Assembly (NCBI GenBank): GCA_003130835.1
Contig: QEXX01000119.1
Location: forward strand, 1 to 39,001
Length of the DNA: 39,001 bases
Direction: 5' to 3'
Source of the DNA: Anaerolineae bacterium
GTDB lineage: Bacteria > Chloroflexota > Anaerolineae > Anaerolineales > UBA4823
A program made the position numbers and the translations under genes. Of the stretch, positions 1-39,001 are shown in pieces. Numbering within the stretch: position 1 is the stretch's first letter; every line of letters begins with the position of its first letter. The notes beneath the pieces were generated by a model that was not told where the DNA came from, did not search any database, and saw nothing but the letters and a program-made list of their open reading frames with translations.

Positions 1-585
1 AAAAAACCTTGGTATCAAATCAGTTCAGAGTTAACGGATTACTTAGTGTATTATGTTCCGGCAGCTCACTTGCGCCCGATCCCAGATGAAGAATTTTCAC
101 CTCTTTCGCCTGACGTCCCAGCGCACAAAAAACTGGTCGAGGTCGAGATTCGCACACAAACGCTGCGGGCTTATGAAGATGGTCAAGAAGTGTTCTCCTG
201 CCGGGTCTCAACCGGCATCCCTCACCTGAACCCGAGCCGACAAGGCATCCCAACCGAAACACCCAAAGGTGAATTCCGCATTTTTTCCAAGATGCCCAAC
301 AAACACATGGGCAGTGTAACCGGCAACCCAGACGCAGAAGAGCGAGGCGGATTTTCATTGCCGGGCGTTCCTTGGACGTGCTTCTTTGTCGATACTGGAG
401 TAGCTTTTCACGGAACGTACTGGCATAACAATTTTGGCGTCTGGATGAGCCATGGTTGTGTCAATATGCGCAATGAGGATGCCAAATGGCTGTTTCGCTG
501 GACAACCCCGGTATATGAGCTACCAATCAAGTCGCGCCGCGATTGGGAGCGGCGCGGCTTTGGTACGCGTGTGATCGTCAAATAA
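1..585 (+). CDS. L,D-transpeptidase (YkuD family), 5' end outside window
   Basis: The frame is open from base 1, so this is the C-terminal part of a longer gene; the GTG at 46 is probably internal. The first ~25 residues (WYQISSEL...YYVPAAHLRPI) look like the end of an SH3-like wall-binding domain. The catalytic YkuD domain follows, with the HGTYWHNNFG stretch and the SHGCVNM motif holding the nucleophilic cysteine. The family makes 3-3 peptidoglycan cross-links or attaches proteins to the wall outside the membrane. The stop is only 12 bases from the convergent copper chaperone gene. The family call is firm; the substrate and full architecture cannot be seen. Confidence 0.9.
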   Translation, partial: KKPWYQISSELTDYLVYYVPAAHLRPIPDEEFSPLSPDVPAHKKLVEVEIRTQTLRAYEDGQEVFSCRVSTGIPHLNPSRQGIPTETPKGEFRIFSKMPNKHMGSVTGNPDAEERGGFSLPGVPWTCFFVDTGVAFHGTYWHNNFGVWMSHGCVNMRNEDAKWLFRWTTPVYELPIKSRRDWERRGFGTRVIVK

Positions 586-597
586 ACGCTCTTCCCG

Positions 598-1110
598 TCA
601 CGGGGTGGGGGAGGTCATTGGATGATTGTGCGACTCGCTTCCATGGTCGTGTTCAGCCTCAGGCTGCATTTCCATACCTCCACCTTTGACAGTCACTTGT
701 AGCGGCAGGTCAGCAGAAGAGCGAAACTTTAACACCACCTGGAAGGTATCGCCTTCCTTTAGGTCTTTCCGTAACCCAATTAGCATAATATGGTAGCCAC
801 CGGGTTGCATTTGGATCTCTCCCCCAGCCGGCAGGTCAATCGCCTCTTGCTTCATCATGATCATCACCCCCTGATCGTTGACTTCTGACTTATGCAATTC
901 AACCGCTTCAGCGACATCCGAAGTGGCGCCGATCAATTGGTCGCCCTGATTGCTATGGTTATGCAGGATCATGTAAACTGCACCATTGCCACCCATCATC
1001 GCTGGGCGAGCCCAAACTTCGTGGGCTTTTATTTCTGCCGTTTGGGTTTGACAGGCGAACAACAACAAACCCATCAGGGGCATCAAAGCGAGATAGATTT
1101 TTTGTTTCAT
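598..1110 (-). CDS. PCuAC-type periplasmic copper(I) chaperone lipoprotein
   Basis: 170 aa. The signal peptide ends in a lipobox (LLFAC, Cys20), so it is probably membrane-anchored outside the cell. The PCuAC Cu(I) site is visible: His73, Met85, and His107-x-Met109, with the usual 21-residue gap from Met85 to His107. A His-rich tail (residues ~152-163, HDHGSESHNH) could add metal-binding capacity. PCuAC proteins deliver copper to the CuA site of cytochrome oxidase together with SCO proteins, and both an oxidase and an SCO lie about 13 kb away. GGAGG lies 6 bases before the ATG, which overlaps the upstream regulator stop as ATGA, so the two are translationally coupled. Confidence 0.9.
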   Translation of the reverse strand: MKQKIYLALMPLMGLLLFACQTQTAEIKAHEVWARPAMMGGNGAVYMILHNHSNQGDQLIGATSDVAEAVELHKSEVNDQGVMIMMKQEAIDLPAGGEIQMQPGGYHIMLIGLRKDLKEGDTFQVVLKFRSSADLPLQVTVKGGGMEMQPEAEHDHGSESHNHPMTSPTP

Positions 1111-1673
1111 TGCGAGCCTCCATGAATTTGAGATCGGATAGGATTCTGGTTAATGAATTCAACAGCTTGATAGAAATCAACCACCCGCCCGCCAAATCCC
1201 TTTTGGAATTTCAGGGCTTCTGCGCGTGAGTCAAAGGCTAACACGGTTGGAGAACAACAGATGGTCAACTCTAAATCAATCAAGTAATGGGCTTGAAAAG
1301 CCGTAATGACATGTCCATGTAAGAAGTCAGTGGCTAAGGTCTGCCAACTGTCCCCATGCTGACGATAAGCCATTAAGCCACAGTGAGGACAACACAGACG
1401 ATACAGATTTCCTTCGGCGCTCACGAGGGTAAAAGCATTCTGTTCTTTGATTTTCTGACCACACATCTGGCATTGGTCAGCCCAGCTGCTATTGCGCTTT
1501 GGCATAGCGGTAACTTTGCCATACTGCTTGAGAACGAAACCAGCCTGTTGCAGGGCAGCCAAGTCTCGATGGATGGTCATTTTCGAGACTCCAAACTCTT
1601 GCGCTAAGGCCTCAATGGTCATATAGTCTCGGGCAGCGAGTTTCTCTAAGATCAGTTTTTGACGATAGTTCAT
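1107..1673 (-). CDS. DeoR-type HTH regulator fused to NosL-like metal-binding domain (probable copper sensor)
   Basis: 188 aa. Residues ~1-55 form a DeoR-type winged helix (YMTIEALAQEFGVSKMTIHRDLAAL). Residues ~65-172 resemble NosL, the copper(I)-binding lipoprotein family: Cys68-x2-Cys71, Cys94/Cys95/Cys98, the A-x-DFLHGHVITA strand, CCSP (Cys139/140), and the AEALKFQKGFGGRVVDFYQA end. There is no signal peptide, so the domain is cytoplasmic here. It is the first gene of a two-gene operon with the PCuAC chaperone and sits behind a promoter containing an inverted repeat, which suggests autoregulation. The HTH call is strong and the NosL-like call good; copper as ligand is inferred from domain and neighbour. 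Start ATG at 1673 has no clear Shine-Dalgarno. Confidence 0.8.
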   Translation of the reverse strand: MNYRQKLILEKLAARDYMTIEALAQEFGVSKMTIHRDLAALQQAGFVLKQYGKVTAMPKRNSSWADQCQMCGQKIKEQNAFTLVSAEGNLYRLCCPHCGLMAYRQHGDSWQTLATDFLHGHVITAFQAHYLIDLELTICCSPTVLAFDSRAEALKFQKGFGGRVVDFYQAVEFINQNPIRSQIHGGSQ

Positions 1674-1680
1674 AACTTAG

Positions 1681-1745
1681 ATGTTATATTTTGTTATTTT
1701 TATCATTTTATCACACAATATAACATTTTTTACCCAAATTGTCAA
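1681..1745 (-). promoter_or_regulatory. Sigma70 promoter with overlapping inverted-repeat operator for the copper operon
   Basis: On the minus strand TTGACA (1745-1740), a 17-base spacer and TATATT (1722-1717) form a near-consensus promoter. A perfect 10-base inverted repeat, ATGTTATATT at 1681-1690 and AATATAACAT at 1717-1726, has one arm on the -10 and the other just before the gene start. TGTTAT recurs at 1692-1697, 10 bases from the copy at 1682. A DeoR-type repressor bound to both arms would block transcription. The elements are seen directly; binding by the adjacent regulator is inferred. Confidence 0.72.
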
Positions 1746-1764
1746 TATAAATCAGCCACAGGCT

Positions 1765-1807
1765 ACGAAAAATTTCCTCTCCCTTCGCAATCGGGGAGAG
1801 GAAATTT
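1765..1807 (-). terminator. Hairpin terminator of the exporter operon
   Basis: A perfect 14-bp stem (1770-1783 with 1794-1807) closes a 10-base loop. Read on the minus strand it ends in a short run of five T. It lies about 90 bases past the stop of the ABC ATPase gene, as expected for an intrinsic terminator of that operon. The remaining stretch up to 1895 shows no gene. Confidence 0.65.
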
Positions 1808-1895
1808 GGCTTTCTGACTTGGGCTTTAGGCTAGCCAAGAAAATCTAACGAATATTCCCCTCTCTTGGCTCAATGGAGGGTTCTCAAGAATCATT

Positions 1896-2735
1896 TCAAG
1901 TTTTTTCGGCTAACTCAAGTAGCTTGCGGATGACTTTCTGTTGCTTGGGCTTGAGATTAAACATTTGTAACTCTTCGAGTTTGCCTTCAACGATTCGCCG
2001 GCCCAACCCCGAATAACGCCACATTTTTAGGTCCTCTTCCAACGGGGAACCGATGATATCTTCTCGCACGATTTTCCCGTCTGCCATGGCTAACACGCGC
2101 CGCGTTTGACGAGCAACGGCTAGATCGTGGGTGACGACAATAAACGTTGTTCCTTGGCTCTGATTGAGTTGCGCAATGAGGCGCATCAGCTCTAGGCTGG
2201 CTTGCGAATCCAGATTGCCAGTTGGTTCATCGGCTAAGACGATCAAGGGTTCATTGGCAAGCGCCCGAGCAATGGCTACCCGTTGACGTTGTCCACCGGA
2301 AAGCTGCGCTGGAAGGTGATTCATCCGATCGCCCAAACCAACCAATTCGAGCAATTGACCGGCGCGTTTCCTCCGTTCATTGGCTGGGTAGTATCCCATC
2401 ATTGGGATTTCAACATTCTCTCGAGCGGTTAAGGTCGGTATTAGATTGTGCAGTTGAAAAACGAAACCAACGGTTTTTGCCCGAAAGCGGTCTTTATCTT
2501 GAATTAATGCTAAATCCTCACCATTGATCAAGACCTGCCCACTAGTTGGGATATCCAATGCCCCAAGTATGTTGAGCAAAGTGCTTTTGCCGCTGCCGCT
2601 CGGGCCCATCACCGCTACCAATTCGCCGGCTGCAATGCGTAAATTCACCTTATTAAGGGCAAAGATTTGTTCTCCATCGCCATAGACTTTGGTTAAGTCA
2701 TTGGTCTCAACAATCACGGGGTTGGTTTTCTCCAT
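1896..2735 (-). CDS. ABC transporter ATPase, MacB/LolD family
   Basis: 279 aa. Walker A GPSGSGKST (~44-52), Q-loop FVFQLHNLIPTLTA, signature LSGGQRQRVAIARAL, Walker B LIVLADEPTGNLDS and the H-loop VVTHD are all present, so this is a complete nucleotide-binding domain of the type that drives FtsX-like permeases. About 45 residues beyond the usual end form a basic, Lys/Leu-rich tail. GGAG stands 9 bases before the ATG. It is the last gene of a permease, fusion protein, ATPase operon, followed by a hairpin terminator. The machine is a mechanotransmission-type exporter; its cargo is not evident. Confidence 0.92.
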   Translation of the reverse strand: MEKTNPVIVETNDLTKVYGDGEQIFALNKVNLRIAAGELVAVMGPSGSGKSTLLNILGALDIPTSGQVLINGEDLALIQDKDRFRAKTVGFVFQLHNLIPTLTARENVEIPMMGYYPANERRKRAGQLLELVGLGDRMNHLPAQLSGGQRQRVAIARALANEPLIVLADEPTGNLDSQASLELMRLIAQLNQSQGTTFIVVTHDLAVARQTRRVLAMADGKIVREDIIGSPLEEDLKMWRYSGLGRRIVEGKLEELQMFNLKPKQQKVIRKLLELAEKT

Positions 2736-2750
2736 GCGTTACCGCTCCAA

Positions 2751-3890
2751 TCACTTCTCCACTTGGATATCAACAAAAGCGGTCATCCCCCAGCGCAACG
2801 CTTGTGGGATTGCCTCCATCTCAATGACCACGGTATAGTTTACGCCAGAGCCCTCTGAGGCTTTGGGCGAAATTAGGACAACGGTGCCATTGACAACCAC
2901 ATCCGGTAAGGCATCAAAGGTAATCACAACGCGATCACCGACCTTGACGCGTGCCACATCAATCTCATTGAGATCAGTCGTCTCAATCCGCAGATGATCT
3001 AAATCAGCGAGAACCAAGATCGGTTGACCGGGCGCAACCCATTCCCCTTCTCGCACATAGACCTCACTGATCGTGCCTGCGTATAGGGCTTTAATCTCCA
3101 GATCGGCAAGTTTCTTTTCTGCCGCTGCCAACGCAGCTTTGGCTGTTTCTAATCTGGCTTCGGCTAAAGCCACCAAATCGGGATCGGGGCCTTTTGACAG
3201 AGTTTGATAATCCCGTTCGGCTTTCGCTAATTTTGCCAATGCTTCTTGCAGAGCAAATTCATACGTCAACCGCTTGACAGCGGCATTGTAATCTGCTTGT
3301 GCTTCGTCGAGCTTTTCTTTAAGTTTTTTGCGCGTCTCATTTTCTAAGGATTCATTGCGATAGGGTTGGAAAGCGGCTGTTGCGGCATCAAGACGCTCCT
3401 TCATGACCTTTACTGCCTCCACCGCACTCAAATCCTTTTGATTGACCGGCACCGTAAAATTATCCAACTGATATTGAGCTTCCTTAACTGCGTTATTCGC
3501 TAAATAATAGGCTTGTAAGGCGGCTGCCAAGGCGAGATCATGGTTCTTGTAAAGATCATTCAAAGCCTGCTCAGCCGAGATTACTTCTGTCCGAGCTTGG
3601 GCTACTTGAGCTTCGATTTCCTCTTTTCCTTTTAAGCGCAACAAGACCTGCCCCTCTTCAACGACGTCGCCGCGCTCGACCAATACCTCAGCCACGACCC
3701 CTGGAAAGGTGACACTTAATGTAGAGCGTTTTTGAGGTAAGACGACTCCGGTTGCGCTTACCAGCGGCGCGGAATTCATGGGAATCGCCTCAGTTGCAGC
3801 CGGGGTTGACCCTTGTTGTCCACAAGCAGTCAAGAGCGTTCCTAGGAAGGTAACCAAAATGAATCGTACGATGATTTTTTTACCGAACAT
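2751..3890 (-). CDS. Membrane fusion (HlyD/MacA-type) lipoprotein of ABC exporter
   Basis: The preferred start is ATG 3890 (GGAG 9 bases upstream), giving 379 aa; the longer ATG at 3932 lacks a ribosome site and overlaps the permease gene. From 3890 the signal peptide ends in LLTACG (lipidated Cys23). Then come a biotinyl/lipoyl-like half (VVAEVLVERGDVVEEGQVLLRL), a long Ala/Glu/Lys-rich alpha-helical hairpin, the second lipoyl half (AGTISEVYVREGEWVAPGQPILVL) and beta-barrel domains. Such proteins couple MacB-type permeases to extracytoplasmic partners. If the host is a monoderm-like chloroflexote there may be no outer-membrane channel, and the protein would act at the outer face of the membrane. 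Confidence 0.88.
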   Translation of the reverse strand: MFGKKIIVRFILVTFLGTLLTACGQQGSTPAATEAIPMNSAPLVSATGVVLPQKRSTLSVTFPGVVAEVLVERGDVVEEGQVLLRLKGKEEIEAQVAQARTEVISAEQALNDLYKNHDLALAAALQAYYLANNAVKEAQYQLDNFTVPVNQKDLSAVEAVKVMKERLDAATAAFQPYRNESLENETRKKLKEKLDEAQADYNAAVKRLTYEFALQEALAKLAKAERDYQTLSKGPDPDLVALAEARLETAKAALAAAEKKLADLEIKALYAGTISEVYVREGEWVAPGQPILVLADLDHLRIETTDLNEIDVARVKVGDRVVITFDALPDVVVNGTVVLISPKASEGSGVNYTVVIEMEAIPQALRWGMTAFVDIQVEK

Positions 3891-3924
3891 CCTATTCTTC
3901 TCCAATCTAATGAAGTTATATTTA

Positions 3925-6183
3925 TTATTCATATCTTAGTGCTTCCATCGGTTGCAAACGAGTTGCCCGGTAAGAGGGATACAACCCACCCAAAATTCCT
4001 AAGCTGGTTGCGACTCCGATTGCACGAGCAAAAATATCCCACTCCCACACCGTGGTCAAAAGTCCTCCGACCATTGGAGCTTGATTTAAGACAAAGACCA
4101 GCACAAAGGCAAATAAGATTCCTGCCAACCCTCCCAACAATCCCAAAACCAGTGCTTCTTTTAGGATCATGCCTAAAACACGTCGTCTACGCCAACCCAA
4201 GGCTCTTAGGACGCCAATTTCACGCGTTCGTTCAAATACGCTCATCAACATCGTATTCAACACGCCAATCCCGCCCACAAAAATCGCCAAAAACGAGATA
4301 GCATTAAGCATAACATCCGTGGATTGGCGGTCTGGCATTTGACTGGAAAACTCTGTGCTGAGCGTTGCATGCACATCTGGAAAAAGGCGATTGATCTTCT
4401 CGACCGCCGAGGCTGCATCGCGTGGATTACGCATTTTTACGGCTGCCATAGTCACCTTACGCATCCGACCGGTTAAGCTTTGTGCATCTCGCAATGTAAT
4501 CACCCCTCCTAACTCCTCCCAACTGACCTTCGACTCATAAATACCGACAATACGGAATCTCACCCCACTTAACTCGATGGTATCGCCAATTTTCTTCCCC
4601 AACGTTTCCATCATCATCCGCCCCACTAAGATTTGATGATTAGTCTGTAGCGGTTGACCCTCCACAACCTTGATCCGCTGGATAGAAAACTCGTTCGGAG
4701 CATAGCCTTGCACGATAAAGAACCCCCCTGCTTCGGGCATGGTGACAGCCGTAAAAATCAAACCGCTTACCGCTTGCACTTCTGGCAAAGCCGCAATTTT
4801 GCCTAAGATTTGCTCATCAATGGCACTAAAGCTGGTATCCGATACATTCGCCTGGCGCAACATCACTTCAGCGTTGGTGCCTAAAATCATGGTGTCCATC
4901 TCTTTGAAGGCTCCCCGAATCACCGCTTCCATCGCCATGATGCCTCCAACAGTCAAGGCAATGGCAAACAATGTCAAGGCTGTTCGGGTAGAGCGTTGCC
5001 AGAGGCTCTGCAAAGTCAACCCTCCAAAGGGCAAACGGCGAATTTTACTACCCGATCCGCCCCCTTCGTAGCGTAAGGCTTCTATCGGTTGCAACTGCGC
5101 TGCTCGCCAGGCTGGGTAAAGCCCCCCGGTAAACCCAAGAACAATCACAACCGCAAAGGCGGTTAGGAACTGTTGGGGGCGCAGGGTAGAGAGACTGACT
5201 CCAAAAAATATCGTCATGCTCGAGAGAACATAGATCAAGAAGACCCCTATTAGTGACCCTAGCACACCGCCCCCTAAGCAAACTAGTAACGCCTCCCCAA
5301 AAACTAGCCCAAGAATCCTGCTCTTGCGCCAGCCGATTGCCCGCAAGACGCCAATCTCACGGGTGCGCTCGAATACCGACATCAATTGGGAATTCATCAT
5401 CCCCACTCCCCCAATCACAACCGCCAAACTGCTGATCACCCAAACATACCCCTGAAAAAAGTCTGCCAAAGAGGTTTGCTCAGCTAACTCGTTGGCTCCA
5501 CCGATGGATAGGTCAGGGAATCGGCGTTGCACGCGCTGAATCAACCGCTCCCGTAATTCGGGGTCTTTGAGCTTAATATAGAACAAACTGACTTGACGAG
5601 GCTTCCCCAACAGCTCTTGGGCATCTTTTAGCAGGATGACTGCACCAGCATCTTCCATCGCATCGCCGGTCTCGTAGATTCCAACGATTCGAAAAACCGT
5701 TGCCCCCAACCGCAAGGTTTCACCGACAGATTTGTTCAGCACTTCGGCTGCGGCGGTCCCTAAGAGAAGTGGACGACCCCGCAACGATTGCGTCGCTGCG
5801 CTATTCAGCGCCGCTCCCTTCTTGATGATGTAGCGGCTCAACACAAAACTATCCTCTGGAAAGCCAAAAACAAAGAAAAATGGCTGTCCTTCAGCTTCAG
5901 AATAACCTTGAATCATCGCACTGATCTGTTCAATTTCTGGCATGGGGGCTAACTCAGTCAACAAGGCTTCATCAATCGAACTCATGCTCAAATCAAAGGA
6001 GTTTGGTTGACTGACCACCAAATCTGCCTTACTGCCACTGATTAACGCCGTATAACCCATCTGAAAGCCATCCGCCAAAGCGCTGAGGCTAACAATGGCA
6101 GCCACCCCAATGCCAATGCCGAGGACAGTCAAGATCGTGCGTCCTTTGCGACGCATCAAATTTTTTACAATCATGCGAATCAT
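3925..6183 (-). CDS. Tandem-duplicated MacB/FtsX-type ABC permease
   Basis: 752 aa, about twice the usual ~400. It contains two complete units: residues 1-373 and ~387-752. Each has an N-terminal membrane helix, an extracytoplasmic MacB-like domain, and three helices preceded by the motif SVFERTREIGVLRAxGWR. Each ends with LYP(A/S)(W/Y)RA...LQPxEALRYE. A Gly/Ser-rich linker (GGGSGSK) joins them, so one polypeptide supplies both halves of the normally homodimeric permease. It heads an operon with the fusion protein and ATPase. Function as an exporter of a lipid, peptide or antibiotic is family knowledge; the cargo is unknown. Confidence 0.92.
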   Translation of the reverse strand: MIRMIVKNLMRRKGRTILTVLGIGIGVAAIVSLSALADGFQMGYTALISGSKADLVVSQPNSFDLSMSSIDEALLTELAPMPEIEQISAMIQGYSEAEGQPFFFVFGFPEDSFVLSRYIIKKGAALNSAATQSLRGRPLLLGTAAAEVLNKSVGETLRLGATVFRIVGIYETGDAMEDAGAVILLKDAQELLGKPRQVSLFYIKLKDPELRERLIQRVQRRFPDLSIGGANELAEQTSLADFFQGYVWVISSLAVVIGGVGMMNSQLMSVFERTREIGVLRAIGWRKSRILGLVFGEALLVCLGGGVLGSLIGVFLIYVLSSMTIFFGVSLSTLRPQQFLTAFAVVIVLGFTGGLYPAWRAAQLQPIEALRYEGGGSGSKIRRLPFGGLTLQSLWQRSTRTALTLFAIALTVGGIMAMEAVIRGAFKEMDTMILGTNAEVMLRQANVSDTSFSAIDEQILGKIAALPEVQAVSGLIFTAVTMPEAGGFFIVQGYAPNEFSIQRIKVVEGQPLQTNHQILVGRMMMETLGKKIGDTIELSGVRFRIVGIYESKVSWEELGGVITLRDAQSLTGRMRKVTMAAVKMRNPRDAASAVEKINRLFPDVHATLSTEFSSQMPDRQSTDVMLNAISFLAIFVGGIGVLNTMLMSVFERTREIGVLRALGWRRRRVLGMILKEALVLGLLGGLAGILFAFVLVFVLNQAPMVGGLLTTVWEWDIFARAIGVATSLGILGGLYPSYRATRLQPMEALRYE

Positions 6184-6295
6184 CCGAGCTTAACGCACTT
6201 CCAGCTATTTTTCATACGAAAAGACGCAACGCCAGTTGTGTAAACCGCTTTGGCACCGTCACCGCAGCATACGAACGATAAACAAAACGCCCTTT

Positions 6296-6301
6296 ATTAT
6301 A
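6296..6301 (-). promoter_or_regulatory. Possible -10 element of the exporter operon
   Basis: TATAAT on the minus strand, about 113 bases before the permease start. No convincing -35 lies at the right distance and there is no TGn extension, so this is only a candidate. It sits in the 332-base divergent region 6184-6515, which otherwise holds the polyphosphate operon control elements and no gene. Confidence 0.35.
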
Positions 6302-6413
6302 CTATCCTTACCCTTCCAAGCAGCGATACAGCTTAATGAATGGACACCTGCTGGGTTGTCTCGCCAGCCTCTGGCTTGCAGAGGACGAAGTTGGCTGCTT
6401 CTGCTTTGAACTA

Positions 6414-6450
6414 TTAATATCGTTAATAGACCTTAATACGATTAATTAGC
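6414..6450 (+). repeat. Four phased TTAAT direct repeats upstream of the polyphosphate operon
   Basis: TTAATATCG (6414), TTAATAGACC (6423), TTAATACGA (6433) and TTAATTAGC (6442) follow each other with 9, 10 and 9 base periods, so all copies face nearly the same side of the helix. The block ends 8 bases before an extended -10 and covers the -35 region. This arrangement fits a binding site for a tandem-dimer activator (Pho-box-like sites have this layout), but the regulator is not identified. Confidence 0.5.
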
Positions 6451-6457
6451 TTGAGAA

Positions 6458-6466
6458 TGATATAAT
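6458..6466 (+). promoter_or_regulatory. Extended -10 promoter of the polyphosphate operon
   Basis: TGaTATAAT is a perfect TGn-extended -10, about 50 bases before the ppx start. There is no good -35 at 17 bases, which fits either an extended -10 promoter or activator dependence through the TTAAT repeats immediately upstream. Confidence 0.6.
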
Positions 6467-6515
6467 TTTTCAAAACATCCAGCAGAGATTTCAACCGTTC
6501 TTCTTCTGTTTTTCC

Positions 6516-8048
6516 ATGCACGAACATCTGGCAGCGATTGATATTGGGTCGAATGCCATCCGTATGGCGGTGGCACGCATCGAGAATCAAGGTAACTTTG
6601 AAATCGTCGAAAGCACCCGTGTGCCAGTACGTCTTGGAAAAGATGCCTTTACTTTGGGGTATTTTACGGAAGAGACAATCCAGATGGCCATCGGCGCCTT
6701 TCTCCGTTTTCGCAATCTGGCACAAGTTTTTGAGGTCAAACAAATTCGCGCAGTGGGTACCAGCGCCTTGCGCGAAGCCTCAAATAGTCATCTTCTGATC
6801 GACCGCATCGCTGCTCAAAGTGGCATCCAAATCGAGGTCATCAACGAAATTGAAGAAGCTCGCCTGATTCATCTGGCAGTACAACAAGCCATCGACCTCA
6901 AGGGCAAACGCGCCTTATTAATTGACATCGGGGGCGGCAGCGTTGAAGTCACGCTATCCAACGAAAATGTGCTCTCTGTAGAAAGTTATGCTCTCGGAAC
7001 CGTACGCTTGTTAAGCAAGCTAGAAGGAAGCAACGGCAGCAAGACCTTTAACCAATTGGTCAGTGAATATGCCGACAAGGTTCGACGGCGCATCCAAACC
7101 CAAATTGGGAGCGAAAACATCGATCTTTGCATTGCCACTGGCGGAAATGCAGAAGAGATGGGTAGACTGCACAAACGCCTCTTTAAGGGAGATGGCGAAG
7201 ATCGCATTTTATTGAGCGAAGTTGAAAAGCTCATTGAAATGCTCAACCGCCTCTCCATTGAAGAACGCATTGAGAAACTTCACTTACGCCCCGACCGCGC
7301 AGATGTACTCTTGCCCGCAGCAGTTGTCCTGCGCATGATTGCCAGCATTGCAAACGCCAAAGAAATCTTTACGCCAAATGTCGGATTAAAAGACGGTGTT
7401 TTGTTGGAATTAAGCGCCTCCATTCAAGGTCCACCAAAACCACGCCGTGAACAAGTGCTGACATCCGCTTTGAAATTAGGGCAAAAATACAAATTCGATG
7501 AAGAGCACGGACGCTTTGTCGCCAAATTCGCCAGCCGTCTCTTTCTGCAATCGCTTTCTCTCCATAATCTCACCGAAAAGGAACTCTTGCTCCTCGAAGT
7601 CGCCTCCCTACTTCATGACATTGGGCACTTCATTAATACAATCGATCACGATAAGCATGGCTATTACATCCTCATGAATACCCCTATCATGGGACTTTCG
7701 GCAAAAGAACAAGAAATTCTTGCCACAGTGGTGCGCTATCATCGCAAGGATTCCCTTTCAAATCCAGATGAAGTCTTCAAGGCTTTGTCACAAAATGAAC
7801 GCGCCACAGTATCCAAACTGTGTGCCTTGATGGAACTGGCAGACGCTTTGGATATTAGTCACACGGCTCGCCTGCAAGACCTTATTTTGGAACAACAGAA
7901 TCATAAGTGGAAACTCATTCTGGTCAGTCCCGATCCCCTACTGCTCGAGAAATGGTGGGTCGAAAAAAGGAAGTCTCTTTTCCAAGATGTGTTTGGCGTT
8001 CAATTGACTGTGGAGGTTTGGAATGGAAGCGATACTATCCATCACTGA
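6516..8048 (+). CDS. ppx: Exopolyphosphatase / ppGpp-phosphohydrolase family (Ppx/GppA) with HD-like C-terminus
   Basis: 510 aa. The N-terminal ASKHA-fold Ppx/GppA domain (~1-300) shows AAIDIGSNAIRMAVARI, VGTSALREASN, INEIEEARLIHLAV and the phosphate-binding LIDIGGGSVEVT. Residues ~310-510 form an HD-type helical domain (LLHDIGHFINTIDHDKHGYYILMN). The family releases phosphate from the ends of polyphosphate and can also act on pppGpp. No Shine-Dalgarno is visible before ATG 6516, but homology begins right at this Met. It overlaps the CHAD gene by 26 bases and is the first gene of a polyphosphate operon, which favours the polyphosphatase role. Confidence 0.92.
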   Translation: MHEHLAAIDIGSNAIRMAVARIENQGNFEIVESTRVPVRLGKDAFTLGYFTEETIQMAIGAFLRFRNLAQVFEVKQIRAVGTSALREASNSHLLIDRIAAQSGIQIEVINEIEEARLIHLAVQQAIDLKGKRALLIDIGGGSVEVTLSNENVLSVESYALGTVRLLSKLEGSNGSKTFNQLVSEYADKVRRRIQTQIGSENIDLCIATGGNAEEMGRLHKRLFKGDGEDRILLSEVEKLIEMLNRLSIEERIEKLHLRPDRADVLLPAAVVLRMIASIANAKEIFTPNVGLKDGVLLELSASIQGPPKPRREQVLTSALKLGQKYKFDEEHGRFVAKFASRLFLQSLSLHNLTEKELLLLEVASLLHDIGHFINTIDHDKHGYYILMNTPIMGLSAKEQEILATVVRYHRKDSLSNPDEVFKALSQNERATVSKLCALMELADALDISHTARLQDLILEQQNHKWKLILVSPDPLLLEKWWVEKRKSLFQDVFGVQLTVEVWNGSDTIHH

Positions 8049-8985
8049 ACAACTCAACACGGCGCTGCAAGATCGTTGGGACAAATATACGCAAGAGTTA
8101 GCTCGCTGTCGAGAAGCTTTCTCTGAAGAAGCCGTTCATGATCTGCGAGTTGCAACCCGTCGTTTACTAGCCCTGATCGACCTAATTGGCGTACTTTATC
8201 CCAACGTACAAGTTCAAAAATTGCTGCTCACCTTCAAAGATCAACTAGACAGCTATGATGATCTGCGCGACACCCAAGTCATGCTTTTGGAAGTTGGACA
8301 ACGAGTACAAGCAATCCCAAGTTTAGTCACATTTCAGCGCTTCCTCACAAAGCGCGAGAAAAATCTGTTGCGGTTAGCAGAAAAAAATATTCAAAGATAT
8401 AAACTCAATAACCTTGAAAAGCGCCTTTCGGCTTTACATAAGGCTATGCTAAAAACCAAAGAGCCTGAAGCATTTTTAGATCAAGTCTTGCAAACCCTCG
8501 ACCAAGTCTATGCCAGCGTGCTGAAGCGATATCAGCGGATCGACCCAAACATTCCCCCTACTATCCACCGCGTGCGAGTGCGCTTTAAGAAATTTCGCTA
8601 CATGCTCGAGTGCATCTATCCCTTTCTCCCCAATTTCCCGCAAAGCAATCTGCGCACCATGCATGACTATCAAACCCTGATGGGGAATATTCAAGATAAA
8701 GAAGTGCTCCTTTCAACTCTCAACACCTTCTCTGCAAAGAAAAACGGTGCCAAGCTCACTGAAGCCATCGAAGTTTACCAAGCTGAACATGCTCAAACCA
8801 TCCAAGCCTACATCGACAAAAAGGAACAACTCTTACAATTCTGGCGGCTCTCTGCAGGTAAACCCTTTCCTTGGGAATCGGATGCGTCTTCTGCTTCGAG
8901 CGAAGATAAGAAGCCCAGGAGAAAATCCAAAAGCCATCCTCCTGAAACTGCCGAGACGGTTGAGAACAAAGAGATCAGTCCATAA
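8023..8985 (+). CDS. CHAD domain protein (polyphosphate-binding)
   Basis: 320 aa. Helical CHAD domain with the conserved basic/His patches: AVHDLRVATRRLLALIDL (~38-55), YDDLRDTQVM, IHRVRVRFKKFRYMLEC and the end of the domain MHDYQTLMGNIQDKEVLL. Such Arg/Lys/His surfaces bind polyphosphate granules. The last ~40 residues are low-complexity, Ser/Lys/Glu-rich and probably disordered. GGAGG lies 6 bases before the ATG, inside the end of ppx. It lies between a polyphosphatase and the phosphatase/kinase pair, so it may tether these enzymes to polyphosphate. It is not itself an enzyme as far as can be seen. Confidence 0.92.
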   Translation: MEAILSITEQLNTALQDRWDKYTQELARCREAFSEEAVHDLRVATRRLLALIDLIGVLYPNVQVQKLLLTFKDQLDSYDDLRDTQVMLLEVGQRVQAIPSLVTFQRFLTKREKNLLRLAEKNIQRYKLNNLEKRLSALHKAMLKTKEPEAFLDQVLQTLDQVYASVLKRYQRIDPNIPPTIHRVRVRFKKFRYMLECIYPFLPNFPQSNLRTMHDYQTLMGNIQDKEVLLSTLNTFSAKKNGAKLTEAIEVYQAEHAQTIQAYIDKKEQLLQFWRLSAGKPFPWESDASSASSEDKKPRRKSKSHPPETAETVENKEISP

Positions 8986-9019
8986 ACGCGCTTGATTCAC
9001 CCAAAAGGAGAGGGACACG

Positions 9020-9526
9020 ATGAAACTTTACTTGCTTCGCCATGCCATTGCCGATGTGCGCGATCCGGTCAAATATCCTGACGACAGCCTGCGACCGCTA
9101 ACCAAGGAGGGTAAGGAAAAATTTCAGCGCATCTGTGCTGGCATTGCGCGGTTGCGCATAAGCTTTGATTTGGTAGTCTCCAGTCCCTACACACGTGCCT
9201 ATCAGACGGCAGAGATCTTTTGTGATGAATTAAAGATTAGCAAAAAGAATTTGATTCTCAACGAGAATCTAACCCCCTTTGGCGACCCTCAAGCTCTTTT
9301 CGAGGAAATTTCTGCCCAATATCCAAATTTATCCAACCTGGTTTGCGTTGGTCACGAACCATACCTCAGCGAATTGATCGGATCGTTGCTGTGCGGCAAC
9401 GCAGCCACCAGCATAACTATGAAAAAAGGCGGTTTCTGTTGCCTTACGTTATCTAAACTTGATTTCGTCGGCTATGCCACCCTCGAATGGTTGCTCACCC
9501 CGGCTCAAATGATCGCCATGTCGTAG
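9020..9526 (+). CDS. sixA: SixA-like histidine phosphatase
   Basis: 168 aa, single-domain branch-2-sized histidine phosphatase. The catalytic motif is at the N-terminus (LYLLRHAIADVRD, with the RH pair), followed by LVVSSPYTRAYQTAEIF and the second catalytic His in VCVGHEPYLSELIG. The RHA rather than RHG signature and size fit SixA, which removes phosphate from phosphohistidine. AAGGAG precedes the ATG. Placement directly before polyphosphate kinase, an enzyme that works through a phosphohistidine, suggests it acts on polyphosphate metabolism; that is inference. Confidence 0.85.
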   Translation: MKLYLLRHAIADVRDPVKYPDDSLRPLTKEGKEKFQRICAGIARLRISFDLVVSSPYTRAYQTAEIFCDELKISKKNLILNENLTPFGDPQALFEEISAQYPNLSNLVCVGHEPYLSELIGSLLCGNAATSITMKKGGFCCLTLSKLDFVGYATLEWLLTPAQMIAMS

Positions 9527-9536
9527 ACAAAGAACA

Positions 9537-11633
9537 ATGAGCGAGGCACTTGTCCTAAAACCCGAAGTATACATCAACCGCGAGCTAAGCCTGTTAGAAT
9601 TTCAACGGCGAGTATTGGAGGAAGCAGCGAATGCGGATTACCCCATTCTCGAACGGGTTAAATTCCTCTCCATCTTCGGATCAAATATGGATGAGTTCTT
9701 CATGGTGCGCGTGTCGGGCATTCGCGAACAAGTTGAGCTTCAAGTGATAGAAGTGCTTCCCGATGGTTACACACCGCGCGAATTGTTGCTCGCCATCCGC
9801 AAACGCTCGTTAGAGTTATATCGCAACGCTCAACGGCTGTATCGAAAAGAACTTTTGCCGCAACTTAATGAATACGGCATCCATATTTTGGACTATAGCA
9901 AGCTCACCGATGCCCAACGACGACGAGCAGATGAATATTTCCATAACGTTGTCTTTCCTATCCTGACCCCTCTGGCTTTTGATCCGGGTCATCCCTTCCC
10001 GCATATCTCCAACCTTAGCACCAATCTGGCAGTAGTGATCCATGACAAAAAAGGGCGTGAAAAATTCGCGCGGGTCAAGGTTCCCAACCTCTTGCCCGCC
10101 CTATTAGCGGTCGGCCGTCACACCGTCAAAGGCTCGTCAACGAGAAATTCGATCAAACATTACTATTACATCTGGCTAGATCAGCTCATTGCCGCCCAGC
10201 TAAACCAGCTCTTCACCGGTTTAGAGGTCATCGAAGTGCATCCTTTCCGCATTGTCCGAGATGCCGATATTGAAATACAAGAGCTAGAAGCTGATGACCT
10301 CTTGGAGACCATGAAAGAAAATCTGCTCTCACGCAAATTTGGCTCCGTGGTCATGATGGCGATTGATGGCGATATGCCAAAGAACATCCGTGAACTGTTA
10401 GTGGAAAACCTTGAATGTAAGCCAACCGATGTATATGCCATCGGTCAACCACTAGCTTTGTCATCCCTAAGACAACTTTATGACGAGGTCGAAGCACCCG
10501 AATTAAAATTTCCTCCCTACAAGCCCCATCTTCCAAAACGATTGTTGCATATTCATCAAAACACGCTGATTTTCGAGCGCATCCGAGAAGGAAGCATCCT
10601 GCTTCACCATCCTTACGACTCCTTTGTTCCAGTTATCGAATTTCTGCAGACTGCTGCCCGTGACCCAAGCGTGTTAGCTATTAAGCAGACCCTCTATCGA
10701 GTGGGTAAAAATTCACCGGTGGTCGAAGCACTCATTGAGGCCGCCCAAAATGGAAAGCAAGTGGCTGTTTTGGTAGAACTCAAAGCCCGTTTTGACGAGG
10801 AAAGCAATATCGAATGGGCACAGCGGCTGGAGCAAGTTGGCGCGCACGTTGTCTATGGATTGCTTGGATTAAAGACCCACTGTAAAGTTGCTATGGTAAT
10901 CCGTCAGGAGCGGGAAGGCATTCGCCGTTACCTTCATCTGGCTACCGGAAATTACAACGCCATCACCGCTCAGATCTATGAAGATATTGGTTTACTCACC
11001 TGTGATGGCTCCATGGGGATGGATGCCACCGATCTTTTTAACTATCTGACTGGCTACTCCACCAAACAGGAATATCGTAAATTCCTCGTCTCACCAGTGA
11101 ATTTACGCCAAAAAATGGAAGCACTGGTGGAAAGAGAAATTCAGCATGCTAAAAATGGTAAAGCAGCGCACTTAATTTTTAAGATGAATTCGCTTGCTGA
11201 TCCACATATTGTGCAAATGCTCTATCAAGCTTCTCATGCAGGGGTCAAAATAGACTTAATTGTGCGTAGTATCTGTTCTCTCGTGCCTGGCGTCAAGGGT
11301 TATAGCGAAAATATTCGTGTCATCAGCATCCTAGGACGCTTCTTGGAACATAGCCGCATTTATTATTTCCACAACGACGGTAAAGAGGAAATCTATATTG
11401 GCAGCGCCGATCTGATGACGCGCAACCTTGATCACCGCGTCGAAGTGCTATTTCCCATTGAAGATACCCATCACCACAGTTATTTACGCAAAGTGCTTGA
11501 GATGTATCTTCACGATGATTCCTGTGCTCGTAAAATGGAAAAAGACGGAAGCTACGTCAGCCTAAGAGCCAAAGACGGAAAGAGCTGTCTCAACATCCAA
11601 GAGTGGCTGATGGAGCCAGCCAATCGCAAGTAA
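9537..11633 (+). CDS. ppk1: Polyphosphate kinase PPK1
   Basis: 698 aa, normal PPK1 length. The N domain (INRELSLLEFQRRVLEEA, FLSIFGSNMDEFFMVRVSG), middle domain (LTPLAFDPGHPFPHISNLS) and two phospholipase D-like catalytic halves are complete. The autophosphorylated-His region is YLHLATGNYN with nearby TDLFNYLTGYS; the second His region is FLEHSRIYYFHNDG, followed by YIGSADLMTRNLDHRVEV. It polymerises the ATP gamma-phosphate into polyphosphate reversibly. It ends the operon only 6 bases from the stop of the convergent heme A/O synthase gene, leaving no room for a separate terminator. Confidence 0.96.
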   Translation: MSEALVLKPEVYINRELSLLEFQRRVLEEAANADYPILERVKFLSIFGSNMDEFFMVRVSGIREQVELQVIEVLPDGYTPRELLLAIRKRSLELYRNAQRLYRKELLPQLNEYGIHILDYSKLTDAQRRRADEYFHNVVFPILTPLAFDPGHPFPHISNLSTNLAVVIHDKKGREKFARVKVPNLLPALLAVGRHTVKGSSTRNSIKHYYYIWLDQLIAAQLNQLFTGLEVIEVHPFRIVRDADIEIQELEADDLLETMKENLLSRKFGSVVMMAIDGDMPKNIRELLVENLECKPTDVYAIGQPLALSSLRQLYDEVEAPELKFPPYKPHLPKRLLHIHQNTLIFERIREGSILLHHPYDSFVPVIEFLQTAARDPSVLAIKQTLYRVGKNSPVVEALIEAAQNGKQVAVLVELKARFDEESNIEWAQRLEQVGAHVVYGLLGLKTHCKVAMVIRQEREGIRRYLHLATGNYNAITAQIYEDIGLLTCDGSMGMDATDLFNYLTGYSTKQEYRKFLVSPVNLRQKMEALVEREIQHAKNGKAAHLIFKMNSLADPHIVQMLYQASHAGVKIDLIVRSICSLVPGVKGYSENIRVISILGRFLEHSRIYYFHNDGKEEIYIGSADLMTRNLDHRVEVLFPIEDTHHHSYLRKVLEMYLHDDSCARKMEKDGSYVSLRAKDGKSCLNIQEWLMEPANRK

Positions 11634-11639
11634 TTCTCC

Positions 11640-13076
11640 CTAAATTACTGCGTCCAGCACCAGCACCAGAAACAAAAAGGCTAAATACATGCTGGAATAA
11701 CGATACATCTTCCACGCCACCTTGTTTCCTTGTTGTCTCCATACTTTCCAAGCCGCAGATATCAACCATAGCCCTAATAAACTCACGCCAATCAAGGTAA
11801 AGGTTCCCCCAAAACCGAACAACGGCAAGAGCAAGGTCAAGCCGACCAGTTCTAGGGTATAGAGAAGAATTTGCCGACGCGTCTCTTGCTCGCCGCGTAC
11901 GACGGGCAGCATAGGAACACCAGCCCGTGCGTAATCATTACGCCGTACCAAAGCCAACGCCCAAAAATGAGGTGGCGTCCACATAAAAATCACGACAAAA
12001 AGGAAAAGCGCAGATAGTTTCAAATCGCCAGTTGCGGCTGCCCAACCGACCAACGGAGGGATCGCCCCAGCTCCACCCCCGATGACAATATTTTGCGGGG
12101 TAGCCTTCTTTAGCCAAATGCTATAAATGACGACATAATAGACAAATCCTACAAGGCTCAGCACAGCAGCTAACCAGTTGACTTTGACAATCAGCACATA
12201 GAAAGAAAGCAAAGAGATACCGACCGCAACAGCCAGTCCTTGGGCAGGGGTTAAACGGCCTGCAGGAATGGGTCGTTTCTGAGTTCGCTGCATTTTCCGA
12301 TCGTCTTCACGGTCTAAGTATTGATTTACGGCGCTTGCGCCTCCAGCCGCTAAGAATCCACCCAACAACGTCCAAAAAGCAAGCGAAAAAGACGGCAAAC
12401 GCCCTGCGCCGATCACCATGCCGGCATAGGTGGTCACCAACAAGAGGGCAACCACAATGGGTTTGGTGAGCAGGAGAAAATCTATGAGCAGGCTCCACCG
12501 CCATGAGAATGCCTGTTTGCGCCCTATCTCCTCTTCTAGCGAAAGCCCTGAGCGTCCGACAGCCACCCCTAAACCAATCGCCGTAATCCAAATGGCAAGA
12601 AAGGTTACCTGGTGCAGCACGGTATAGAGCAACGCAAAACCTTCTACCAATTTTTGTCCTAGCAAGGATTGGGCAAAGTACAGGACCACAATCACTGTAG
12701 CCGGAAGGACGATGGGCGTCTTTTCCCGGTACCACGTAAAAGCACGCACCCAATACCCTAACCATCCAATCCCGACTAGGAAAACCAGCAAACGATGGGC
12801 AAAATTGATCCATTGCCGTGAATCACTGGGCAACACCTGGTCTGTGCATAACGGCCACGCCGAGCAAATCTGCCCTAGATCAAAATGGGCAATAACGGCT
12901 CCACTCCCCAGAATAATCATCAAACTAAGAATCATCCAGATCGTCCAGCGCGCAAAAGGAGTCGAATAGGTTAGATGAAGGCGCAGAGCTAAGTTTGTTA
13001 TTTGGCGCAGGACAATCCAAGCTGCTATTCCTATTACAACAAAAGAAGCAAGAAGAGAGGTTGTTGATAGGGTCAT
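11640..13076 (-). CDS. ctaB: Fusion of half-size heme A synthase (CtaA/Cox15) and heme O synthase (CtaB)
   Basis: 478 aa from ATG 13076, which overlaps the SURF1 stop as ATGA (an upstream in-frame Met at 13142 is unlikely). Residues ~8-175: an anchor helix plus one four-helix CtaA bundle, with the loop cysteines CSAWPLC (71, 77), NFAHR (His94) and a second His (155, LHQ). Normal CtaA has two such bundles. Residues ~195-478: complete CtaB farnesyltransferase, with NQYLDREDD (Asn251, Asp255, Asp259), RPIPAGRLTP and WTPPHFWALAL. CtaB makes heme O from heme B; CtaA oxidises it to heme A. The usual Glu of the ExxHR motif is Asn91 here. Confidence 0.9.
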   Translation of the reverse strand: MTLSTTSLLASFVVIGIAAWIVLRQITNLALRLHLTYSTPFARWTIWMILSLMIILGSGAVIAHFDLGQICSAWPLCTDQVLPSDSRQWINFAHRLLVFLVGIGWLGYWVRAFTWYREKTPIVLPATVIVVLYFAQSLLGQKLVEGFALLYTVLHQVTFLAIWITAIGLGVAVGRSGLSLEEEIGRKQAFSWRWSLLIDFLLLTKPIVVALLLVTTYAGMVIGAGRLPSFSLAFWTLLGGFLAAGGASAVNQYLDREDDRKMQRTQKRPIPAGRLTPAQGLAVAVGISLLSFYVLIVKVNWLAAVLSLVGFVYYVVIYSIWLKKATPQNIVIGGGAGAIPPLVGWAAATGDLKLSALFLFVVIFMWTPPHFWALALVRRNDYARAGVPMLPVVRGEQETRRQILLYTLELVGLTLLLPLFGFGGTFTLIGVSLLGLWLISAAWKVWRQQGNKVAWKMYRYSSMYLAFLFLVLVLDAVI

Positions 13077-13870
13077 CGTCCCATCCTTCGTTTGATAAAA
13101 AATGGATAACCAATCGCTAAAATTGCCGCAAACGTAAACCATTGTAAGGCATACCCTAGATGAGGGCCTTCACTGAGATCAAGTTCGACCATAGCGGGGA
13201 TCGGCAATCCTGCTGCCTCTCCCTCGCCTTCGGTTTGTTGAACATAGACATTTGGAACAATCGGATAGTCAATCTGCTGCGCAATTGCTTCGACATTGGC
13301 AAGGTTCCAAGCCTTGAGAGGTGGTTCTCCGGCTGATGGAATGGGGTCACTACGGCGGCCGAAATCTGGTCTGGTCTGCGCTCGGCGAATCACCCCTTTG
13401 ACGGTCACTTCGCCTTCTTGGTTATAGGGAGACCAATCTCCGTTGAGAAACGCCTCACCAGGGATCCAGCCGCGGTTGACCAAAATCGCTTGTTCAGTGC
13501 CTTTAATCTTGAGAGGAGTCAGCAAGTAGACCCCCCAGCGATTTTGATAAGCCTGATTGCGTAAGGCAACCTGATTGGCAAAATCATATTCACCTTGCAC
13601 AATGACGGTTCGGTATTCCATGTCATACAGATTCTCACCAAGAGATCTAGAGTCTAAAACCAAAGGCGGCTGAGCAAGTTGAGCTTGGACACGCGCATTA
13701 AAGGCACGGCGTTGCTCCAGTCGATCCAATTGCCAGATTCCCAGCCGTACCATCACCCCTACCGCAATCACAACTAAACCTGTGGTCAGCCAAAACCGAA
13801 AGCTTAACCATTGGCTTTTCAAGCCTTTTTGAGTAGAAGGGATCGTTGTCGAGTGAAGTGACTGACTCAT
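13073..13870 (-). CDS. SURF1 family cytochrome oxidase assembly protein
   Basis: 265 aa. The two SURF1 membrane helices are at the ends (FWLTTGLVVIAVGVMVRLGIWQLDRL ~27-52; LGYALQWFTFAAILAIGYPFF ~235-257), enclosing an extracytoplasmic beta-rich domain with ILVNRGWIP, the family hallmark. SURF1 helps place heme A into subunit I. Both ends overlap neighbours by ATGA (13867-13870 and 13073-13076), giving tight coupling between the cupredoxin-like protein and the heme synthase fusion. Confidence 0.93.
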   Translation of the reverse strand: MSQSLHSTTIPSTQKGLKSQWLSFRFWLTTGLVVIAVGVMVRLGIWQLDRLEQRRAFNARVQAQLAQPPLVLDSRSLGENLYDMEYRTVIVQGEYDFANQVALRNQAYQNRWGVYLLTPLKIKGTEQAILVNRGWIPGEAFLNGDWSPYNQEGEVTVKGVIRRAQTRPDFGRRSDPIPSAGEPPLKAWNLANVEAIAQQIDYPIVPNVYVQQTEGEGEAAGLPIPAMVELDLSEGPHLGYALQWFTFAAILAIGYPFFIKRRMGR

Positions 13871-14403
13871 ACAGCTTCTTTCCCTGTTGGCTTGGCGGAG
13901 TTGAGCGAGCCATTTACTTTCAACGGCACAACCACTAAGCTATAGACAAAGAGCAACATTGCCAAAGTTGGGGCTGCCATCGCTAAAGCCAGAAGACGGC
14001 TGCTCCACGTTGTCGGCTTCAAGACATCCACGCCAAAATAATTGCCTACCACAAAACTGCACTGGTAAGCAAGTTTGTCGGGGTTATCAAACCGCAAACT
14101 GGCTGAGCGACCAGCCGGGATCCACAGCGGACCAAGCTGATGATCGACAACGTCTTCATTATGCACCAAGAGCACATCTCCCACAACAAAAGTCATCCCC
14201 TCTGGAATTGATACATCCTCAGCACCTTGAGCAAGTTGCTCTGCTGTACCGTTTGGAATTACCAATTCAATCGTGGTGGGAGGACGATCCCGCTCGTCCC
14301 GTTGTAGCAAATACATCGCTTCGTTGAAAAGTGCCACAAAGACCACTGCCAGCAGGAAAACCACACCAAACCTTTTTAGATAAGGGAGAAACGTCTGCGG
14401 CAT
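13867..14403 (-). CDS. Cupredoxin-like protein with two flanking membrane helices
   Basis: 178 aa: helix at ~12-32, an extracytoplasmic domain ~45-125, then a second helix ~134-162 and a short charged tail. The middle has a cupredoxin pattern (IPEGMTFVVGDVLLVHNEDVVDHQLG...LRFDNPDKLAYQCSF), with His88 and Cys115 in the places of the first His and the Cys ligand of a type 1 copper site. The second His and Met after the Cys are absent, so a normal blue-copper site is unlikely. It sits between SCO and SURF1 and is probably an oxidase copper-assembly factor or scaffold. No exact family name is recognised. Confidence 0.65.
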   Translation of the reverse strand: MPQTFLPYLKRFGVVFLLAVVFVALFNEAMYLLQRDERDRPPTTIELVIPNGTAEQLAQGAEDVSIPEGMTFVVGDVLLVHNEDVVDHQLGPLWIPAGRSASLRFDNPDKLAYQCSFVVGNYFGVDVLKPTTWSSRLLALAMAAPTLAMLLFVYSLVVVPLKVNGSLNSAKPTGKEAV

Positions 14404-14406
14404 CGC

Positions 14407-15012
14407 TTAGCGCACTCCTTTCAGCAAATGACGGAGATCCTCCAGTAAGATTCTTGCGCCTATATCGTAAGGATAGGTGAGAATCAAATTTTGTTCTGCA
14501 TCCAAAACATAGATGCGCGCCGAATGATCGACCAAGTAATTTTGCATCCCTTCGACCTGACGAATCTGGCGATAAGCCCCAAACTGCTTCCACACCTTAG
14601 CTAACTCTTCTTCGGCACCGGTTAGTCCAATAAACTGTGCATCAAAGTTTTGCAGGTGTTTGGCTAGCACCTGTGGCGTATCGCGTTGCGGGTCAACCGT
14701 GATAAAGACAAAGCGCACTTTCTCAGCTTGCTGAGCGAGATTCGCCCTAACCTGTTTGAACTCGGCTAACGTGATTGGACAAACATCCGGACAATAGGTA
14801 TAGCCAAAGAACACCAAAACCAGCTTTCCCTTTAGGTCCGACAAGCGAAAGGTTGCACCATGTTGATCGGTAAGCTGAAAGTCGGCCATTGGCAAAGGCG
14901 GTTCAATCAATGTGCCGCGATACGTATAGGGGCGCAAAACAAACCCCACCCCTAACAAGATAAGGAGCAATCCGATCAAACCGCCGCCAAGCCAGACCTT
15001 TTGCTTTGTCAT
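14407..15012 (-). CDS. SCO1/SenC family copper chaperone for oxidase
   Basis: 201 aa from ATG 15012; the longer start at 15060 would run into coxC. One N-terminal helix (~6-27) anchors a thioredoxin-fold domain. Copper-binding CPDVCP (TYCPDVCPITLAEF) and the downstream His (YLVDHSARIYVLD) are intact, as is the DPQRDTP loop. SCO proteins load or reduce the CuA site of subunit II. The gap to the cupredoxin-like gene is 3 bases. Confidence 0.95.
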   Translation of the reverse strand: MTKQKVWLGGGLIGLLLILLGVGFVLRPYTYRGTLIEPPLPMADFQLTDQHGATFRLSDLKGKLVLVFFGYTYCPDVCPITLAEFKQVRANLAQQAEKVRFVFITVDPQRDTPQVLAKHLQNFDAQFIGLTGAEEELAKVWKQFGAYRQIRQVEGMQNYLVDHSARIYVLDAEQNLILTYPYDIGARILLEDLRHLLKGVR

Positions 15013-15040
15013 TCCAATCACCGTTCCCTTTGCGATCCCC

Positions 15041-15619
15041 TCATGGCAGAGGCGTACCAATCAAATACAACGCTGGGTAGAAGAAGATCCACACCACGTC
15101 CACAAAATGCCAATACACTGCCGCAGCTTCCACTGCCCAATGCTTTTGCCGTGAATAGTGCCCTCGTGCACCGTTGCGTAACACGACAGCCAAGAAGATC
15201 ACCCCAGTAAGGACATGAAAAGCATGGAAACCGGTCAGGGTGTAAAAAATCGAAGCGGCTGCTCCATCGGCTGTTCCAAAAGGCGCAATTTGCCACTCAA
15301 CGCCCACGACGCCCACTAAGAAGGCCAGTCCTAAGACAAGGGTAATGGCTGTATTCCGTAGAAAGGCTTTGCGGTCGTCATGTGCCATTGCAATCTCGGC
15401 GCGGTTCATAAAGAAGGAGCTTGTTAGCAGTAGTACTGTGACCACAAAACCAACCACTTGGTCGAGATGAGGCCGCGCTTGGGTGCCAAGCAGGTAGAAG
15501 CGACTGACCAATAACCCGCCGAAGACAAACGAGTCAGAAAGGATAAAGAGCCATAGACCCAGGCGGTTGATTGCCAGTTTTTCGCGATAGGAATGCGTAA
15601 CCCCGGTTTGTGTGGTCAT
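15041..15619 (-). CDS. ctaE: Cytochrome c oxidase subunit III
   Basis: 192 aa with five predicted helices, the short bacterial form without the first two helices of the long form. Hallmarks: KLAINRLGLWLFILSDSFVFGGLL, FHAFHVLTGVIFL, and VEAAAVYWHFVDVVWIFFYPALYLIG at the end. GGAGG precedes the ATG, which overlaps the subunit IV stop as ATGA. It belongs to the aa3/caa3-type oxidase encoded here. Confidence 0.95.
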   Translation of the reverse strand: MTTQTGVTHSYREKLAINRLGLWLFILSDSFVFGGLLVSRFYLLGTQARPHLDQVVGFVVTVLLLTSSFFMNRAEIAMAHDDRKAFLRNTAITLVLGLAFLVGVVGVEWQIAPFGTADGAAASIFYTLTGFHAFHVLTGVIFLAVVLRNGARGHYSRQKHWAVEAAAVYWHFVDVVWIFFYPALYLIGTPLP

Positions 15620-15837
15620 TCTTCCTCCTCAACGTTGACAAATAAGCGTCCAATGTGCATATAGTCCCGCACCACAAAGAAGGCTTTGAGCAATGCCACC
15701 CCCATTAAAGGCACCCACCAGGTAGCAGCAATGCTACCCAAGAAGAACTCACCAATGGTGAGAAAGCCTAATAGAATAAACACACTTACACCAACGCCAT
15801 AGGCTTGTTTTTTTCTTGTTTCCAGGTCTTTTTCCAT
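15616..15837 (-). CDS. Cytochrome c oxidase subunit IV-like small membrane protein
   Basis: 73 aa with two helices (~14-34 and ~38-55) and a C-terminal FVVRDYMHIGRLFVNVEEEE. Size, position between subunits I and III, and the pattern GVALLKAFFVVRDYMHIG match the small CtaF/COX4 family that stabilises bacterial oxidases. GGAGG lies 7 bases upstream of the ATG, and the stop overlaps coxC. Confidence 0.85.
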   Translation of the reverse strand: MEKDLETRKKQAYGVGVSVFILLGFLTIGEFFLGSIAATWWVPLMGVALLKAFFVVRDYMHIGRLFVNVEEEE

Positions 15838-15857
15838 CTGGTTCCTCCAAATTCAAC

Positions 15858-17771
15858 CTAATCTGCGGAAGCTACGGCTGTATCCGGTGGCAAGCTCGGT
15901 TCACTTGTCTCACGCAATGGTGCAGACGAACTTAGCCGTACATAAACAGCACCTTCTAAACCGTAATCGTAGGGTTCTCCGACCACCTCAATCGGTTCGG
16001 GGTAGTTGTGAGCCGGAATCGGTGTGGGCAAGAGGGCCCACTCAGGCGAGCGCGAACGCCACACGTTGGTGGTCACCACTTTGCCTTTGGCTGCGCTGTA
16101 AGCGAAGTTTATGAAGGCAATGATTAGCGAGATACCGATCACATAGGCAGCCACGGTTATCAGTAAATGGCTGAATTCAATTTGCAAGGCCGGATCGTAA
16201 TCGGCAATCCGTCGGCGCATTCCTAACAAGCCCACTTGCATCTGGCCCAGCGATTGCACATAGAAGGCCGGCAGCATCATATAGAAGTGGATTTTCCCCA
16301 GAGTCTCGTTATACATCCGCCCGGTGATCTTGGGGAACCAATAATAGATGGCTGCCAAGAAGGGGAAGAGGAAGCCGCCAAACATGGTGGCATGGAAGTG
16401 CCCGACAATCCAATAGGTATCTTGCAAATGCAGATCCGTTGCCACCACGCCATTCGGTGGGCCGCTCAAACCTCCTAGTAAGAAGATCGAGATGGCACCC
16501 AAGACAAACAACATTGGCGTTTCAAAGGATAGTTTCCCTTCCCAAATTGTTGCCACCCAACTGAAGAATTTGACACCGGTCGGCACGGCGACCAGTAAGG
16601 TGCTATACATAAAGGGTACACGCAGGTACGGCTCCATCCCGGAGGTGAACATATGGTGCGCCCACACGAGGAAGCCAACCAGAGCAATACCAAATGAGGA
16701 GAGCGCTACCCAGCGGTATCCAAAGAGCGGCTTACGCGCAAAGACCGGCAACAATTCACTGATCACCCCTAAACCGGTCAACACAAACACATAAACGGCC
16801 GGATGCGAATAAAACCAAAACAGATGCTGGAACAAGATTGGATTGCCGCCCTTGGCCGGTTCAAAGAAAGCCATGCCAAACAAGCGCTCAAACATAACTA
16901 ACTGGAAGGATAAGCCGATCAACTGCGTTGCCGTGAGGGCAATCAAAGCAGTGGCAGCCGCTGTCCAAACAAAGACCGGCATGCGAAAGTAGGTCATCCC
17001 TTTCGCTCGCAGCTTCATGACCGTAGCAATGATATTGAGGGCGCCAAAGATAGAGGAGAAGCCGATGAAATAAACGCCCAGCAAAAACCATTGCGTCCCT
17101 AAAGGCGCCCGACTACTCAGCGGTGGATAACCCGTCCAACCTGTTTCCAAGCCGCCCATAAACAAAGTGCCGACCAACAAGATAACCGCCGGCACGTTGA
17201 TCCAATAGGCAAAGGCGTTCAAGCGCGGAAAAGCCATATCATTGGCGCCAATTAACAAGGGCACCAAATAGTTTGACATCGCTCCAACACCCAACAACAT
17301 GCCGCCGATCATGACAATGCCATGCAGGGTCATGATGGTGTTGTAATCTTGCGGTTGCAGGAATTGAATGCCCGGAGCAATCAATTCCGTGCGGAAGATG
17401 ATCGCAAACAAACCCGCCAACGAGATCACGATGAGGGCTGTCACGCCATATTGGATACCGATGATTTTGTGATCATACGAAACACTAAGGTATTTCGCCC
17501 ATCCCTGCAAACGCGGGTCGGTTTCCGGGAAATCGGGCGTCTCCTCGCCCAACGCCCATTTGATCCAATCGCGCATGACACCCACCATCAGCATAAAGCC
17601 AATGGTGCCAAACACTCCTGCGAGCACCCAAGCCGCTTCAGGATTCCAAACCGGCAATCCCAGCAAAGCTCGAATGCCGCTAACCAAACCCAAACCGATC
17701 AACACCCCCAAAGTCATACCGATCAGTCCGCGCACCAAGCCAATTTCAAAAAGATGAACTTTTTCCTTCAT
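15858..17771 (-). CDS. ctaD: Cytochrome c oxidase subunit I, A2-type heme-copper oxidase
   Basis: 637 aa. Two extra N-terminal helices (~10-65) precede the 12-helix core. Heme a ligands His150 and His460, CuB ligands His323, His372 and His373, heme a3 ligand His458, and the K-channel Lys (PTGVKFFSW, Lys401) are present. The helix VI motif is YSHPAVY (321-327): the Glu of A1-type HPEVY is missing and the Tyr-Ser pair of A2-type enzymes replaces it. His323-Tyr327 is the expected cross-linked pair. The ~60-residue tail is Pro/Ser-rich. GGGAG lies 8 bases before ATG, 12 bases after coxB. It reduces O2 to water and pumps protons. Confidence 0.96.
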   Translation of the reverse strand: MKEKVHLFEIGLVRGLIGMTLGVLIGLGLVSGIRALLGLPVWNPEAAWVLAGVFGTIGFMLMVGVMRDWIKWALGEETPDFPETDPRLQGWAKYLSVSYDHKIIGIQYGVTALIVISLAGLFAIIFRTELIAPGIQFLQPQDYNTIMTLHGIVMIGGMLLGVGAMSNYLVPLLIGANDMAFPRLNAFAYWINVPAVILLVGTLFMGGLETGWTGYPPLSSRAPLGTQWFLLGVYFIGFSSIFGALNIIATVMKLRAKGMTYFRMPVFVWTAAATALIALTATQLIGLSFQLVMFERLFGMAFFEPAKGGNPILFQHLFWFYSHPAVYVFVLTGLGVISELLPVFARKPLFGYRWVALSSFGIALVGFLVWAHHMFTSGMEPYLRVPFMYSTLLVAVPTGVKFFSWVATIWEGKLSFETPMLFVLGAISIFLLGGLSGPPNGVVATDLHLQDTYWIVGHFHATMFGGFLFPFLAAIYYWFPKITGRMYNETLGKIHFYMMLPAFYVQSLGQMQVGLLGMRRRIADYDPALQIEFSHLLITVAAYVIGISLIIAFINFAYSAAKGKVVTTNVWRSRSPEWALLPTPIPAHNYPEPIEVVGEPYDYGLEGAVYVRLSSSAPLRETSEPSLPPDTAVASAD

Positions 17772-17783
17772 AGTCGCACTCCC

Positions 17784-19241
17784 TTAGCGTAAGGTCTTGA
17801 TAAAGGCAATGATGTCTTGAATGCGTTCATCGCTTAAGTCTTGGCCGACATTGGCTGGCATCACATTGGGGTAGCCTTCCACAATAGCAGCGCCTGGGTT
17901 GCGGATCGACTCGATAATGTAGGCCTCATCCGCAATCACTGTCCTGCCATCGGCTAGCTTCACTTCAGAACCAAACAAACCAAGCCAGCTCGGGCCGACC
18001 AGCTTCGAACCATCCAAAGAGTGACACGATAGACAACCATATTGATTCGACCACTTGCGCCCGCGTTCGACCGGATCGGTCGACTCACCGGTCTGCTGAG
18101 CCACCCATACATCAAAGTCCGCTTGAGAAACCACAATCACCGGTGATTCCATATAAGCATGGCGAATCCCACACAATTCGGCACAGCGCACTTTATAGGA
18201 GCCAATTTCCGTAGGGGTAATGCGTAACGTGCGCACAAATTCCTCACCGCCGGGCAGCAAGTCCTGCTTGACGCGAAATTCGGGCACCCAGAAGGAGTGA
18301 ATGACATCTTGGGAAGTTAAGTAAAGAACCACCTGTTTGTTTACCGGCAATACAAGTTCATTTGAAACGATTCCATAGCGGGGATATTCAAACCGCCATG
18401 TCCATTGCATCCCGATGACATCCACTTCTAATGCCTTGGGGTCAGGACGTTCAACCTCGGCAAGCGATCGGGCGCCCAAAAAAGACAAGCCTAAGACGAT
18501 AATCAATGGAATGGTTGTCCAAGTTACCTCCAGCTTTGTGTTGCCTTCGATATGGCGCGCATCGCTTTCATCTCCCTTGCGACGGCGAAACACGACAATG
18601 CTGTACAGCATGAACACAACGATTAGGGAAAACAAGAAAGCAATGGCAAAGAACATTAATCGAAACAGTTGATCGATCGGCTGCGCCTGAGTGCTAGCGG
18701 CAACCGGCAGCAGGCGCACTTGTCCTGCGCCTAAGATCAGCAACACCGTCAAGACAACAACCAAAAATCCTGCTACAACGAAATGCTTCATACGGTTACT
18801 CCTTGATGAATTGTTTCGTTTATCAACCCCAGCCGAACTCACTTTTAACTTGGTACTCGCCTCTTGCCATCCCTCAAACCATTCCTCAAATTGAGAGAGG
18901 GGCAACTCGCGTCGATCATAGAGCATAGCACTTTCCGGATTGGATAAAGAAACCAGGATAATGCGTTTCTGTCCGCCTCCACCCACAAATCGCCGCAGGA
19001 AATCCTCCTGGTTTAGCTGATCATCGTCGTAATCGACGATCACCAAATCCACTTCGTGCTTTTCCAAAACCTCAATGGCGCTCTCAAAGTTGGTGACTTC
19101 TGCGACGATCTCGACTTTTACCCCAAGTTTTTTCTTAAATAAGCTCATCAAACCATGTCGAAAGAGGGCATGGTTTGAAGCAATGAGAACCCTTACTGTT
19201 GAGCGACTGAAATTGCGAAACATACCCAGAATCCTGCTCAA
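17784..19241 (-). CDS. ctaC: caa3-type oxidase subunit II with in-frame pseudo-receiver extension
   Basis: The frame is open for 485 codons from TTG 19241; ATG 19223 (residue 7) is a better long start. Residues ~15-120 are a response-regulator receiver-like domain: VRVLIASNHALFRHGLMSLF and DLVIVDYD (Asp70). The acidic pair is replaced by Ser-Asn and the beta5 Lys region is lost, so phosphorylation is doubtful. From Met151 (18791) it is ordinary CoxB: signal-like helix, two membrane helices, CuA ligands His315, Cys353, Cys357, His361, Met364, then a cytochrome c domain (CLSCH 403-407, Met461). AAGGAG sits 7 bases before Met151, so a separate 335-aa CoxB is very likely made. A fusion, a nested start, or both are possible. 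Confidence 0.9.
   Translation of the reverse strand: MSRILGMFRNFSRSTVRVLIASNHALFRHGLMSLFKKKLGVKVEIVAEVTNFESAIEVLEKHEVDLVIVDYDDDQLNQEDFLRRFVGGGGQKRIILVSLSNPESAMLYDRRELPLSQFEEWFEGWQEASTKLKVSSAGVDKRNNSSRSNRMKHFVVAGFLVVVLTVLLILGAGQVRLLPVAASTQAQPIDQLFRLMFFAIAFLFSLIVVFMLYSIVVFRRRKGDESDARHIEGNTKLEVTWTTIPLIIVLGLSFLGARSLAEVERPDPKALEVDVIGMQWTWRFEYPRYGIVSNELVLPVNKQVVLYLTSQDVIHSFWVPEFRVKQDLLPGGEEFVRTLRITPTEIGSYKVRCAELCGIRHAYMESPVIVVSQADFDVWVAQQTGESTDPVERGRKWSNQYGCLSCHSLDGSKLVGPSWLGLFGSEVKLADGRTVIADEAYIIESIRNPGAAIVEGYPNVMPANVGQDLSDERIQDIIAFIKTLR
18792..18804 (-). promoter_or_regulatory. Strong internal ribosome binding site at CoxB Met151
   Basis: AAGGAG (18804-18799, minus strand) with a 7-base spacer to ATG 18791, inside the longer reading frame. 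The protein from this ATG begins MKHFVVAGFLVVV, a normal CoxB signal/anchor, so this site probably decides the start of the mature oxidase subunit. Confidence 0.7.
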
Positions 19242-19320
19242 GTTTCAACCCTAATGTATCAAACAAGGGTCGGTTTGTCATACACCCCTAACCGATAAAC
19301 GAGGGATTGTCTGGTAACAC

Positions 19321-19348
19321 AGAGGGGTGATTTTGTCATCACCCCTCT
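19321..19348 (-). other. Hairpin between the regulator gene and the oxidase genes
   Basis: AGAGGGGTGAT (19321-19331) and its exact complement (19338-19348) form an 11-bp stem with a 6-base loop, just after the response regulator stop at 19357 and about 100 bases before the coxB frame. No T run follows on either strand, so it may be a processing or attenuation element instead of a simple terminator. The rest of 19242-19356 shows no clear promoter. Confidence 0.5.
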
Positions 19349-19356
19349 GATAGAGC

Positions 19357-19998
19357 CTAGTACTCAGCGGCGCTGATCAAACCCAGCTGCACCGCTTTAC
19401 GGGTTGCTTCCACCCGATTTGACGCTTCAAGCTTTTCAAGAATATGCCGGACGTGCGTCTTTACAGTATTTTCGGAGATAAACAGTTCATTCGAGATTTG
19501 AGCCGTCGTTAGGCCGCGTGCTAAACAAGAGAGCACTTCAATTTCCCGGGCACTCAACCCAATTTCTTGTTGGGGCGTCTTGCCACTAGCTACTGCGCTC
19601 ATCACTTGCTTGGTCACCTCTGGAGAAAGCACCCCCAGGCCGCGGTGCACTTGGTCGATCGCCTTTCTTAAATCTTCGGGAGAAGCATTCTTGAGGATAT
19701 ACCCATCTGCCCCAGCTGAGATGGCACTAAGCAGGTCTTCGTCCGACTTAGAAATCGTCAACATGATAATACGACACGATTCATGTCCTTTGAGTGCGCG
19801 CACGGTTTCTACGCCGCCCATCACCGGCATATTGACATCCATCAAGACAATATCCGGTTTGGTTTGTCGGACGACATCCAGAGCTTCGCGCCCGTTTGCA
19901 GCCTCCCCGACCACCTGAAACTCCCCCATTTCGCTCAGTAAACTGATCAAGCCAGATCGAAACAAAGCATGATCATCAACGACCACAATGCGGATCAT
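19357..19998 (-). CDS. NarL/FixJ-type response regulator
   Basis: 213 aa from ATG 19998, which overlaps the kinase stop as ATGA and has AGGAG 9 bases upstream (a TTG at 20007 is too near that site). Receiver domain ~1-118 with the acidic pair (VVVDDHALFR), the phosphoacceptor in VLMDVNMP, and the beta5 Lys (GYILKN). A LuxR-type HTH is at ~145-207 (LSAREIEVLSCLARGLTTAQISNELFISENTVKTHVRHIL). It is paired with the kinase just upstream and lies directly before the oxidase operon, so control of oxidase genes is a reasonable inference. The receiver-like domain at the front of coxB resembles it. Confidence 0.95.
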   Translation of the reverse strand: MIRIVVVDDHALFRSGLISLLSEMGEFQVVGEAANGREALDVVRQTKPDIVLMDVNMPVMGGVETVRALKGHESCRIIMLTISKSDEDLLSAISAGADGYILKNASPEDLRKAIDQVHRGLGVLSPEVTKQVMSAVASGKTPQQEIGLSAREIEVLSCLARGLTTAQISNELFISENTVKTHVRHILEKLEASNRVEATRKAVQLGLISAAEY

Positions 19999-21791
19999 GT
20001 TTGCCAACTCCTCTCCAATTGCGATAGCGGCAATCGAATTTGCACCGTTGCTCCTTGATTGGGTTGACTGATGATTTGGAGTTCGGCGCCGATCAATTCC
20101 GCGCGCTCCTGCATACCCCGTAAACCATACTGGGAATGCGGTCTGACTTCTTCTGGACGGAAGCCCACGCCATCATCGCGCACCTCCAAAATCAGCCACT
20201 CGCCTTTCACGGCTGTATGCACCTGTACCCGATGGGCATGGGCATGTTTACGAACATTACTCAGTGACTCTTGGATGATGCGCACTAGCTGGGCGTTAAT
20301 CTCGACCGGCAAACGCAAGTCAGGTGGGTCAACCTCGCACTCGCAGGGAATTCCGCTGGTCTCACGAAACTCATCCAGAGTTTCCTGTAAAAGTTCAGCG
20401 AGCGGAGCATCATAGATCGAAATGCGCAATTGATCAATCGCATGGCGCGCTTCAATGTAAGCATCGCTGATTGCCTCATGTAATAACTGCGTGGTCTGAT
20501 CGGCGCGTTCTATCTCTCCCTGCTCCAAATAAGCCCGAAGCTGGGAAATTTTTAGCTTCAAGAAACCTAAGGTTTGGGCAAGCCCATCGTGGATTTCGCG
20601 CGCGAGCCGAATGCGCTCCTGTAAGATTGCCTTGATCTCAACCTCAGCAAGCAAGTTGGCGTTCTGAAGCAAGAAGGAGATTTGGGTGATGATTGCCTTG
20701 AGCATTTCCTCCTGTTTTAGAGTCAATTCTTGCGTGCTAGGCAGAACAATTTGTAACACCCCTCTCAAATCCCTACGATCAATGGGAATAGGAATGGTGA
20801 CCAGAGCAACAGAAGCTTTGCTTGCCTCAAATTCTAAATCAATCGGGCTGCGGATTTTCTCCAGCTTAGTCAGGTTTTTACGAGAAATAAAAGAGTAGAA
20901 GATTGCCTTGTGTGCTTCGCTGAGTGTGCCAAAAATGAATTCTTTGATCGGTTTCTTGAGATGGGAATCCCATACAGATACGATTGCGATTTGAATGCCA
21001 AGCCCACGCGCCAACCCCCTTAATAATTCGTCAACAAAAAAGCCCACATCCAAATGCTGTTTGATCGATTCGAGTTGCAAATGGACATGGGCTTCCCGAG
21101 AACGCAATCTTGCCCCATCAAGGGCTAAGGCAGTTTGATCGCTAATCAAGCGCAGCAGGTATTCTTGTTCACGCTCCAGAGCAGCCTCACGAGGGAAAAA
21201 TAGATGAAAGACACCCAACTCTTGGCTAAGGCGTTGGATGGGCACACAATACACAGGGAGCTGGTCATCACTGCCATACAGCAACGGGCATTGGTCAGCC
21301 ATCAACTGGGTTCGATGACAATTGGGGCACTTCTTCCGTATGGAAGGCGAACTCAAATACTCCAGCCACTCCTTCGTTACGCCGGGGGGCAATTCACCCT
21401 TCACTCGGGTGTTCAAGGTTGCCCCTAGTTCGTCGATGAGGGTAAAGCTCGCTGCTTTCGCATTGGAAACCTCTAACATGAGTTCGAGAGCGCTATTCAA
21501 AATTTGGGCTTCATCGGTCGCAGTGGCAAACAGTTGACTAATGCGGACAATGTTTTCATACTTGGCAAAAGCCTGCTCATTCAACGCCTGGATTTGCTTT
21601 CGTAGTTCTTGGAGGTGATGGGCTTTTTGCTCCGTTTGTTGCCAAAGAAAATACAGTGTGCCAAGGCTAATCAACCCCAGCACAACCATCAACCCTTTGA
21701 GCAGAGCGGTAATAGGCAAAACAGCGACCCCTCCTCCCACAAGGATTACGGTCGCACTAACACCCATCCAGAACCAAACTGCGCTCTTCAT
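19995..21791 (-). CDS. GAF sensor histidine kinase (HisKA_3 type)
   Basis: 598 aa from ATG 21791 (a TTG one codon earlier is also possible). Two membrane helices at ~5-50 are followed by a short coiled segment, a GAF domain (~80-220), a second GAF domain (~235-385), and a NarX/DegS-type transmitter with phospho-His in LAREIHDGLAQTLG (~402) and an ATP-binding domain (NVRKHAHA, DDGVGF, YGLRGMQERA). Numbering here is from the TTG. The first GAF carries four cysteines in CPNCH, DQCPLL and VYCVP (156, 159, 169, 183), a possible redox or metal site. It overlaps its response regulator and stands between a peroxiredoxin and the oxidase genes. Confidence 0.92.
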   Translation of the reverse strand: MKSAVWFWMGVSATVILVGGGVAVLPITALLKGLMVVLGLISLGTLYFLWQQTEQKAHHLQELRKQIQALNEQAFAKYENIVRISQLFATATDEAQILNSALELMLEVSNAKAASFTLIDELGATLNTRVKGELPPGVTKEWLEYLSSPSIRKKCPNCHRTQLMADQCPLLYGSDDQLPVYCVPIQRLSQELGVFHLFFPREAALEREQEYLLRLISDQTALALDGARLRSREAHVHLQLESIKQHLDVGFFVDELLRGLARGLGIQIAIVSVWDSHLKKPIKEFIFGTLSEAHKAIFYSFISRKNLTKLEKIRSPIDLEFEASKASVALVTIPIPIDRRDLRGVLQIVLPSTQELTLKQEEMLKAIITQISFLLQNANLLAEVEIKAILQERIRLAREIHDGLAQTLGFLKLKISQLRAYLEQGEIERADQTTQLLHEAISDAYIEARHAIDQLRISIYDAPLAELLQETLDEFRETSGIPCECEVDPPDLRLPVEINAQLVRIIQESLSNVRKHAHAHRVQVHTAVKGEWLILEVRDDGVGFRPEEVRPHSQYGLRGMQERAELIGAELQIISQPNQGATVQIRLPLSQLERSWQT

Positions 21792-21821
21792 CAACGACTC
21801 ACTTCATGCAAACCTTTTCTG

Positions 21822-22292
21822 TTAACCTGTAGTCTCTTCCAAAACCTTCAAGATTTCTTGACTATGCCCTTCTGGCTTAACATTTTCGAAAACCCGCAGA
21901 ATTTTACCATCTTTATCAATCAGGTAAGTCGTCCGAAAGACGCCGTCGTATTCCTTGCCCATGAATTTTTTGCGCCCCCAAACCCCATACAGCTCACAGA
22001 TGGAATGATCTGTATCAGCAAGCAGGGTAAAGGGTAAATTGTATTTGGTTTTGAATTTTTGGTGCTTTTTGACATCATCCGGACTAATGCCAATGATCGA
22101 AACGCCGGCCTTTTCATAATCCTGATATTGATCCCGAAAACCGCAGGCTTCGGTAGTACATCCGGGGGTATCGTCTTTGGGATAGAAATATAGAACAACC
22201 ACCTTGCCCCGATAATCGGATAAGCGACGCAGTTCTCCGTTTTCATCGGGCAGAGCAAAATCTGGAGCTTGGCTTCCAGCGGCTAAGGGCAT
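21822..22292 (-). CDS. bcp: Thioredoxin-dependent peroxiredoxin, Bcp/PrxQ type
   Basis: 156 aa. Thioredoxin fold with peroxidatic and resolving cysteines five residues apart in PKDDTPGCTTEACGFRD, as in PrxQ. It reduces hydrogen and organic peroxides in the cytoplasm using thioredoxin. AGGAGG lies 6 bases before the ATG. The sensor kinase follows 30 bases later on the same strand and may share its transcript, linking peroxide defence and respiration control. The 118 bases upstream (22293-22410) show only weak promoter-like bases. Confidence 0.95.
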   Translation of the reverse strand: MPLAAGSQAPDFALPDENGELRRLSDYRGKVVVLYFYPKDDTPGCTTEACGFRDQYQDYEKAGVSIIGISPDDVKKHQKFKTKYNLPFTLLADTDHSICELYGVWGRKKFMGKEYDGVFRTTYLIDKDGKILRVFENVKPEGHSQEILKVLEETTG

Positions 22293-22410
22293 AAGAACCT
22301 CCTACCAGAATTGGCTAAGTGAATCTCGATCCAACATGAGTTTGTAACATCTTGCACAAACTGCTGAGGGTATTTTACTGCATAATTCGACAATAAACAT
22401 AAGATTTATA

Positions 22411-24402
22411 TCAATTTTGCTCACTCTCCAAACGAGCAATCAATTTGCCCATCGGTTCCACATCATAGCCCGGTAGTTGTTGAATCGTCTGACGGAACTG
22501 AGGGTCGTGAAGGACATCCATTAAGGGGCTGATAAGCTCATCCTCGAAAAATTCTCTAGGAAATACCAAGTGATACTCTTCAGAGAATAAGGGAATAAAA
22601 TCCAAGTCAAGGGCTTGAGCAGCCGCAGCAATGCCTAAACCACACGTAGCTCTCCCCGAAGCTACGGCGGCAGCCACGGCCAGATGGGTAAATTCCTGCG
22701 CTTCGTAACCTCGAATCATATGCGAATCAATGCCTAACTGTTTCAAGTGATAATCGAGGAGGATGCGGGTACCAGCGCCGCTCTGGCGATTGACAAAGCG
22801 CACGTCTTCTCGAGTGAGATCGGCTAGGGTTCGCAATCCTTGAGGATTACCCTTTGGCACAATCAAGCCTTGCATCCGATTGGCGAAGCCGATCACGACA
22901 ACCGCTCGGTTGGGCAGGTATTGGCGGATATAGGGGAGGTTATATTGGCCCGATTCAGGGTGCAGAAGGTGGGAGCCAGCAAGGTGAGCTTCTCCTCTGC
23001 GCAAAGCGATCAGCCCTCCCAAACTCCCTACGTTTGCTGAAACCAAGCGACGCTGACGGCGCGCCAAGAATTGAGCAAGCACATCCAACCCGACATCATG
23101 CGACCCAATGGCGAGTATCGTCCTTTCAATATCCTCAATCGACCGGTACATGCGTACGGTTACCTGCTCGCCGGCTTCCAAGCCTTGAATGCCGCGTGGG
23201 ACAACCACGATCCCATCCGCCTGCACCAACGAGGTAATCACCCCTGCCCCGCGCGAGAGTGGTGCCGCGCACACCCGTTCACCAACTTTGCCCACAACGA
23301 CGCGCACATAATCATCATCGCCCCCTGGCGAAGTAATTTTCTTCGTGATGACAGCAGAGACGCTCGGCGGAGTGCTATGCGGCTTTCCTAACCAACGCTC
23401 CAGGATGGGCTTGACGAAAATCTCATTGGTCAAGGCAGCCGAGACGGGATAGCCCGGCACCCCTACTACCAAAACATAGGAGCGCTCGGATGTGTCATTC
23501 TCTGTGCGCTTGACCATCCCCAGCACCACCGGATGGCCGGGACGGACAGCAACGCCATGCACAAAGACATACCCTAAAGAATCGATGACTTTTGCTGTGT
23601 AATCCTCTGAGCCAGCTGACGATCCAGCGTTGACCAACACTAAGTCATGCGTTTGGGCGGCTTCAAGCACCGCCTGACGTATGCTCTCAAAGTGGTCTTT
23701 TACGATTGGGAAGCGCGTTGCTTCACCTCCAAAGGAACGAATCTGGGCTGCCAATACAATCGAGTTGAATTCGATAATTTTTCCAGCTTCCACTGCCTCG
23801 CCAATCGGGATTAATTCATCGCCGGTAGGGATAACGGCAACTTTTGGTTTACGCGCAACCCAAACCTTGGTTTGACCACTGGCAGCAATCGCCCCTAAAT
23901 CAACCGCTCGCAACGTCTGCCCAGAAGGCAAAACCAATTGAGTCGCAACAATATCTTCCCCCATCGGCCGCACATGTTGCCAGGGTACCACGGCAGCGCG
24001 AATGCGAATGCGCCTCGGATGGCGAGGGTCGGCTGCCACTGTTGCGGTTTCCGTCAAGGGTTCTACATTTTCAATGGGAATCACCGCATCTGCCCAAATA
24101 GGAATTGGATCTCCCGTATCGACATACACCGCCTGCTCACCGACTTCGAGGTCAATCGGTTCCGTAACCGTCGCCCCGTTCGTGCTTCCAGCCCGCACAG
24201 CAAAGCCATCCATGGCAGCACCGTGATAATGCGGTGAGGAAATGGTTGCCCAGACCGGTTCTGCCAGAACCCGATCAAGCGCATTCTCGTCAACATTAAT
24301 CTGTTCTTTTCCCAGCACCGCTCCCCAACCGTGTTGGGTTAACTCTTGCCATAGTTTTTCCTGAGCTTCATCTAACGGAATATCTTTCAAGTAAACGCTC
24401 AT
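22411..24402 (-). CDS. MoeA-type molybdopterin molybdenumtransferase fused to PBP-like domain
   Basis: 663 aa. Residues ~1-415 are MoeA: AAMDGFAVRAG, VDTGDPIPIWADAVIPIENV, KVAVIPTGDELIPIGE, the MPT-binding DLVLVNAGSSAGSEDYT, and GVPGYPVSAAL. Residues ~425-650 form a periplasmic-binding-protein-like fold (GSHDVGLDVLAQFL, NVGSLGGLIALRRGEAHLAGSHLL, NRQSGAGTRILLDYHL). There is no signal peptide, so this half may sense or hold an oxyanion in the cytoplasm. The architecture is known in several bacteria and archaea. GAGG precedes ATG by 8 bases; the second moeA is 25 bases upstream. It could serve molybdenum or tungsten. Confidence 0.92.
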   Translation of the reverse strand: MSVYLKDIPLDEAQEKLWQELTQHGWGAVLGKEQINVDENALDRVLAEPVWATISSPHYHGAAMDGFAVRAGSTNGATVTEPIDLEVGEQAVYVDTGDPIPIWADAVIPIENVEPLTETATVAADPRHPRRIRIRAAVVPWQHVRPMGEDIVATQLVLPSGQTLRAVDLGAIAASGQTKVWVARKPKVAVIPTGDELIPIGEAVEAGKIIEFNSIVLAAQIRSFGGEATRFPIVKDHFESIRQAVLEAAQTHDLVLVNAGSSAGSEDYTAKVIDSLGYVFVHGVAVRPGHPVVLGMVKRTENDTSERSYVLVVGVPGYPVSAALTNEIFVKPILERWLGKPHSTPPSVSAVITKKITSPGGDDDYVRVVVGKVGERVCAAPLSRGAGVITSLVQADGIVVVPRGIQGLEAGEQVTVRMYRSIEDIERTILAIGSHDVGLDVLAQFLARRQRRLVSANVGSLGGLIALRRGEAHLAGSHLLHPESGQYNLPYIRQYLPNRAVVVIGFANRMQGLIVPKGNPQGLRTLADLTREDVRFVNRQSGAGTRILLDYHLKQLGIDSHMIRGYEAQEFTHLAVAAAVASGRATCGLGIAAAAQALDLDFIPLFSEEYHLVFPREFFEDELISPLMDVLHDPQFRQTIQQLPGYDVEPMGKLIARLESEQN

Positions 24403-24427
24403 CTGCCTATCCTCACCTTATAAGATA

Positions 24428-25669
24428 TTAGTCAATCGGCTCTACAAACACTTGTTCCCCTGCGGCTAAACCAGTGGCATCCGCCGCAATGCAAATCAAA
24501 CCATCAGCACGCGAGAGCGCCAAGATCATGTTGCTTTTTCCAAACACCGGCTCAGCCTGAAGTCCTTGCTCTGTTTGGATCAAACGAACCGGAAGCCAAT
24601 CTTCCCGGCCGGCTTGGGAGTTAAGATTGATCGTCAAGGTCGCCTCGATGCGTGGCGTAATTGGATTCCATGGCAATCCTTGCAAAAGGAACAAAATGGG
24701 TTTCACAAAATGCAAAGCAATGACATAAGCCGACATGGGATTGCCAGGCAAACCAAGGATGGGGACTCCATCACACACAGCGAAAATGGTTGGTTTCCCT
24801 GGGCGAGTGTTGATCCCATGGGCTAATACCCCCGGCGCGCCCATTTGTTGAATCACTCTCGCAGTATAGTCCCTGGCGCTGACCGATGAACCGGCCGTGA
24901 TCAAAATCATGTCACAACGAGGCTTTAGATCGCTTAATGCTTGCCGTAAAGCCTCTTCTTGATCCGGCAGGATACCATACGGAATCGCTTCACCACTACA
25001 TTGCCGAACCAGGGCTGATAAGGTATAGGTATTGACATCTCGAACCTGCCCAATTTGGATCGTTTGCTCCGGCGGAATCACTTCATCACCGCTGGAAACA
25101 ATGCCTACTTTAGGTTTCCTGACCACTTCTACTTGGGTAATCCCTAAAGCCAATAATCCACCCACTTCGACCGCTCGAATGCGTTTATGAAGTGGCAAAA
25201 CAATTTCTCCTTCCTTGACCTCTTCACCGAGCCGAATTGTATTTTCCCAAGCGGAAACAGCTCGATACACTTCAATTTCGCCGTCTGCGATCCGTTGCGT
25301 TTGTTCGATCATCACAACCGCGTTCGCATTGGAAGGGAGCATCCCCCCAGTGTGAATCAGCGCCGCCTCCATGGCTGCAAGCGCCAGGGTCGTTTGTTTT
25401 CCCATTGGAATCTCGCCCACCACCCGGAAATAGGCTGGCAGGCTTTCGCTTGCCCCAAAGGTGTCTTCTGCCCGCACAGCATAGCCATCAACGGTAGCTC
25501 GATGGAACATCGGTAAAGGATGAGGAGCACGAACTTCTTGAGCACTCACTCGACCAACTGCTTCTCTGGTTGGAATCGTTTCTGATGATAGGCGTACATG
25601 CGGAGAAAGCGCCTCCAACATCCTTTGCCGCGCTTCTTGGGGAGTCAACAAAGTTAAGAATTCAGGCAT
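24428..25669 (-). CDS. moeA: Molybdopterin molybdenumtransferase MoeA
   Basis: 413 aa from ATG 25669, set by AGAAGGAG 7 bases upstream; an in-frame Met at 25732 would overlap the previous gene. Standard MoeA length and motifs: FHRATVDGYAVRAEDT, GVVSSGDEV-type KVGIVSSGDEVIPPE, the catalytic region DMILITAGSSVSARDYTARVI, and VPILGLPGNPMSAYVIALHF. It inserts molybdate into adenylylated molybdopterin. It is the middle gene of a three-gene unit and a paralogue of the next, longer MoeA; two copies may serve two metals or two steps. Confidence 0.95.
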   Translation of the reverse strand: MPEFLTLLTPQEARQRMLEALSPHVRLSSETIPTREAVGRVSAQEVRAPHPLPMFHRATVDGYAVRAEDTFGASESLPAYFRVVGEIPMGKQTTLALAAMEAALIHTGGMLPSNANAVVMIEQTQRIADGEIEVYRAVSAWENTIRLGEEVKEGEIVLPLHKRIRAVEVGGLLALGITQVEVVRKPKVGIVSSGDEVIPPEQTIQIGQVRDVNTYTLSALVRQCSGEAIPYGILPDQEEALRQALSDLKPRCDMILITAGSSVSARDYTARVIQQMGAPGVLAHGINTRPGKPTIFAVCDGVPILGLPGNPMSAYVIALHFVKPILFLLQGLPWNPITPRIEATLTINLNSQAGREDWLPVRLIQTEQGLQAEPVFGKSNMILALSRADGLICIAADATGLAAGEQVFVEPID

Positions 25670-25685
25670 AGCAATCTCCTTCTTA

Positions 25686-26543
25686 TCAACGAATCCAAAA
25701 TGAATAAGCATATAGATAGATAACCAATCCATACAAAGCCGCCCCGCCCCAAACCAACCCCCGCCAATTAGGCTTCACCCCTTGGGCAATGCGTCGCATC
25801 GTCCATATCTGCCAGGATCCAACCAACAACGCTGTCATCGGAGGCATTCCGACCGATAGTGGCACCCCCAGCACATTTCCAAAGGCAATCAGAACAAAGG
25901 CAAACAAGATCAACAGATTATGCAGAGCCATCCCATTTTGCCAACCAATACGCACCATCAGAGTTGGATTCTTCAAACTTAGATCGCTGGCATACGTTGA
26001 CAATTGATAGCTCAGAATCATGGTCATGCGCAACGCCATAATCGGTAAGGTGATCATCGGCAGAAGACGATGGGTTTCTCCCGTTTGGAGGAGAAAGGCA
26101 AACCAAGGGATCAGCACTGCCATTCCAAAGCTCAAGACAATTTCCCGAAACCGCTCAACTTCAACCATGCGAATGACTTTTGCGCCAACCAACGTTACCA
26201 AAATCCCCACGATGGTTACCCATACCACTTCCAACGTAAACAGACCATTGGCGATCATCAGCACGGTTATCGAAGCTAAGCTAGCAAAGGCTGCAATAGC
26301 CAGGAAAAACTCAACAGAAAAGGGAGACGGCTTTGGCTGGCCGTTGTTTTTGAACGCTTGCGTTTTCGAGAAATTTTTGAAAAGGAGGAGCCCCCCAAAC
26401 TGCAAGCAAACCATCCAGCCAATGCCAACCCAAACGCGATCCCAAAAGATGGTTGTACCAAGATATTTTGCTATTCCCAAACCCAGTCCGTACAGCAGAA
26501 AACTTTCAACGAAGAGCGCAACAGTGATCCATCTTTGGTTCAT
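25686..26543 (-). CDS. Degenerate UbiA-like polytopic membrane protein
   Basis: 285 aa with about eight or nine hydrophobic helices. The pattern resembles UbiA/MenA prenyltransferases (AxVSDLSxxNPTLMVRIGWQNGMALHNLLIL recalls the second conserved region, and LQFGGLLLFKNF aligns with the first). The Asp-rich motifs that bind Mg-prenyl diphosphate are missing (no NDxxDxxxD in either region), so catalysis is doubtful. GGAG lies 6 bases before ATG. It heads the moeA operon with a gap of 16 bases to moeA. The link to molybdenum is by position only, and the family call is tentative. Confidence 0.55.
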   Translation of the reverse strand: MNQRWITVALFVESFLLYGLGLGIAKYLGTTIFWDRVWVGIGWMVCLQFGGLLLFKNFSKTQAFKNNGQPKPSPFSVEFFLAIAAFASLASITVLMIANGLFTLEVVWVTIVGILVTLVGAKVIRMVEVERFREIVLSFGMAVLIPWFAFLLQTGETHRLLPMITLPIMALRMTMILSYQLSTYASDLSLKNPTLMVRIGWQNGMALHNLLILFAFVLIAFGNVLGVPLSVGMPPMTALLVGSWQIWTMRRIAQGVKPNWRGLVWGGAALYGLVIYLYAYSFWIR

Positions 26544-26899
26544 GCTAGGCTCCGTTGAGAACGCTCTTTATTGCCAGGCGACAAGGTTCTTGAATCGATT
26601 GCTTGACAGGAATCCAAAACTCGACTTTTCTTCTCCACATGCTGATGATGATACCACGACTTGCAACAGCCAATAGTTTTCAGAATGCAAAATGGGGTCT
26701 CACATTTTCCAAGCAGGTTTTTTTAGGGAAGACCTCCACACCACGACCCTACAAAAAGCCTATCCAAGCCCTGAAGCGAAACGAGAACCTTAAGCAACAG
26801 AGCTCGCTCGTGGGTTGTCTGCGCTGGCGAAGCCCTTGATCAACGCTGCCTGTTTTTCCCTCAGAGTCTAGGCGTTGGGAAACTCAGCAAATCCAATCG
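26544..26899. other. 356-base intergenic region without a gene
   Basis: Lies between the stop of proline dehydrogenase and the start of the membrane protein/moeA operon, both on the minus strand. I see no tRNA, no convincing intrinsic terminator and no clear -35/-10 pair. A molybdenum-cofactor riboswitch would be sensible here, but I cannot recognise one by eye. Confidence 0.5.
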
Positions 26900-27862
26900 C
26901 TACTTCTTGAAATAATTGGAGATAAAGAACCACACATTGGCTGGCCGCTCAGCTAGACGGCGGGTGAAATAGGGATACCATTCGCTGCCAAACGGCACAT
27001 ACACCCTCACCGGGTAACCTTGCTCAGCCAAACTAGCCTGCAAGTCGCGCCGAATGCCGTACAGCATTTGAAATTCGAGCGCTTTTTTCGGCAACCCAAT
27101 TTGCTTGGCATATTCCAACGCAAAGCGAATCCGTTTCTCATCATGGGTCGCCAAAGCCGGTATCGGCGGAACTCGACCGTCTTCGCTGAGTTCGGGTGAG
27201 CCAACTTCAAAAGCCCGCTCTAGCAGGATTTGGGCAACCCGATCATAATTCGCATCGACATCTCGTTTTTTCGGATAGGCAATGTGCGGCGATTCTTTAT
27301 AAGCCCCCTTACAAAGACGGATACGAGCAGGAATTTGCATTAACTTATTTACATCTTCTACAGTTCGATACAAATAGGATTGAATCACCAAACCGACATT
27401 GTGAAAACCACGTCCGTTGCGCATTTCGTAAAAGAGCGCCAAGGTATCATCCACACAAGTTGCATCTTCCATATCAATGCGAATAAAATTATTCCGTTGT
27501 TTCGCATGTTCTAGGATGCGGGCTAAATTGTCTGAACAGAGGTTCAAATCAACTTTCAAGCCGATCTGAGTTAATTTAATCGAAACATTCGAGCGGACAT
27601 TCTCCGCTTCGATTGCATCCAAAATTTGCAAAATTCCTTGCGTGGCTTTTTCAGCATCTTCGGCGGTTGTGGTGTGTTCGCCTAATTGGTCAAGAGTCGC
27701 TTGGATTCCATTTGCGTTCAACTTTTTTACAACCGAGAGGCCATCTTCAAGTTTCTCTCCGGCGACAAAGCGGCTAGCGGCCTGCCAAGCAATGCGCCAA
27801 TGGGTAACCACTCGTCTTGCCCAAGCTGCTTTAGATAGATAGATGAACAAAGCACGCAGCAT
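26900..27862 (-). CDS. Proline dehydrogenase (monofunctional PutA/PRODH)
   Basis: 320 aa, the size of stand-alone bacterial PRODH. The barrel strands and active-site segments are present: VSIKLTQIGL, FIRIDMEDATCVDDTLALF, IRLCKGAYKE (the Lys-Gly-Ala-Tyr motif), PALATHDE, FQMLYGIRRDL, and the substrate-binding end YFTRRLAERPANVWFF. It oxidises proline to pyrroline-5-carboxylate with FAD and passes electrons to the membrane quinone pool. AGGAAG stands before ATG. No pyrroline-5-carboxylate dehydrogenase gene is adjacent, so it appears to be alone. Confidence 0.94.
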   Translation of the reverse strand: MLRALFIYLSKAAWARRVVTHWRIAWQAASRFVAGEKLEDGLSVVKKLNANGIQATLDQLGEHTTTAEDAEKATQGILQILDAIEAENVRSNVSIKLTQIGLKVDLNLCSDNLARILEHAKQRNNFIRIDMEDATCVDDTLALFYEMRNGRGFHNVGLVIQSYLYRTVEDVNKLMQIPARIRLCKGAYKESPHIAYPKKRDVDANYDRVAQILLERAFEVGSPELSEDGRVPPIPALATHDEKRIRFALEYAKQIGLPKKALEFQMLYGIRRDLQASLAEQGYPVRVYVPFGSEWYPYFTRRLAERPANVWFFISNYFKK

Positions 27863-28115
27863 TTCATGCTTCCTTTCTTACATCCCAGATAGTTGAAATC
27901 TCCGTGAATCAATCCAGCTCGAAACGTCGGCTTGGTTTGCTTGCCCCCAAAGAATCACCACTCGGCATTTGCTCCCAAAATCGCTTTCTTTTGGGTTGTC
28001 CATAAGCTCAACTCTGTTTCGATTCTAGCATAACCTGAGGAGATGGAAAAGGGACAGGAGTAAGGCTTTTTATACGAGATTCAACCTATCCTTGCTCAAC
28101 CATCTCAGCCCATTT

Positions 28116-28144
28116 TTGGCACGATTCTTGTAACCGGTTATAAT
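28116..28144 (+). promoter_or_regulatory. rpoN promoter: near-consensus sigma70 overlapping a sigma54-like -24/-12
   Basis: TTGGCA (28116-28121), 17-base spacer, TATAAT (28139-28144) is a strong sigma70 promoter. The same bases hold TGGCACG-N4-TTGT (28117-28131), which has the sigma54 GG-to-G spacing and lacks only the C of the -12 GC. Either start would fall near 28143-28151, ruling out the ATG at 28143 and supporting ATG 28167. The rest of 27863-28115 shows no gene. Confidence 0.7.
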
Positions 28145-28166
28145 GCATAGAAAGGGAAAAAGCAGC

Positions 28167-29603
28167 ATGTTGATCCGCCAAGTCCAATCGGTTGATATCC
28201 GTCCTACCACGACAGCTCATTTAGCCCAAACCATGTCTCTGCTAGAGCTTTCTGCGCTCGAATTGCAAGAGAAAATCGAAGCAGAGCTTTCCACCAACCC
28301 GGCTTTAGAGCTAATTGAGGGGCGTTTCTGCCCTACGTGTCAAAGGCCTCTAATCGACACCTTGCATTGTCCGATCTGTTCACGCCCGAAAACCTTATCC
28401 AATGAAGAACCCATTGTGTTTATTTCTCCCCGAGAACAAATAACAAGCTATGCTTCGTGGGAGGATGATCAGAGAATTTCCTTTGAGGAAACGTCGGTCG
28501 AATGCGAGGAATTGCCGACCTATGTATTACGCCAGATTGCTTCCGAGTTAGAAGAAGCCGATCGGGAGATTGCAGCTCACATCCTCACCAGCCTAGACAA
28601 AGATGGACTTCTGCGGACGCCCTTGATTGAAATCGCCCTTTATCATCATGTTCCCTTGAGTCGTGTTGAGAAAGTTCAAAAAATCATCCAATACGCTGAC
28701 CCATTAGGCGTTGGGTCTTCCGATCCAAGGCAAGCCTTGCTGGTTCAGTTAGATGTCCTGGCTCAAACAAGAGCTATCCCCCCGCTGGCGAAACGCGCCA
28801 TCGAAGAAGGATGGGAACTTTTGCTCCACCATCAGTATGCTGAATTAGCTAGAAATTTAGGAGTTGCGGTTACCAAGATCAAAGAGATCGCAACCTTCAT
28901 TGGGAAAAACCTCAACCCTTATCCGGCGCGGGCAAACTGGGGCGAAATCCATCAACCAACCGCCCCCTACCGGGAAGCGTACTATACACCCGATATTCTT
29001 ATCTCGTTGCTCAATGGCGATGAAAATGCTCCGTTGGTGGTCGAGATTGTGTTTCCCATGTCAGGCAAACTGCGCGTCAATCCTCTCTTTCGCGAAGGGT
29101 TGCGCGAAGCCCCAGCGGAAAAATTAGAACAATGGCAAACGGTTTTAGAACGCGCCACCCTGCTGGTTAAGTGCATTCAACAGCGCAATCATGCAATTGT
29201 CCGCCTGATGCAAGTGCTTGTTAAGCGCCAACGGGATTTTATCCTAAAGGGAGATGCCTATCTATCCCCTCTCACCCGCGCCAGCCTAGCCCAAGAACTC
29301 GAAGTCCACGAGTCCACCATCTCCCGCGCCGTCTCTGCCAAAACTGTCCAATTGCCCAGCGGTAAAATCATCCCGCTCGCCAAATTCTTCGACCGCAGTC
29401 TGCACATCCGCACGGAACTGCAAGCCATTATCGCCAACGAATCGCAACCGCTCACCGATATGGAGCTGGTTGAAATGCTTCGGGCACGCGGCTATCAGGT
29501 CGCACGCCGAACGGTAGCAAAATATCGGGCGATGGAAGGAATCTTACCCGCTCATGTTCGTTCTAAGATGAGAAATCAGAAACTAACTCTCCCGATTGTC
29601 TAA
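28167..29603 (+). CDS. rpoN: RNA polymerase sigma-54 factor with inserted zinc-ribbon-like segment
   Basis: 478 aa from ATG 28167 (AAAGGGAAAAAG upstream; the ATG at 28143 lies on the promoter). Region I is normal (AQTMSLLELSALELQEKIEAEL). Between region I and the core is FCPTCQRPLIDTLHCPICSRP (Cys55, 58, 68, 71), a C-x2-C/C-x2-C zinc-ribbon pattern where the acidic region II is usually found. The core-binding domain, the HTH (LTRASLAQELEVHESTISRAV) and the RpoN box ARRTVAKYR (446-454) are intact. Sigma54 melts promoters only with an AAA+ activator. The next two genes encode a kinase and an NtrC-type activator, giving a complete module. Confidence 0.95.
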   Translation: MLIRQVQSVDIRPTTTAHLAQTMSLLELSALELQEKIEAELSTNPALELIEGRFCPTCQRPLIDTLHCPICSRPKTLSNEEPIVFISPREQITSYASWEDDQRISFEETSVECEELPTYVLRQIASELEEADREIAAHILTSLDKDGLLRTPLIEIALYHHVPLSRVEKVQKIIQYADPLGVGSSDPRQALLVQLDVLAQTRAIPPLAKRAIEEGWELLLHHQYAELARNLGVAVTKIKEIATFIGKNLNPYPARANWGEIHQPTAPYREAYYTPDILISLLNGDENAPLVVEIVFPMSGKLRVNPLFREGLREAPAEKLEQWQTVLERATLLVKCIQQRNHAIVRLMQVLVKRQRDFILKGDAYLSPLTRASLAQELEVHESTISRAVSAKTVQLPSGKIIPLAKFFDRSLHIRTELQAIIANESQPLTDMELVEMLRARGYQVARRTVAKYRAMEGILPAHVRSKMRNQKLTLPIV

Positions 29604-29624
29604 CTTTCGGTTAAGATTCAATCA

Positions 29625-31598
29625 ATGAAAATTTCCTCACAAGTTCGCATCTTTCCCTCACTGATTGGTGGGTTGGACATAACCGATGTTGCGATAGTCC
29701 TAGATCAGATTCCCCAACCTGCCTTCCTCATTAACCCGGCTGCGGATCAAATCCTGCTAGCAAATGCCTCAGGATTAGCCCTTGCAGAGCGGACACGCCA
29801 GGAACTCCAAAATTCCTCACTCCATGCCTTCTTTCCGAATTTACCCACCACCTTAAGGAACAACGAATCCGCCTGCTTCTCATGTCAGCTCCTTACCAAA
29901 AGTGGCGATGAAATTATCGGAGCAGCTCGCTTGCAACCCTTGCCGAAACGCAACCAATGGTATCTCCTGATTTTTACCCCCGCTGAATCGTGTCCTGCCG
30001 CCGACCGTCAAATCCAAGGTGGGCAAAACCTTTGGCAAGCCTTCGAGTGGGCAAAGCTTCTGTTACTCGAAAATTCCTTCCACACCCTGATCAGCCAAGC
30101 CCTCGAAACCTTGATACAATTTTCTGCCAGCGAGAACGGTTATCTATACACAGCACACGCCAACCAAACCACCCTAGCGTGTATTAGCTCTCGAGAAACT
30201 ATGGCGGTTTTTCCGCCTCAATTATCGGTCAAGGACTTGATGGAAATCTCCTCTCCATCCATTTGGACGGACATCCATCCTCCAACAACCCGCTTAGCTC
30301 AAATCGCCCAAGCACAGGGACAAAGCTACCTCATTGCCTTACCCTTAGGGGAATTAAAGGCTCGTGTGGGACTCGTCCTACTGAGCGGGACAAAGGAATA
30401 TCACCCTCTGATCTCACCGGATGAGTGGGAAGTGCTAACCCAGTACCTCTCAGCCCTGATTCAGCTTTCCTTTCAAACCCGCAACCTTGAAAGGGATCTA
30501 TCCGTCCAATTTCGCGAGAACAGCATTTATCGACGATTATTGAACGCCATCCAAGAAGGCGCAATTCTTTTGAAACAAGACCAATGCGTTTTGTATATGA
30601 ATAGCGCAGCCGAGACAATCTTAGGCTACACCTCAGCAGAGGCTTTGGGCAAACCAATCCAAACTTTCTTAATCAGCGAACGTGATCTTTCCGCAACCTT
30701 GCAAAGCACCCTTCACGGAAGGCAACAAAACCATATCCGTTCCGTGCGCCTGTACCGCCGTTCTGGACAATCGTTTCTCGCCGACTTGCAATTGATTCCC
30801 TTGCGCGTTGACCAAAGAATCAATGGTATCGCTATTCTGATTCAAGATCGCACCGAACAAGAAACGTTGCTGAAACAATCGATGCGCATGGAACAACGAG
30901 CCGTATTAGGTGAATTTACTACTCTCTTTGCTCACGAAGCACGTAACCCGATCAATAACATTACCGCAAACTTACAATGGATGGCAATGAACCTACCCGA
31001 TGATGATCCCAATCAAGCCATCATCCAACGCATTCAACAAAATTGTGAACGATTGAATGACTTGATGGACACCATCCTCACCTATAATCGCATTAGCGAA
31101 ATGGTGATGGAAACCATCGACATTAAATCCCTGATGAAAAAAATCTTGGACCGACAGTCCCTGCATCTAAAACAGGCAAATATCCAATTGAACTATGAGA
31201 CGAGCGAACATATCCCGACCGTCAAAGGCAATCGTCGTGCATTGGAAAGGGTATTTACCAATCTTATCGACAATGCCATGCACGCAATGAAAGAGAACGG
31301 CGGCAACCTAACGGTCAAAGTTCAGCCTACTCAGCTAAAAGATCACCAAGGAGAATGGCTCGAGATTAGCATTGCCGATAGCGGACCCGGAATCCCCGAT
31401 GAATACAAAGAGAAACTCTTCAAGCAAAGTTTTACCACCAAGTCGAGCGGTACCGGCATTGGATTAATGATCTGTCATAAGATCGTACAAGCCCATAATG
31501 GCATGATTGACTACCAAAGCATTCCTGGGGGGACGGTTTTCATCATCCGTTTACCGGTCACCCCAACCCAAACCCCATCTCTATCCCGGCAGGAGTAA
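29625..31598 (+). CDS. GAF/PAS sensor histidine kinase, NtrB-like
   Basis: 657 aa with no membrane helix. A PAS-like region lies at ~20-115, a GAF-like region at ~150-290, then a clear PAS domain at ~305-425 (YRRLLNAIQEGAILLKQDQCVLYMNSAAETILGYTSAEALGK). The HisKA domain has the phospho-His in FAHEARNPINNI, and the HATPase has NLIDNAMHAM, DSGPGIP and SGTGIGLMICHKI. NtrB-type kinases phosphorylate NtrC-type activators, and one follows after 2 bases. The signal is unknown; soluble location and PAS/GAF domains suggest an internal metabolite, redox state or a light/gas ligand. Confidence 0.93.
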   Translation: MKISSQVRIFPSLIGGLDITDVAIVLDQIPQPAFLINPAADQILLANASGLALAERTRQELQNSSLHAFFPNLPTTLRNNESACFSCQLLTKSGDEIIGAARLQPLPKRNQWYLLIFTPAESCPAADRQIQGGQNLWQAFEWAKLLLLENSFHTLISQALETLIQFSASENGYLYTAHANQTTLACISSRETMAVFPPQLSVKDLMEISSPSIWTDIHPPTTRLAQIAQAQGQSYLIALPLGELKARVGLVLLSGTKEYHPLISPDEWEVLTQYLSALIQLSFQTRNLERDLSVQFRENSIYRRLLNAIQEGAILLKQDQCVLYMNSAAETILGYTSAEALGKPIQTFLISERDLSATLQSTLHGRQQNHIRSVRLYRRSGQSFLADLQLIPLRVDQRINGIAILIQDRTEQETLLKQSMRMEQRAVLGEFTTLFAHEARNPINNITANLQWMAMNLPDDDPNQAIIQRIQQNCERLNDLMDTILTYNRISEMVMETIDIKSLMKKILDRQSLHLKQANIQLNYETSEHIPTVKGNRRALERVFTNLIDNAMHAMKENGGNLTVKVQPTQLKDHQGEWLEISIADSGPGIPDEYKEKLFKQSFTTKSSGTGIGLMICHKIVQAHNGMIDYQSIPGGTVFIIRLPVTPTQTPSLSRQE

Positions 31599-31600
31599 CA

Positions 31601-32776
31601 ATGGCATACACCGTAATCATGGTTGAAGACGAGGAAGATTTTATCAACCCGCTATTGCCTTACATTCAATCTCGCGGCTATGAAGTAAAGATTGCGCAAA
31701 CTTTAAACAAGGCGCGAGAATATCTAAAACAAGGGATTGGAGACATTATCCTATTGGATATTATGCTACCGGATGGAAACGGCTTAGAGTTGCTTCACGA
31801 AACAGCCGATCTTCCTATTCGCCCCTCCGTGATCGTTGCTACCGGCAATGGAGACATCGAAACCGCCGTAGAAGCGATGAAATTAGGCGCAACCGACTTT
31901 TTGCAAAAGCCGGTTGTCTTTAGTCAACTAGAAAAAACTCTCCAACGCGCTGCGGAAAATGTAGCCCTTAGACGCGAGCTATACCTATACCGTCAGGCAC
32001 AGCTCCAGAACATAGACTTTATCGTCGGTAGCTCCCCCGTGATGCGCAAACTGTACGAGCAAGCCCAACGCGCTGCTTTGGCATCGGTTTCGGTGCTGAT
32101 TACTGGTGAAACCGGCACTGGCAAATCCTTGCTCGCCAAAGCGATCCATAAGATGGGACCACGAGCGAATAAACCCTTTATTCCGGTGGATTGCGGCGCT
32201 CTCCCAGCCACAGTCTTTGAATCGGAATTGTTTGGACATGAAGCCGGCGCCTTCACCTCTGCTGAGAAACGCAAACTAGGATTATTGGAAACAGCCGACG
32301 GTGGGGTGGTATTTTTAGACGAGATCTCTTCGATGACAATCGAAACCCAAGCGAAGTTATTGCGTGCGTTAGATGACCAATCCTTCCGTCGCCTTGGCGG
32401 TACGGCTGAAATCAAGGTGGACGTGCAAATCTTGGCGGCTTCGAATCGAGACTTGAAGAAAATGATCGCAGAAGGGTCATTTCGCTCTGATCTCTACTAC
32501 CGCCTAAAAGTCGTCGATTTGGAAGTTCCTCCCCTGCGCGATCATAAAGAAGACATTCCAGAGTTAGTCGGCTTCTTCATCCGGAAAAACAACCCTCATC
32601 GGGGCAAGAACATTCGAGATGTTACTCAACGAGCGATGGACGCGCTCATGGCGTATGATTGGCCTGGCAACATTCGTGAGTTGGCGCACGCCATTGAACG
32701 AGCCATGATCTTCTGCGATGAGGAAGCCATCGATTTATCTCACCTCCCCTTTGATATTCAGGAACGCGTGCGCTGA
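31601..32776 (+). CDS. NtrC-family sigma54 activator lacking a DNA-binding domain
   Basis: 391 aa. Receiver ~1-120 with VEDEED, phospho-Asp53 (ILLDIMLPDGNG), Thr81 and Lys103. AAA+ domain ~140-385: Walker A GETGTGKS (169-176), Walker B VVFLDE (236-241), Arg finger region FRSDLYYRL. The sigma54-contacting loop reads GAFTSA (216-221) instead of GAFTGA. The protein stops right after the AAA+ lid; there is no Fis-type HTH, and only 29 bases separate it from the convergent gene, so none has been split off. AGGAG lies 6 bases before ATG. DNA-binding-free activators exist (FlgR of Helicobacter, ChxR-unrelated CtcC of Chlamydia) and act from solution. Confidence 0.94.
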   Translation: MAYTVIMVEDEEDFINPLLPYIQSRGYEVKIAQTLNKAREYLKQGIGDIILLDIMLPDGNGLELLHETADLPIRPSVIVATGNGDIETAVEAMKLGATDFLQKPVVFSQLEKTLQRAAENVALRRELYLYRQAQLQNIDFIVGSSPVMRKLYEQAQRAALASVSVLITGETGTGKSLLAKAIHKMGPRANKPFIPVDCGALPATVFESELFGHEAGAFTSAEKRKLGLLETADGGVVFLDEISSMTIETQAKLLRALDDQSFRRLGGTAEIKVDVQILAASNRDLKKMIAEGSFRSDLYYRLKVVDLEVPPLRDHKEDIPELVGFFIRKNNPHRGKNIRDVTQRAMDALMAYDWPGNIRELAHAIERAMIFCDEEAIDLSHLPFDIQERVR

Positions 32777-32805
32777 AAACCTACCAGAATCGGCACAGCC
32801 ATGAT

Positions 32806-34305
32806 TTAAGGTGACCAGATTAGATAATCGTCGCGCGCACACACCTGAACGTTACTTGGAGCTGTGATACAAATGCGATAATCGATCAGGCTTCCATTCG
32901 GAGCTTGAATTGGCGGGATAACAAAAAACGATTTCCCCTGCTCATTGGTTGGCGGCATTTCAAACTCATAACGCTCGCCATTTGGCAACGATAGAAATAA
33001 CTGTGGACGAATTTGACTGGCCGGCTGGTTGCCAAAGCGCACGATGACGCCAATCTCTTGCGATGTTTGGCTATCCACAAATGGTCTTGTTTCAACAATC
33101 TCTAAGGTAATCTCTTGGCTTCCTTCTCCACCAATGCTCGACGACTCGCTCGCTGAAGTTTGGTTGCCCGTTTGGGAGTCGGACTGCGCCCCTGCCCCAT
33201 ACTCACCCGAAAAAAACAGAGAAGCGTATTCAAAACCCAGTGGGCTGGGACGGATGCGGTAAATGCCTTCAATCTGTCGATCTTCGATGAGACAAACTTT
33301 CTCAAAACATTGTCGAATATTCCCCTTTTCCCATTCCAGCGGTTCGCTAATCGGCAGGCCAATCCATTCCAGCCCTCCATGAGCGTCAATGTAGTTCATA
33401 AACGAACGCAGGATATGATGCCCTTTGTCGCCGTCCAATGAGAGAAAGACTTTCGTATCATCCTCCTGATTGGCAACCATCCCTTGAGGCAAAATGCCCA
33501 ATTTCTGTGGGAGGGGAAGTAAGCTAACTTCGCCCTCGGAAAGGGGTTGGATTTCGAATACGACATTTTCAAAAATAACAATTTGTTTTCCATCCATATC
33601 CTTGATGGGTGATGATAGAGCAAAACCGGTGAAATCCAAGCCTAATCTTTCAACGATGGGAAAAACTTGCGCATCGATGGGGTGGGGCGAGAACACTTGC
33701 GCCTGGAGCGGCACAGGATAAAGGCAGGCGTTGCCGCACTTCCAAGCGCCATAAGCCAGCAATTTTACCCTGCCAAATGGTTCACCTTCAGTGCGATACA
33801 TCCCCAGCCCTTCAAAGTACTGTTCATATCGTTTTTGGCGTGGGTTGAAGCGCAATCCGCTCAAGGGTGAACCAATTCGTGCACTGCCGCCTAACTTCTC
33901 ATACAGCGGGAGAAATTCCTGATAAACAGGAATAACGCTGTTCAGGTCTTTCGTTGCATCAATTTTCGCGGCACTTGGGCGGGGTATTAAGTTTAAGTCT
34001 AATCCAATTGGCGCAAAGCGTACTTCTGAATCACCGTTGTTATTCCCTTCACAGAACAAGAGGGCATTGACTGTGTATTGATAGACGGTATTTCCTTCCT
34101 CCAAACGGGGAGAGATTAAAGCCCCAAGCACCTCCTCACCGCCGACTTGTTGGTAAAAGGTCTCCATTTCAGGAGCTATCGGAAAGGGTTGTTGCAAAAC
34201 TGGTTGAGTGCTTTGTACAGCTTGACTACACCCGGCAACCAAAGGGGCGAGTATCCATAGCCAAAAGGATAGAGTCAAGAACCTCTTCAGGTATTTTCCA
34301 ATCAC
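32806..34305 (-). CDS. LGFP-like repeat surface lipoprotein, second paralogue
   Basis: About 499 aa from GTG 34305 (TTG 34308 also possible); the open frame runs to 34434 but would overlap the upstream gene by 105 bases. From GTG the product begins with a lipoprotein signal (FWLWILAPLVAGCSQ). Two LGFP-like repeats follow, each with FYxxVGG-xxLG-xxxS...YxY and YEKLGGSARIGSPLS...RYEQYFEGLGMY, then YGAWKCGNAC, a third repeat, and a C-terminal beta-rich domain (~410-499) with FVIPPIQAPNG and an RDDYLIWSP end. It is a paralogue of the gene upstream. Probably a cell-envelope adhesin or wall-associated protein; the ligand is unknown. Confidence 0.75.
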   Translation of the reverse strand: MIGKYLKRFLTLSFWLWILAPLVAGCSQAVQSTQPVLQQPFPIAPEMETFYQQVGGEEVLGALISPRLEEGNTVYQYTVNALLFCEGNNNGDSEVRFAPIGLDLNLIPRPSAAKIDATKDLNSVIPVYQEFLPLYEKLGGSARIGSPLSGLRFNPRQKRYEQYFEGLGMYRTEGEPFGRVKLLAYGAWKCGNACLYPVPLQAQVFSPHPIDAQVFPIVERLGLDFTGFALSSPIKDMDGKQIVIFENVVFEIQPLSEGEVSLLPLPQKLGILPQGMVANQEDDTKVFLSLDGDKGHHILRSFMNYIDAHGGLEWIGLPISEPLEWEKGNIRQCFEKVCLIEDRQIEGIYRIRPSPLGFEYASLFFSGEYGAGAQSDSQTGNQTSASESSSIGGEGSQEITLEIVETRPFVDSQTSQEIGVIVRFGNQPASQIRPQLFLSLPNGERYEFEMPPTNEQGKSFFVIPPIQAPNGSLIDYRICITAPSNVQVCARDDYLIWSP

Positions 34306-34328
34306 AAGGCAATGTTTATCCCATCGGT

Positions 34329-35834
34329 CTAACGTGAAAGAAATGGCAAGAAGATTCGGTAAGTTTTTTCCAGCCAATTGAAGATCGCCGGCAAATATTG
34401 AACATTTTGCCGTGTAAGCTCGTCCGTTTTCCAAATCAAAAAGCTATCCCGAATACAAAACCGTTGCTCTTGCTGATTGCGGACACAGACCCGATAGGGG
34501 ATTAACGTACCGTTTTCTGCCTGAATGGGCGAGAGCTTGAGCTGTGTAGTCCCTTCCGCATTGGTTGGCGGTAAGATAAACGATTCTTCGCGTCCGCCCG
34601 GATAAGTTAAGATCAATTCAGGAGAAATGCCATTTACTGGCTGATTTCCAGAATAAATGGTCACGCCGATTTCCTGTTCACGATCTGGTGCTACAATCGG
34701 TTGGCTCTCCCAAGCATGTAAGGTAATCTGGGACATCTCAAGTGGTTGCATGGCTTCTCCCGCAGTAGGCATTTTTTGCTTACGGTATTCTTCACCCAAC
34801 CGAGAGAGGCGCACCACCCGGTTGCCATAGAGATCAATCTGATCTTCGATACAGAATTTGACAAAACACTGTCTCTGGCGACCTTCACTAAGGTTATGGA
34901 CTTTCGTCTGCGGAGGTCCAGAAAGTTCCAAGCCGCCATGGGCTTGGAGGTACTCCCAAAACCGCAGCGGCACGAGAAAGCCTCGATCTTGATCGACGGG
35001 CACCCATTCATACGCTAACAGGGATTGGGGAGCTTCTGGTTCATCAGATGCAATGCCTAACAACTTCGGCAAGGGTCTTAAGTCCACCTGCTCAGGATGT
35101 TCTGGGTTGAAGGTCAAGACCAAATTTTCGTAAACTTGCTCCACCAATCCATCCGATGTCAAATAGGGTTCAGAAAGGGCAAAACCGGTGAAATCAACCC
35201 CATAGCGATTGACAAATGCCGCCATTGGCTCAGCTTTGACTTTCGGCAGATCAATGCGGCTGTTATTGGGAGCTTGGAGAGGGCAACTTTGACCACATTT
35301 CCACGCTCCATAGGATAATAAATAAACTGTTTGAGTAGCATCTCCCTGAAGAAGGTAAAAACCCGCCCGCTCAAAATATTGCTCATATCGTCCGAAGCGT
35401 TCGTTGTAACGCACTTCACTTAAGGGTGGCCCAAGCACTTCTATTCCCCCCATTTCAAGATAGACTTTTTCGAATAACGGATAAATCTTTGGTGTTCGCG
35501 GGTTGCCTATCGGATCAGCCGAATCGGAAATTGGTGGGAAACCGAATTCGCGTCCAAGCGGCGATAATTGCACCTGCGCGGTCTTGCGGTCATATTCCAA
35601 GAGTACCGCCGTTGTATATTGGTAACGTTTATCTCCTTGCTCAATGACAGGAGAAATGGCTGGTCCGAGACGTTGGATGCCACCCAATTGTTCATAAAAA
35701 GCCTCGAAGCTTGGATGCAAGGGAAAAGTCCCGTTGAGCTGGGAGGGATTATTCGCCTTTTGAGCGCATGAAATACAGAGCAAAATCATGATGAAGGTTA
35801 TGTAGCGAAGTCGGATTTGTCTGTTTGCTCTCAT
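34329..35834 (-). CDS. LGFP-like repeat surface lipoprotein, first paralogue
   Basis: 501 aa. Signal peptide with lipobox IMILLCISCAQ. Repeats of ~55 residues follow the pattern F-x-x-x-Y-x-x-LGG-x-x-x-LG-x-x-x-S...RYEQYFE (FYEQLGGIQRLGPAIS; YLEMGGIEVLGPPLS; AHGGLELSGPP). Then YGAWKCGQSC and a C-terminal beta-rich domain (~390-500) ending IRDSFLIWKTDELTRQN and a hydrophobic tail FLPFLSR. Segment order is shared with the downstream paralogue, so the pair arose by tandem duplication. LGFP repeats are known from wall-associated proteins; this repeat is related in pattern, not certain family membership. Behind an extended -10 promoter. Confidence 0.75.
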   Translation of the reverse strand: MRANRQIRLRYITFIMILLCISCAQKANNPSQLNGTFPLHPSFEAFYEQLGGIQRLGPAISPVIEQGDKRYQYTTAVLLEYDRKTAQVQLSPLGREFGFPPISDSADPIGNPRTPKIYPLFEKVYLEMGGIEVLGPPLSEVRYNERFGRYEQYFERAGFYLLQGDATQTVYLLSYGAWKCGQSCPLQAPNNSRIDLPKVKAEPMAAFVNRYGVDFTGFALSEPYLTSDGLVEQVYENLVLTFNPEHPEQVDLRPLPKLLGIASDEPEAPQSLLAYEWVPVDQDRGFLVPLRFWEYLQAHGGLELSGPPQTKVHNLSEGRQRQCFVKFCIEDQIDLYGNRVVRLSRLGEEYRKQKMPTAGEAMQPLEMSQITLHAWESQPIVAPDREQEIGVTIYSGNQPVNGISPELILTYPGGREESFILPPTNAEGTTQLKLSPIQAENGTLIPYRVCVRNQQEQRFCIRDSFLIWKTDELTRQNVQYLPAIFNWLEKTYRIFLPFLSR

Positions 35835-35879
35835 TCAGGTCGCCTAAAGTTGGAGAAGCTCGCGCCCCAGCACCTTTTC

Positions 35880-35888
35880 ATTATAACA
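35880..35888 (-). promoter_or_regulatory. Extended -10 promoter of the surface lipoprotein genes
   Basis: TGtTATAAT on the minus strand, about 46 bases before the ATG at 35834. No -35 of note. It lies in the short divergent region 35835-35944 beside the sigma54-like element of the opposite operon. Confidence 0.55.
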
Positions 35889-35944
35889 TAACCTGCACAT
35901 CTGGTTACTGTTGCTCGTGTTCATGCCATATATAGGGTTTGAAC

Positions 35945-35960
35945 TGGTACAGTTCTTGCA
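35945..35960 (+). promoter_or_regulatory. Candidate sigma54 (-24/-12) promoter of the FtsZ-like operon
   Basis: TGGTACAGTTCTTGCA keeps the invariant GG and GC with exactly ten bases between and matches the TGGCAC/TTGCA consensus except at two positions. Transcription would begin near 35971. It shares the core TTCTTG with the element before rpoN (TGGCACGATTCTTGTA). Only a weak sigma70 alternative is visible (TATATA at 35929). Confidence 0.55.
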
Positions 35961-36016
35961 TGATTCAAAATCAACAACCAAAACCAGTGAATCCTTTCCC
36001 ATCTCGACAGACGGTG

Positions 36017-37318
36017 ATGAATCCCAGAACTAAACTCGGCCTTTTTTATTTTTCAGACGATCAGCATTATCACACCAAGCAGCGCGAGAAATGGCTTGCA
36101 GAGATTGCTTCTTTAGGGGTAGGCTGGCTCATCTTGACCAACGAGAACCTCATTGCAATTCCAGAGCCTTTCATTAAGGACCTGTTCGATCACGGCCTTA
36201 TCCCCATCCTACGCATGGGTAAGGTTCCAACAGACACCCCAAAGTTGCCTGCTGAGTTTGAGCTGTTAATCAAGACCTATGCAGATTGGGGCATCAAATA
36301 TGTGCAAATTTTTGATCGCCCAAATCACCATGCCTTTTGGGGAGCAAAGGGTTGGGCAAACAGCAACCTGGTCGATCATTTTATCGATGTCTTCCTGCCA
36401 TACGCCGAGGTTCTGGTAAAACATGGCATCCATCCCATTTTTCCATGCCTTGAGGTTGCCAAAGGTTTTTGGGATACCGCTTTTCTGAGATTAGCCTTGG
36501 AAAGCATCCAGCGGCGACAACATCAATGGTTGATCGATCACCTGATCTTATCCGCCTACGTACCGCTTTACGACCCTTTGAGGCCCTTAAATTGGGGAGC
36601 CGGCGGTCCAGAACGGTGGTCAACCAGCAAACCCTATCAAAACTCTCTTCAAACTCAAGACCAGCGTGGCTTGTATATCGCAGACTGGTACGAAACCCTT
36701 GCCAGAACGGTTTTCGGTAAAGGCTTGCCGATAGTACTGATAGATGATCCCATTCTAAAGCCACAAGGTCTCACGCAAGAACAAATCCATCAAAGAACCT
36801 ACCACGCCATCCAACGATTATTCCATCCGCTTTCTGAGCAAACTATTGAGATCGACGGACTGCGCTATGAACCCTTAGCGGAAGAGATGCTCTGCCTGAG
36901 TTTTTGTGGTTTGAGTTCCCAGGAGACAGAAGAAGAACCGAGAGCTTGGTATTCACCCAACGGCGAACCCCGCCCCATCGTGAAAACAATCAAAGCCTAT
37001 CTGAAACAAAGCACCCAAGCGTGCGGTCAACAGCACCGGATTCCCCATGCCCTTTTGTTGCCACAACTTGGTGCCGAACAACTTCACGAAGCCTTAGACA
37101 GACTCAAACCCTTTCTAATTCAATATCAACCAAAAATCATCTTTAATTTGCAAGAAGCCTTTGAAGCCGAAACCGTCTGGATACCCTCTGCTCTCTACCC
37201 ATTGTCCGATGCAGAAAAAGCTGCCCTCAAAGATCACGCCTGCCTGCTTCAACTCATTAATCCCGATGGCACAAGGATTGCATCCTATGCCAATGAATCA
37301 TCTTTGGAGGTGCTATGA
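36017..37318 (+). CDS. Uncharacterised barrel-like protein
   Basis: 433 aa from ATG 36017; the frame is open from TTG 35939 and ATG 35960, but these lie on the sigma54-like promoter. There is no signal peptide or helix. The start (KLGLFYFSDDQHYH...WLAEIASLGVGWLILTNE) and segments such as WGIKYVQIFDRPNHHAFWG and HGIHPIFPCLEVAKGFWD have the strand-helix rhythm of a TIM barrel, like glycoside hydrolase clans. A second, shorter alpha/beta part lies at ~330-433. No family is recognised, and catalytic residues cannot be assigned. Its stop overlaps the ftsZ start as ATGA, so the two are tightly coupled. Confidence 0.7.
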   Translation: MNPRTKLGLFYFSDDQHYHTKQREKWLAEIASLGVGWLILTNENLIAIPEPFIKDLFDHGLIPILRMGKVPTDTPKLPAEFELLIKTYADWGIKYVQIFDRPNHHAFWGAKGWANSNLVDHFIDVFLPYAEVLVKHGIHPIFPCLEVAKGFWDTAFLRLALESIQRRQHQWLIDHLILSAYVPLYDPLRPLNWGAGGPERWSTSKPYQNSLQTQDQRGLYIADWYETLARTVFGKGLPIVLIDDPILKPQGLTQEQIHQRTYHAIQRLFHPLSEQTIEIDGLRYEPLAEEMLCLSFCGLSSQETEEEPRAWYSPNGEPRPIVKTIKAYLKQSTQACGQQHRIPHALLLPQLGAEQLHEALDRLKPFLIQYQPKIIFNLQEAFEAETVWIPSALYPLSDAEKAALKDHACLLQLINPDGTRIASYANESSLEVL

Positions 37319-38511
37319 ACGAAACAACGATCTTCCGCCCAAATGATCCATCGGCGAATCTTGAGACTGAGTCATGGAAAATTTATCAACCGGTTATTAA
37401 AGTCATGGGTTTAGGCGGTGGTGGAGGCAATGCCATTGCGCGCATGATGGAATTCGGTGTGCATGGTGTTGATTTTATTGCTGCGAATACCGATTTTCAA
37501 GCCCTCAGCCAGAATCCGGCTCCTTATAAAATTCAACTCGGTCCGAACACGACCCGAGGCTTGGGTGCAGGCGGCAGGCCGGAAGTGGGGCGAGCAGCGG
37601 CAAAAGAAAGCGCCCGAGAGATCGCCGAAGTGTTGCAAGGGGCAGATATGGTATTCCTGACCGCTGGAATGGGGGGCGGAACCGGCACAGGGGCGATCCC
37701 GGTGGTTGCAGAAGTCGCCCGTTATCTTGGCATTGTAACCATTGCTGTAGTTACCACCCCGTTTTCGTTTGAGTTAGGCCGCCGTCAATCCAACGCCGCC
37801 GAAGGTCTTACGCTGCTCAACAAACACACACACACGCTCATTACCATCCCAAACGATCGCCTGTTGTATGTCGTCCCCAAGGGTCAACCGATCACAGTTG
37901 CGTTTCATATTGCAGACGATGTATTGCGCCAGGCGATCCAAGGAATCACCGAGCTGGTAACCCAAACCGGTTTGATCAACGTCGATTTCGCCCATGTCCG
38001 CCGCATGTTGTTGATGGGTGGCGGAGCTTTGATGTCGATGGGACAGGGCAATGGAGAGCATAAAGCTATCGATGCCATCGAGCAAGCCTTGAACCACCCC
38101 CTACTCGATGCGGTGCCTCTTGACCATGCCAGCGGATTAATTATTAACTTTTGTGGTGGGCATGATCTCACCCTGTTTGAAGTGGACGAGGCAGTTAAGT
38201 ACCTCCAAAAACAGTGCAATCCAGATGTGGATATTGTCATGGGTGTCATGAATTCCGAGCGTATGTCCAATCGCGTTCAAGTAATTTTAGTCATTACCGG
38301 TATTGGCGCTACGCCTTTAGAAGAAGCCTTCGCGTTACCTCAAAAGCCCAAAGCAGCTGCGACTGTTACCGTTCAACCCCAGACGCCAACTCCGATTTCG
38401 AATCCCCGCCCGCCTGCAAAAGCGCCTGCAGCTGCATCCTTACCAGCCATTGATCCCAACAATCTAGATGTCCCTGCATTTTTACGTCGGCGTACCCGCT
38501 TCTCCGATTGA
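37315..38511 (+). CDS. ftsZ: FtsZ homologue with altered T7 catalytic loop
   Basis: 398 aa. GTP-binding domain with [15 protein letters not shown] (~30-44), the tubulin signature MGGGTGTG (119-126) and [11 protein letters not shown]-terminal domain to ~335, then a Pro/Ala-rich linker and the conserved tail [10 protein letters not shown] (384-393), which binds FtsA/SepF-type partners. The T7 synergy loop reads NVDFAHV (222-228): Asn and the first Asp are kept, but the second Asp, catalytic in canonical NxDFADV, is His227. GTP hydrolysis may be weakened. GGAGG stands before ATG. The operon lacks ftsA, ftsQ and mur genes. It may be the main FtsZ or a second copy. Confidence 0.92.
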
Positions 38512-38514
38512 GCT

Positions 38515-38748
38515 ATGGAAGCCAAGAAAATAAAGGAAATCATCTTACGGATTTACCAACGCTACCCGGCTCTGCGGGGAGTTTCTCCACAGGTGAGGGA
38601 GGTCTTTATTCCTGAATTAGGACAAAAAAGGATTACGCTGACCTTCCGCACCACGGCTATCACTGAGAATAACAAACGCATCCCAAAATGGATACGAGCT
38701 ACCGTCAATGAACAAGGCAAAATCCTTAAAATTTCCTCTTCAAAGTGA
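38515..38748 (+). CDS. Small conserved-looking hypothetical protein
   Basis: 77 aa, soluble and basic; begins 3 bases after the ftsZ stop. An N-terminal helix (MEAKKIKEIILRIYQRYP) is followed by beta-rich EVFIPELGQKRITLTFRTTAITENNKRIPKWIRATVNEQGKILKIS. No family is recognised. Its position suggests co-translation with FtsZ despite no clear Shine-Dalgarno. Confidence 0.6.
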   Translation: MEAKKIKEIILRIYQRYPALRGVSPQVREVFIPELGQKRITLTFRTTAITENNKRIPKWIRATVNEQGKILKISSSK

Positions 38749-38785
38749 CCTTTATCCACCCTTTTTTGCCTACCCAAAGGGGCTC

Positions 38786-38989
38786 ATGGAACAAGTTGAG
38801 ATTCTATTCTGGCGCGCCTTTATCGAACTTGTTTCGCGCCTTCGTGAGCATTCACAATCACCAGTGACCTGCAGGGTGGACTCCCTAGCTGATCAGAGAC
38901 CAGCAGGGTGGCAGAGATATGCTCTATTTTCCGCTTTGAGTCTCTTGGGAGGGGTACTGATCGGTTTCTTGTTTGGACATCTTTTCTGA
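38786..38989 (+). CDS. Small C-terminally anchored membrane protein
   Basis: 67 aa from ATG 38786, with AAAGGGG just upstream; an in-frame Met at 38708 would overlap the previous gene and has no ribosome site. An amphipathic N-terminal helix (MEQVEILFWRAFIELVSRLREH), a short polar stretch, then one helix at the end (YALFSALSLLGGVLIGFLFGHLF). The topology is tail-anchor-like, with the body in the cytoplasm. It may belong to the FtsZ-like operon; no family is recognised. Confidence 0.6.
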   Translation: MEQVEILFWRAFIELVSRLREHSQSPVTCRVDSLADQRPAGWQRYALFSALSLLGGVLIGFLFGHLF

Positions 38990-39001
38990 AAGGTGTTGAT
39001 T

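Follow-up and report, generated by a model that had tools for sequence, protein, structure and literature searches.

The question raised by this locus is whether a short gene that joins a DNA-binding domain to a NosL-like domain encodes a copper-sensing repressor and, if so, whether that repressor is of a new class, as the initial annotation had proposed. The gene lies on the minus strand at positions 1107-1673 of the window, i.e., the whole 39,001-nucleotide stretch of DNA that was analysed, and encodes a 188 aa protein. A DeoR-type winged helix (residues 4-56, positions 1506-1664, minus strand) is supported by Pfam (HTH_DeoR, E 8e-14) and by the predicted fold, and is followed by the NosL-like domain (residues about 55-177, positions 1143-1511, minus strand). 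The protein begins with the winged helix and has no signal peptide, so that both the fusion and the missing signal, first read from the letters of the DNA, were borne out. The profile search against NosL that had been suggested as a check gave a marginal match just above the cutoff (24.2 bits versus 24.0, E 4.5e-5).

Because this sequence score was marginal, a structure of the regulator was predicted, with an alignment of 53 homologues as input (mean pLDDT 89.6; the numbering of the model is that of the protein minus 1). Residues about 55-177 of the prediction aligned to Shewanella NosL (7og7) with a Z score of 14.8 over 120 residues (rmsd 2.9), the remaining NosL chains gave Z scores of 12.9-13.4, and structures ranked lower aligned with the winged helix only. 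A Foldseek search with the model likewise retrieved NosL (E 2.8e-6). This agreement makes the domain assignment sound, with the C-terminal domain predicted to adopt a NosL fold. The likeness to the NosL chaperones (7og7 and 7osf, Z 12.9-14.8) is one of fold; NosL is an exported lipoprotein serving nitrous oxide reductase, whereas the regulator has no export signal or lipobox, carries a helix-turn-helix (HTH) domain, and has a different set of cysteines. We also asked whether the regulator might be tied to nitrous oxide reductase and rejected this, since it is itself the genome's sole NosL-type match and there is thus no sign of a nos cluster. With the DeoR/GlpR sugar-phosphate repressors the protein shares its HTH domain, but it is shorter (188 aa versus about 250 aa), and where those repressors have the DeoR C-terminal sensor domain, which is absent among its 25 best Pfam families, it has the NosL fold.

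The CxxC, CCxxC, and CC motifs noted initially are all present, as C68-x2-C71 (positions 1461-1472), C94-C95-P-H97-C98 (1380-1394), and C139-C140 (1254-1259), all on the minus strand. In the alignment of homologues (n=53), the seven cysteines and H97 are invariant, the proline of the middle motif being the position that varies.

The gene directly downstream (598-1110, minus strand) encodes a lipoprotein-like PCuAC copper chaperone with a His-rich tail (Pfam PCuAC, E 2.3e-33) and is the presumed target of the regulator. The two genes share 4 nt, ATGA, which confirms the coupling described earlier. Across 396 genomes of the class, about 50 full-length relatives of the regulator were found, and 40 of 50 homologous loci have a copper-delivery or oxidase-assembly gene within five genes. 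Counted over the 50 loci and the same distance, the neighbours are PCuAC (31), a NapH-like polyferredoxin (13), YtkA (11), SCO1 (10), and SURF1 (6); in 27 loci such a gene lies immediately downstream of the regulator and co-directional with it. The other 10 loci have no copper gene within five genes, some of them being on short contigs. Of the 48 genomes that encode the regulator, 47 have the oxidase subunit COX2, compared with 225 of the 348 that lack it; these are raw counts that ignore kinship. The HTH-NosL regulator type is real and widespread, its association with copper genes in related genomes holds as the initial annotation had anticipated, and its homologues link a NosL-type sensor to the copper supply of cytochrome oxidase. 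Neither outcome that the initial annotation had named as a refutation came about, as the NosL similarity stands and the homologues have both copper genes nearby and a conserved repeat. In the window itself, a complete cytochrome c oxidase operon (COX2, COX1, COX3, SCO1, SURF1, and CtaA-CtaB; 11640-19241) lies about 10 kb from the regulator-PCuAC pair.

Two further neighbours deserve mention. One is a membrane protein, roughly 470 aa long, that recurs beside the regulators (L035:3554-4990 and 12 other loci); it has no Pfam family, only a match below cutoff to NapH/MauN-like ferredoxins, and our guess is that it might provide the electrons for reducing copper. The other is a group of genes that several relatives carry upstream of the regulator (clusters c5 and c7); by eye, these look like SbcCD/glycosyltransferase-type genes, unrelated to copper.

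The regulator's promoter, on the minus strand, consists of a -35 hexamer TTGACA (1740-1745) and, 17 nt away, a -10 hexamer TATATT (1717-1722), for 11 of 12 matches and an extended TG. A repeat search together with conservation among homologues places a putative operator here, with a promoter-side arm (1710-1726, minus strand ATGTTATATTGTGTGAT) that contains the -10 hexamer and a gene-side arm (1681-1697, minus strand ATAACAAAATATAACAT). The initial annotation had described a perfect inverted repeat, one arm of which falls on the -10; the position of that arm stands, and the outer 10 nt (ATGTTATATT / AATATAACAT) are indeed perfect, but over its whole 17 nt the repeat is 88% complementary. The candidate operator thus extends beyond 10 nt, and it is built of half-sites placed about every 10 bp. 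Paired arms occur once in the 3.4-Mb genome when searched as a variable-spacing pattern, and a half-site scan found one further weak half-site in the genome (G000:C133:2602-2618); within the window, the half-site is confined to the regulator promoter. Between this promoter and the neighbouring ABC-transporter gene lies a separate 14-nt perfect inverted repeat (1770-1807, AAATTTCCTCTCCC / GGGAGAGGAAATTT), perhaps a terminator.

The same elements recur upstream of related HTH-NosL genes. The sequence TGTTATATT has 17 sites in 13 of 50 homologue upstream regions, versus 0.1 in dinucleotide shuffles, and the shorter TGTTAYA has 43 sites in 26 of the 50, versus 3.0 sites in shuffles, being absent from about half of these regions. 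Same-strand half-sites are spaced 10 bp apart in 25 cases, with every other spacing seen three times or fewer, and opposed half-sites mostly fall near 9, 19, 29, and 39 bp, i.e., in helical-turn steps. In congeneric species, whose regulators are 55-61% identical, TTGACA and the arm on the -10 are kept and most have the second arm just before the start codon; in two members of the same genus (G417 and G448) the left arm is kept and the right arm is degraded. The layout of TTGACA, arm on the -10, and second arm is also found in other families of the order, and aligning the operators with these gave ATGTTATATTnTGTnAAATTTTGTTATAnATAACAAAATATAACAT. Such an array would be expected of an operator through which the regulator controls its own gene and to which more than one dimer binds, and the position of one arm over the -10 is compatible with RNA polymerase simply being occluded.

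A regulator type of this kind is already known from Bacillus subtilis, namely YcnK. A YcnK sequence, used only as a retrieval probe, recovered YcnK loci both within the B. subtilis group and in its relatives; all comparisons use the retrieved B. spizizenii protein. (In a control search, a NosL match was found in B. subtilis.) At the B. spizizenii locus YcnK is followed, co-directionally, by proteins of 542 aa and 207 aa, which from their sequence and order we take to be YcnJ and YcnI. B. spizizenii YcnK has the identical Pfam domain pair, with NosL again at the cutoff, and aligns to the window regulator end to end with 32% identity over 176 residues (E 7e-32); profile comparison with hhalign gives a probability of 100% over 175 columns. 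All eight Cys/His positions of the regulator are present in B. spizizenii YcnK, and the set is invariant across both groups. From its ORF, its Pfam domains, and this comparison, we place the regulator in the YcnK family. The two proteins are of similar length (190 aa for YcnK versus 188 aa), the gene of each heads an operon that includes copper genes, and each has a candidate operator in its own promoter region, apparent here as conserved half-sites.

The targets differ, and the operator appears to differ as well. YcnK acts on a CopC-CopD-YtkA importer and YcnI, whereas the gene coupled to the regulator here encodes PCuAC, and the usual targets among the homologues are oxidase copper chaperones rather than an importer, YtkA being common to both. 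In the window, the half-sites of the candidate operator form an inverted array with a spacing of 10 bp; the operator of B. subtilis YcnK is reported to have been described by Hirooka in 2012 as a direct repeat, and the TGTTATATT array was not found in the Bacillus upstream regions searched, including that of B. spizizenii. A YcnK-like HTH-NosL gene was also seen on a plasmid recorded as Stenotrophomonas rhizophila (L101:5958-6570, CP031730.1); ATGTTATATCTT / AAGTTATAACAT lies immediately before the start of this gene. A literature search pairing DeoR with NosL or with PCuAC found no paper.

The reading that we favour, at a probability of roughly 0.7, is that of a YcnK-type copper-dependent repressor of the regulator-PCuAC operon that is derepressed by copper shortage. 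The NosL-fold domain would bind copper in the cytoplasm through the invariant Cys/His residues, and the copper-loaded regulator, probably as more than one dimer, would occupy the half-sites in its own promoter, over both the -10 and the leader, and so block RNA polymerase. When copper is scarce, the regulator would lose its metal and leave the DNA, the operon would be transcribed, and PCuAC, with SCO1, would then load copper into cytochrome c oxidase. Copper binding, repression, the direction of the switch, and the oligomeric state are all what we infer, and that the copper-loaded form represses while loss of copper derepresses follows from homology to YcnK. Published work describes YcnK as a Cu-dependent repressor with a binding site upstream of the ycn operon, which serves copper uptake (PMC8424229), and reports that ycnKJI rises under copper starvation and falls in copper-replete or excess conditions (PMC12154828). 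Chaperones such as PCuAC and SCO1 matter most at copper scarcity (PMC7558416).

The switch could also work the other way, with copper releasing the same repressor and copper excess inducing the PCuAC operon as a periplasmic buffer, which we consider unlikely. A proposal of this kind exists for YcnK, in a paper that calls the protein Cu-dependent yet suggests in its discussion that cytosolic Cu+ antagonizes it (PMC13344008). The two reports on YcnK and its operon cited above argue against it, as do the neighbours of the regulators, which serve copper delivery and oxidase assembly rather than efflux, and excess could be handled by a CsoR-family protein that the genome also encodes, along with a CopD protein. 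These two proteins also make "self-contained", as the initial annotation had called the sensor and operator pair, a loose term, although the link between the regulator and its own putative operator holds. CsoR, CueR, and CopY respond to copper excess; what the regulator would share with them is copper-dependent control of transcription, and their folds are unrelated to its own. Few bacterial sensors of copper shortage are known, and they have received less study than those of copper excess; given some 50 homologues, a clean target gene, and an operator that is conserved, the NosL-type sensor becomes testable outside Bacillus.

Somewhat less probable again is that the regulator senses redox state, zinc, or another thiophilic metal and thereby matches oxidase assembly to respiration. 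Zinc binding or a disulphide switch would likewise be compatible with the seven invariant cysteines, the part of the protein with CxxC and CCxHC gives weak Pfam matches to zinc-ribbon and TRASH domains (and the cysteines could partly hold structural zinc), and the association with genomes encoding an aerobic oxidase is strong. This is countered by the copper-chaperone fold of the domain, by the Cu dependence of YcnK, and by the commonest neighbour being a copper chaperone. Last, a copper-sensor class unrelated to the known ones is very improbable: the target genes do differ from those of ycnKJI and the operator layout appears to, but the claim of a new class falls because YcnK, already published, has the same two domains, the same Cys/His ligand residues, and similarity over the full length.

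The operator layout and target genes make the regulator a distinct branch of the YcnK-type repressors at most, and not a new kind. We give about even odds to the idea that, in this class, YcnK-type repressors form a branch governing oxidase copper delivery with a different kind of operator. Its targets would be PCuAC, SCO1, YtkA, SURF1, and the NapH-like polyferredoxin rather than import genes, and in its operator, half-sites would be paired at a distance of one helical turn, the inverted array lying on the -10.

We would like to note two oddities of the oxidase operon. An ORF of 485 aa (17784-19241, minus strand) carries a NarL-like receiver (residues 18-101) in frame with oxidase subunit II and cytochrome c. 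The stretch from receiver to CuA domain is free of stops in four other congeneric species (84-89% identity), among which the length of the linker varies (loci L133-L137), and a genome from another family of the order has a TAA between the receiver and CoxB parts; the fusion looks unusual. Between SCO1 and SURF1, a 178 aa protein (13867-14403, minus strand) has no Pfam match and, by eye, could be cupredoxin-like.
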